DNA of 64,000 nucleotides from Citrus sinensis. Its lineage: Eukaryota; Streptophyta; Magnoliopsida; Sapindales; Rutaceae. The stretch lies in the NCBI RefSeq assembly GCF_022201045.2, contig NC_068558.1, positions 6,043,501 to 6,107,500 on the forward strand. Reading direction: 5' to 3'. Position 1 is the first letter of the stretch, and each line of letters opens with the position of its first letter. The notes beneath the pieces are model-generated. The model saw nothing but the letters and a program-made list of their open reading frames with translations. It did not search any database and was not told where the DNA came from. The position numbers and the translations under genes are program-made. Below are positions 1 to 64,000 of this stretch, piece after piece.

Positions 1-31
1 TTTATAAATATGCATTTTCTAACACTCAACA
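1..31 (-). repeat. 3' LTR of the Athila element (terminal 31 bp only)
   Basis: These 31 bases are identical to the outer end of the right-hand LTR (11078-11108) and end in CAACA, the inverted counterpart of the TGTTG at the other LTR edge. The remaining ~1.33 kb of this LTR must lie to the left of the window. Confidence 0.9.
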
Positions 32-66
32 CACCCCCCAACCAGCTTATTGCTAGTCCCTAGCAA
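32..66 (-). other. 3' polypurine tract with adjacent stem-loop
   Basis: On the minus strand a G-rich run, CTGGTTGGGGGGTG, abuts the LTR start TGTTGAG, the expected position of the plus-strand DNA priming site. Immediately upstream is a perfect hairpin with arms TTGCTAG (50-56) and CTAGCAA (60-66) around a 3-base loop. A second copy of this hairpin-plus-tract module lies at 1835-1874. Confidence 0.8.
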
Positions 67-1834
67 ATAAAGCGAAAACAAAATTCAAATTCAAAATATA
101 TATATATATATATATTTAATAGAAACACTCGTATTTATTCCGTCAAATTAATGATAGCAATCAAATAAAAGTATAAGCATTATCTCCAGTCTAAAGCAAC
201 ATCACACCCACATCAACCATCCACATGAATCAGCCCAGTAGACTTTGTCATAACTACTTTCAATAATGACATGTCAAACCCCAAAATCTCACTGGAAGTA
301 GTGACACTCTCACAAAGAAATTAAAACCAATAAAAATAGTCACTCCAATGAATGGTAATTGAAAGAGAAAATAATAAAGAAGTGATATCACATGCTTTCA
401 CTAAGATGAAATAAATATGCCCTCAGCTTATAAATAATACGAACTCAAGTCAAACAAAAATGCTAGTCAATCCACTTTATTTATCTTCTTTTTTTTTATT
501 ATGCATCACTACATCTTTTTAGCCCATATAACTAGCTTCTACTTCAAACTATAGTTCCCTAAAATCAAGAAGGACTTTTATTAGGACGTAACGTAGGCTA
601 GGGACATGGCTAACAAAGAAGAAAAATAAGGAAAACAAAGTGTATGTTTGAGAAAAATGCAGAGATTTTTTTTTTTTTTGGAAATTGCAAGGTGGATTTC
701 ACCTATTATTTTTATTTTTTTATTTTTCTCTTGAAACAACAACTTTTGTTTTTTTTTTTTGGCATAACTTTACTGAACAACATAATTATTTACATTTTCT
801 CAAACATAAATAGGTGATGGAACCTATAAGATATCGGGTAATACTCCAAATCGGAGTGGGTCAAGAGGATAAGTTTGACAAAGAAAGGTTTTTTTTTTTA
901 AAGGCTCAAAAGGGTCAACTATGGATATTTGATAAAATGGATGGCTAGAAAGGCTCAAACGGACCAAAGATGGCATTTCCATCGTCTTTTAGGGCTCTAA
1001 ATAATCTTCCATATCTACTAGTTAGATGGGCCTCCAAATGTAGCAACACATATTTTTTTTCTTTTTTTTTTAATTTTACAATTTTTTTTAAGGGTTAACT
1101 CAAAAGAAATCTAGAGATCGTGTATACAATAATAAACTGTTAAGTTGTATAACGAATGGGCAAAAGGGGTACTCTCCAAGAAAAATGATAGGCTCAAAAA
1201 CTCACTTGGTACTTATTATGACATGTTCATTCTTCAAGCAACTCATATTTGTCTCCAACATCAACATGTAGAGTAGCAAACACAATGTAACATCACTTAA
1301 GACCAAAGATAATACAAATACTAAAATTTAAAATTAATCATGTCATCCAATGTTAAAACAAATCACACAATTTTTTATTTTTATTTTTCAAACAACATTC
1401 TACCCTCCAACCTATTCTAAGCATGAAAGGAAAATATGCATGCAGAAATGTGAAAATGATGCATAAAAACTAATTAGAAAAGTTACACGTAAAATGATAG
1501 AAAACGAAAATGATTGTTTTTTTAAAGAAGATGCGTTTCTAGAGGAACTACACTCCATATTCAGCCATCTTCGACTTAAAAGTTAGAAAATGTATATTTA
1601 TAGAGGAGAAATTAAAAAAAAGAAAAATAAACATAAACACATAATAAAGAAAAAGAAAATGTCTGAATTTTTTTTAAGTTTTTTTTTTTAATTTTTTTAA
1701 AACGATGAAGATGCGTTTCTAGAGTCACTACACTCCATATTCAGCCATCTTCAACACAAAAAGTTAGTAACAGTTAGTTTCTACAACAAAAAATTAGTAA
1801 AAACTTAACCAAAATTTTACAATTGTCGATTATT
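67..1834. other. non-coding 3' region of the Athila element
   Basis: AT-rich sequence with T runs between the LOG-like ORF and the 3' LTR. I see no coding potential. It holds a (TA)n run near 97-116 and a pair of 46-bp direct repeats (1527-1752). Confidence 0.6.
1527..1752. repeat. two 46-bp direct repeats, 180 bp apart
   Basis: Copies at 1527-1572 and 1707-1752 differ at about three bases in the middle. Each begins GAAGATG and ends CATCTTC, so each unit could fold on itself. Function unknown; they lie in the element's 3' non-coding region. Confidence 0.8.
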
Positions 1835-1874
1835 CCCTCCCCCCAACCAGAACGAAACATTGTCCTCAATGTTT
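1835..1874 (-). other. second (internal) polypurine tract with stem-loop
   Basis: The minus strand carries CTGGTTGGGGGGAGGG at 1835-1850, sharing CTGGTTGGGGGG with the 3' tract. Next to it is a hairpin, arms AAACATTG (1855-1862) and CAATGTTT (1867-1874), loop TCCT on the plus strand. It starts about 60 bases past the LOG-like stop codon. It could be an internal plus-strand primer site or the remnant of an older 3' end. Confidence 0.7.
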
Positions 1875-1935
1875 GAAATGAAAGAAGTAGAGTTTAGAAG
1901 ACATCACCTGGGTGGTGCAACACAGAAAACAATAT

Positions 1936-2643
1936 TTACAAGCGGAGAGTTAAATCTAATTTGTACTTCTTACTGCGGCTACTGTTACCATCATTATGTG
2001 GATGCTCCAACACAAAGGTCCAGGGGTTTGGCTCCGGTTTATAAGCTTGTAACAGATCAAGTAGCTCATTAGCAGTGTGAGCACAAATAAAAAGTTTTTT
2101 CACATTAGAAGGAATGAAATAGTTTTTTATTGCATGGTTAAGAAATGCGATAAAGCCATCATAAAAATTATTGACATTTAACAAACTGATGGGTTTCTGG
2201 TGGATGTGCAGATGGGCCCAAGATGCTAGTGTGATAAGTGCCTCTAGTGTTGCAAGATCTCCTGGAAGGAAAATAAAAGCATCAGCATGATTAAGCATTT
2301 CAGTTATTCTTTCTTGCATACCTGAGACGACTAACTCTTCTCCAGTTGATGAGTCAGACGAACTGCCCAATAGTTTTAGAACTCTTGGGATGATGCCTAA
2401 CACTTGGCTGCCTCTGATAAAAGCTGCTTCTGAGACCATTTTCGATAACCCTCGATTACCTCCTCCATACACCAAGTGTAATTTTCTCGTTGCTATGCTT
2501 CGACCAAGATCTATGGCTGCCTCAACGAACTCTTTATGTTTGCCATAGGTAAATTCGGAAAGCACACAAATGTTCTTGAATTGTCTATTAGGAGTAGCTG
2601 CCATTGTGATACTTCGCAAAAATAATTTGTGAGTGCTTGACAA
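1936..2643 (-). CDS. LONELY GUY (LOG)-like protein carried by the retrotransposon
   Basis: A 235-residue intronless ORF homologous over nearly its whole length to plant LOG cytokinin riboside 5'-monophosphate phosphoribohydrolases, which release free cytokinin base from its nucleotide. The Rossmann-type core is clear: FKNICVLSE near residue 22, VYGGGNRGL at 58-66, MQERITEM at 109-116, then PGDLATLEA at 127-135, followed by an IHQKPISLLNV segment. In active enzymes the last motif is PGGxGTxxE. Here the second Gly is Asp, the third Gly is Ala and the final Glu is Ala, while Arg112 of the partner motif is kept; activity is therefore doubtful. Met14 is an alternative start. Plant LOG genes normally have several introns, so this looks like an RNA-derived copy. 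It lies between integrase and the 3' LTR on the element's coding strand and is fully open. Confidence 0.85.
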   Translation of the reverse strand: MSSTHKLFLRSITMAATPNRQFKNICVLSEFTYGKHKEFVEAAIDLGRSIATRKLHLVYGGGNRGLSKMVSEAAFIRGSQVLGIIPRVLKLLGSSSDSSTGEELVVSGMQERITEMLNHADAFIFLPGDLATLEALITLASWAHLHIHQKPISLLNVNNFYDGFIAFLNHAIKNYFIPSNVKKLFICAHTANELLDLLQAYKPEPNPWTFVLEHPHNDGNSSRSKKYKLDLTLRL

Positions 2644-2922
2644 AAAAAATCACATTTAAGAGTCTTGGTGATAGTGGGTCATAGTTGTGTATGAGGTAAT
2701 ATGTCAGTGTCAAATAACGTGTAAAGCACATGGCTTGCGAGTAAAAAAAGAAACAGTAAAAAGAAAAAAGTAAACAGTAACAAAATTATTAAAGATAATA
2801 AAGTAAACAATAAAACACCAGTAAAATAAAATAACAGTAAAGTAAAAGGATATTTACAGGTAGTTGCGACTGTGGCTCACATCTTCCTCTGGTTTTACGT
2901 CCAGAAACGGCTTGAACACCCT

Positions 2923-3480
2923 CTATGGGTCGAGGATAGGCTTCCCATCCAGTTTTCTTATAAACTGGCAAACAGGATCGTTTATAGTCAAATTCCCGAG
3001 ACTATATCGTGCATGCTCTTTCTGGAATAATGGCCATAACTGGAGAATCGCTCCTTGCACATATCCACTGGGATGCGTTTCAAGAGACAAAATGATATCA
3101 TCCAATGACTCCTTATTCAAGCCATCCCTAATGAATTGAATTTTATCTTCCCTGTTATCAGACACCATTCCTAAAGAACATGGGTTTTTATTGCAACTCA
3201 TTCTGGCACACTTATGACAAGCAACAGAAATTCTTCGAGCTCGTCGTTTTCTTGCATAATTTCCTTTACCACAACCAGGCATGTATGCAATAAATTTTGG
3301 AGGTAACTCACCCGCCGATCGTACTTTTGCCTCAATTAACCAACGGATATCAGCAGGTATGTTATTCCTCATGAGTAATCGCATGCGTTCGGACCGAGCT
3401 TTATAGATCGTAAGGAGGGCATTCTGAGGAAGTGAAGGGAATCGCTTGTGAAGCTTTGCTAGAATCTCGTTTCTGTCCAT
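2923..3480 (-). CDS. Arg/Cys-rich accessory protein of the Athila element, 185 aa
   Basis: Uninterrupted ORF just downstream of the 77-residue ORF and 280 bases upstream of the LOG-like ORF. The first ~60 residues are mostly helical and charged. A basic stretch at about 76-83 (YARKRRARR) is followed at once by a cysteine cluster C88-x2-C91-x4-C96-x4-C101, a layout expected to bind zinc and nucleic acid. I cannot name a family with certainty. The basic-run-then-Cys-cluster layout recalls the small nucleic-acid-binding proteins of plant flexiviruses (carlavirus/mandarivirus type), but this is an impression from pattern, not an alignment. It is not the usual Athila env-like ORF: I see no membrane segment. 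Function unknown. Confidence 0.6.
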   Translation of the reverse strand: MDRNEILAKLHKRFPSLPQNALLTIYKARSERMRLLMRNNIPADIRWLIEAKVRSAGELPPKFIAYMPGCGKGNYARKRRARRISVACHKCARMSCNKNPCSLGMVSDNREDKIQFIRDGLNKESLDDIILSLETHPSGYVQGAILQLWPLFQKEHARYSLGNLTINDPVCQFIRKLDGKPILDP

Positions 3481-3622
3481 ACCTTCGCCTCAGAATATCA
3501 GTTATTATGGGAAACTGAAGTAACCGACTTGATTATCACGGAGTACCGTTATCCGCCACTTCACCGGGGTAACAAACTAAAGCACTCAAACAGAAAAAAT
3601 AAATTAAAACACACAAAGAAAA

Positions 3623-3856
3623 TTAAAATCGTCCTCTTATTGAATTTACCTCAAGCTCCAACTGGATGTCATAAACACTTCTCTCAATGTCTCTGAGTTG
3701 GCTTTCTAAACTCTCAACATAGGCTACTAACTCCGGTGGCTGTAGAGCCCAAATGCGATGTGTTTTACAAAATTGAATCAGCCGTTTGAGATTAGTTTTG
3801 ACACGTTGAAGTGGTTTAAGAATGTTCAGGAGGAACCGTCTAAGTAAGGTTCTCAT
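3623..3856 (-). CDS. small basic accessory ORF, 77 aa
   Basis: Open frame between the integrase end and the 185-residue ORF, same strand. The N-terminal ~35 residues are rich in Arg, Lys and Leu; the C-terminal half (from about residue 40) has a heptad-like pattern ending in an acidic stretch, suggesting a short coiled coil. I do not recognise a family. It may be a real accessory protein or a chance ORF; its position in line with the two longer accessory ORFs is the only support. Confidence 0.35.
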   Translation of the reverse strand: MRTLLRRFLLNILKPLQRVKTNLKRLIQFCKTHRIWALQPPELVAYVESLESQLRDIERSVYDIQLELEVNSIRGRF

Positions 3857-3977
3857 GAGTAAAAATGATAAAAAAAAAACTTAATAGTTAAACAAACACA
3901 CTTATGCAAAAATAATTTCAATTAGCAAAAGAATAATATAAAGAAAGAAAACAAAATCAAATCAACGAAAAGAAAAA

Positions 3978-6900
3978 TCAATTCAAATTTGGTGGGTCAC
4001 TCAAATTTATTTCGGTGTCTTCTTCATGTGGTTGGTACTCTAGATATGGCTTTAATCTTTGACCATTAACTTTAAACGTGACACCATTCTTTGGGTCCTT
4101 AATTTCAATTGCCCCATGTGGAAAAACAGTATGTACAATAAATGGACCAGACCAACGAGAGCGTAACTTACCTGGGAATAGGTGCAAGCGAGAATTGAAT
4201 AAAAGCACTTTCTGACCTGGAGTGAAAGATTTTCTCATAATTTGCTTGTCATGGAAGACTTTCATTCGTTGCTTATAAATCTTGGCATTTTCGTACGCGT
4301 CATTGCGAATTTCTTCAAGTTCTGCCAGCTGTAATCTTCTTTCTGAGCTGGCTTGCTGCATGTCAAAATTGAATTTCTTGATGGCCCAATATGCACGATG
4401 CTCAAGTTCCACAGGTAGGTGGCAAGCTTTTCCATACACTAGCTTGTAGGGTGACATCCCAATCGGGGTCTTGAAAGCCGTTCTATATGCCCATAATGCA
4501 TCATTAAGTCTTAATGACCAATATTTTCTGTCCGGCCTCACCGTCTTTTCTAATATGTGCTTTATTTCTCGATTGGAGATCTCAACTTGGCCACTGGTTT
4601 GCGGATGATACGGAGTCGCCACTTTGTGTGTGATTGAATACTTTGTCAAAAGAGCTTTGAATGCTTTGTTACAAAAGTGGGCACCACCATCACTGATTAT
4701 TGCTCGAGGGAATCCAAAGCGTGAAACAATGTTGTTTTCAAAAATCCTATCACCACCTTGTGATCATTGGTTTTGCATGGAATTGCTTCTACCCATTTTG
4801 ATACGTAGTCAACAGCAACCAATATGTATTGATGGCCAAAAGATAGGGGAAAGGGTCCCATGAAGTCGATACCCCATACGTAAAAAATTTCAACCACTAA
4901 AATTGAATTTAATGGCATCATGTTCCTTCGTGTAATGCTCCTCATTCGTTGACACCTATCACATGAAGAACAGAAAGTGTAAGCATTTCGAAATATAGTT
5001 GGCCAATAGAAACCACATTGTAAAACTTTAGTCGCTGTTTTCTTAGCGCTGAAATGGCCTCCACAAGCTTGTTCATGGCAGAATGAAAGGATATTCGGAA
5101 TTTCACTTTCTGGGACGCATCGTCTAACAATTTGGTCTGCACAATACTTGAACAAATACGGGTCATCCCAAAAGAAATTCTTTATTTCTACAAAGAATTT
5201 AGCATTGTCTTGCTTGGTCCAATGCTCTGGAAGTTGACTTGTAACAAGATAATTCACGATGTCAGCATACCACGGTAATACTTCCACATTCATGAATTGT
5301 TCATTAGGGAATGACTCATTTAATGGTAATGGCTCTGTAGTTGTGTCAAAATGGAGACGAGAGAGGTGATCCGCCACAACATTTTCTGTACATTTTTTAT
5401 CTTTGAATTCCAAGTCAAATTCCTGCAAAAGTAACACCCAACGAATTAGTCTAGCTTTTGCATCTTTCTTTGTGAGAAGATATTTAAGAGCTGCATGATC
5501 TGTGAATATAATTATTTTACAACCAATGAGATAAGATCGAAATTTCTCTAATGCAAACACTACTGCTAGCATTTCTTTTTCAGTAGTTGAATAGTTCAAC
5601 TGTGCATCATTCAATGTCATACTAGCATAGTAAATGACATGGGGAATTCGATCAACTCTTTGTCCTAATACTGCTCCTACTGCATAATCAGATGCGTCAC
5701 ACATGAGCTCAAATGGTAAGCTCCAGTTCGGGGGCTGAATGATGGGTGATGATGTCAACAAATGCTTTAATTTTTCAAACGCAACAAGACATGAATCATC
5801 AAAGATAAAAGGTAGATCCTTAGCAAGTAAATTGCATAAGGGTCTAGAAACTTTGCTAAAATCTTTAATGAATCGTTTATAGAAACCAGCATGCCCAAGG
5901 AAAGATCTTACTTCTCTGACTGTTTTTGGTGGAGGAAGATTAGAAATGAGATCCACCTTGGCTTTGTCAACCTCAATACCTTTGCTCGAAATGATGTGAC
6001 CGAGAACAATACCTTGTTTTACCATAAAATGGCACTTCTCCCAATTTAAGACTAAATTCTTCTCGATACATCTCTGCAGAACTAGTGTCAGATGATGTAA
6101 ACATTGATCAAACGAATCACCAAAGACAGAAAAATCATCCATAAAGACTTCAAGGAATCGTTCAACCATATCAGAAAAAATGCTCAACATGCATCGTTGA
6201 AATGTAGCAGATGCATTACATAATCCAAATGACATTCTCCTATATGCAAATGTGCCAAAAGGGCAAGTAAAAGTGGTATTTTCTTGATCTTTTGGTGCTA
6301 TGGGGATCTGATTATATCCTGAATAGCCATATAGAAAGCAATAAAATTCATGTCCTGCTAATCTATCAAGCATTTGATCAATAAATGGTAAAGGAAAATG
6401 GTCTTTACGTGTGACAGAATTCAACTTCCTATAATCAATGCATACACGTCATCCTGTAGTCACTCTAGTGGGTATCAATTCATTATCGGCATTGGCAACT
6501 ACAGTGACTCCTGACTTTTTAGGGACAACTTGCACAGGACTGACCCATGAACTATCAGAAATGAGGTAAATGATACTTGCATCTAATAGCTTAAGGACTT
6601 CAGTTCTAACAACTTCTTTCATATTAGGATTTAACCGACGTTGCATTTCCCTAGTAGATTTAGCATTTTCATCGAGGTGAATGTAATGCATGCAGTCTAC
6701 TGGGTTTATACCTTTTATGTCTGCTATGGTCCATCCTAATGCCCCTTTGTGCTCTTTCAAAACATCCAACAACTTACCTTTTTGTTCGTCATTGAGGGAT
6801 GATGAGATGATTACCGGCAGAGTACTTTCTTCTCCCAAAAATGCATATTCCAGAGTGTTGGGTAATGGTTTGAGCTTGAGTTTCGGTGGTGATTCTGATG

Positions 6901-8140
6901 ATGGGATGAGTTTCTTCTCTGATGGTGCTAGTTGCTCAACTCTTGACTTCCATTTATTAGTGTCCATGGATGGTGCTGAGTCAAGTAAAGCGTTGACCTC
7001 ATCGACCGATCTGTCAATATCAAAATCCAAACCAAAGTGAGTTAAACATGTTTGTAAAGGATCATCACTAAGGTTTGAAATAAAAGTGTCATCAACTAAT
7101 GCTTCAATTAAATCCACATCAACAATTCCATCATCTGCATTGTGAGGTTGTTTGGCAATGTTGAAAATGTTCAGCTCCATAGTCATGTTGCCGAAGGACA
7201 ACTGCATATTTCCGGTCCTGCATTGAATGTGAGCATCCGCAGTTGCCAAGAAAGGTCGGCCTAGAATAATGGGGATGTGCTTCCTTGAATCCTGTATTGG
7301 TTGAGTGTCAATTACAATGAAATCAACAGGAAAATAGAACTTGTCTACCTGGATAAGCACGTCCTCCACAATACCACGAGGTATTTTCGTGGACCGATCT
7401 GCAAGCTGTAACACCACTGGAGTTGGGTGTAATTCTCCCAGTCCAAGTTTCACGAATACTGAATAAGGCAACAAATTTACACTAGCTCTTAAATCCAACA
7501 AAGCATTCTCAATTGTGTGGTTCCCTATGCTACATGAGATAGTGGGGGAGCCTGGGTCTTTGCATTTTAAAGGAATTTTATGTTGGAGTATAGAACTAAC
7601 GTTTTCTCTTAAAAATGCCTTCTTTTGAACATACATATTTCTCTTTTTAGTACAAAGGTCTTTAAGAAACTTGGCATAAGATGTAACTTGTTTAATAGCA
7701 TCAAGCAAAGGGATGTTAACACTTACCTGTTTGAAGATTTCGAGAATCTCACCTGTGGATTTTCCTTTTTTGCCTTTAGTTAACCTTTGAGGAAATGGAG
7801 GTTTGGGAACGTATTCTCGTGGGTTGGTTTCTTCTTTCTCCTCCGGTGATGATTCCTCAACATTCACAGGTACAATTTGATTTTCTTTTGTTACCGGCAT
7901 CTCCACTTTGTTGTCGACTTCTTTTCCTTTTCGCAAGGTCATGACTGTTTTAACCTCTCCATGCTGTTGCGGTGAACTGGTACTTGCTTCATGCACTCCT
8001 TTAGGGTTAGGCACTGGTTGACTTGAAAACTTACCTTTCTCAACGGTCATTGCCAAGGTCTGAACTGAAGAAGCAAGTTGTCCCACCATCTTCTCGAGGC
8101 TTGAAACTGATTGGGCTTGTGAGTTGAAGCCCGCTCTCAA
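3978..8140 (-). pseudogene. Athila pol: protease, reverse transcriptase, RNase H, integrase (broken)
   Basis: Order from the right: a charged linker, retropepsin (about 7490), RT with the FMDDFS box (about 6130-6150), RNase H with its Asp/Glu residues, the integrase zinc-binding region near 5090-4940, the DDE core, and a C-terminal domain ending at 3978. Lesions visible: the protease DLGA box reads DLRA; a TGA replaces an expected Trp codon at 6449-6451; the RT motif expected as FLDGYSGYN reads FLYGYSGYN, losing the first catalytic Asp; the reading frame shifts near 4745-4760 in the middle of the integrase core. The last 223 residues are open again in the shifted frame. The protein would replicate and integrate the element; this copy cannot. 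Confidence 0.9.
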
Positions 8141-9380
8141 TTCATTTCGTAGTCCATCAATGGTGCGGTTTTGTTACTCAATATAGAGTGAGTAAGATTC
8201 TTGAGATTCTGGAATGAATCCTCCCATGGTCTAGGTTGAGAGTAGTTCTGGTTCTGATTGTATGGTCTAAATGGGGGCTGAGAGGCTTGAGGAATTTGCG
8301 GAATTGGTTGCATTGGTGGAGCTGGAGCTGCTGGTCCATTCTGTTGGAATCCTTGAGACCATGAAAATTGGGGTGGTCTCTCCATCCAGGATTATATGTG
8401 TTGGAGTATGGGTTATAATTCGATGGTTTTCTTATTACACCTATGGCATTGGCTTGATCTGAGTATGAGTCATGGTCATGTGATTCTGTTGATTTAGCAG
8501 TCGATAACGATGCTATTTGTCGAGCAAGACCTTCAACCATCTCCTTGACTTCTTTGATTTCTGAAGTTGATTCGTCAATTTAAACCTCATTCACTCCTTT
8601 AATTCTTCTAGTAGTCCTGAGTGATCGACTCCGTTGTTGGGAATTATCTGTTTGTCGCTGGAAGAATTCTCAAATTTCTGATGCACTTTTTGACATTAGC
8701 TCTCCTCCACTTGTTGCCATTAGTCATTCTTGCACATTTGGTAGTAATCCCTCCAAAAAGTATTGGCATTAGTGCCATTTCTCGTACCCATGATGTGGAC
8801 ACTTCAAGAGTAGCCCATTGAATCGCTCCCATGTTTCGAAAAATTGCTCATCCTCTCTCTGGGTAAACTCCGAGATTTCCCTGCGAATAGCATTGGTTTT
8901 ATGCACTGGGAAATATTTATTCAAAAATTTAGTTACCATTTGTTCCCATGATGCAATGCTATTGGCAGGCAATGCATTAAGTCATGAACGAGCTCTATCC
9001 TTTAAAGAAAATGGGAATAATCTGAGTTTAACATCATCATCTGAAAAATTCTCGTATTTAAAAGTTTGACAAATAGCATGAAAATCATTCAGATGATTAT
9101 ATGGGTCCTCATTTTCTAAGCCATAGAATGTGGGGAGACAATTTAGCACACTAGGTTTTAGTTCAAAACTTCTAGCAGCTATATTTGGGTATCTTATACA
9201 TGATATGCTCAAATTAGCTAAGGGACTGAAGTAGTCCTTAAATGGCCTCTCCTGTGGTGCTTGTAAATCCATTCCAAATTTATTTTTAATGTGCTTTTGT
9301 GTGCGAAGTGTTTTCTCAAGTTCAAGGTCTATAGGTTCAAAATTGGGTAATAATGACATTCGACCATGCATGCAAAACAA
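8137..9380 (-). pseudogene. Athila gag (broken)
   Basis: The N-terminal part (from 9380) and the capsid-like core around 9000-8770, with its WLNALP-type and FETWERF-type motifs, are clearly Athila gag. Breaks: TGA in place of a Trp codon at 8982, TAA at 8769 after YEKWH, further in-frame stops near 8702 and 8650, a frameshift near 8370 and another near 8150 at the junction to pol. The Gln/Pro-rich segment at 8385-8180 is the linker typical of this family. The true start may be at one of several Met codons near 9380. Confidence 0.85.
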
Positions 9381-9748
9381 ATAAAATAAAAAATAAAGAT
9401 GGGAACAAAATAAATAAAAATAAAAAAGATGGAGAAATTATGATACTAACCTTATTACGCTATTACAAACTTTCTATAAAAATACACAAAAACAAATACG
9501 TGAAATAAATTAAATAAAAATAAATTAATAAGATAAAAAAAATTACAAAGAAAAATAAATTCAAAATTAAATTACAGAATTTTAAAGAAGAGAGAAAATA
9601 AATAAATAAAATTCTTAGCTCAAAATGTAAATTCACTCTTTTTTTCTTTTTTTTTCTTTTTACAAGAAAACAATTAAAAGAAATTATTCACAAAAATTAA
9701 TTCTATGAATTAAAATTACTTACCTCCTTGGCAACGGCGCCAAAAACT
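9381..9748. other. 5' leader of the Athila element
   Basis: AT-rich untranslated leader between the 5' LTR and gag on the minus strand. It includes the primer binding site at 9730-9742; no other feature seen. Confidence 0.6.
9730..9742 (-). other. primer binding site, tRNA-Asp type
   Basis: On the minus strand TGGCGCCGTTGCC begins a few bases after the LTR end, matching the start of the primer site used by many Athila elements (complement of the 3' end of tRNA-Asp). The bases that follow (AAGG) diverge from the usual GGGG. Confidence 0.8.
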
Positions 9749-11108
9749 TGTTGTGCAAATTTTAATGTACTCGCAAGCGCACGAATCTATTGTAGTATAG
9801 ATCAATGGTGACGAGTGTCGATCCCACGAAGAGGTGGATTTTAATTATATATAGAATTAATTTTGTAAATGGATAGTTGGATTTATGGTGGAAATGATTT
9901 GGAATATGCTAATACTTAAATTAAAATGGCGAGAATAAATTCTAAAATTGGAATTGCAATGGAGAGAATAAATTGAAGAGAAAATCTATTAAATTGACGT
10001 ACTTGGGTATCTGGATCCGTATCAACATGCATCATGGGCTAAATAATTCGTATTAATGCCAATTAAATCATGAGAGGGGAATCCACACCTCATGAACCAC
10101 GCTCTAATCAATATGGTGCTAAGGGCTTATCGTGCCAAATAATAATAACCTTATACTAGAGAGCCGGTGTAACCAATGTGGTATCTAGACAAGATTATTA
10201 TTATTTATCGACGATAAGTCAAAACATCCACAAAAACTAGAGGGGAAGAGAAAATAAATTTACCAAATTAAGCCCATGACACATGTTGAGACTTCACCTT
10301 CAACCCAAGCTTGAAAGAAAATTAGCCACTCATAATTGAACTAGGGGCAAAATGAAAATTTATTAAAATACGAAGAAAATACAAGATGGAGAGAGAATTA
10401 CAGAAAACAGAGTTCAAAAATGGATTCAGAGATATCAAATTAGGAGGGGAAGAGGCCCTTTTTATAGATACATGGAGTAAATCATGGCCATCGGATTAAA
10501 AACAGTTTGGATGCTCAAGATTACGCCACGTCATCAGTCAACAGTCCACGGTTTGACCACGTGGATGAACAGTAATACGATTTGACTCGGATGAACAGTA
10601 ACGCGGTTTGATTGAAAATAATCCTGTGTGATGCATGTACCGTACGCGAGATTTTTCATCCACTGATATGCTGCCACGTCATCATCAACAGTACATAAGA
10701 ATTTTAGCCCAACAGGATCGTGACACCTCATCAGTCAATGCCACATCATCGGTCAATGGCACGTCATCGATCCGTCTATGCGAACAGTGTTGTGAACAAT
10801 AACGTAGTTAGTACCGTACACGTGAATAGTACCGTACATATGAATAGTGCCATTTTTCATTTTATGCTCCTCCTAAGATTTTCGACCGTCCTGAGTTCAA
10901 AAGTGATGTCCGTTTTGCCGTCTGATCTCTCCTTTATTGTGAAATGACTATAATGCCCCTAAAATACATAAAATACGTAATTAAAATAAAACACATGTAA
11001 TTAAATCACAAGAAGGTTAAATACATAAAAGTAAGAGTTGTTAGTAAGACTTGAAATGTAAAATGACGGTTTTCTCCTTTATAAATATGCATTTTCTAAC
11101 ACTCAACA
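9749..11108 (-). repeat. 5' LTR of the Athila element
   Basis: About 1,360 bp, starting TGTTG and ending CAACA on the plus strand. The left edge lies just outside the primer site; the right edge is fixed by the identity of 11078-11108 with window positions 1-31. It contains several imperfect internal repeats around ATGAACAGTA and CACGTCATC (10510-10850), which may be regulatory. Confidence 0.88.
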
Positions 11109-13132
11109 ATAGAGACTTAGCTTTAGTTAATACCATTGAAAGAGTATTTCCCAATGCAAAACATTTGTTATGTAGATGGCATATAAAAAAAAATGTAATT
11201 GCAAAGTGCAAGAAATTGTTCACAATAAAAGAGATATGGGAGAAGTTTATGATGAGTTGGAATGTATTGTTACTTTCTTCCAGTGAAGATGAATTTATTA
11301 CTCGCCTCAATGCTCTGCAGCAAGATTTTATATCCTATCCACAAACAATCGAGTATGTGACATCTACATGGTTGGATAAATACAAGGAAAATTTTGTTTC
11401 AGCATGGACATACAAGATCATGCATTTCGGAAACTTAACAACAAATAAGTATAATTTTATTTTCATGCACCACTTCATAGTTAGCTTATCAATTTAAAAT
11501 TAATATATATTAATAAAATTTTAATTTTTAGTACTAGGGTGGAAAGTTTACATTCGAGGCTTAAAAACGAGCTTGGCACGAGTCAAGGTAATTTTGAGAC
11601 ATCTTGTACAAAGATCCATTCTTTATTATAATTATTACACACGAACATCAAAGTTTCATTTGAAAAAAGTTTGACAATAGTACAACATCCATTCAAACCT
11701 GCTGAATTTAAAGAGCTTCAAGGCTTTATTTCTATAGCTGCATTACAAATGGTGTTAACTGAGTCGAAGCATGCTAATTCCATTGGTATTAATGTGTCCG
11801 CGTGTGGTTGTACAATTCGTAGTACGCACAGTTTACCTTGTGCTCATGAGATTGTAGAATATAAAAAGGAAAGTCGACCTATACCTTTAGAATGTATTGA
11901 TTCACATTGGAAGAAACTTGACTTGATTCGTAATCATAATAAGAGAAAGGCAGAGATGAGTTACTGACCGATATTTGACTTGATTGCCAAACGCTTTAAT
12001 GAGAATGATGATGATACGAAGTTACATATTCTACAAAAGTTGACAGAAATTGCTAATCCTCATTCTACATCTCTTATAGAACCAGAAGCTAAGAAAAATA
12101 CACGTGGTCGACCAAATTCAAAAGCTATTGCATCAACCCGTCATGACCCATCTGCTTTTGAGATTGTTTTATCAGGAAAAGAAATTTGTTCGCCTACAGT
12201 TGCATTCATGAGACCTGCAGTGAAAGTTAATGGAAATAAGCAACCAAAGCAAAAGGTATTATTTTAATTGTATTAGAATTATTATATATATTAGCAAAAG
12301 ATATTGTTTTAATTGTATTAGCATTATATATACACACGCACATACACTTATTTCTTAACTATAGTTTGTATTTTCACATTTTTTTCCTCATATTTGTTGC
12401 TAGGTGTATAAAAAAAATCGTTCAAGTCAAATCCATTTGTTAATGAATTTCTAGTTGCATTACAATCATACATTCATCATATTAAAGATGTCGCACCTGA
12501 TGTAATTGTGGGTTTAGAGCGATAGCCGACTTAATGGGTTTTGGTGAGAATGGATGGTTACAAGTGAGGAAAGATATGCTAAATGAGTTGCATTTGAAGA
12601 TGGAGCATTATAGCCATTTATATGGGACATATGAGAGACTCAATGAATTAATTCATGCAATATCATATTTTGAGAACTGTCCTGGATCTGACAAATGGAT
12701 GACAATGCCTGACATGGGACATCTTATTGCATCAGCCTACAACGTTGTGGTATTCCACTTATCGATGAAGCAATGCCTTACCTTCCTTCCTCTTAGGTCT
12801 AAGTCAATACCTACAGATTCTCGTAAAGAGATTGCTATTGGTTTTGTAAATAACAATAATTTTGTAGAGGTATTTTTTTAATACTTTTCAATTTTTATGT
12901 TGAATTTAATAAGCAATTCTACTAATTGAAATTAATCAAACATATGTAGGTGTTCTTGTTACCAAGCCATCCTATCCCCCCTGTAGCAATCAATTGGCAA
13001 ATATTTCACAGTTTTTGTGCCAAAGGATGGGAGACGATATATAATCATCGCATACAACATTTCAAGGAAATAATTGGTGGTGGCGTAGCTACAAAAGAAG
13101 TAATAATAGATGTTGACAGCAATTATCAATAG
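11109..13132 (+). pseudogene. Kaonashi-type MULE: transposase with C-terminal OTU domain (broken)
   Basis: The frame picks up at the Athila insertion point with a MULE/FAR1-like transposase core (LCRWHIKKNV, 11165-11200), continues with a SWIM-like zinc segment, CGCTIRSTHSLPC (11800-11845), then a linker ending in TRHDPSAFE (12140-12165), and finally an OTU cysteine-protease-like domain (12515-13110) with WMTMPDMGH and TFLPLRS motifs. Such transposase-OTU fusions mark Kaonashi MULEs. Damage: the N-terminus is cut off by the Athila insertion and lies outside the window; there are frameshifts near 11500-11640, a stop at 11965 and stops near 12525. The Asp...Cys loop of the OTU active site is missing: sequence runs from VIVGL straight into AIADLMGFG. 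Introns may explain some of the gaps. Confidence 0.8.
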
Positions 13133-13223
13133 ATTTCTTAATATAATTTTTTGGACGATTAATTCTGTTTTGTATGACTATGATTTGGCCAAAGGATATA
13201 TTGTTTAATTGATTTATTTGTTT

Positions 13224-13412
13224 GAGTGTATATAGTATTTTCATGAGTGTGTAGAGTAATTAAGATGATTAATTTAAAAAGGATTAAGTGAGGGCTTTTT
13301 TGGCATTTTAAAGAGTGTACAAAGTATAATTTATTTTCTTAAAATTAATATATGAGTGTACATAGTAATAGAGTGTTCAAAGTAATTTTTAGAGTGCATA
13401 TAGCCCCACCCT
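13224..13412 (+). repeat. terminal region of the MULE with repeated GAGTGT motif and likely terminal inverted repeat
   Basis: Six copies of a GAGTGT(A/G)(C/T/A)A(A/T)AG-like motif start at 13224, 13245, 13313, 13354, 13371 and 13392. The last runs into ATAGCCCCACCC (13399-13411), which reads GGGTGGGGCTAT from the outside and looks like a MULE end. The partner end would lie to the left of the window, so neither the inverted repeat nor the 9-bp target duplication can be confirmed here. Confidence 0.5.
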
Positions 13413-15600
13413 ATATATATATATATATTCAAAAATAAACATCTGACATCAATAACTACTTACCCAGCTATATATATGTGTGTGTATAAAAAAATGCACA
13501 TGTTATTGGAAATTAAAACAATTAAAATGTCACTAATGCCTTGTTAAGTAACTTTTGCAGATAAAGGGAGAGAGATAGTAAAGGGTTACGTCCACTTCAC
13601 GTAGCCAATCAACATGATTCTCAATTTCAATGAGCTCAATAATCCAATTCTATATGTTAATCTGAAATGGAAACACTATAGTGACGTATCGACGACTTGT
13701 GTTGATCTTGCTTTATATATGAATTATATGAATTTGTCATTGAAACAGACATTAATTTTAATTAACGGATTGGAAAAAATAAGCTTTCACGAGAATCATG
13801 ATCCAACCATCTATTCAAGGGGGAATTCTGTAATACCTATTCAAGCCATCCATAAACCTCCAACAATTGGTCAGCCATTTATTAAAAATGATGGTCTGAT
13901 CATAGGAGAAAAGATTGGATATTAATCCAATGTTTCACACTAGTATGACTCGCAATTGATCCAACACATCACAAGAATATGAAACAAGTTAGAAGGAAGA
14001 TTGTTCGATAGCTTCCAAAACTGATCATTGAAATAATTTCTTTATTTTTGTTTTCTGCCTATATAGATTAACAAGTTAAGCAATATTTACCGTTCAAATT
14101 AATATGTAGTGAAATATAACAAAAACATGCATAAGAGTATAACATGTTTCTTGGGATTTCTTGCAATTCTTTCCAAATATCCAAGGTTATTAGTTAAGGT
14201 TAGACAAAAAAATTGGGGAGTATAATTTACGCAGCCTAGAATTGTCGTAAAGCAAGTACAAGTTGCCCCGCTTTCTTTTTCAGGACTTGCGAATTGCGAA
14301 GCCCACAATTGAGACGGCACAAGCAAGCTGTTGAATTATGCGTGCTGAGAACAACTTGCCCAAATAGCAAATCTCGGGTCCCATGCAAAAGAAATTATTT
14401 TATGCAAAGTCGGCCACACAAGTCATATCCGGAGACTTGAAAGAGTTACTATTATTGAATTGTTCGGGTTGAATTAAGTTTAGGGTGCAAAATATGGTCC
14501 CTTATTCCCATGCTTCCAGAATACATGTGGACCAAGCCACTAAAAGAAGTGATGAAGCTGTAAAATGGCCCTAGCAAGACATTCTTCCTGCATCATCTTC
14601 CTGTTGTCGTCGTTGTTCAATTTTTTTGTCCAATTTTCATCCTCCTCAAGACAGTCACTCCTTGTGATTACCTTATTTTTGAGGTTAAGGGTTGAAGTCA
14701 CCACATATAATCGTGAAAATAATTTATTTATTTTTTTAATTTAGAGTAGGTCTCTTTATTGTTCTTTACGATAGATTTTAATTTACAAGTAAGCTTCTCT
14801 TATCATTTTTAATAAGAGATTTCCAGACTAGATTTCAAATCAATTATATTGATTGGGAAGGGAAAAAAAAAGAATTACCAAGACAGTGTCGCTGATCTTG
14901 GAGATGCAAATAATGGTCGTGAGTTCAAATAATAGTATGAACTATAGAATAGAATTAGACACATAAAAATGACATCGGAATGCACCTTAGTGTTACGGAA
15001 TGAGTACTCGGCTTGCAAAGTTAGCCTCTTTTGGCTCGAAACTTTGGGCAGTTCGCGACATCAGCTCAGGTATTCATAAGAATGGTCATCTTATGCGTGG
15101 GCCACTTGTATTCACCAATTCAAAGCACCAGTAGAATCCCACACCTATTCTTATACACGCACATTTTAAAGCATCTGCTTCTGCCCTCATAATTTTCCTG
15201 ATTTGGCCCTTCCGGGAGTGAAATGGGCACTCCCATAAATGTGGGTCGTAGGACCTAGTTTGATTTCAAGCCTACATTTGGACACAAGACCCGTAAGACC
15301 AGATTGAATATCTTGGGCTCTAATGACCCATTCTGGGCCCAGCTTCATTCATGGATCTCGAGTCCGGTTAGTGAGCAACTTCTTCTGTATTGCAGGTGAA
15401 CAATGCAAGTTTTCTATTATTTCTGCAGTTGACTAAGAAAAACTAACACAACTGTACATCAAGGGTGGGAAATACAATAGGAATAGGGTCTTTTAAAGCC
15501 AGTTCTACGACTCCGTCGCCTCCACAGTCCACACTAAACGTCCTTTACATTTAGACAGCACCAAGGAAGAAAGCGCAACTATTGAATACAAGAACCAACA
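13413..15600. other. intergenic spacer
   Basis: AT-rich spacer between the MULE end and the 3' end of the VPE gene, with a short (TA)n at 13414-13427. A 103-codon ORF at 13614-13925 resembles no family I know and has no supporting context. Nothing else recognised. Confidence 0.5.
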
Positions 15601-15636
15601 GTAATAAGCTTCTGCTTAAATGTTATCAGATCAATA

Positions 15637-18600
15637 TCAAGCGCTATAACCTCTAATTGCTGGATGCCATTGCCTCAGCTCATTGCCACTGCACGCAGCC
15701 TCAGAAGTTTCTTCCATCAAGGCTTGGGACACACCACTGTTGCAGATATTGGCAAATGCCCTCATGTGTTTCATGCCATATTGAGTGAGTGACCCACAGT
15801 GAGTCTCGAAAACACGAACCTGCAAATATAAAATTCAAGCATATATCACAAGAGGGAAAAGAATCATAAAATGATATGAGTTTGTTTTTTTATAAAAAGA
15901 AAGCGTTACCATTGATTTCAGGCATTGCCAGTCATCAACAAGAGGCAGGCCACGTGCTCCAACGGAATTAAGAATTCTAGAACCCTTATCTGGTCCAAAT
16001 AAAATTACTCCAATCATATCAATACTTGCATCTAAGTGTTTTCTGTGCCTCATTGTCTCTGTAATCTGCTTAAGCATTTCTGATTTCTTTTCTGATCCCT
16101 CTGCTGCATTTTTGTACTGTAAAACAAAGCAATCAAATTTGCATGTCATCCAGACATCGACCTGCTGCTATTAACTCCAAATGGAACAGGAAACCTGAAG
16201 AGCTGCTTAATATGAGCTTTGAGATTAACCAAATAGATTAAAGAGGGAAAGGCTCACCATATGCCACATGAAGAGAAGATCTGCGTCTCTCTGGTTGACA
16301 ACTCCCATTTGATCAGGCTGAAGCTTGTTCGGAGGAAAGTTGGTGCTGGCAGGATCGAAACCTTGATACAAGTATAGCTTCTCTGATTTGACGCTTGTGT
16401 TCCCATATTCCATCACATGAGATCCAGAATTGTAATTGTTAAAATTGGAAGTCCGTTCCTTCACCTGCATGAACATAAGTAAAGCTTGTAATTATTCTTG
16501 TATTTAACAGAAATTGCGGCTGAAGATGTTGATAGTCTAAATATTGTTGATCTTACAGCTTGATACTGTTGACTTATGGTCTCTCTCTTCAAATTGTGAG
16601 TCTCACTGCAGGAAATTTATAAATACATATTCAGTTTGGAAACTTCATCAATATAGAATCACATGATCGTTTACAGCCTAAAAGTTTGCTTGTTCTTTCG
16701 AGGAGCAATATGGAATACCTGTCCTCCATCCAAGCAACACTGTACAAATCCCCCAAGCAAGTGATGTACTCTGGAGGTGGAGAAGGATCCATTCCAGGGC
16801 AATAAGTCCCAAAGCTGCTCTCTTGTGCATTTGATGCAGTAGTGACATATATATCTAGATCTTTGGGCATTACACCTTCAAAAATGCTACCACTTTCACA
16901 GGCCTCCACATATATAACCTGTGTGGCAGCATAAAACTTTGTAAATAATCATAATTTGTATCTTTATAACACACAAGTTCTGAGCCACTGATCACTTTAC
17001 CATCCCTTTATAGCTCTTCGCAGCGTGCTTCTTCTTCAAGACATCAATGAATTCCATGGCATACACATAAGGCATATTTGGCATCCCTACGATCCCAAAT
17101 GGAAGATTAACTAGCTAGAAAAGCACTTATATTCTTCACGGGTCACTTGTTAACGCTAATCCCAAAATAGGGGAATGAAAACCAAATTTTGAGATTGTAG
17201 CTACCATGAAACCATGTTAAAGCTAATATCACGCCATTTACTGTAGTGTAAAATAACACAATATAAGACTACATAAAGTACTAAGTACAGAAAAAAAAAA
17301 AAAAATACCAAGAACTCCAGGGCCTCCATGATCAGAGTAGAATATAAAGATCCTGTCATTGGCCTTGCTATTCACGACCTTGCCACTTCCACCTTTTACA
17401 GCTTTCCTGTCACCAAGAAGTACGGCATACAGATTCTGAGCAGTCACATGCTCGCCAGTATAATCCTGCCGTGATTATCCCCATTGATAACACAATTTGG
17501 TCAGTGAACTATAATATCAATTAATGTGAACGATGAAACTTCAACTAAGGAAAATTTCTGCCTCATCAGCTTCATTAACACATAGTGGAACTCCGGACGT
17601 TTAGATTGAAAGACAATAACATATAAGTGGAAAATAACACAGTTGTCTTGAATGATAACAAATATTGTAGAGCAACTTCTCCCGAAGAAAACTAAAAACC
17701 AATGATCTGTACTGCAATCCACATGATATCAAGTCTCAGACGTGCCACCAAATGCTTTTTTGATCAACCAATTAAGATGTTTTTATTAGTTTTTATTCAC
17801 TTAAAAGAGTAATGGAGGCCAAAAACAACTTTACTTTCTAAAATTTAACATGATTATTAGAACTAATCTACAGCAACTAACTACTGAAATGTTCAATACA
17901 AAGCATTGTCGAGGACAGTACAAAAATTAGTTCCCAAAAGGATATCCTAGTTGGTTAGATGTCTTGCAGTGAATCATAGGGGACTATAAGACATCTGGGG
18001 GATCGAACTTTCCTTGTACCAACTCCTAGAAGATTGTCACACCAACCTCAAAGAAAATTTGTTTAGAAGTATGTGTTTGTACATGTGAAAGAGTGACATA
18101 GAATATGCCGTATGTGCAAAGTGGAATTAAAAATAAAAAATAAAAAAATAAAAAAGGAAGTTAGTTTCTTTGTTTGCTCAAAAGCTGATGTAGCCCAAAG
18201 CCAGGCTGCCAACTGATTAACTTTCTGGATTCTTCCGCCCCCGGATTTAGAAAATTAACCACTGTGATTCAGCAACTGAAAGGACCAAAAAGATTACAGA
18301 ACCACATCATTTTCATTAAAGTGGAATAGTTGTTACGTTTGATATTAAATTGTTTCAGGAGCTTTCACATTACTTTCACATTATTGTAATTTAAGCTAGG
18401 GATACTGTTCATGATTAGACATCAAGAAAAACAATTAAAACTGACGAAGCGCCAATGAAAATTAATACACCATTTAGTGGCCATCACTATCAAAGAGGAG
18501 CATTATTGAATGTTGACAAAATGAAACCAACTCATAACACCAAAGTCAAGATTAGCATATTAAGGTCTTTGTCAAGATTAAAGAAAGAGATAATAGGATT

Positions 18601-19191
18601 AGATATTAAATTAGTGGTTGCTTTCCTAATTACATAGGAAGGAATATTTTATTTAAAATTAACGAAAAAGATTTGGTAAATACCTTCGGCACACCGTCAT
18701 AAAGATTTTCACCTTGTGGATGGTTGATGATCACACCAGGCCTGGGATTAAGCTCATGCATGGCTATGTCGTCGTACATGAACACCACTATGTGCTCTTC
18801 TTTCAACCCACCTTTCCTCAGCAACTGATATGCATGGCACACATCGGCCTGCAACAATTTCGTCATACAAGTTTAATTGCCATAATAAAATGCAAATGCT
18901 AGCTAATTAAGTTAATTAACGGTTCAAAAAAAAAACCGTAAAAATAGGACTACACACACACACACACACCTGATGCCTGTAATTTGCATAGCCAGATGAT
19001 CCAGCCACAAGAACCGCCCATCTAGTGCCAACAGGCTCACCACCTTCCTCCGCCGGCGGTTCTTGCTTCTCAGAAGGCAACAGGATTGCTGAGTCCCTTC
19101 GGTTGAACCGTGCAGCTTGAACTCCTCCTGTAAAAAGAACCAGTACTAGTACTAGCAAAAAGAATACAGAGCGATGATGGGCAGTGGCCAT
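15637..19191 (-). CDS. bVPE: vacuolar processing enzyme (legumain), beta type
   Basis: A C13 asparaginyl endopeptidase that matures storage and other vacuolar proteins after Asn. Nine exons with GT-AG introns: 19191-18970, 18848-18684, 17465-17309, 17086-17001, 16918-16719, 16605-16557, 16464-16258, 16116-15910 and 15819-15637. They join in frame to 491 residues, normal for plant VPEs. A signal peptide (hydrophobic core about residues 9-22) is followed by a short propeptide and [14 protein letters not shown]. The catalytic pair is visible: His175 in YSDHGGPG and Cys217 in EACESGS. The C-terminal prodomain ends GYSA. The start was chosen because the Met directly precedes the signal peptide. 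The beta assignment rests on overall similarity to seed-type VPEs and is less certain than the family. The first intron starts inside an AC/GT microsatellite. Confidence 0.93.
18952..18969. repeat. (AC)9 microsatellite forming the VPE intron 1 splice donor
   Basis: Nine AC units on the plus strand read as (GT)9 on the coding strand. The first GT after the exon 1 end (18970) is the donor, so length changes leave several tandem GT dinucleotides to choose from. Confidence 0.85.
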
Positions 19192-20254
19192 AGAGAGTGC
19201 GTGGAAAAAATTGAGAAAATTAGTGATGAAGAAGCAATCAAGAAACAGCACAAAAAGAGGGAGAGTGAGGTGGTAAGAACGGAGAAAGTCGTACTTAAAG
19301 AGCATAAGGCGGTGGAAGGTGCCATGCAAAAGCAGGGATTGACACGTTTTGACCGCTGATCAAAAATGGGTCCCCACTCCCCAAACACTACGTTGCCAAC
19401 ATACGTTTGTTTTACTTCGGGAATTTGGAGTTTCTTTGTTTGCTTCATTCTTTTTTCTGGAACCTATGCACTTTCCAGTACCTCAAGCCATCGTTTTTTT
19501 TTTTTTTTTTCATTAATTTTTTATTATCATTTTTTTTAATAATGTTATGCATCTTCAACAATAAAATTGAAAAAATAAAATAAAAATAGTGTGCTTGTCC
19601 AATTCCTCTTCATCATCCTCTAATGAAATCCCCCGCAAATGACATTTTGTTATAAATATCAAATACCGTGCGTAATGGAAACGAAAACAATGGCCCAAAT
19701 TCATCAGTACAGACACAATCCCTGGGGGCATTTTTGAATGCCTAGACTCGATTGTTCAGCCACTGCAAAACTAAAACAATGATATGTTGAACAAGAAATA
19801 CGAATATCTTGGAAGAATAACTAAATAAATAAATAGGAATTACAGGGCCTCTCATCTTATATCAAGAAATGAAACTAGAGCTGAATTCTTTTTCTTTTTT
19901 TTTTTTAAGCAAAATTTTCAAGAGCAGACTTGTTATATATTATGGTTGTCAATTCGGACAATGAAACTGATTAGTAAACAGGTTATTCCTCCAGCCAGAG
20001 CCAGTGATAACAAGAATGGTGAATATGCAGCCTAAATGATTCTTGACCATAAGGTTTCAAGACTATGCTGCGTTTTTATCAAGACAAAAACATAACAAAA
20101 TCACAATTAGCATAAATGTCACCGCTCAGAAGATGGTATGTGTTCCGCAATGAAGCTATCGAAACAAAGACACACTTAACGCTTGGTTTATATCGCAGGG
20201 TTCCTACCCAAAGGTAAATGACCCACTCAATCTGTAAAAAGTATTAGATATCTT
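19192..20254. other. spacer: VPE upstream region and NDUFAF6 downstream region
   Basis: VPE upstream sequence (from 19192), T-rich and A-rich tracts near 19493-19570, then the presumed 3' UTR of the next gene (about 19900-20254). No further gene seen. Confidence 0.5.
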
Positions 20255-21160
20255 TCAGTACTTCCCCCTCCAGGAATACCACTTCAATTTCACATGGTAC
20301 CACAATGGAGAAATACCCAGCACCCCTCGTGCTAACCTTGGATCAAAAACATCAAATTGCACCCGATTCAGGGAGTCTAAAAGAACTTGAGCAGGCACAG
20401 ACTCAAGAAGAACCGGACGGGCCTCAATTGGCACCGCCCCAGATAGTTCACGAGCCTTCAGCAAATGGACATTTGCCACTGATGCCATCTCAAAAACAGC
20501 ATCACATAAACCCTCACGAGAATCCAAGTGGATTTCCGATCGACCCCCCTCCTTAACAAGCAAACCATGGTTGGCTGCCACTTCAGCTGGTATATAAGAA
20601 AAGTGGCGGTTGCGGCTAGCATGATACGGTAATGACTTAAGTAGCAAAAGAAGGCCACTTGCCTTGCCAATATGAGATGCTGCGTGATCAGCTGCAGCGG
20701 ACTTTATACCACCAGCTTGAAGTGTCGTGTACAGAAGAGTTGATACAGTATCCTCAGCATATTTCTCCAAATCTTCAATCTTTTCTGGGATATCACTAAT
20801 CTCTCTGTTTGCATCATTAATTCGAGCTTCCACAGACCTTTTCAGCCATCCCTTGCTTATTTTATTTTCAGATAAAACTGATGCAAGAGCTTGAGCTACT
20901 GGGTGCTCAATTTGCTTCCTAACATAGATTTTGTCTATTGCCTCTTTCCACCAGACTAGGCGCATGAGACCAATCCGGGGATCAGAAGCAATATCCATGG
21001 CTTTGGAAGTTTCAACATTAAAGGCACGGAGGGCAAAGGCAGTTTTCCGTAATTCAGGGGGGAGTTCGAGGAGGCAGAGGTAGTGATGGTAATCATAATT
21101 TCGCACTTGCTGTACACAGTGGGAGAAAGCTGCTCGTAAGCTACTTGAAGCACCACTCAT
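20255..21160 (-). CDS. NDUFAF6: NDUFAF6-like mitochondrial complex I assembly factor
   Basis: 301 residues in one coding exon, of the squalene/phytoene-synthase fold family that includes animal NDUFAF6 and its plant relatives. NDUFAF6 is needed to assemble respiratory complex I in mitochondria and has no known prenyl-transfer activity. The protein begins MSGASSSLRAAFSHCV and contains YDYHHYLC, ALRAFNVETSKAMD, GLMRLVWWKEAID and, near the end, FDVFDPRLARG. The start at 21160 matches the family N-terminus. The frame is open further upstream, but a splice acceptor at about 21183 indicates that this is intronic sequence. The 5' UTR probably begins in a non-coding exon near 22985-23040, whose donor reads GTGAGC. 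Ordinary family length, no breaks. Confidence 0.85.
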   Translation of the reverse strand: MSGASSSLRAAFSHCVQQVRNYDYHHYLCLLELPPELRKTAFALRAFNVETSKAMDIASDPRIGLMRLVWWKEAIDKIYVRKQIEHPVAQALASVLSENKISKGWLKRSVEARINDANREISDIPEKIEDLEKYAEDTVSTLLYTTLQAGGIKSAAADHAASHIGKASGLLLLLKSLPYHASRNRHFSYIPAEVAANHGLLVKEGGRSEIHLDSREGLCDAVFEMASVANVHLLKARELSGAVPIEARPVLLESVPAQVLLDSLNRVQFDVFDPRLARGVLGISPLWYHVKLKWYSWRGKY

Positions 21161-21183
21161 GAAATCCTTGTTGTGATTTTTCC

Positions 21184-23040
21184 TGCAAATACATAATTTA
21201 TTAAAGAATAAATTAAATAACAATGTAAACAATAAGGTACGCAGAAAATTGTATAGAGAAGGAAGACTCCACTGTATAACATAAGCCCACTGGTCTGAAA
21301 GCATTTTCCATTCGTAAATATGTTAATGAAAATTGTATAGAGAAGGAAGATTTTGCCATATAAAGATAAGGCAGAAATCTTTTCCCTTCTTTCTCATTAG
21401 AAACAAAAATCTCTTAGGTAAGAAACATCAAAGATACGAGCAAAAATGGGAAAGCATACTCTAAATCCATTAATGTCCTACATAAATTTTTAAAGTCAAA
21501 AGAACAAAACATTCTCATGTATGCAAAAGGAGAACGTCATTTACACAAACCACCTTCTAAAGCAGAATGAACTTAAGTGTTCAATCAAATCACAGGCTGT
21601 TTCCACTTCTCATCCCTTCCCTAGCGAGAGATGAAATCATTGACAAATGGACTGACTAGATGCAGTAGTGTTATACTTGGGAGTTTCCAGAAACATCATA
21701 TTTTCAGATAAGAACATCACAATCTGAAACTGCAGAATGAGATAAACCTCCAGAGAACATGACAATAACATGGGCAACTGATTCAACTGAGATTTTTTCA
21801 TCCTAACACCTAGTCCCATTGTGAGTTCAAATGGCTTGACATTTAGCATCAGCAAAAGTCACCATTTCCGCACATGGTTTGGTCTTCATATTCAACACTT
21901 GAAGACCCGACCAGACAGACCTGGAACCTACCTCCTAAAAAGGGAAACAGAACCAACAGTAATAAATAGATGCCCAAAACAATATCCATCCACACTATTT
22001 CTCGAAATTTCTAAATTTAAATGAACCTCAGCTTATTTTAATTTTGTTCTCAAGCACACTACCTTACACATTTTAATTTTAAAGACTTTTCTAAAATTAG
22101 AAACTGAGCTTTGAATGTTCAAGTTTCTAGAGTAAATGCTTTCACCGTTGGGATTGTCCATACTCATACAGAAACTAATGATTCTATAAAACATGTTTGA
22201 TAACTTAACCATGATTTCCAATTAGTTCATTGATAGCGTTGACAGAGATGACTGTGATCTAAGTTAAAATATATAGTTTGCAAAATTTTGCTAATCAATT
22301 CTCGCAACTAATATTACATCAAATGCTGTATTCCTCTGTTTAGACCATTAAACTGAAGGGTAAAAAAGATGCATTGTTGTAGAGCTTATTAAGGTAGATA
22401 AGATTCAAAACACTCCATCATCGATGCCACCACCACGCATCTTACATATTATAAAATCTACCAAAAATTGTAATGAAAACCTATAATCAGACACATAACT
22501 ACAGCCCGAGATGAACTCCTTATGGTTTCTACAAATGCCACCAATCAACATGTGCCAGCTACTACAGATATTAAAAACATCAGTCCATTATTCGGATAAC
22601 AGTAATACAGCTTCAACATATAAGATTCCAGCATAGCAATTGTTATCAACTCAAAAAATGATCGGGCTGACTGGGTTTTGCAACGGCATCTGTTCAAAAG
22701 CAACGCAGCTGTAAAGAATGCTCGTGCGATTAACATGCTTCACTGGGAATTATCAAGATGAGTATAGGAAATTTTGTAGAATCGCATTTGTTAGGGAATT
22801 TAATCAAAGAAGGTTAAGGATTCTTGTTTGCGGAATTTCGTCAAACAGGGATCGTGCGTGTCTATGAAATAAATAATTAACAAACATAAAGAATCAGAAA
22901 TGCAATAAAAGCAATGACTAGAAGCAAAGAAATCACGTCATCACATTGGGTTTGAACATAATTTACAGAAATGGAAGCTCACCGACTGAGTTTGTTGCAG
23001 CTAGCAGTTCAAGGTCACTAGTCATTAACGTACGCGTTGC
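21184..23040 (-). other. 5' UTR intron of the NDUFAF6-like gene
   Basis: A probable 1.8-kb intron between a non-coding first exon (about 22985-23040) and the acceptor at about 21183. No coding sequence or repeats recognised in it. Inferred from splice signals only. Confidence 0.5.
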
Positions 23041-23796
23041 CTCATTCTATAAAATAAATCCATATGCGAACATATTGTAAAGCGGACTCCTTAGTCCTTT
23101 TGCTTTGATCCCAAAGTGCAACGTTCTGCTAGCCTGCTAGGCCCATTAACGCTGATAAGCGCGGGTTTTTGCTTTGAGTAGCGTTTTGACACCTAAATTC
23201 CTTATAAAAGCCCTTCTCAATTGAAATTACTTAAATAATCAATATAATTTTTCTGAATGAAAATATATTAAACACTTAAATAAATTATTGTTTTAACAAT
23301 TTCTTACACCCAACTGATTTTATAATTTATATTAAAAAAACTCATTTTATAATTTATATTTGTATCTTATATTTTAATTCAATTTTTTAAAACTTTAAGA
23401 ATTAAAACTTATGGAGATAGAGATTATGTAATTAGAAAAAAAAATAATTTAAAATTTTAGGATTTTTCCGTATTCATAAATAAAAAATTAAAAGAAATAT
23501 TCTTTGTATGGTGAAATTTAAAGACAAGATGATTGTGTTTAATTTCTGGGTTTGTATTCTACAAATTAAGCTGAGGATATTTTATAGAACAAAATTCAAG
23601 AGTGGTGTCAAAATAAATTTTTGGGGTGTAAAAAGCTCTACACTTTTGGTTTTTAGATCATCGCCCATTGCTTTGTTTATTTTTGGAGTGAAGCTTCTTT
23701 CACCATCCCTTTAAAACTCTTAAGAAACCCTACTTTCTTCTATCTATAGCTCTTTCTTTGAGGAAATAACAAGGACATAAAATTAATTAAAATTTA

Positions 23797-24340
23797 TTTT
23801 AATTTTACAATTATTTAAAATAAGTTAATTAAATTATAAACATACTTTTTAATAATAAGATTATGACTATTAGGTCTTTTATTTGCTCATTGTTTCAAAC
23901 TTGCTTTGATTTTATCAACAAATTAAGTATATCATGTATTAAGATTAAAAATTAATTAAGGGTTCATAATTTATAAAAATAGTTTAGCTAATTAAATTTA
24001 TATTTATCCTTTTATGTAATTTCAAATAACAATAGAAGTATGGAAATTATTACAAAAGTGGGACGTTATAGTCTTACTATTATTTAAAATAAATAAATTA
24101 AATTATAAACATACTTTTAATAATAAGATTATGATTATTAGGTCTTTTATTTGGTCATTGTTCAAAATTGCTTTGATTTTGTCAATAAATTAATTATATC
24201 ATATATTAAGATTCAAAATTAATTAAGGATTCAAAATTTATAAAAATATTTTAGTTAATTAAATTTATATTTATCCTTTTATGTAATTTCTAATAACAAT
24301 AGAACAATGTCTATGATTACAAAAGTGGGGCGTTATACGG
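23797..24340. repeat. tandem duplication, two ~265-bp units
   Basis: The unit at about 23800-24072 is repeated at about 24073-24338 with roughly 10 percent differences, including the shared stretches AATAATAAGATTATGA and TATTTATCCTTTTATGTAAT and an end of the form ACAAAAGTGGGxCGTTATA. It lies in AT-rich spacer; the rest of 23040-24460 has no other feature I can name. Confidence 0.8.
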
Positions 24341-24469
24341 ATATCAAATGGGTGTAAAAAGCATTACAAAAATAGGATGTTGTATTTACCCGAGTTCGGC
24401 CTCATTCTAGACCCCATAATTGTTACAGTTTACAACTTACAAGCCCATTAGAGACAATTAGCCATTGAA

Positions 24470-25096
24470 TAGGGATGGCAATGGGGTGTGTGAGGGTGAG
24501 AGGCCTACCCCATTCTCCAATCAATTAAATGGGGTGGGGAAGGGGATGAAGAATCTTCATGTGGGGAATAATTTCTTTATTTTTATCACATTTTTCATTT
24601 ACCTGTTTCACAGTAGGTATAGATACATGATTTTAATAAATAAAAAATTAGAGACTTAAAATAAAATCATTAACATATTATAAATTATTTAAAAAAACTC
24701 TAAAAGTTTGAAATAATATCTTAAAATGATATTAAAATTAAAAAATATTCAAACAGAACAGCACCTTAAAAGTGAAAATAAAACATAATAATATTTTAGA
24801 ATTGAAAAAGAATTATATTGTAGGGTTTTCTTTTAGTCATAACTTGTCTATATTACATAAAAAATAAAAGAAAAATTATTAATTGACATTATAGTTGATA
24901 AAATAAAAATTATTAAATAAGAATTAAAAAAATTATAAATAATGGGGATTAGGGTGGGGAGTACAAAACCAAACCTCACCCCGTTAGAAATTTAGGGATT
25001 ATTTTGTCCTCATTCCCCAAAAATTATTCAAAATTTTTTTCATTTCGGGTGGGGCTCCATGAGGCCCCAAACCCGTAAAGTATTTTGTCATTCCTA
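24470..25096. mobile_element. non-autonomous hAT-like element, family A copy 1
   Basis: 627 bp with ends TAGGGATGGCAATGGGG and, inverted, TAGGAATGACAAAATAC. It is flanked by near-identical 8-bp repeats CCATTGAA (24462-24469) and CCATTAAA (25097-25104). G-rich and C-rich subterminal tracts face inward. No coding capacity. A second copy is at 43862. Confidence 0.8.
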
Positions 25097-25104
25097 CCAT
25101 TAAA

Positions 25105-26104
25105 TTGCTTATTCAAAAGTTAATCCCATCTTTGAAGTTAATTAACTAATTGATTTGTAATGTCAAAGGCTCCATTTGATATAACTTTTTAAATAGAACT
25201 TTTATTAGTAAAACTTTTATAAGTTGAGTTTTTGCCTAAAATTTTTTAGTTATTTGGTTGTCAATAAGAGCTTTATTAAAAATTATAAAACTACTTTAAT
25301 AGACAAAATTTTTTAAACTTATGCTTTAAAAAATGAAATAAGATTGTCAAATAAATAAAAGACATTTATAAATTTTAACATTTTTAAAAACTTTTTGATC
25401 TATACTTTCAAAAACCCAAAATTTGATCTTTTGTTAGTAGAGGTAAAATAACTTATTTAATCTTTAAGAACTATTCTAAAAAAAACATAAATTTTAAAAA
25501 GAGTTTATAAAATTAAATAAGCACTTATGACTAGTAGATAAGTCATACCAAGCAGGCACTAAAATTAGTTTGTCAATTTGTCATGCTTATAACATAAGAA
25601 GCAGAAGATAAAAGAAAAAGAGGAGAGACTTGTAATACTATATTTTATTTTTTAAGTATAACTTTCATGTAAATTGATTAAAACATAAAAAATTAATTGA
25701 AATTTTTGTACTAAACCTGAATTGGCAATATAAAATGCATATTAGGTAATAGAGTAAAAGGACACCTATTCACTTTATCAGTCTCCTGTATATGTTGTCT
25801 CAACAAATTTTATGTTTATTTAGAGTAGCTATTTTTCAATTGAATTTCAACTAGAGTAATGCTATGCATCCCAAATTATTTTTTTCAAAAAATTATCCCT
25901 AATGACGTCGTATTTATCAATTGGATAGTGAGGGTAGTACAATTACTTCACTTAGATCTTATAAAAAATTACCAACCAATCAATTAATAACATATCATTT
26001 AAGATGAAATTTGGGATAAAAGATGAATGTCTGTCATTACTCTTTTAACTATGTGCAAATCAAGACATGTTATAAAGGACATTGAATGCATATATTTTAA
26101 AGTT
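25105..26104. other. AT-rich spacer with two possible MITEs
   Basis: One candidate spans 25166-25560, with loosely inverted ends near GGCTCCATTTGATATAAC and GTGCCTGCTTGGTATGAC. A second spans 25853-26043, with inverted ends AGAGTAATG...CATTACTCT. Neither has a clear target duplication. Confidence 0.35.
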
Positions 26105-26300
26105 GACCAAGATTTTTTCCTTATCTGATCATGTTCTGAGCAAATAACTCAATTGCTGATTGGTTGTTAATAAATAAATAAAAATAAAAGAAGTTAAATC
26201 TTACCTATACACTACCAGTCAACCACTAAAAAGACACATAACAGAAGATCTTTAAAAACTCAGTAAAGATTAGATCAAGAGAGGATCCTATTCCTTTCAA
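26105..26300. repeat. dispersed repeat, related to 57625-57790
   Basis: Both stretches share GATTTTTTCCT, GATCATGTTCT, AATAAATAAAxAA and an AAAGATTTTTAAAAA-like segment in the same order. Diverged; element class not recognised. Confidence 0.5.
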
Positions 26301-26383
26301 GTTAAATCCAGTTATGATAATTTAAGAAAAATCTCAACTTTGTATTATTATTATTAAGTGATGCAATGATAAAAAAGTAAAAC

Positions 26384-26384
<1 letters not shown>

Positions 26385-26435
<51 letters not shown>

Positions 26436-26448
26436 CGTGTGTGTGTGT
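26385..26448. repeat. (TA)n(TG)n(CG)n(TG)n microsatellite
   Basis: About 60 bases of strictly alternating pyrimidine and purine, moving from TA through TG to a short CG core and back. It lies 0.5 kb upstream of the HOP start; such tracts can adopt Z-DNA. Confidence 0.9.
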
Positions 26449-26774
26449 TATGATGTGTATATATTAGTTATTTTTCAGTGCGAATGTCCTTTTTTTTTTG
26501 TGCGCATACATTTTTAAATAATAAAAATTTAACTTTTTTAAACTACATAATTTTATAATTTATTTTAAAATAATTCTCTTCACTCGCATAACTTATTTTC
26601 ATTAAAAAAAAAAAAAAACAGACTGCCCAATTATACATATATAATTTTAAGAATAAACTCGAAAAAGCGGCGGTTATAGGAATAAGTTCAACCAAATCCC
26701 CGTAACCAAACAACCCACTTTCTATTCGGGCACGCACGAGCACGATGGCACGAGCGAAACGACTTCACTTAACG

Positions 26775-26835
26775 GAACCTTCCAGAATCCCTCTCCCCCA
26801 GAACCCTCTCGTCCCTCCCACTCTTCTTTTATATT
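26775..26835 (+). promoter_or_regulatory. HOP promoter: perfect heat-shock element and TATA-like box
   Basis: GAAccTTCcaGAA at 26775-26787 fits the three-unit heat-shock factor site nGAAnnTTCnnGAAn exactly. A TATATTT box follows at about 26829-26835, some 42 bases on, and the HOP start codon is at 26952. The order and spacing suit a heat-inducible co-chaperone. Confidence 0.7.
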
Positions 26836-26951
26836 TGAAACTAATCGTTTTCTTAGCTACAAAGGAGAAGTTCAAAGGGCAGTACTTTGCTCTAAATATT
26901 ACTGCAACCACAACCACAAGCCAATCATTCTTCAATTAATTCCTTGCTGAC

Positions 26952-29900
26952 ATGGCAGACGAAGCCAAAGCGAAAGGAAACGCTGCGTTTTCGTCCGGGG
27001 ATTACGAAGCCGCGGTGCGCCACTTCACGGAGGCCATCTCTTTATCTCCGGATAATCACGTGCTGTATTCCAATCGATCCGCCGCGCACGCATCTCTCCA
27101 CAACTACGCCGACGCCTTAGCCGACGCCAAGAAGACCGTCGAGCTTAAGCCGGACTGGTCCAAAGGCTACAGCCGACTTGGCGCTGCTCACCTCGGATTA
27201 CAGGACTATATCGAAGCTGTTAACTCCTACAAGAAAGGACTTGATATCGATCCTAACAATGAAGCCCTCAAATCCGGCTTGGCCGATGCTAAAGCGGCGG
27301 CCTCCGCGTCGTTCAGATCTCGTTCCCCGCCGGCCGATAATCCATTTGGTTCTGCTTTTGCCGGACCTGAGATGTGGGCAAAATTAACGGCGGATCCGAC
27401 TACGAGAAGTTATCTCGACCAAGATGATTTTCGTAATATGATGAAGGATATTCAGAGAAATCCTAACAACTTAAACTTATACTTGAAGGACCAGCGGGTG
27501 ATGCAGGCTTTGGGGGTTTTATTAAATGTGAAGTTTAAGGGGCCCACTGGTGGTGATGACGTGGAAATGCAGGACGAAGATGCCCCAAAAGGACCGGAGA
27601 CGTCTAAGGAGGAGACGAGGAAGCCGGAGTCTGAGCCCGAGCCTGAGCCAATGGAGCTAACGGAGGAGGAGAAGGAAGCTAAGGAAAGAAAAGAAAAGGC
27701 ATTGAAGGAGAAAGAGGCGGGAAACGCTGCTTATAAGAAGAAGGAATTTGAGAAAGCAATTGAACATTACTCCAGTGCACTGGAGCTCGATGATGAGGAT
27801 ATTTCTTACCTGACTAATCGTGCGGCGGTTTATCTCGAAATGGGCAAGGTAATGACTGCTTCTGCTTCGCTTGTTTTGCTTTTATATGTTTCTTCATTTG
27901 TGTATGTAACTGAATAGATTATAGTTTATAGACCAATGCATGCTAGTAGTCATATTAATTGACATATGATACTGTAAAATCTAGGATACGGTCAGAATTT
28001 AACTTGTTTTATGCAACTGTTGATTTGTTTATATTTCTGCATATGAGAGTAACAAGGACAGTTAAGAGGAATATGCTTTAAGTGAGAGGCGGCTATAGTC
28101 TAAAATTTGATGGCAGTGAAGATTTTGTTTGTTTGGGGATTTGGGAAACATCCATGTACGACTTCATGAACTTTTAGTGCCACTATGTACACTTTTCTGA
28201 TAGTAATATATCCTCCTGTTGTTTTCATATTGAACAAATTAATTAGGGTTAGGCGGTAGTTTTTAATGGTATCAATCATTATATTGGTTTCTGGATAAGA
28301 GATGTATTTAATAATTTTGTTCAACTGCATCATTTAAGTTTTTAATATGAGAAATAGTGTAAATTTCACCAGCCTCTACTAATTCAGTTGGTTTTGAACA
28401 GTTTGGAACATTTGAATCCTTTGGAACAGAAAGCATAACAGCTTCTGCTGTTTTTAGTAGTTGATCTCAGCCTTATTGCTCTAAAATTATTTTTATGATT
28501 CCACTTAGTAAAGGTTTTTAATGTAGTTAGTCTTTATTCAAGTTCACTTAACTAGAAAATCATGTCCCTTTTTTTCTTATATAATCTGTTTATAAATCAT
28601 CATAATCCTATTAATAGAATCATTCTTTTTTAGTATGAGGAATGCATCAAGGATTGTGACAAGGCTGTCGAAAGGGGAAGAGAGCTTAGATCTGACTTTA
28701 AGATGATAGCAAGAGCTTTAACTAGGAAGGGAACTGCTCTGGTGAAAATGGCAAAATGTTCAAAGGACTATGAACCTGCTATTGAGACTTTCCAGAAAGC
28801 TCTAACTGAGCATCGCAACCCAGACACGTTGAAAAAACTTAATGAGGCGGAGAAAGCTAAGAAGGAACTCGAGCAACAAGAGATTTTTGACCCGAAGATA
28901 GCTGATGAGGAGCGTGAGAAAGGTACAGTTTCCATTTGGCTTTTTGTTTGGTTGCTCGTTTGCCTTCTGTCCTTTAGTTAAAGTCTTTTAACAGGTTTAT
29001 CTCATGATAACATGATTTCTCACACAGACGCGCGCGTGCGCGCGCACATGCATGCATGCATCAGCAAACAGGACACAGTAAATTTAAGCTTCATCCCTGT
29101 CATAAGTTGTCTTCAAGTTACTGTGCATCTTGATATTAGATAATGTGGTGCTTGATTTCTGTTCTTGGCATCTTCAACGTTAACATATCTGATATTAATG
29201 AATTCAACTTGGATTAGCTATGTCCTTCCTAAACAGATGCTGTTGACTTGTTTCTTTTGGGATATACTATTCTTTCACTGTGGGACTATGGTTTTGCTGT
29301 CACTCAAAGCAGCGCTTTACCATTCTTTAACAGATGCCTATTAATGGATTCAACTTGGATTTGCCATGGTTTCCATATTTTGCCACTGAGTGATACTTTG
29401 TTATATTTCTTGTTGGCCTCAAACCTGATGTCACTGGTGATTTGCAGGAAATGAATTTTTTAAGCAGCAGAAGTATCCAGAGGCTATACAACATTATACA
29501 GAATCATTGAGAAGGAATCCCAAAGATCCAAGGGTATGAAGTCTCATCCTTTTTGTCTGTAGTTTAGGTGCATGCTAAACTCTATTTCAAGCATATATGA
29601 TGGCCAATTGCTGAAAAAAAGTGCTGGTTTTTGACTTCCAGACATACAGTAACAGAGCTGCCTGCTATACGAAATTGGGGGCCATGCCTGAGGGATTGAA
29701 GGATGCAGATAAGTGCATTGAGCTTGATCCAACCTTCTCTAAGGGTTATACCAGAAAAGGAGCCATTCAGTTTTTCTTGAAGGAATATGACAAAGCTCTA
29801 GAAACATACCAGGAGGGGCTAAAGCATGACCCACAAAACCAGGAGCTTCTTGATGGCGTCAGAAGGTACAATATATGAATACTGCTTTGAGATTTCGTTA

Positions 29901-30386
29901 CTTGAAAGTGCACATTCTAAGCTTGTATCGTTGTCGCCTTTTAATTGTTTGGTGAAAATTTGTTGCAGATGTGTGCAGCAAATTAACAAGGCCGGTCGTG
30001 GTGAATTAAGCCCGGAGGAATTGAAGGAGAGACAAGTGAGCCTCTTTTAAATCTCTTGATGAGAATGAATGAATTTTTCAACAATATTGGGGCGTGATTT
30101 AATTCTGTTTCTATCATGCAGGCCAAGGGAATGCAGGACCCCGAAATTCAGAACATACTCTCTGACCCAGTCATGAGACAGGTAAGAAGAGATGAGTTAG
30201 AATCCCTCAGTAGGTATTTAAAGTTCTGGTATTTCTGCATAATGAATTTGGCTAAATGAACTTTGTGGACAGGTGTTGGTTGACTTCCAGGAAAATCCTA
30301 AAGCTGCTCAAGATCACATGAAGAACCCACAGGTGATGAATAAGATTCAGAAGCTGATCAATGCAGGGATTGTCCAGATGAGATAA
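26952..30386 (+). CDS. HOP: HSP70-HSP90 organizing protein (HOP/STI1)
   Basis: A co-chaperone that bridges HSP70 and HSP90 through TPR domains in the cytosol. Seven exons with GT-AG introns: 26952-27848, 28634-28922, 29448-29533, 29642-29865, 29969-30035, 30122-30181 and 30273-30386. They join to 578 residues, as in other plant HOPs. TPR1 begins KAKGNAAF with clamp residues Lys6, Asn10, Asn41, Lys71 and Arg75. A DP1/STI1 domain follows (about 140-190), then a long acidic/Lys linker, TPR2A starting near residue 258 (KEAGNAAYKKK), TPR2B in exons 3-4, and the C-terminal DP2 domain (MQDPEIQNILSDPVM). All domains are intact. A heat-shock element lies upstream. Confidence 0.95.
29027..29061. repeat. 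alternating CG/TG/CA tract in HOP intron 2
   Basis: ACGCGCGCGTGCGCGCGCAC followed by CATGCATGCATGCAT: about 35 bases of alternating purine and pyrimidine, rich in CpG, inside an AT-rich intron. Confidence 0.85.
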
Positions 30387-31605
30387 ATTTGGAGTAACTT
30401 TACAACAGACAAGGATATTTTTTAGCTTAATCTTCAGTGAATTAAATTTTCTGTGTGAATTTGAGTGGAGTAATTGTTAAAAACGGTTTTCAGTTGGAAA
30501 TTTGAAAGTTGTTTATTTCATAATCTTTTATGGGGATATCACTTGCCTGCCTATGATCTGTTCCCGGTATTTCACAGGTTTGAAATTTACAATTTGAGTA
30601 TGTAATAATAGCAATCACATAAGCATGGCTGGCAGATACAAAATTGAAGAGGGCTTAACTGTGTGTTCGCGGTACTTACGCCTGACTATATGTCAGTCTT
30701 TTGTTAGATGTTCGGTTGCGGGGAATGCTATGAACATTTTACGCATTTGATTCATTCGATTTGCCTTGCAATGACAAAAATAGATCATTGATCGTCGAAG
30801 TACGGGTGCACTGAGCTCATCGAAGAGTCATTTTTTGTTGGTGCATTATAGTAGTTTGCGCCTTTAGGGTTGGATTGGATAATAACAGAACCACACAGGC
30901 CGTACTTGAAAATGCCAGCTATTTTTAAAAAATGAAATATTATCGATGCATTTCTTTAACAGCCTAATGAAGTAAAATGGTGATAAAAAATCAAAATGTC
31001 GCATGAAAATGGCTTACGGTGCTAGTATGAATTACGCCGAAGTAAAGTAGAAGCAAATAGCTTCCAATCAAGTTTTGGGGTTTTTAAAGCATCCGTCATC
31101 TAGCAGGCAGCTACAAACCCAGCAACAAGAGAAGGCCTTACAACCATCAACCACGTTTCACACTGAAATATCAATAAAAAACAAAATATAGCAAGCACGA
31201 TTTTGATTCACATGTGAATAATTAATAAAGCGTGTATTTAATGATAGTTTTAATAATACTTATGTTATCGATCAAATGCTTAACAGTGTAGTCCGAAAAG
31301 AAAATCAATCATATTATTAAATTGCAGTCTCCGTATGCTAATAAGGTAGATTTGTCACACCTTCTGGTTTAAGATTACCACCCTTTCTCCGTATAACTTA
31401 TGGAAAAGATCAAATCTTTCTCAAATCCTACGTCACAAACACAATGATACAAGATGTTGTTCGGCGATGATGAGATTGACGTCCACAACTTTCTAAGTTT
31501 TTTTCAGCTCATCTATAAAATTAGTACAAAAAGAAACCTTCCCTTGATTTATATCAAGTAAATGAAAAAATATATAGTGATTCCTGTTTCCTCAGAAAAA
31601 TTCAT
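30387..31605. other. spacer between convergent HOP and EF-G genes
   Basis: The 3' UTRs of both genes and about 1 kb of unremarkable sequence. No gene or repeat recognised. Confidence 0.5.
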
Positions 31606-34600
31606 TCAAGCAGCAACTTCTTGTTCTTTCGCTGCAAGTTGGTTCTGGATGTGTTGAGGGACAACATCGAATTTAGCTAACTGCATAATGTATGATGCAC
31701 GGCCTTTTGTCATCCCTCGGAGTGCACTAACATATTGGAACATTTCTGCCAGTGGAACCAGCGCATCAACCACCTGCAATAATACCAAAATATCCCATGA
31801 ATCGAAAATTTAGACTGCAGCGGGAAAAACTAAGGAAAGAAAGATCAAGAATCAAAGACACTTAGGAATTAACCAGATGGATGTATATCCGGACAGAGTG
31901 CTGAGAAAGAAATTCAATGTACCTTCAAACCACCAGGTTTGTCACCAAAACTGTTGATCTGACCTCTCCTCGAGTTGAGATCACCAATCACATCTCCCAA
32001 GTGTTCTTCAGGTGTGACAACTTCGACTTTCATTATAGGTTCCAGCATTTTAGGGCCAGCCTTTCTCATGCCCTCCCTGAAAGCTCCCCTGGCCGCAAGT
32101 TGAAATGCCAAGACACTAGAATCAACATCATGGTAGGAACCATCAACTAGTGCAGCACGTACGTCAACAACAGGGAAGCCTGCAAGCACACCATTGCTCA
32201 TGCATTCTTCTAGTCCTTTCATCACCCCAGGAATATATTCTTTTGGCACTGCACCTCCCTTGATCTCACTCTTGAACTCATATCCACTTCCTGCCTCCAT
32301 AGGCTCAAATCGCACGGTGATATCAGCAAACTGTCCTTGTCCGCCTGACTGTTTCTTGTGTACGTACTTCACTTCAGAGACTTTAGAAATGCTTTCACGA
32401 TAGTTGACTTGGGGTGCACCAACATTAGCTTCTACCTATTAGCACCAAAGGATCACCAGTTAAGACAAAGAAAAAGTCTATGCATCCAGAACATATTTTT
32501 CTTTGCAATTTGCAGGAAATAAGAATAGCATCAGTCAAACAATTTTATTGCATCTTTTAGTTCTCTTCTGCTCACAGACATAAAACTATATCACTGTGCA
32601 TACTGATATTCACAACAACTGATATGCGTACAAGTATTGTATGTAAAAGTATATACCTATACACTAACATCAATCATATATTCCAAGAAAAAAGTACCAT
32701 GAATAAGGTTTAAACCCAATAAAGTGAAGTAAAAAAATACCTAACATTAACATGATACTCAGATGTATGGAGGGGCCAATATATACCTTAAATTCCCTCT
32801 TTAGGCGATCGACGATAATCTCAAGATGCAATTCTCCCATACCCTCAATCACTGTCTGGTTGATCTCTTCATCTCGTGAGAAGTGGAATGAAGGGTCTTC
32901 TTGAGCAAGTTTGATCAGGCCATTTGCCATTTTGTCAATATCAGCTTTAGTCTTGGGCTCAATTGCAACCTTAATCACAGGATCGGGGAAGTCCATTCGT
33001 TCAAGCAGAATTGGATGGTCTGCATCACAAAGTGTTTCACCAGTAATGGTGTCTTTAAGACCTGCAAGAGCAATGATGTCACCTGCTAAGGCAACCTTTA
33101 CATCCTCCCTACTGTTGGCATGCATTTCCAAAAGTCTACCAATTCTCTCCTTCTTTCCTTTGTTTGCGTTCAGCACATAAGATCCTGCAGAAAGCTTCCC
33201 AGCATACACTCTCACGAATGTGAGGGAACCAACAAACGGGTCACTCATAATCTTGAAAGCTAGTCCAGCAAATGGTTCATCATCACTGGCTGCCCTCTCA
33301 AGTGTTGCTTCAGGATTTTCAGGATCAGTTCCCTTCATTGCTGGCAAGTCAAGTGGTGAAGGCAAATAGTCAACAACAGCATCAAGTAATGGTTGAACGC
33401 CCTTATTTTTGAAAGCTGAACCACATAACACAGGGACAAAACTGCCAGCAATGGTTCCTTTCCGGATTAATTTTTTGATGGTTTCTTCGTCTGGCTCATT
33501 TCCTTCCAGATAGCTTTCCATAGCTTCATCATCCAATTCAACAATGGTTTCTATCATCTGTGACCGGTATTCTTGAGCCATTTTCTGAAGATTAGCTGGT
33601 ATATCCTCGTAAGCAAACTTTGCACCCAATTCCTCTCCTGACCATATTATAGCTTTCATCTTCACAAGATCAACAACTCCCTTAAAGTTATCTTCTGCAC
33701 CAACAGGTAATTGAACTACAAGTGGTTTAGCTCCCAAGTTTGTAACTATCATATCTCTTGTGCGGAAAAAGTTTGCTCCTAAACGATCCATCTTGTTGAC
33801 AAAGCAGATTCTGGGAACTCCATACTTGTCAGCTTGCCTCCATACAGTTTCAGATTGAGGTTCCACACCAGCAACACTGTCAAACAAGCAGATAGCACCA
33901 TCCAGAACCCTGAGAGCACGCTCCACTTCAAGTGTGAAGTCAACATGGCCAGGAGTATCAATGATGTTAATCCGGTGTTTGTTCCAATATGTAGTAGTTG
34001 CAGCAGAAGTAATGGTAATCCCTCTCTCTTGCTCTTGTTCCATCCAGTCCATTGTAGCTGTTCCCTCATGTACCTCCCCAATTTTATAGTTTCTTCCTGT
34101 ATAAAATAGGACTCGTTCAGTTGTAGTAGTCTTCCCTGCATCTATGTGAGCCATTATACCAATATTCCGATAATCTTTCAAGGGGATCACACGTTTTGAC
34201 TCTGCAAAAAAGATAAATGAAATCCACTTCTGCTGTTAGCCTAAACCCAGAAACCAAAACAACCATCAAAATAAAAACTCATCCTCTTACAAGCAAACAT
34301 TAAAGTAAGAATCCAAAAATAACACTGTTGCAGAAGAATAAAGATCAAAAATTTCAATACCATAATGACGCCTTTGCTTTTCCATGATAGATACGGCCAT
34401 ATAATATCAACAAAAGAATCCAGTACTCCAAAGTAAGATGAATGCATATTACTTGTGTTACAACTATTCATTGCAATAATTTCCCAGTATCACAAAACGT
34501 AATTCTGAATACCACCTTCTACTTACTACAGTTTTTATATTGTTTAAACTCTGAGTAACATTATTATTTTTTAGACCAATGAATATATTACAGCCAAATT

Positions 34601-35023
34601 TTCCAAAATAAATTAAAAAACGCGTCTTCAATACCATTACGATAGTGTACAAAAAAAAAAGAGAGAAAGAAATTTTGCGCTGAAACTTGAAGAATTAAAT
34701 AAAGGGTATTCCGAAATTAATCCAAATAAAGGAAATTGATCTAACGAAGCAATAATTAACACCGACTTAAGGGAAAGAGAGGAACCTTCAGCGGCCACAG
34801 CAAAAACAGAGAATTGTCTTCTGCTTCTGGGAGAGAGCTTGGAAGTAGAACGGGGGCTGAAGACACGCACGCTTCCCAAGAAATGGGAAGCTCGAGAAGG
34901 GAGGAGACCCAGAGAGCGAGGGACAGTCACAGGCACAGGCACAGGCCTCCTTTGAGAGCCATTCATATTGAAGTTGCATACTGCCGATGAACATGAAGCC
35001 GTTATCATTCTCTCTGCTGCCAT
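31606..35023 (-). CDS. SCO1: chloroplast translation elongation factor G
   Basis: A GTPase that translocates tRNA and mRNA on the plastid ribosome. Four exons with GT-AG introns: 35023-34786, 34201-32787, 32435-31923 and 31773-31606, giving 777 residues. The first ~80 residues are Ser/Arg/Pro-rich without acidic residues in the core, as in a chloroplast transit peptide. The bacterial-type EF-G follows with all G motifs: [27 protein letters not shown] and GSAF. Domain IV ([16 protein letters not shown]) and domain V ([16 protein letters not shown]) are complete. Most similar in layout to Arabidopsis SCO1 (cpEF-G). No defects seen. Confidence 0.95.
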
Positions 35024-35711
35024 GTTTAGTTTTTCACTTTAACACCAGTGGACTCAACTGTGAACTGTTAAGTGACGGAGTCTCACTGGCCACTCGCCAG
35101 GGAAAAAAGATAAAGTAAGCGGTTGTAATTCAGTTCTGGTTTTGGTTATGTTCTCTTCTCTTCTCTTCTATTCTCTTCTCCCCTTAAGGCTAACGCTTGA
35201 GCGAGGCCTATCTTTTGTTGTTTTCTTCAAGTGGCCTGTGCGCTTGGAAAATTAAGAGCCATTTATATGAAACATTTATTTTTTTATTTTCATATTTTCG
35301 ATAATTAATTTCTGATTTATTTTCTGGTATTGAAAAGATTATTATTGTTTTTAATTTAATTTTTAAAACATAGTGAAAAGTAAAGGTATATCCTTTAAAA
35401 ATTAATATTCAATTAACAAAAAAAAAAATTTCTAATCGTTTTGCATCTTTCTAATAATAATACATTTTCTTTTCTCGTACTTCATCATAATAATCTTCAG
35501 CAAATTACATATTTGTACAAGTACGCAGCCTCCTCAAGTATAAGGTTCGAAATTTTGAATTGAAAATTGTTTTTAAGGAATGAATTGAAGATAATGATAA
35601 TGAGGGTTTATGGCATTATAATGGGGTCTGATTATGTTGTAATTGTGGTACTGTATCACAGTTGTAACTAGTTATTGAATCCATTTAGATGAGGGTACAA
35701 CAATAAATTTT

Positions 35712-35915
35712 AGAGTAATGATACAGCCACAAACTCTTGTACAAACTTATTTTGTATAAACTGATGTGGCATGATAAGATTGGTTGAATTAAATATCACT
35801 TAACCCACATGATTTATTTTTATTAATTTATATTTTCATTCAACCAATGAATTAATGCCAAGTTAGTTTGTACAAAATAAATTTGTACAAGAGTTTGTGG
35901 CTGTATCATTTCTCT
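35712..35915. mobile_element. MITE with ~34-bp terminal inverted repeats
   Basis: 204 bp starting AGAGTAATGATACAGCCACA and ending with its inverse; the arms pair over about 34 bases with one mismatch. The direct repeat AAATTTT flanks both ends (35705-35711, 35916-35922). The first nine bases match the ends of the candidate at 25853-26043. Confidence 0.8.
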
Positions 35916-35922
35916 AAATTTT

Positions 35923-36845
35923 AATAGCTCTAATAACTAGATGTAACTGTAACACGATATATAATTGCAACATAACCAAGTCCTTAATAATGTGAAAGAC
36001 AGCCAAAATGCAAAGAGGAAAATGGGATATAAGGGCTGAAAAGCTGCCACATAACTAGAATTCATGTCCTCATATTTTACTTGAGAGAGGTGGGACAGTG
36101 GCATGTACAGGAGATGAAACTGAATAGACATATCGCTGCTTGTGAGCCTATCCATCATGAAGCTAGGATTTCATGCACGTGTGGATAAATGCACACGATT
36201 CACGAACTGAAATTTCTGGTGATGAGGCACGCCGGTCTCGGACATCACTTGAAAAATCCGAATTCAAATTGAAATTTAAATTTTATTAAAAAAATATTAT
36301 GAGATATATATTATTTTAAGTAATTATGTTTATTTGATCCATCTAATATATATATTTAAAATTTTAAACATTTAAAATTTATATTTTCATATCCAGTTTT
36401 ATTAAAATAAATTTAGAAATTATGAAACTATAAGATAAATAAAAAAAAATACATATAATTTTATATCATAAAATATAAAATCCAAATTTCAAAAGTCTGG
36501 ACTTAAAAACCCGGTCCAGTACCAGGCTTTTTAAGCTCGCCCAAGCGTCTAAAGGAAGACACGCAGGCTAGGTTTTGCTATCTCTACCTAAAACTGCTAA
36601 AAAATAGAATGTATCATCCACTGCAGATACAGTTCTGAAATCAATGGTTCGGTTCCTAAAAAACGAAGGCCTGCGAAATCCATTGATATAACAATATTTA
36701 GACTTCGGGCTTCCTATACCTTTACAAAATAAAGCGTTATTTTGGGTCTACGCCGATGAAATGCTTTCTACACCCCTTTACATCCTTATATTGCCCACTT
36801 TTGTAGTCATAGTTTTACTATTACCATAAATAATAAATTATACAA
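35923..36845. other. intergenic spacer
   Basis: No gene recognised. The stretch 35030-35704, upstream of EF-G, is likewise without further features apart from a CT-rich tract near 35150-35182 in the presumed promoter. Confidence 0.5.
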
Positions 36846-37458
36846 GTGTGGAGCTATTTGAACCCATTAAATTTTTTACTATACCTTTTTTTGAATTAAA
36901 ATTTTTATTATGAGAATATAATTTGATCAACTACTTATATGACTTTATTCTCTTTCTCTCCGTCTTCTTCCTTTTATCAAAATTTATCATGATATATGAG
37001 GTAAATATTGTATTTAACAAACAAAATTATTCAAAAATTTAGCAAATTTAGTCTTATTGTAATCCAAACAAAATGAAAGAATCAATACCCATCATGCAAA
37101 ATTTAAAAATAAAAGTTCTTGTACCATTTGGATCTATTACAATTTTTTTTAAATTAAATCTCGTAAGCACAAACTCTAAGTGATAATAATGGGTAAAGAA
37201 TGATAATGCTATAGCAAAAACTAAGAGAAAGATAAAGTTGATTTAGTAAAAAATAATTAAAAAAAGAAAAATTAAAAGAGGAAAACTATTTTAGGTTTTA
37301 ACCATTATAAAAGCAGAGAGAGAAAGTAGTTAACCAAGGGTAATTTTATATTTTTTTAGAATTAATCAACTAAATTAAGAAGTTATAATTTGATAATTAT
37401 TTTAATTTTTAAAAAATGGGTGTTGAAAGAAGGTTAATGGGTTCAAATAGTCCCGCCC
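36846..37458. mobile_element. Mutator-like MITE, family M copy 1
   Basis: 613 bp. Ends GTGTGGAGCTATTTGAACCC and, inverted, GGGCGGGACTATTTGAACCC. Flanking 9-bp repeats ATTATACAA (36837-36845) and ATTATATAA (37459-37467) differ at one base, as expected for Mutator-type insertion. Non-coding. Copy 2 at 43518-45120 lies in the opposite orientation. Confidence 0.8.
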
Positions 37459-37467
37459 ATTATATAA

Positions 37468-38756
37468 AAAGAGAAAATGTGAATTTAATTTAATTAAATA
37501 TCTTTACAAATCATGGACCCTAAATATTTTTTTTCCTAACATATGATATAATAATTTTTTAATAAAATCAAAATAAATTTTAAACGATGAAGAAATAAAT
37601 TATCTAATAACAATATTTTTATTATGAAAAAATATGTGTACAAAATTTGTTCTAAATGACAGTTAAATTTAATTAAAATCTATTGTAATTTTGCAAAAAA
37701 GAAGCATACTTTAGTGATTAAAAAAAAAATCAGAAGCACTAGCTTATAGATGGCCATGAAATTATTGGAGCCTTGGCCCTCAAAGTGGGGGCCTAAAAAA
37801 AATCAGAAGCACTTCGAAGTATAACTACGACATGTGCCCAAAAGAGAGCGCACTTTATAATGGTCAGGCCACAAGCCTCTTACTAAAAAAGAGTAGCAGG
37901 CCAACTCCAACCCATATAGCACGTCATAATGCCAGAAACACACTAATAATAATGGAATGCAAACAGCTTTCCGGCTTTCCCTTTTGCAGAATTGAAATTA
38001 TACAAGCCTAATAAGGGCCCAGCGTCCCAGAACTAGATGAATTAGATAGGAAGGCATGTGACTATCTTACCGCAAGAGTTGCAGAATACCTCTTTTTCTG
38101 GCTTCCATTGTGATAAGTAGGGTCCTGGGATATATGAATTATAAGAGTTACACTTTCCAAAATGGGAACGGAATTGCACGTGGGTTCTTCGCATTGATGT
38201 GATCAAGCTGATTATGTAATGGATTTCTTAGTAAATATTTGGTGCATTAATCTCAATTCAAGTGGCTGAAATCAAATGCAGCCCATGTCTAATACTAAAT
38301 AATGAGACGAAATTGAGCTCCCATTGTGACATATATATAGCAGAATGTCACAAACCGGCCTATTCAATTGTTCCAGCATTTGATACTGAATTTTGCACCA
38401 AGGAAAGGCTTCGCAGAGATCATTTGCTACCCTCGACATCTTGTCACGGCTAAATTTCTTCCATTTAGTTTAATAACCATCAAGTTTACTCAATATTTTC
38501 ACATTATAGACCGTCATGAACAAACTGTCGATGAAACAAAACATAGCACTTCATTTGCATCTTTAGTTTACTAGTAGACAATACAGAATCACATATATGC
38601 ATTAATACATCCAAGCCCCCACATGCATCCATTTCAATAATTAATGAGCAGGCGCAAACAAAAGAGGGATTAGTTACCAATTGCAAGCTAAAGGCAGTAC
38701 TAAAATGGCATAATACATCTCCAGAACGAGCAATGGCTAAATGCCTAGCTAAAATC
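37468..38756. other. intergenic spacer and PMEI downstream region
   Basis: AT-rich spacer passing into the 3' flank of the first PMEI gene. Short repeated phrases (AAAAATCAGAAGCACT near 37725 and 37800) are the only structure noted. Confidence 0.5.
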
Positions 38757-39368
38757 TCACTTAGGTGAGGTAATTGAGGCATAACTGTTAACCAGAGCTA
38801 AACCATTGCTAGTCAAATGTGCAACGTTTGAAATCTGTCTCCGTACAGTAGCCTTAACATTCCCATTCATGGATTTCCTAGAAAAGCCATCCATGCAAGT
38901 ATCCTCATTCGTTAATGCAGCACTCACCCATGTTTGTACATTATTCATTTGGAGGGCAAAATTACTGCGCTCATTACGTCCCATTTCACTGATTGAATTT
39001 TGGAGCTCATCAACTGCGTCCCTCAACTGATCAACGCAATCGTACAAGGCTGCAGCTTCTCTAGGATTTAAGCCCTGGCTTTTGGACAGTTTGTTCATTG
39101 TTGTTGAAGTAACAAGCGCAGTTTTAAGCGCCACGGAGAGGGCTGTGCTGGCTAATAATTTGGGGCTCGCCTGGATTTTGGTTGCATATCCGGAAAGAGT
39201 GGTGATGCACAAGTCAGGGTAAGTTGTGACACGGCATGAGGTTTTGATGAACTGGGTGTTTGTTTCACTCTGAACCGGCCTAGCCGCTGAGCAGTAAGTG
39301 TTCATGTAAGTAGCAAATTGAATGAAGATGAGAAGAGTTAGTGCGTGGGAAAAGGGTGAGCCTTTCAT
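38757..39368 (-). CDS. pectin methylesterase inhibitor, array member 1
   Basis: Single-exon gene for a 203-residue secreted protein of the invertase/pectin methylesterase inhibitor family. Such proteins form 1:1 complexes with pectin methylesterase in the cell wall and so control pectin stiffness. A signal peptide (about residues 1-28) precedes the four-helix domain. The conserved cysteines Cys45, Cys54, Cys111 and Cys157 are present, as are the QTWVSAALTNEDTC motif and the C-terminal LTSNGLALVNSYA motif. I chose the Met at 39368 because it directly precedes the signal peptide; an upstream in-frame Met at 39416 would place 16 polar residues before it. The TATA box lies 73 bases upstream. Inhibition of invertase cannot be excluded from sequence alone. 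Confidence 0.9.
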   Translation of the reverse strand: MKGSPFSHALTLLIFIQFATYMNTYCSAARPVQSETNTQFIKTSCRVTTYPDLCITTLSGYATKIQASPKLLASTALSVALKTALVTSTTMNKLSKSQGLNPREAAALYDCVDQLRDAVDELQNSISEMGRNERSNFALQMNNVQTWVSAALTNEDTCMDGFSRKSMNGNVKATVRRQISNVAHLTSNGLALVNSYASITSPK

Positions 39369-39440
39369 GTTTGCTCTGTGTGTGTGTTTTGTAGCTGGAG
39401 AGTGTGATAAATACACTAAGTGCAGGGAGAGATCTTCGAA

Positions 39441-39447
39441 TTATATA
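39441..39447 (-). promoter_or_regulatory. TATA box of PMEI member 1
   Basis: TATATAA on the minus strand, 73 bases before the start codon. The two other intact array members have equivalent boxes. Confidence 0.55.
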
Positions 39448-40717
39448 GAAAAAGCTCGTGGTACCGTGGTTGTCACAAAATAATATAATCTTTTGAAAGA
39501 AAGGGTAATGAACTTTTTTTTTTATCTTTCTTTAAATAAGGAAACAGTTTAACCTAAAAGTTTAAACTGATAAATAAAAATTTAATAATAGTATTTAATA
39601 AAAAATTTAATAGTCTTTTTATATGAAATGTGGATTAAGACACAAACTCGTAAATGGACTGAAAGATAAGAGTCCAAAAGAAATAATTAAAAGAGTTTGC
39701 ATGCAAGAGTAATCAAATTTAAAAGTCAGACTCCTGATATCATGTAAAAAAATCCACTTAAAAGTTTAAATTCATAAGGGAAGACAAGTATAAAGACTCT
39801 ACTCTCTAACAAAGTTCAGCCTTGGAAACTTTATTGGAATGGCTACCTTTGCATTTCATAGACACCTAAATTATTGGAGCCAAAGAGCCACTCCATGTCC
39901 GGGAAGTGGTTTTTATGGAGTATAAAGTTAAAGAAAAGCCTATAGCCAAAGCACATATCATCAAAGTGGGATACCGGATTGGATCAAAGGGCATCTTAAG
40001 AAAAGAACCTATAGTGAACTGTCTAATAATTTCTGCGGACTTATTACTTCAAATGAAGGGAGGTAGGGCTGCAGTTTGCTCAACAAAGACTGCTATTAAC
40101 GTAGGCCTCGAGTTTTCCACGACTAGCACTCTTTGGCTTCCATTGTGATTGTGATATGCGGGGTCTCAGGAACGTGTTTTGAGTTCATTTCTGTGAATAA
40201 ATAATTCCGAATACTTCTTAGTTATGCTGATTTTGAAACTAATAGCTATTAAATAAAAATGAAATATTTGGGGCGTCAAATGCATGATTAATGTCACACT
40301 ACCAAGCACTTTAGAATGTAATACTTAAAAATAAAAATAAAAATAAAAAGGCCGAAGGGCAACATTTACCAGCGGGCCAATTGTCAGTGACATAGATCTT
40401 CTGTATATAGTGTTGTGGTCGACCCCACCCCCCAGAAAAAAAAAACATAAAAACTGAAAATGCACACACACTACATCCCCACAAACTTAAGGGCAAATAA
40501 TTAAGAACAACCCAAACTAGATACAAATCCATTTCATGGTTGATGCAAATATTGCAAATCCAACTCAAAATCAATTTCCTTAAGGAAAGAATTATCAGCC
40601 CAGAAGCAAAATGATTCAGACAAAAGAATTTGCAGACAAGAGCTAACTACATAACGACTGCATGCATATCTATTGAATTGCTAGCTACGAAACTAATTAA
40701 GCTGAAGTCTCACTTAA
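39448..40717. other. spacer between PMEI member 1 and the PMEI pseudogene
   Basis: No gene recognised. ORFs here are short and without family resemblance. Confidence 0.5.
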
Positions 40718-41326
40718 TTAAGGCGACATGGTATGGTTGGTAGTGGCAGCATATCTGTTGATAACAGCCAAGGCATTACTTGTAACATGTTCAAACTTCG
40801 CAATACAGGTCCTCACAGTTAGCTTAATATTCCCATTAAAACCATTTGAACAGGTAGCTCGTTCGTCAAGGCAGCACTCACTCACATGTTTGCACATCAC
40901 TCATTCTGAGCTCAAAACTTTTCCGTCCAGCAGAATCCATTTTCAGCTCATCCACCCAGTCGCTCAACTGTCCGACGCCAATCACGCATGGCTGCTGCGA
41001 CTCTGGGACTCAATCCACGGCTCTTGGACAGTTTTTTCATCAGGGCTATAGTAGACTGAGTGGTTTTAGTGAAACAGACGGGCTGTGATGGCTAAAAGCC
41101 TGCGGCTAGATTGGATTTTGGTTGCGTAAATTATAAGCGAGCTGAAGCGCAAGTCGGGGTATGTAATTGCACCACATGCAATTTTGATGAATTGAGCGTC
41201 TGTTTATTTGGGCATTGGCTTACCAGCTGAGCAATACGAGTTGACGTAAGCTGCAACTTGAACAAGTATGATCAAAGTTGCTAGCCCATTGAAAATGTAT
41301 GAATTTGTTATGGTTGGCAGTGACAT
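40718..41326 (-). pseudogene. PMEI pseudogene, array member 2
   Basis: Nearly full-length relative of the neighbouring PMEI genes. It starts MSLPTITNSYIFNGLATL with a usable signal peptide and ends NALAVINRYA. It has a TAA after KPMPK (about 41201-41203), followed by several stops and frameshifts through the middle, and the QTWVSAAL region is scrambled. The C-terminal 60 codons are open. Not functional. Confidence 0.88.
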
Positions 41327-41582
41327 CTCTCTCCCTTGCTTTAACTTAATTAAGCTCTCTCTTTGTTTTTTTTTTTTTTTAATAATGACGTGACAAACTG
41401 ATTATGGTCTCAATTTATGGAAATTTAGATAAAGTTTGGGTTCATCAACAAAAGCAGTACATTTAAAATATCTTCACACAATCATTCAATTTATTAGTGT
41501 ATTATATTTACATTACACATGTTGTTTTCAAATAGTAACGCTTTTAATTTACTGTTGAAAATGTCATGTGACAGGTTTCATC

Positions 41583-42481
41583 TAGAGGTGGCCAATGGGC
41601 CAGACGGTACGAGACACGGTATGGGTACGGCACATGTTCGTATAGTACAGTACGGTACGAGTATGTTTCGGTAGAGTACGCGGCACGGCACGGCACGCAC
41701 ATGGACTGGGCCGAGCTTAAATTTTAGGCACGTGGACCTTAAAAGTACGACACGATTAGAGATGGACTAAAGCACGGTACGAAAAAAAGTACGCAATAAG
41801 TACGTTTTATTTTTTAATGAAAATAAATTTAAAATTTTATGATTTTATAAATAACTTGAAATTAAATCTTTTAGTATATTTTATTAGCTCAATTTTTTTA
41901 AATTTATTTAATTCTTAGTTTCAAAAAAAATAAAATTGATTTATGTTTATAATTTATTAAATAAATAATTGATATCATGATTTTATAAATGTGTATTAAT
42001 ATTAATATAAACTATGATATATGACTCTACGTAATTCTAAGTTAACAATTAAGTTAACCCTTAAAAAAATTTATTATTGTTGTTGTTAAATACTAAAAAA
42101 AATTATAATATAGAGTAAAATTTAGTAATTAATATTATACTCTCTTATTACTATTAATTTATTATTATTAAAAATAAACTTGAGTTTTGAATTCTTTATT
42201 CTATTAAATTTGAATAAGGGTACATAGATAAAAATATATATATATAAACTTGAAAAAAATAAAACAATTTGACATACGTTTTTAAAAAAAAAAAATTAGT
42301 ATGTTATTTTTATTAGGCACGGCCCACGGCACAGCACCTGTGGTAGGCCACGCCTAAATAAAAAAAATAAACATGACACGATACAGTATGAAGCGCATAA
42401 TGAATACAGTACGACACAAATATGAGTAGGGTTTCTTTGATGGGCGTGGGCCGGCGTGGCATGAGCCGTTGGCCACCTCTG
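41583..42481. mobile_element. non-autonomous hAT-like element, family B copy 1
   Basis: 899 bp with ends TAGAGGTGGCCAATGGGCC and, inverted, CAGAGGTGGCCAACGGCTC. It is flanked by perfect 8-bp repeats GTTTCATC (41575-41582, 42482-42489). The subterminal regions are rich in GGCACGG/GTACGG motifs. No coding capacity. Copy 2 is at 52651. Confidence 0.87.
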
Positions 42482-42489
42482 GTTTCATC

Positions 42490-43517
42490 CACATCCTTTT
42501 GGAAGATACCATCGATCCATTTGTAGAGGTTACGAAAGAAAGTGATACTTTATGCTCCTGCAGTTTTGAGTGTAGGATATGTATAAAAGTAATTGCTGTT
42601 TTCAATAAATTAATTTACTCCTGAGGATTAAAAATGTATGAACTAATGGTTAGAAAAATACAACCCGATCCTGCCACGTGCCAAAGCTTGATTGCTTGTG
42701 ATGATGGCGGGTTGGACAATAAATACATAAAGATAGATATACAAATATGTTCCGATTATGAAGGCGGGTTAACATTCTCCACCTGGATGGAATACAGAAA
42801 TAATCATCATCTCTTCCAAGTTCCAAGAAAAAGACGTAACAAGCGTCAACAAAGAGACGTGGCAAGCGTCAACAAGTCGCTCTGATTAAATAAATGCTAT
42901 TACGACCACCTCAATTGCAATGCAGTTGGTTGGTCATTGTCCGTCAATCGAGCGATAAAACTGAGATTTACATGATTTGATCTGTAGTATAAGTGTCTAA
43001 CTGAGGCTCATTCATTGAATAGTGACACAGAGCAATAAATTCTCGTACAGATATATATTTACATAAATTGATATAGATTAAATTTACTAATTCAATAAAA
43101 ATAAATAATGTAAGTTAGAAATTATTTAATCTAACTAATTGAATTATATTAGAGTTGTATAAAAATTTTTGTAATTTTATCTTTATTTTTCATTGGAATT
43201 GTTAATTTATTGGGTTGACCAAACAAAACTTATTTAGAAAATCAAATACTCTCATAGATCTCCTATTATTATTTGAGAATTATCATCCCCTCCCTTCAAA
43301 AATTTTCTGATGGAAATGAGGAAGAGACAGAGACATATACAAAATATTAAGAATGAGAACGAGAGTGTTGATCCCCTCCCTTCCCCTCCCCATTGTCATC
43401 CCTATGTCCAATATATCTCCATCAATATATATTATGATTAGTTCTTATGTGAAGAAGGAAAAAGATTGCAATTATATGTAAAAAGTTGGCTGGAGTCTTT
43501 AATGTGAATAATTCTTA
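42490..43517. other. intergenic spacer
   Basis: No gene recognised; one 83-codon ORF (42634-42885) resembles nothing known. A short direct repeat, AAGCGTCAACAA, occurs at about 42841 and 42864. Confidence 0.5.
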
Positions 43518-45120
43518 GGGTAGAACAATTTGAACCCATAAAAATTCTTTCAACACCCACTTTTTTTAATTAAAATAATTATAAGTTATATCCTATTGTT
43601 TTAATTCATTAATTCTCATAAATTACAAAATTACCCTTGATCAAATACTTTCTCTCTCTACTATAACAATGTTCAAAACATAAAATAGTTTCACTCTATT
43701 TCAATTTTTTTTTATTCTTTCTTAGTAAATCAACTTATCTTTTTCTTAGTTTTCTCTACAACATGATCAGTTTTTACCTATTATTACTATTTAGAGGCTG
43801 TACTTCTAAGATTTGACCCAAAAAAAAAAAAAATTCTAATAGATTTAAAGTGATGTAGAAATAGGGATGGCAATGGGGAGGGGAGGGGAGATGACCAATC
43901 TCCCCGTACTCATCCCCGATATTTTGCGTATGTCCCCGTCCCCTCTCCATCCCTGTCAAAATTATTTAAGAGAATCTCCATCCCCTCCCCGAATAATAAC
44001 AGGGGATCCCCGAGGGTCCCCGATCCCCGAATAACTAATATATTTTTTTTTGTTTTCGATTTTAAGTTAATCATATTAAAATTCAAATAAAAGTAAAGTT
44101 CGAAATATATTTTACATTAGTATCCATTACAAAAGTCACATACATTAAATTAGTAAGTAACGTAGCATACAATGGATACAAACTATCATGAACAAATTAA
44201 TAGCCTAATACAAAATTGTTACAAATAAAATTAAATTTAGATTCAAAATTAACTTTTCAATGGTGGCGTGGGCATTTTATAAATGTGGACTATTCCCTTT
44301 ACAGCACAATAGTTAAGTCAAAGCAAATCAAGAGCAAATATTATATTAGATTAGATATTAAAATTGTGATTTGCTGTGAGCAATTATAACATCTAAAAAT
44401 AAATAAAAAAATAGATTTAAGTTTAAAATATTTAATGAATATTCAAATTAAAACAAAAGTTTTGGGCTAATAGAATCTGTTCGGTCTTTTTAATGTCCTA
44501 AATAAAAATTTAGGACTTTAATTAATTAATTAGGCCTAAAAGTTTAATAATATAAATATTTTGATATTTTTACCAGTAGTTATAATTTTATAATTCAAAA
44601 TTTATTATTTATTTACTAGTAATTTAAAAAAATAAAAATTAAATTAAAAATTAAAATGGGGAAATGGGTAGGGGATGGGGATTCCACCCCATCCCCGTCC
44701 CCTCCCCGAATAAGAAATTGGGTAAAAAAAATTCCCCGTCCCTTCCCCGAATAAGAAATTGGGTATGAAATTATCTCCATACCCTCCCCAAATGGGGAAA
44801 ATCCCTGAGGGTACCCGTCCCCGTGAGGATTTTTGCTATCCCTATGTAGAAACCTTTATTTTTTATTTTTACATGATGGGTATTGATATTTTCATTTGGT
44901 CTAGATTACAATAGTGCTAATTTGTTAATTTTTGAATAATTTTATCTGTTGAATCTAATATTTACTTCATATATCATGATGAATTTTGATAAGGAAAGGA
45001 GATGGAGGGAGAGAGAATGAGGTCAAATATGTAATTGATCATATTATATTTTTAGAATGAAAATTTTAATTAAAAAAAGAGTGCGGTGAGGAATTTAGTG
45101 GATTCAAATAGTCTCACTCT
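43518..45120. mobile_element. Mutator-like MITE, family M copy 2, split by a hAT element
   Basis: Ends GGGTAGAACAATTTGAACCC and, inverted, GAGTGAGACTATTTGAATCC. Flanking 9-mers TAATTCTTA and TAACTCTAA match at seven positions. Removing the nested hAT element and its 8-bp duplication leaves 612 bp, against 613 bp for copy 1. The interior matches copy 1 read in reverse, for instance the segments around ATATATCATGAT and CATGATGGGTATTGAT. Confidence 0.8.
43862..44844. mobile_element. non-autonomous hAT-like element, family A copy 2 (nested)
   Basis: 983 bp, ends TAGGGATGGCAATGGGG and, inverted, TAGGGATAGCAAAAATCC. Perfect 8-bp target duplication TGTAGAAA at 43854-43861 and 44845-44852. The terminal regions carry many GGGGA/TCCCC runs. 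Inserted into the Mutator-like MITE. Confidence 0.9.
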
Positions 45121-45175
45121 AACTCTAATCTTATTTTAATTTGACATTGAAAGAAAGTTAATAAATTACATTTTA

Positions 45176-45804
45176 TGGGCCAATTTGGTAATATTGTAAC
45201 TTTTAAAATAATTGTTATTAGTTGTGCTGTATAAATAATTAGTTATAAAGAGAATCCATTAAACGTTTGACAAAATTTATTTTTAAAGAGCTGTAAGTTT
45301 TGAAAGAAATTATGTGTTTAGTAAATTTGATTGTTAAATTACTGTAAGAATACAAGTGATTAAAATAGACATGATATTAAGTAAATTTTAATTAGACATT
45401 TATAAGCATGCATATACAATATTTTATTGCGTATATATAATAACTAATAACTAAAATAAATATTATTATTTATTAATTTTAATTTTTTTTATTTTACTAT
45501 GTAATATATAATTGGTAATAATAACAATCTCTTTAAATTTAATAATTTTATTTCCTAATTAAATAATGATAATTTTATATTTTTATAATATATGTGGTAA
45601 TATATATGTAATTGTATTAAATATAAAATTGAATATCAAAATCAGATTTTGAAAAGCTATTCTTTCTTGTTTTTCAAAATTAGTTGTAGGATGGGATGAT
45701 TTTACTAAAAGTAATTTTTTAAAAAAAATTAACAAACATCAAAATTAATTTTTAGCTTTTTAAAATCACTTTTTGAGCCTCTCAAAAATAATCCCAAATA
45801 GGCC
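45176..45804. mobile_element. possible MITE with GGGCC ends
   Basis: Left end GGGCCAATTTGGTAATATT and right end, inverted, GGCCTATTTGGGATTATT are similar. The interior is AT-rich and non-coding. I see no convincing target duplication. Confidence 0.4.
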
Positions 45805-46369
45805 TTTAATACTATTGTTAAATGACACAAAATCAATACGTTTGAAATGCGAAAAATAATCTAAATTAAAATGAATGCTTGAATAGGTTAAGATCACATT
45901 TGGTCAATTTGTTTCAGCTTTCCAATTTGTTATACATGTTATCACATAACCTTACCTTACTTGCATGCAAAATTAAACTCTCGACCTTTTATCCATCAGA
46001 ATAGAAAAATATAAACATGACATAACATCATTAAATTTCTACTACAATAGAGAAATTATAGACTTTCTCTAAGTACAAAACTAAAAGTAAATAAAAGTAT
46101 CAAGAAGAAAATTCCTTCTACCTTATTCTATAATATGTAGATGATACAAATGGGCAATGCAGAAGGAAGAACCCCCATTAGATTAAAAGATCATTCAGTA
46201 ACAAATTTCCTACGAAGTGGCTTAACACTTAACAGCGGCATTTTTTAATTCAATTTTTATTGAATTATAAGCGTTGATTTATTATATCTTTCTCAATAAT
46301 TCATTCTCATATTCCTAAGAAACAAACTCTGTGAGTCAAATATATAAGTTGATTTGCTTTTGGCCAAGG
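45805..46369. other. intergenic spacer
   Basis: AT-rich sequence without recognised features. Confidence 0.5.
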
Positions 46370-46495
46370 CATAGTTGTTGATAAGAGCCAAAGCATTAAT
46401 TACTTGTTAAATGAGCAAATTTGATAATGCGTTTTCGGATATTAGACTTCACCTTTGCATTAATTCAAGATCGTCTCAGCAAATGCATCCAAGCA
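46370..46495 (-). pseudogene. PMEI C-terminal relic, array member 3
   Basis: On the minus strand TCLDAFAE, then KVKSNIRKRIIKFAHLTSN, then NALALINNYALA can be read across two frame breaks and a TAA. This corresponds to the last third of the PMEI genes in this array. The N-terminal two thirds are absent; the sequence to the right is unrelated and leads into the copia element. Confidence 0.75.
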
Positions 46496-46890
46496 TGTGT
46501 TTCTTTTCCTCCAATCCCGGGTATATCCAAGATTGAATATATCACCCATTTGAAATTAACCCGAAATCTTAATCTCACACGATCCCGTTCCCACATAGAT
46601 TTTTATACTGAATCATTAATATCCGCACGGCAATCTAGCAATGTTGCCGTGGCATTGTTGAAGGTGAAACTTCGAGTTTGGGATTTTGAATACACAGGGA
46701 GATATTTCCCCCTTACAAAATTAAATGTGGGGAAACTAAGCCTTCATGGGCCTGAACCCATACCCTCAACATGGTTGAGATACCCGGATTATCACTGGAC
46801 AGCCTACGGACAAGAGAGTCGAATATTGATTAATGCTTAACATGCATTAATAACTGGCTTGAATTCATAAGAAAGAGAGCTAAGAGGAAG

Positions 46891-47202
46891 TGTTAAGGAA
46901 GCTCACACTTGTAGTGTAGCCAACAGAGCAGAGGATGATAGCAGCAGGATCAATCAGTTATGCATTGATGATGTGGCATACCACGTCATGACTGGTGATT
47001 ATGAAATTATGTGTACACGTGATTGATTAGTTAAAGCTGTTATATTCAGCTGTTGAGCTTAACTTCAGTACTTGTATATAAGGAATAATTGAACACACAT
47101 TACGCGTGTATTTGATTAATAAAAGCATAAGAAGTTTTCTCAGATCTGTTTTCATTTTCTCTTATTTTCTAAGTAACCAAACATCATTTTCATTCTTCAA
47201 CT
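46891..47202 (+). repeat. 5' LTR of the copia element
   Basis: 312 bp from TGTTAAGGAAGC to CATTCTTCAACT, with a TATATAAGG promoter box about two thirds along. The end is set by the target duplication and the primer site that starts at the very next base. Confidence 0.92.
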
Positions 47203-47214
47203 TGGTATCAGAGC
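47203..47214 (+). other. primer binding site, initiator tRNA-Met
   Basis: TGGTATCAGAGC directly abuts the LTR, the standard copia primer site. Confidence 0.92.
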
Positions 47215-47225
47215 CACATCTAGTA

Positions 47226-48290
47226 ATGGCATCAGTAAATCTTGTTTCATCTTCTGCTCCAGTTCTTAACACAACTGTTAACTCAGCAATTTCTTCATTT
47301 ACGTTCAACACTCCAGTTAAGCTTGATCAATCCAACTTTCTGATATGGAGATCTCAAGTTTTGGCTTCAATTCGAGGTAACAGACTTGAAAAGTTCATAG
47401 ATGATTCAGCAACACCACCTCCCTCTCACATAGCTCAAAGGATTGGTGATGATATCAGATCTGTGGAGAATCCAGAATCTGTAATTTGGAGATCACAAGA
47501 TCAAGTACTTCTTGGATGGCTGCTCTCATCAATGAGTGAAGGTATTATTAGCTTAGTGTTTAATCTGGAAACTTCTGTTGAGGTGTGGAAGGCAATTGAA
47601 ACACAATTTGGATCACAATCTAAATCTAGACTTTTACATTTGAGATACATGATGAACTCAACTAGGAAAGATGATTTGAAAATCAATGATTATTTCATTA
47701 AAATAAAGTCTATAGCTGATAACATGGCTGCAGCAGGAAGTGCTTTAAACAATAATGATTTAATTCTACATATACTCTCTGGTTTGGGACCAGAATATAA
47801 TTCTGTAGCCACTTATATCACTGGACAAGTAGGTGTTGGAAAGATGAATGTTAATGAGGCTAATGCCATGCTTTTAACTCAAGAAGCAAGGATTGAGCAA
47901 CAAGCTCAAATGCTTGCTAGTGCAGATGTGAAACAGAATTTTGAAGCCAATCTTGTTCTGAATAGGGGATTTAAGAAAGGAAATATGTCTGGTGGTAGAA
48001 ACTTTAGTGGTTATGGATACAATACTGGAAATAATGGAAGTTTTGGAACTAATCACTACAAAGGAAGCTATGGAAGCGCTGGATATGGATCTGCTGGTAA
48101 TGGGGATCCTCAGTACAAAGCTTATCAAAGTGATAATCAAAGAGGTGCTGGAGGCAATTGGAATCCAAATGCTGGTAATGGAGGCTATAATAATGGTAGA
48201 TCATCTGGGCAGATTAAGCCTCAGTGGAATAGTTCTAAGCCAACTTGTCAAATATGTCTCAAGACTGGACACACTGCAAACATCTGCTGA
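47226..48290 (+). pseudogene. copia gag, ending in a TGA at the zinc knuckle
   Basis: 354 codons from the Met at 47226. The retrotransposon gag domain includes LDQSNFLIWRSQVLASIRG and LLHLRYMMNS, followed by a Gly/Asn/Tyr-rich stretch and the nucleocapsid knuckle CQICLKTGHTANIC. The next codon is TGA (48288-48290), where related copia proteins usually have Trp. The same frame continues on the far side (KLTEFINSG...) straight into the protease. It may be a point mutation or a readthrough site. Confidence 0.85.
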
Positions 48291-48368
48291 AAACTTACAG
48301 AGTTTATTAACTCTGGAGCATACAGACCACCACCAAACAGGAATCCAAAAACTGCATATTTAGCTAAC

Positions 48369-51300
48369 ATGGAGGGACCTTCTGATGCAAACTGGTACCT
48401 GGACAGTGGAGCTACACATCACCTGATAAATGACATGAACAACATGCATGTTTCTGAAAGCTTCACAGGTATTTCTAAGCTCATTGTTGGTAATGGTGCT
48501 GGTTTAGACATAACTCACTTAGGCAGTGCAGTTCTGAAAATGCATGAAAATGAAGATAATGCCTTATCAATACTTAAGCTAAATGACATACTCCTTGTAC
48601 CACAAATCACCAAAAACCTTATTAGTATTTCCAGGCTGACCAAAGATAATAATATAGTGGTTGAATTCACTGACAAATTTTGTTTTGTGAAGGACAAGAT
48701 GAAGAATGTGGTAATATTGCAGGGCAAGGCTGAAAAGAGTCTCTACAGATTGCTATTGGTGTCTTCAAATAAAACTCTTATCACACCATCTGGTCAGAGT
48801 TACAGTGCTAATGTTGAGTCAACCGAGCCATTAACTCCTCTGTCAATGTTTTCAAGTGTTAGTTCTGATTTCAAAAATAAAACAAACTGCTTACATACTT
48901 CAGCAGTTCCCTGTATAAATTCTGAGTGTTTGTTAAGCACCTCTGTATTTCATCAAAGGTTAGGTCACCCATCCTTTCATGTCTTAAATCATGTAATTAA
49001 AACATCTTCATTTGTTAAGACTATCAATGGAAACAGAACCTTTGACTCTTGTGATGCTTGTAAGATGGGAAAGATGCACAGATTACATTTTTCTGTCACT
49101 GAAACAAAAACAAAGTTTCCATTAGAAATATTACACACTGATTTATGGGGTCCATCTCCTGTGATCTCTCCTCAAGGATATAGATATTATGTAAGTTTTG
49201 TTGATGATTGCACCAGGTTCACTTGGATATTTCCATTAAAAACAAAAGATGAAACTCTTCATGTCTTTAAAATCTTCAAAACTCAAATCGAAAAACAACT
49301 TAGCAGACCCATTAAATGTCTTCAATCTGATTGGGGGGGAGAGTTCAGATCCTTTGTAAACTATCTTCTTGCTGAGGGAATCCAATTCAGACACTCATGT
49401 CCCTATACTCACAATCAAAATGGTTTAGTGGAAAGAAAACACAGACACATCACTGAACTTGGGTTAACATTACTTGCACAAGCTGCCATGCCTCTTAAAT
49501 TCTGGTGGGATTCTTTTCACACAGCGGCCTATATTATAAACAGATTACCCACTCCTGTATTGAGCATGAAATCTCCTTATGAATCTCTATTTCAACTTTC
49601 ACCAGATTACAAGTTTCTAAGAGTATTTGGGTGCTCATGTTTCCCTTTCCTTAGAGAGTATAATAAACACAAGTTTCAGTTTCATACATCCAAATGTGTC
49701 TTTCTGGGATATAGCCCTTTACACAAAGGCTATAAATGCTTACACCCTTCTGGTAGAACTTATATAGCTAGTCATGTTTTGTTTAATGAATCTTCCTTTC
49801 CATATTCATCACTTTTTCATGTTTCTTCTTCTGGAAATCAATCTTCAGATTTTCAGTATAATCTTCTCAAACATTTTTCAGTTCCAGTTTCCAATAGCAA
49901 TCAAGATACTCTTGAAGCCAATGCAGCTGATAATGACCATCATTCTCCTCTGTATTTTTCTCATAACACACCAGTAAACATCCTTCCCACTACCTCACTC
50001 ACACAACCAGCTTCTGATTCAAACTCTTCCATACAGCCAAATAATCACATTCCTCAATCAAATCAGCAAAATCCATCTTCCTCATCAGTTCCACCACAAC
50101 AGTTATCACCACCAACACAAGTCCAACCACTTATAGCTACACATAATATGATCACCAGAGCTAAAGCTGGAATCTTCAAGCCAAAAGCTTTCATTGCCAA
50201 CTATAACAGTCTGGAACCATCCACCACCTCTGAGGCATTATCTGATCCTAAGTGGAAGGCAGCTATGCAGGAAGAATATGATGCCCTCATGAAGAACAAT
50301 ACCTGGAGCTTAGTGCCTATATCTTCTTCTTATAAACCAGTTGGATGCAAATGGGTTTTTCGAACTAAGTATAACACTGATGGTTCAATCTCCAAGTACA
50401 AAGCAAGACTGGTTGCAAAGGGTTTTCACCAAACTGCAGGTATCAACTATTCAGAAACCTTCAGCCCTGTAATAAAATCTTCCACAGTCAGAGTTATCCT
50501 GAGCTTAGCCGTTATAAAAGAGTGGAAGGTAAGGCAAATCGATGTAAATAATGCCTTTCTAAATGGAGAACTCTCTGAAGATGTGTTTATGATACAACCA
50601 GAGGGCTTTGAGTCTAAGGAAGGCTACATTTGCAAGCTCAATAAAGCTCTATATGGGCTGAAACAAGCTCCAAGAGCTTGGTATGAAAAGCTCAAAGGCT
50701 GTCTAACTGACTGGCAGTTCATCAATTCTAAAGCTGACACTTCTCTCTTCATCAACCATGATACAAGAGGATTAATCATTGTCCTTGTCTATGTCGATGA
50801 CATTCTGATTACAGGACCTGATTCTGATCTACTGGAGGTGTTCATTACTAAACTTAGCAAAATGTTTGCTCTTAAAGATTTGGGGCTGGTTGCTTATTTT
50901 CTTGGGGTAGAAGTGTGTTATACTACTCAGGGAATGCATCTTTCTCAAACAAAATATATCAAAGATTTATTGAGTAAGGCTTCAATGCTGAATTGCAAAG
51001 GTTCTGACACACCCTTTAGCATTGGTTTCAAGCTTGAAAAAGCTGTACAAGGTTCTCTTGGGCAAGAGTTTGAGGATCCCACAAGGTACAGAAAGTCTGG
51101 TTGGTGGCCTTCAATATCTTATTCTTACCAGACCTGATATTGCCTATTCAGTACATAAGCTCAGCCAATATCTCAGTGCTCCCACACTTCAACACTGGTT
51201 GGCCTGCAAGAAAGTTCTTAAATATCTTCAAGCAACAATCACCTATGGTCTTCACATTTAAAAGGAGGGAATACTTGAAACCACTGGATTGACTGGTTAC

Positions 51301-51909
51301 TCAGATGCTGATTGGGCATGCGATGCTGATGATCGCAAGTCCATTGGAGCTTATTGCATATATCTTGGTAACAACCTAATCTCTTGGTCATCTAAAAAGC
51401 AACCTATTGTTGCTAAATCCAGCACAGAGAGCGAATACAGAGCTCTATCTTCAGCAAGCTCAGAATTGTCATGGCTGCAATCTTTATTCTCTGAGCTTAA
51501 GATTGTGAAGTTACCTCCTCCAGTTCTTTGGTGTGACAACCAAAATGCTGGTGCCTTAGCTAGGAATCATGTTTTCCACTCTAAGTCAAAGCACATTGAA
51601 TTAAATGTTCACTACATCCGAGACAAAGTGCTTAAAAAGGAGCTGGAAATTAGATATATTCCCACAGAAGAGCAAGTTGCTGATGTGTTTACTAAACCTC
51701 TGTCATTTCCTAAATTCAGTTACTTTCGCTCCAAGCTCAATGTTGTTAATAGACCATTGAGCTTGAGGGGGGATGTTAAGGAAGCTCACACTTGTAGTGT
51801 AGCCAACAGAGCAGAGGATGATAGCAGCAGGATCAATCAGTTATGCATTGATGATGTGGCATACCACGTCATGACTGGTGATTATGAAATTATGTGTACA
51901 CGTGATTGA
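48369..51909 (+). pseudogene. copia pol: protease, integrase, RT, RNase H (frameshifted)
   Basis: Protease active site WYLDSGATHH; integrase zinc motif (HQRLGHPSF ... CDACKMGK) and DDE core (TDLWGP, QSDWGGEF, NGLVERKH); RT from about 50230 with DVNNAFLNGEL and YVDDILITG; RNase H with SDADWA and STESEYRAL. One extra A in the run at 51092-51094 shifts the frame before the RT C-terminus (expected RYRSLVGGLQYL). A TAA at 51259-51261 probably replaces a Lys codon. The final 206 codons are open and run into the 3' LTR. Confidence 0.92.
51764..51773 (+). other. polypurine tract of the copia element
   Basis: GAGGGGGGA lies directly before the 3' LTR start TGTTAAGG, as needed to prime the second DNA strand. 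Confidence 0.85.
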
Positions 51910-52085
51910 TTAGTTAAAGCTGTTATATTCAGCTGTTGAGCTTAACTTCAGTACTTGTATATAAGGAATAATTGAACACACATTACGCGTGTATTTGATT
52001 AATAAAAGCATAAGAAGTTTTCTCAGATCTGTTTTCATTTTCTCTTATTTTCTAAGTAACCAAACATCATTTTCATTCTTCAACT
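51774..52085 (+). repeat. 3' LTR of the copia element
   Basis: 312 bp; I find no difference from the 5' LTR. Followed by the target duplication GGAAG. Confidence 0.93.
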
Positions 52086-52090
52086 GGAAG

Positions 52091-52650
52091 AAGCCTGTAA
52101 TTGGTAATAGGTTATTTCAAAGCTTTAATTCCTTAATTGTTTTGTTCTTAAATAAATCTTTTTAACACAGCTGCTAGAAATGAACAATGCTATAGATTCA
52201 AGATTTGCATGCGGAATGTCTTCGTGACCAAGTTCTTTTTTTGGCATTAATCAATCACCATATCAAATACCATTTCCTTAATACACAAGTAATATTTTAC
52301 AATCTTTGTCAAAGTACTAAGGGAGAATTATATATATTTTTACTGCTTCTAGCTGCTGATCCTTCACGTTTGTCCATACCAAAAATCCCAAATATTATTC
52401 GTTTTGTCTCATTAAACACTGAAGCAAGTCTTATTCGCTACATATCACCGACTCGAAATGTATGGTAATAATCAGTTATCGGGCCACAAGGCCGCCCCAC
52501 AATAATGCAAACTTGAAGGTCACCCATGCCTATAAAAATGTTGCCACTTGGAACATTCAGTTTCAAGCAAATTAACCTCAAGTACGGCGATTTTACGACT
52601 AGTCCATTTCACTCCCAATTTCGTTTGATCTTTGCTATTCCATAGGCAGG
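52091..52650. other. intergenic spacer
   Basis: Continuation of the sequence interrupted by the copia insertion. No gene recognised. Confidence 0.5.
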
Positions 52651-52977
52651 TAGAGATGGCTAATGGGTCGTGTTGGTCCGGTCCACTAAAGTAAGGTCCA
52701 TACGTACTCATGCCATGCCTAAATTTTTTTACTTAGGCCCGGTCTGGCACACGTGCCGTGCCTAAGGAAAAAAGCCCAATAATTTTTTTTAAAAAAAAAT
52801 TTTAAGAGCACTTGTTAAGTTGTTGGCGTATTTTTTTTAAATCTATATACTTTTTTTAGGTATATGACTTTATTCAAATTTAATATAATTGAAAATTTAA
52901 AATTCAAGTTCATATTTAATGATAATAAACTAATAATAGCAAGAAAATATAATATTAATTACTAAGTTTAATTTCAT

Positions 52978-53596
52978 GGTACGTTTACTTCATAGAATGT
53001 GAATAAACTGGAATGAGAATAGGCTAGGAATGAGAATGGGCTGGAATGAGAATGAGATTCTAATGTTTACTTGGCAAAAATAAATGGGAATGTGAATGTA
53101 CTGGAATGTCATTGATGTGTTTACTTGGCAAAATAAATGAGAATGAGAATTAATTTACCAAAATACCCACAGTATTAAATAATGTAATTTTCATTATATA
53201 GATATATGTATAAATATTATTATAAAAATGATATGAATTAAAAAATAAAATTAATAAAATTAATAATACTAATAATAATAAATGCTCATAATGATACTAT
53301 TAGTAAAACTAATATTAACAGTAATTAATAATAACTAAAATAATAAAGTTAATAATAATAATAATAAATGGTAATAATGATAATATTAATAAAAATAATA
53401 TTAACAATAATTAATAATAACAACAACAACAACAACAATAATGATAATATTGTTAATAATGATAAATTAATTATTTTTATTAATTATTATTTTTATCATT
53501 GTTTTTATTGTTAATAATGATAATATTAATAATAATAATAATAATAATAATAACAATAATTAATAATAAATAAAATAATAAAGTTAATAAAATTTA

Positions 53597-53629
<33 letters not shown>

Positions 53630-53878
53630 ATGACATTTAAAATAATAAAATTAATTGTGATTTGAACAAGGGTAATTTAGAAAATATGAAAAAATTAGAG
53701 GAATACAAAAGTAAATATATATTTCATTCTCATTCCCAACCCTCCATGGGAATGAGATTCACATTCCTTATTCCCAAATTGTGTGGAACCCACATATTTT
53801 ATTCCCATTTCCAAATTACATTTTACTAAGTAAACATGAGATTCATTCTCATTCCCTAAACCCTCAAGTAAACACACC
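52978..53878. mobile_element. TIR element nested in the hAT-like element
   Basis: About 900 bp beginning GGTACGTTTACTT and ending, inverted, GGTGTGTTTACTT. GGAATGAGAATGAGATT-like phrases occur near both ends in inverse orientation. The centre is a long AAT/ATA microsatellite. The family B sibling has no such sequence at this point, which shows it is an insertion. No clear target duplication. Confidence 0.65.
53340..53640. repeat. compound (AAT)n/(AAC)n microsatellite with inverted arms
   Basis: Runs of AAT, ATA and AAC units interrupted by TTA/ATT runs, so the tract can fold back on itself. Confidence 0.85.
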
Positions 53879-54374
53879 ATTATAGTATTAGAATTTTTTT
53901 AACATTTAACAACAACAACAACAACAACAACAATAATAATAATAAATTTTTCTGAAAGGTTAACTTAATTGTTAACTTAGACTTACATAGAGTCATAAAT
54001 TATAGTTCACAATAATATTAATGCATATTTATAAAATCATGATATTTACAATTTTATTCACTAAAATCATGATATCAATTATTTATTTAATAAATTTATA
54101 AATATAAATCAATTATAGTATTTTTTAAAACTAAGAATTAAATGAATTTAAAAAATTCAATTTAAAGTCATTTGTAAAATCATAAAATTTTAAATTTACT
54201 TTCATTAAAAAATAAAACGTACTTATTTCGGATTTTTTTATCATGTCATGTTTAACCCATTTTTAATTGTGCCGTACTTTTAAGGCTTGCGTGCCAAAAA
54301 TTCTAAGTACGACATGACCCACGTGCGTGCCATGCCATGTGCAATTCGGCCCATTGGCCATCTCTACAGGCAGG

Positions 54375-55194
54375 TAATGTTCGTGAACGCATTATTGAGC
54401 TTCTAGGTTTGCTACAATGCAGTTGCGGACCAAGCTACCAATTACCTTATAATTTGCCCAATAAAATTTGTGTGCTGACGCCTTCACAGTGCTGGCTGAT
54501 TGCCCATCAAAATATTAACCTAACGTGTCTCCTTGAAATTTTAGACTCGTTTCTCAACTTGGACTGCAATAATAATCTGATCGCACAAGCAACGTGGCGT
54601 TACGTGAAAGCACGAGAAATTCATTTCGGCTCCTTTTTCTTTCATTTGCCTCTAATTGAGGCAAAACGCAAGGGGAGATGTCAAAAGCAGGCAGAACCAT
54701 AAATGATTATAAATATCTATGATCGTATATCGTAAATTGAATGTCAAATCCGAAGTTTAATCAACAAGTATATAACAGCATCTACACATTTGGATTCATG
54801 CCGAATATAATCACCGATTGCGTACAATCATATATATTGACATGATGGATATTTAGATATACACGCACCTCTATCGCTTGAAGCATCCCACACAGGCTCC
54901 CAGTTTTTCTGTGTGCAAAAGAGAATATTTTACATCTTGCTTCTGTAATAGACATAGAAAATTACAGTAACAGTCTATCACACACATATCAGCTTGCAAT
55001 CCACGCTAGCCCTATGGCAATTTTGTCCTATACACATGTAAATATATCTCAAAGAAATAGGATAATTAAAACCGACCGACACTCTTGAGTCTGACACAAA
55101 TTAAAGATACGAAAATATACAGGACAACGCTATATGAAGTAGCATGAAAGAGCGTTTCTAATTAGTGATTTAGAATGGCTTTGATCCGATCCCT
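54375..55194. other. spacer and downstream region of PMEI member 4
   Basis: No gene recognised. The ORF at 54337-54702 begins inside the hAT-like element end and has no family resemblance. Confidence 0.5.
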
Positions 55195-55803
55195 TTAGGG
55201 AGATGGAGGGTTACTGCCAGCGGCATAACTATTTATGAGAGCCAAGGCGTTGCTCGTCAAATGTGCAACTTTAAGAATATGCCTCCTGATCATCGTCTTC
55301 GTATATCCGTTCAAGGGCCTACCTTGAAGCCCATCCACGCAAGTATCTTCATACGTTAACGCTGCGCTTACCCATGTTTGGACATCACCCATTGTGAGCC
55401 AAAAATTCGAGTTCCTGATGTGACCCAGTTCGTCCATAGAATCTTGGAGCTCATCTATTGAGTCACCGATCACCTCAATGCAATCTGCCACTGCCCCTGC
55501 GGTCTCCCTCGGGATCATGCCGGGGATTCTCGACATCTTGACCATCATTCTCGACGTTGATTTTGTGGCTTTAAGGGTTATGTTGAGAGCTGTGTTGGCT
55601 AATGTTTTGGGGTTGCTTTTGATTTTGGCTGCATAGACTGAGAGTGAGCGGTAGCACAACCTGCGATAGATTGTGCCACTACATGATGTTCTTATGTACT
55701 CTATGTTTGAATTATCTGATGGGTTTGAGGCTAAGTTGGTGGAGAATTCAAGGAGAATAATGAGCAGGGCTACTAGTGTATGCCTCAAAAATGAACCTTC
55801 CAT
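55195..55803 (-). CDS. pectin methylesterase inhibitor, array member 4
   Basis: Single-exon gene, 202 residues, secreted PMEI-family protein. Signal peptide (hydrophobic core about residues 8-20), cysteines Cys41, Cys50, Cys108 and Cys155, QTWVSAALTYEDTC and a C-terminal LTSNALALINSYA. Between the first two cysteines it reads GTIYRRL where the neighbours have a Tyr-Pro-x-Leu pattern (TTYPDL, SRYPAL); the Pro is lost. Otherwise intact. TATA box about 65 bases upstream. Same strand and gene layout as the other members, consistent with tandem duplication. Confidence 0.9.
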   Translation of the reverse strand: MEGSFLRHTLVALLIILLEFSTNLASNPSDNSNIEYIRTSCSGTIYRRLCYRSLSVYAAKIKSNPKTLANTALNITLKATKSTSRMMVKMSRIPGMIPRETAGAVADCIEVIGDSIDELQDSMDELGHIRNSNFWLTMGDVQTWVSAALTYEDTCVDGLQGRPLNGYTKTMIRRHILKVAHLTSNALALINSYAAGSNPPSP

Positions 55804-55867
55804 TCTCTTTCTCTCTCTCTCCAGAAAGAAATAGATTCGTATAGTGAGTTTTGTAGAGTAAGGGTGG

Positions 55868-55874
55868 CTTTATA
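55868..55874 (-). promoter_or_regulatory. TATA box of PMEI member 4
   Basis: TATAAAG on the minus strand, about 65 bases before the start codon. Confidence 0.5.
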
Positions 55875-56731
55875 GAAAGAGAGAGGCAGTCAATTAGCTG
55901 CGCTAATTGTGGAGTAAAAGAAGCCTGATTTCAGGTAACGATTGGATTGGTAAATATAATTATAATAATAATCCGATGGATAATTTTTAGAGGCACAATG
56001 AGAATATATTTAAATTTAATATAATTACTTTTATATAACAGAAATTAATGTAAAACTACAGTACACTTCTAAGAAAATATAATTATTACACTTGTTATTT
56101 TTCTGTGTGGAGTGATTTAGGAACACCGGGAACCGCTAATTATTCTGTCTCATATAATCATTAATTGGGTGTAAAATTAAGGACCACAGAAGCACTCCAT
56201 CACGAGGTAAAAGAACCTTAATTTTCACTGGTGGCAAAATTCCAGGGTACAAAAGGAATAATGCTCTTTGACGAATTGGTAGCTCAAGTAATAATGCCCT
56301 TGGTTTCGCCAAATTCTTCACAAATTTCCTTAAATGCTTTTTTTTTTTTGCCCTGGATGGTAATATCGTGTACGTTTAATAATAATAAAAACAGTTAATA
56401 AATTAGAACTTGGAAAATGGAGATTGCTTATTCTCATTCAGTATGATATCGTCTCTTTAATTTGGAATTGGGATGGTATATATATAATTTTTAAATAATT
56501 TTATTTTTAGATCCTCTCAAAAAGCCACATATTGTTTGAGAAATGACTTACATGGTCCAATAACCAGAGATTATTATGACACTCTAACCGTAGGGTTTTA
56601 CAACTTACCCTTGTTTGTATTTGATACCATTTTTGTAATTCCACTCAGTGGATTTTTCTTTTTCTTTTTTTTTTAAGTGGCGTGTTTGAAACTGTTTTTT
56701 TTATTATCTAAAAAGTCTCATAAGGATTGCG
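55875..56731. other. spacer upstream of PMEI member 4
   Basis: No gene recognised up to the SINE. Confidence 0.5.
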
Positions 56732-56748
56732 AAAATACACTATATATA

Positions 56749-56935
56749 AACCAAACGGTTGTGGCTCAGTTGGCGGCGCAGGCTGAGTAAGTGGGAAGAG
56801 CTCTCGGGTTCGATCCTCACTAAACACACCATTTGGGAGGGGTAAAGAGCCTTAACTGTGACTACACCCCGAATCCGAATTAGTCGGGGCCCAATGCAGT
56901 CGCCGGAAATCGGATGGTTTAAACCAAAAAAAAAA
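56749..56935 (+). mobile_element. tRNA-derived SINE
   Basis: About 187 bp with RNA polymerase III box A (TGGCTCAGTTGG) and box B (GGTTCGATCC) at tRNA-like spacing, a tRNA-unrelated body, and an A-rich tail. It is flanked by a 17-bp target duplication, AAAATACACTATATATA, at 56732-56748 and 56936-56952. The perfect duplication indicates recent LINE-driven insertion. Confidence 0.88.
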
Positions 56936-57835
56936 AAAATACACTATATATATAAAATAAGTAAATGAAAACATATAACAAATAAATGATATTATGATAT
57001 GTGTATATATATTTTTTTAAAATTATCATGTAAGTGATAATTGTATTAAATTTAATTATACATGTTTATGTATATATTAATTAATTATATTATTATCTCT
57101 GATATATTTTAAAATTTCTATTGTTGCGGACTTTTCTGCGATCCATTGTGTGATTTACTTGATCGGCAAATTTGCAGCGAAATACAAAAGCCAGTGCTTC
57201 CAAAGTAGTGAAGGAACCATTTTTCATTTAAATGAATGATATACTTAAATACACATCGAAGAAGGCTGCAACCATAACCAATAGACGCTGTGGCCGCATC
57301 TCACATGAGCCAAAAAGAGAATTCCATTGGTTTTATGCAAGGATTATGTCCTCAAATTGAACGATTCACAAAAACAAGAAAAATAAAGGTAATAATAAAA
57401 TTCAAGAATTGAGCATATCAACTGTGTATGGCCTTCATAACCATGTGACATACGACAAATATTACGTCAACGTCTGACTGCTACGTTTGATTAACCAAAA
57501 CGCAATGCACGTAATAAATATGGGTTTGGACGCGCACTGCTTGCCAGCTGCAGCTGGGAGGTTTTATCTAAGGATGAACTGAGCAGAAAGGCAAGGAATA
57601 GATTTTAGATAAGGGTTCGTTAGTTGGATCAGATTTTTTCCTGATCGGATCATGTTCTAAGTAAATAATTTAATTATTAATTTATAGTTAACAAATAAAT
57701 AAAAAATTGAATTTTATTCATATATTACTACTACAAAACACATGATAAAAGATTTTAAAAATTTCAGAAGAAATCATATTAGAATAATATCATTTTCCTC
57801 GTTAGTTTATCTATGTTAGAGTATAAATTTTAATT

Positions 57836-57906
57836 ACACATATAAAATGATAAATAATAAATAATGAATTATAATAAATTTTTATTATTTATCACTTTAT
57901 ATGTAT
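57836..57906. repeat. imperfect hairpin, 25-bp arms
   Basis: ACACATATAAAATGATAAATAATAA at 57836-57860 pairs with 57882-57906 at 23 of 25 positions around a 21-base AT-rich loop. Confidence 0.7.
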
Positions 57907-59806
57907 GATTGAGATTCACGCTTCATCATAAATAAACTCCAACTATAACCTTCAGATAATTAGACTATTAAGTGTTTTATAACATCACAAAACAACTCTT
58001 TAAATGAAATTTTCCTACTTATTTAAACCGACACGTCAATACAAAAAAAAAGTTTCAAAAAACTTTCTAAATAAATTTTCTTGTACGCATATAAGATAGT
58101 AAAACAAGCCTACTAAAAATAAAAATAATGATGAGGATTGGAATGAATCCGGCATTATTATTTTATTTTTGTCGCATTTTACACATGTATCGAGCGAGGT
58201 GGGCCATTGATAGCTCCGCATGATCAGATTCCCTTGTTCTCAGAAATTTCATATTTGACAGTACCCCATCTTGGTCGAATAATTAATAAAGAAAATTAGA
58301 GACGATATTTGCTGAGACTAGCGCTGAGTTTGCTGGCTTTGGAGAAGAGATCGAACATCGTAACTTTCAAACTTTGGACAGTAGAGGTTGAGGTTTGGGG
58401 CTCTGGGCTTCTCCACGTGGGAAGCAAATCTCGCACATAAAGAGATAAGAGATTTTTAATGTTTTAGCTGCCGCATAAATTTGTCCCGAAGTTGCTTTCA
58501 CGCGAATAGAGAGGTTGATTTTTTTTATTTGGGATCCTTCAATAATGAAAGGCGGTCATCAAAGTGAGGCTCCCCACCGATGCGTTTAAGCTTTTTCTTC
58601 TACTATACTCACGAAATATGAGTATACTCACGAAATATGAGTATAGTAGATATCTTTTGAATATTAAAAAAAATTTAAAGAATCTAAATAAGAGTATAAT
58701 AAATATTTTTTGAATATTAAAGAATATTTAAAGAATTTAAGCGATACCTTTTAAATATTATTGAGAGTTTAAAAAATTTAAACAGCATTTTAAAAAAGTA
58801 TATTCCACGATGAAAGGCTTAATTATATAATTTATTTATAAATATTAATTAGATGAAGGTTTCAGTTGTATAATATATTTGTAAATATTACTTATAATAT
58901 ATGATGTAATATCAGTAACAGTATTATATATACAGTATTCTTAAAAAAATAAAACTTTTGCTTTTTCTTTTTCTTTTTTTCAACATTTTTTAATCTTTTG
59001 GCAAGGCTTGAAAGAAGTTAAATGGGGAAGCGAAGAGGGTCCATCTCATTAATCTTTTTTCGCAACATGTGTATATCCTAATCCTCCCATGTGCCGTGCG
59101 TGCCTATCTATTTTTTTTTAACCTTTATAGGCAGTTGTACCCGGCATTCTTAGCCATCGCTTTGTCGCCACTTGAAACGTTTTAGCTTTCATCCAAAATT
59201 ATATAATACTTTGAATGAATGTCGAACTACTCCCCCGTAAAATAATAATATTTAAAATGCTCTCGAAGTTATTATAAATATCAAATTATTTTATTTTTAT
59301 TCAAAAGATAATAATTTTCACTGACCTCCCCTTAATATGCCCACAGTACACTCTAAACCCACACCGAGCTCCCTTAACTCACACTACACTTGGATAAAAA
59401 TCTCCCTAATAGGCGTTGATTGGTGTGACGTGACGTGTGAGCAGCTAGCTGCATTTTAGCCTCTCGTTAACACGTGTATTATTATTATTATTATTATTTT
59501 TTAAAAGATCTTTTAGAACATGAGTAATTGGGTATTAAGTGTGAGTAAATCTTAAACCAAACACAAGCATGGATGTCAATGATAATAACTGATGCTCAAA
59601 TCGAAGGATCAACGAAATTAATACAAAAATAAACTTGTATTTTCATAATTATCTTCTTACAATGTAGTTGTAAAATTCTCTCCTCAAATGCATTAAGCCA
59701 AACAATTAAACATTCCAATTATTTGTAATTTTTTCCATTACAGTTGTTTGGCAATGCTTTGAGCATTTGTGGACATTGTGGAGGATTACTTTTGAGATTT
59801 GTATAT

Positions 59807-59831
59807 CCTCCCCCACCCCCACCCCCACCCC
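59807..59831 (-). other. G-quadruplex-forming tract
   Basis: On the minus strand four runs of four or five G separated by single T bases, close to an A/T-rich stretch. Fits the G3+N1-7 pattern for four-stranded DNA. Confidence 0.75.
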
Positions 59832-62649
59832 AAATTTGCGTTTGGTAATTTCACCGAGATGTTTCACTAAAAAAAAAAAAAAAAAAATTCTAATGGTTGA
59901 AAAAATTCGGACAACTAAAGGATATGTCAATCGATTGCTCACAATTTGTTTAACATAATACTTTAAAGAAATGTCATTTTTTTTATTAAATAATAAACAT
60001 CCCAAGTGCTTGTTGATGTTATTTAGGAAATTAATGAAGAAGCGAGAACTATTAATGGAAATGATTTTTATGATTGGTCATAATTAACTAATTAATGTTA
60101 ATAATAAAATAAATTGTTAGTGTGCGTATATATAATCTTCCTCTCATGTGGGCGCTCTCAATTTTTTTTTTTGTTGCAAATACATTAGTAAGCCATTTAG
60201 TTTAACATAGTCAATGTTCAATTAATTATAAAGTCATATAGTTTAATAATATATCCGTATAAAAAAAAATAAGAATACTCACACGTAAGTGTATATATAT
60301 ATATATATATAAATTTGGATGGCAAAACTCAACATTTTATCATGAACAAAGAGAGACATGATATTGATTTTTTAAAATTAGGTTACAAAATTGACCTTGA
60401 TGATAACGGTCAAAGTAAAGTTTAGTTAAGTCCAAGGGAGGTCAATGTGAAATTGGCCATAAAATCTGTTTCAAGTGTGAGTTAGACATAGTTGAGGAGA
60501 GGATAGTGAAAATTACCCACCAAAAGATAAAAGAAAAATGAGAATGAGTTGATAATTTTTTTTTTCCTTAAACAAAATTACCATACAAAATGAGAGATAA
60601 GTTGTGTTTATAATACTTTAGTAGAGATTGCCATTTCATGAGAAATAATCCCAAATTAATCTTTATCCTAATAATAATAATAATAATGAGTTGCCACTTG
60701 CCAGGATAACGATTTGTTTTTGTTTTTGTTTTTATTTTCATTTTTTTTAATGAACCATTTGTCATCTGTGAACAAGCCATTTCTTCTTGTTGCTTCGCCG
60801 ATTCTAAGGCTTTGATATAAAAAATTGCCTGAATTAATTGTTGCTTTAGGAGATTAAAGATGTGTGCAATGTGACGTGGCAAGTCAAAGATAATGAGATT
60901 TGGTCGATTGTTTCGTCTGGGTCAGGTAAAGTAGTTAGTAATCCAAAAGTTTTGTCAAAAGGAGGTTGTAATCATAACCATGTCGATAACGAACGGTCCA
61001 TGCTTTTTATTCAAATTTATTTTGTTAATTATGCCCGCAGATTCCGGCCGGACCGTCTTTGACCCCTAAGTTACGTACTTGTCGTTGAAATAGACATTAA
61101 TATAATTAATTTAAGAAAATTATATAAATTTTATTACAAGGCTAATTGGCCTAATTGTGATTGTCGATTGTTATCAAACGACGCGTATCACAGTTTTTGC
61201 TGGTTTTATTCGTCGCGACGCAACTGATTTTTTGAAGTGGAACTTCTAAAGTTTGGATTTATCTTGTACCCCCCTCAAGGAAAAAAAAAAAAAAGAAAAA
61301 GAAGAAAAGAAAAGTGAAAAAGAAGAAAAGAAAAGTATGACGATAAGTGCTACTGAAAAGAGCTAAATAGGCATTCGATTTTTGTTGGATTGACCTTTAA
61401 TCGAATTGGATTGGATTGTAAAATAAAAATTTAATGTTATTAGATTGATTTATGTATCAACGTGTTAAAATCTAATACGACCAATTAACTTTTATTTTAT
61501 TTATTTATTTTTTAAAAGAGCCATTCGTTACTTTTATACTGAACTTACTAAAAGAAATAAAACCTAATTTTTTTATAACTATAAATATACAATAATAATA
61601 CAATGTACAAACTACAAGATACAACTAATGTTTACATTCAAATTTCAATTATTTTTTTCAACCATGTAATAAAAAAAACACATGAATCATTAAATTTTAA
61701 AGGAGTTGACTTTTTTTCTTCAATTGTTAGTGGTTAGAACTCTTCAGAGCAATTAACGACGATTATTTATAAATTTTTATTCTAATTAGATTAATCGGAT
61801 GAGATTGAATTGGATTTAATTTTATTAATTTGAATTATATTGAATTTCAATCAACGGCCGGATCGGATTGAATTTAAAATATAAAATAAATTGGACTTAA
61901 ATTTAACGAAATCCAGTGAATTTAAATCATTAAACAACCCTAGTTCTTACCACTTACTAAAGTGGCTTTTTGTGTGTGTATATTATATATAATATAAAAG
62001 TTTTACCGCTTCAAATAGGACCCTCACTCTCATCTATGTATGGTACTCCCATATCCAAACTCCATAAAAGTTCAATTTCTATGGATCACCTAAATATTTA
62101 TTTATATCCGTTTATTTAAAAGCTCTCTGACTCACTTCCAATTGCAAATTTATTTTATTTTTTTTTAGATACATTATTTTCTCTGGACTGGACAGAGAGG
62201 GATCTACTGGCCAAGAGGAATTAGCAATTACGGGGAGTTGGGTTTTCGGCAAATGAAACTCAAAAAAGGTTGATGTACTCCCTGCAATTTCAAGAGGGAT
62301 ATTATGCTTAACACTATTATACAGGAAACAAGACGCGGATAATCTTCAAAGCAATAGTTGGCACACTCTTTAGCTTCATTTATCCTACATTTAATTAGTC
62401 TCCAAAAAGCTATTTAAACAAAATTCAAGTCTCTTAAAAGAGGGAAAAAAAAAAAGAACAACAGCAGCAGCAGCAGCAACAGCAGAACACAAACTCTTAT
62501 GTTTAGATACTGACTGTACTTTTTGTTGGTTGCCCAGAAAACCAAACTTTCTTATATAAGACAGAAACTAGACTAAGCACGAACCTAAGGGATATCATAT
62601 TGAGATACCATATTATACAGAAGACAGCAGAGGTCACCTTAGACGAAAT

Positions 62650-63267
62650 CTAAGGCTTCTGGGTGACTGCTGCAGCTTGGTGCCTAGCGGCGAATCGATT
62701 AACCAAAGCAAGAGCGTTACTAGTGACTTGGGCAACATTTGTGACCCTTCTCCTGATCGCAGCCTTTACATTTCCATCCATGAAACGACCATCAAAATCA
62801 TCTAAGCAAGTGTTCTCATCAGTTAGTGCGGCACTAACCCAAGTCTGCACACTACTCATGTGCCACGTAAAGTCCTGGCCGACAGCTCGTCCCACATGGC
62901 CAAGCTCCCTGACGGATTGACTAAGTCGGTCTACGCCGTCACCCATGTTCTCTATGCAGTCTTTCACAGCTAGGAACTCTCTCTTCTTGATTCCCCTAAC
63001 TTTAGTCAGCTTGCCCACAAAAGCAGCAGCTGACCGTGCCCTGCTTAAGCTCACTGACAAGGCAGTTACAGCAAGCTGATGCTCATTTCGGATGGCATGA
63101 CCATAACCTGAGAGGCACTGAACGCATAACGCTGGATATCGAGAGGCTCTACACGAATTTCTGATAAAGTTTGCGGGAGTGGAATGCCCGGGAATGGCAG
63201 AATTTGCCATTCCAGCCAAGTAAAGGTGGAAGAAGAGAGCTAGTGAGACGAGGGAAAGCTTAGCCAT
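62650..63267 (-). CDS. pectin methylesterase inhibitor, array member 5
   Basis: Single-exon gene, 205 residues, secreted PMEI-family protein. Signal peptide about residues 1-23. Cysteines Cys39, Cys48, Cys104 and Cys154 are at family positions; there is an extra Cys51 three residues after the second. QTWVSAALTDENTC and TSNALALVNRFA are present. The protein is more basic than its array neighbours, including an RGIKKRE stretch where the others have Pro-Arg-Glu. TATA box about 70 bases upstream. Probably inhibits cell-wall pectin methylesterase; target not predictable. Confidence 0.9.
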   Translation of the reverse strand: MAKLSLVSLALFFHLYLAGMANSAIPGHSTPANFIRNSCRASRYPALCVQCLSGYGHAIRNEHQLAVTALSVSLSRARSAAAFVGKLTKVRGIKKREFLAVKDCIENMGDGVDRLSQSVRELGHVGRAVGQDFTWHMSSVQTWVSAALTDENTCLDDFDGRFMDGNVKAAIRRRVTNVAQVTSNALALVNRFAARHQAAAVTQKP

Positions 63268-63336
63268 ATATCTTGGTGCAACAGAAAGACAGACTACTAT
63301 TATTGAAAGAAGAAATGGATTAAATGATGGGAATTG

Positions 63337-63344
63337 TTTATATA
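63337..63344 (-). promoter_or_regulatory. TATA box of PMEI member 5
   Basis: TATATAAA on the minus strand, 70 bases before the start codon. Confidence 0.55.
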
Positions 63345-64000
63345 GAACTCAAAAGGCCGTTGCCCATCTTCTTCAAAAATTAAAAGAAAATGCCATTGCG
63401 TGTCTCCTTTTCCTTAGCTCCTGGTACATTTAAATCTCTTTGTGCTCCTTTAATTTATTTATCTCACTCCAAACGGTGGCATGCAATTAAAAGCTTCGAT
63501 ATTTACTTTTCATTTCCTTAAATCTTCTTTCTATGAATAAAGATATTTCTTGGCGTGCGTGTAATCCGTGTGCCTAACCTACCATCATTTAGCTCCAACA
63601 CGTCACTGGAGTATCATCATCCAAAGAAATGATTAAGTTTGGGACAGTAGCATAATAAAATTAAATGCAAGATTTGGCAACCAAGGATAATAGTATACAC
63701 TGGACAATATATGATCTAACCACAGTCTACCAATATACAAAATAAATATCTAACTAATTAAAGTCTTGATCTTGTCATCTAAACGTAAATGTACATCATC
63801 TAACTGACCTATCCACAAACTGATACTTGAAATAATTTAGTAGGGATTGGAATTTGGAAGGTTGAAGATTTTGTAATGGGCTCCACACCTCAATACTGTA
63901 TTTAATGCACCAACTTTTGGGGATACAGATTGATGGCTCTTGCGTTAAATACACACATACCGTTGTTAAGTGTTATATACAAGCAAGTCACTGTCTCGAT
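63345..64000. other. upstream region of PMEI member 5
   Basis: AT-rich flank to the window end; no gene recognised. Confidence 0.5.

Follow-up and report, generated by a model that had tools for sequence, protein, structure and literature searches.

A Ty3/gypsy retrotransposon at the start of the analysed stretch of Citrus sinensis DNA (64,000 nucleotides, hereafter the window) was found to carry an intact LONELY GUY (LOG)-fold open reading frame (ORF) as a regular cargo of its family, the product of which shows an altered catalytic motif, a conserved C-terminal tail and a low dN/dS. Judging from its residues and tail, the element LOG is probably a LOG enzyme put to another use. The explanation that we prefer, and to which we give about an even chance, is that a rosid Ty3/gypsy lineage captured a plant LOG and kept it as a non-catalytic, EAR-tailed adaptor for corepressor docking.

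In the ORF listing of the window, the LOG-fold frame is open from stop to stop at 1936-2649 on the minus strand (237 aa), and the portion starting at its first ATG (Table 1) contains no internal stop; the span of 1936-2643 given in the first-pass annotation differs from the latter only by codons ahead of the ATG. The product matched Pfam PF03641 (E 1.1e-26; 94 bits, cut-off 27) and TIGR00730 (121.3 bits, cut-off 96.35), and phmmer aligned it with AtLOG3 (2a33) at 7e-42. The equivalog cut-off of NF058542 was missed (92.5 versus 300 bits), which is weak evidence because the intact-motif proteins P0338 (109.8 bits) and P0358 (132.3 bits) missed it as well. An AlphaFold2 model (mean pLDDT 78.8; residues 194-222 below 50) matched 2a33 and 1ydh with TM scores of 0.92-0.95, normalised by target. 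These structures of AtLOG3 (At2g37210) and AtLOG8, respectively, have the same fold and were the best PDB matches by both sequence and structure; the best named protein matches came from Citrus x changshan-huyou. The open frame, the PF03641 and AtLOG3 matches and the structural match thus bear out the intact, intronless LOG-family ORF that had been read from the letters. The Citrus host genes L053, L089 and L090 are split (by eye), consistent with the contrast drawn there with intron-bearing host LOGs. Compared with plant LOGs, the element LOG is distinguished by the lack of introns, its location inside an LTR element and its LxLxLxL tail, and in the Citrus element families also by a changed PGGxGTxxE motif.

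On the minus strand, the element is arranged in the order of gag-like pieces, protease-like region, reverse transcriptase (RT), RNaseH, integrase, a 77-aa ORF, a cysteine-rich protein (CRP), LOG and LTR, with about 1.9 kb of A+T-rich DNA separating LOG from the polypurine tract and 3' LTR. Its LTR pair, target-site duplication, primer-binding site and polypurine tract (the latter two by eye), together with the RT-RNaseH-integrase order, are those of a Ty3/gypsy element. The LTR pair, target-site duplication and domain order also confirmed that the LOG ORF lies inside both LTRs, between integrase and the 3' LTR, on the coding strand; the 3' boundary had been rightly inferred although only 31 nt of the 3' LTR, which as a whole occupies G000:C3:6042181-6043531, fall within the window. 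Neither the extra ORFs nor the gag-like fragments, which are broken in this copy, matched the ATHILA ORF domain of Pfam. The primer-binding-site-like sequence is presumably of the tRNA-Asp type. The two LTRs are 96.8% identical (K2P 0.0257, with 34 differences over 1351 aligned bases), and at a substitution rate of 1.3e-8 per site and year, which may be slower in woody plants, the insertion would be about one million years old, or older at such a slower rate.

Table 1. Features of the LOG-bearing element in the window.
Feature	Position	Strand	Remarks
3' LTR, first 31 nt in window	1..31	-	Remainder outside window, G000:C3:6042181-6043500
Polypurine tract ahead of 3' LTR	about 32-42	-	By eye
C-terminal LxLxLxL (EAR-like) codons and stop	1936..1959	-	Tail low-confidence/disordered in model, residues 194-222
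LOG-fold accessory ORF, 222 aa	1936..2604	-	PGDLATLEA replaces PGGxGTxxE; C-terminal tail SRSKKYKLDLTLRL
CRP, 185 aa, basic stretch and cysteine cluster	2923..3480	-	Relative of carlavirus nucleic-acid-binding protein
Short ORF, 77 aa, integrase-CRP interval	3623..3856	-	No Pfam match
Protease-like, RT, RNaseH, integrase region	3978..8173	-	At least one stop and at least one frame change; protease by eye
Gag-like pieces	8181..9437	-	By position; fragments without Pfam match
Primer-binding-site-like TGGCGCCGTTGCCAAGG	9726..9742	-	Adjoins 5' LTR, by eye
5' LTR, 1360 bp	9749..11108	-	LTR pair comparison
Target-site duplication ATAGA, 5 bp	11109..11113	.	Second copy just outside window, beyond 3' LTR

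Joining the flanks across the element, with the target-site duplication counted once, gave one open frame. The element sits inside this frame (window 11109-11300 and L084 1-81), which looks like that of a MULE/FAR1-type transposase. A host exon or an assembly artefact was ruled out by the LTR pair, the target-site duplication and the open empty-site frame. Elsewhere in the window, 300-nt identical direct repeats surround gag- and pol-like ORFs at 46891-52073, presumably a young copia-type LTR element; three similar-looking ORFs in one orientation (38757-39440, 55195-55869 and 62650-63348, minus strand) are, we assume, probably invertase/pectin methylesterase inhibitor paralogues; and two 177-nt direct repeats, 90% identical and 267 nt apart from start to start, lie in an A+T-rich stretch at 23894-24337.

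A search of the host genome (300 Mb, 11 contigs) for further copies, as proposed in the first-pass annotation, returned at least 150 genomic LOG copies with 94-100% identity to the window copy (the best 150 of 2104 candidates), and AtLOG3 as the genome query brought up a second family, B, which comprises L031-L048 together with the interrupted L050 and shares about 72-73% identity with the window copy. Of the 83 LOG-bearing locus rows, 82 have CRP sequence upstream of LOG on the same strand, the exception being the host gene L053, and removal of L053 and two duplicate rows left 80 distinct LOG and CRP elements; CRP coverage was below 90% in L004, L052 (duplicate L054), L063 and L066. The 77-aa ORF was present in 76 of the 83 rows, with about 54% identity between families A and B. 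In the opposite direction, LOG was found downstream of CRP in at least 40 of the first 60 of 150 CRP rows listed, which is a lower bound because the 209 LOG positions used for scoring do not include all known rows; four of the 20 remaining rows were retrieved, and three of them contained LOG, whereas L085 had none within the retrieved stretch. Among the 83 distinct element LOG loci, 73 have a full-length, stop-free LOG, a proportion biased towards intact copies because the loci were chosen as best matches, and L087 was counted among the 10 non-intact loci only because its retrieved stretch ends early. For residue and codon comparisons, sequences with a stop, a length not a multiple of three or an incomplete match were dropped, giving a LOG set of 73 and a CRP set of 54 out of 90 loci. 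The 17 loci outside the LOG set comprised L053, L084, L085, L089 and L090, which are not element LOG copies, L054 and L055, which repeat L052 and L051, and 10 broken or cut element copies; L049, L060 and L063 (86-88% identity) are among the 73 but belong to neither family A nor family B.

The occurrence of LOG at the same place in 80 distinct elements established it as element cargo, as had been surmised, and as shared by many copies. Family members lacking the ORF had been named beforehand as a counter-indication; L085 shows no LOG within its retrieved stretch. A one-off processed LOG insertion was ruled out by this shared position; and a one-off insertion or chance capture in a single copy, which the intronless ORF and the LOG-less CRP copy L085 might suggest, is exceedingly improbable given that the 80 elements span two families that have diverged from each other as well as an old lineage, and that the dN/dS described below is low.

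In the LOG of C. glutamicum, the residues proposed to be catalytic are Arg99 and the Glu that closes PGGxGTxxE, Glu122, and the prenyl site is lined by Met96, His97, Lys100, Glu125 and Trp129, according to the available text of PMC4979012. The corresponding positions were counted in the 73 intact Citrus copies including the window's own, a best-scoring rather than a random sample. Met96, Arg99, Glu121 and Trp129 were retained in all 73 copies. The window LOG, however, reads PGDLATLEA where PGGxGTxxE with its catalytic Glu would be expected, and the Glu122 position was occupied by Ala in 71/73 copies, by Thr in one (L002) and by Glu in one (L060). Gly116 was changed to Asp in 73/73 and Gly118 to Ala in 70/73, and within the prenyl site His97 was replaced by Gln (73/73), Lys100 by Ile (71/73) and Glu125 by Thr (73/73). 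In L060, which shares 88% identity with the window copy, the motif is PGDLATLEE and the catalytic position is occupied by Glu; this copy nests inside the Citrus clade of the LOG tree, as a back-change to Glu would place it.

A genome-wide search for the pattern PGGxGT(x)EE gave three hits, namely the host gene L053 and the old broken copies L051 and L052, while the reversed-pattern control gave none; the hits are not a census of host LOGs because introns cut the host motif, falling inside or after it in L053, L089 and L090 (by eye). L051 and L052 show CRP matches and, by eye, integrase-like remnants, that is, a second lineage of such elements with the canonical LOG motif. PGGxGTLEE was present in 109 of the 120 L052 relatives listed (of 916), with five not located and six deviating. 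In the LOG alignment A1, Arg99 was nearly invariant, and Lys100 and Glu125 were changed in the canonical-motif rows too, save P0358. LOG relatives elsewhere have kept the canonical motif; in the copy-rich Citrus families it is changed.

Since the proposed catalytic Glu is Ala in the window copy, its function as a cytokinin activator is doubtful, and the cytokinin activation originally read into it was not borne out; the retained Arg99, Glu121 and Trp129 could nevertheless leave it some hydrolase activity, whether residual or altered. An active cytokinin-activating enzyme that drives host division and thereby aids the element in meristems or the germ line would agree with the LOG fold, the retained Arg99, the PGGxGTLEE kept in the listed relatives and in two old copies of the genome, and a companion resembling carlavirus CRPs, one of which has been tied to a proliferation-linked transcription factor (PMC8839810, in the part available). 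The Ala at the catalytic position in 71/73 intact Citrus copies and the changes of the prenyl-pocket residues His97, Lys100 and Glu125, two of which (Lys100 and Glu125) extend to the canonical A1 rows other than P0358, render such an enzyme unlikely. Of the two consequences envisaged in the first-pass annotation, a change of hormone balance through cytokinin is doubtful for the window copy, and use of the fold for another purpose fits better.

Selection was estimated by NG86 on codon alignments as pair means, and the values are point estimates from best-scoring copies. For LOG, dN and dS were 0.0181 and 0.0837 within family A (52 copies), 0.0026 and 0.0118 within family B (18 copies), and 0.1583 and 0.7474 between A and B; the last pair gave a dN/dS of 0.212, the figure of about 0.21 being the answer to the earlier call for such a ratio among element-borne copies. 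The CRP ratios were 0.280 within A (37 copies), 0.194 within B (17 copies) and 0.252 between A and B. The LOG ratio indicates that the element LOG is under purifying selection. Both families lack the catalytic Glu, and by parsimony the constraint therefore acted after its loss. The high similarity of copies within a family is what an unselected passenger, persisting only through family youth, would leave; the divergence of A from B (dN 0.158, dS 0.747) and the intact frame in 73 of 83 distinct loci (best matches) make a passenger very improbable.

The LxLxLxL end was found in all 73 intact Citrus element LOGs. LxLxL ended 85 of 120 proteins listed (of 705) and 71 of 120 L052 relatives listed (of 916); many of the misses were shorter or differently ended models, others had a changed Leu, and among the listed L052 relatives of 205-235 aa the end was present in 71/80. 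In A1 without P0358 and L052 (37 rows), the tail pattern, in which V, M, I and F were allowed for the first and third Leu, was present in 36 rows, and at least three Lys/Arg within the eight residues before the tail were likewise found in 36; family B, which has two Lys there, shows a weaker cluster. Pairwise identity in A1 was 0.75, 1.00, 0.89 and 1.00 at the Leu columns, as compared with 0.40 in the linker and 0.62 in the core. The tail was absent from the host genes L053 and L090 and from the Xanthoceras protein P0358. In plants, LxLxL EAR motifs bind TOPLESS, as stated in the accessible part of PMC10942257. The element LOG tail is EAR-like and a candidate TOPLESS docking motif, although LxLxL is a short and common motif, which weakens this reading.

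The LOG fold could instead serve as a decoy for nucleotides or cytokinin nucleotides, or it could partner Gag or CRP structurally, with the Leu tail acting as a dimer or packing element rather than as an EAR motif. The retained Arg99 and the low dN/dS are compatible with this, as is the AMP-bound P. aeruginosa LOG 5zbk, which in the aligned stretch differs from the apo form 5zbj by Glu to Ala at the same place, a change presumably made to trap AMP. Considering that phosphate-loop glycines are changed (Gly116 to Asp in every copy, Gly118 to Ala in 70/73) and that the tail is low-confidence in the model with its alternate Leu residues conserved, we regard this alternative as rather improbable. 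Compared with cytokinin activation, the better fit is an accessory protein of LOG fold that is kept by selection and may be nuclear and recruit TOPLESS.

The CRP encoded next to LOG resembles the carlavirus nucleic-acid-binding proteins (PF01623, PF05515) in having a basic stretch followed by a Cys cluster. In the CRP set A2, Carla_C4 (PF01623) matched 25/26 and Viral_NABP (PF05515) 22/26 sequences at E 0.01 or better; several scored above the Pfam cut-off, and the window CRP fell below it (16.3 versus 20.9 bits). The Cys spacing, C-x2-C-x4-C-x3 or x4-C (by eye), differs from the finger C-x2-C-x12-C-x4-C quoted for a carlavirus in the available text of PMC8839810, where carlavirus CRPs appear as silencing suppressors that bind nucleic acids, and that of one virus is associated with higher expression of a proliferation-linked transcription factor. 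The CRP structure model (mean pLDDT 54.7) was too poor for fold comparison, and scans of viral contigs with P0338 (Populus-type LOG) and P0177 (CRP) yielded no relative. Named CRP relatives came from Citrus, Xanthoceras, Acer, Populus and Rhamnella. The CRP may have passed from virus to element or from element to virus.

In a LOG tree of 36 proteins, in which AtLOG3, AtLOG8 and one Citrus protein were the only three host LOGs, 30 element-type rows grouped at 98/96 apart from these hosts, with P0358 as their sister (94/90, long branch). The Citrus Glu-loss clade was supported at 100/100, and L052 grouped with rows of further plants. The tree that had been suggested as a check thus united the element-type LOGs of Citrus, Populus, Malvaceae and other plants in one clade; named LOG relatives were from Populus, Reevesia, Diplodiscus and Xanthoceras. 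LOG-type and CRP-type proteins have longest contigs of equal length in two cases, 8723 bases (P0138, P0295) and 4511 bases (P0167, P0261), an indirect indication of LOG-CRP linkage outside Citrus. The location of the Populus and Malvaceae LOGs in elements is likewise indicated indirectly, by multi-copy clusters, these two shared longest-contig values and one paper. There may have been a single capture before the rosid lineages parted, or transfer between lineages.

In our preferred explanation, a rosid Ty3/gypsy lineage would have taken up a plant LOG, in the simplest case through a single capture of a spliced copy, capture through RNA being suggested because the element LOG has no introns. 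The gene has been kept downstream of integrase and ahead of the 3' LTR, where it adjoins the ORF for a cysteine-rich nucleic-acid-binding protein of carlavirus type. In the copy-rich Citrus families the proposed catalytic Glu and prenyl-pocket residues are lost, and the fold, the ribose-binding Arg and the tail are retained; their LOG would no longer free cytokinin bases. It may act as an adaptor with the LOG fold that perhaps binds nucleotides, and its EAR-like tail would dock a TOPLESS-type corepressor and thereby damp host transcription to the benefit of the element.

The presence of LOG in Citrus gypsy elements is not new, since PMC9289625, in the part available, already lists gypsy consensuses with a LOG (YgdH) domain for Citrus sinensis and C. 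clementina and, under a looser filter, for P. trichocarpa, citing Steinbauerova 2011; the earlier belief that no plant LTR retroelement with such a gene had been described is thus not supported. Those consensuses very probably represent the same family, and the accessible text reports the domain alone, with no mention of residue loss, tail, selection or CRP neighbour. The literature listings examined contained no mention of the residue loss, tail or CRP neighbour; in their available parts, PMC7264820 lacks the words cytokinin, LOG and citrus, and PMC7145672, PMC6317226 and PMC11593424 describe no LOG ORF in an LTR element. The common clade, the LxLxLxL tail, the loss of Glu under low dN/dS and the carlavirus-type neighbour are added here. 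An orchid gypsy element with an ORF for an AlkB-type RNA demethylase likewise carries a host-type enzyme as an extra ORF; the orchid protein is active in vitro according to the part of PMC9289625 at hand, whereas the element LOG, known from sequence, lacks its proposed catalytic Glu.

For annotation, many of the 120 matches listed that are called 'cytokinin riboside 5'-monophosphate phosphoribohydrolase' are near-identical to the transposon ORF, and one cluster, P0002, contains 705 member sequences. The extra ORFs of plant LTR elements are mostly without known domains, as far as the available text of PMC9289625 reports; the element LOG is an extra ORF whose fold is known, which occurs in many copies and which combines a docking motif open to testing with a partner of viral character. 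It is conceivable, if rather a long shot, that the virus-type CRP and the EAR-tailed, catalysis-lost LOG form a nuclear module that recruits TOPLESS and reshapes host transcription or hormone response for the spread of the element. If true, this would represent a transposon-borne effector made from a repurposed hormone enzyme.
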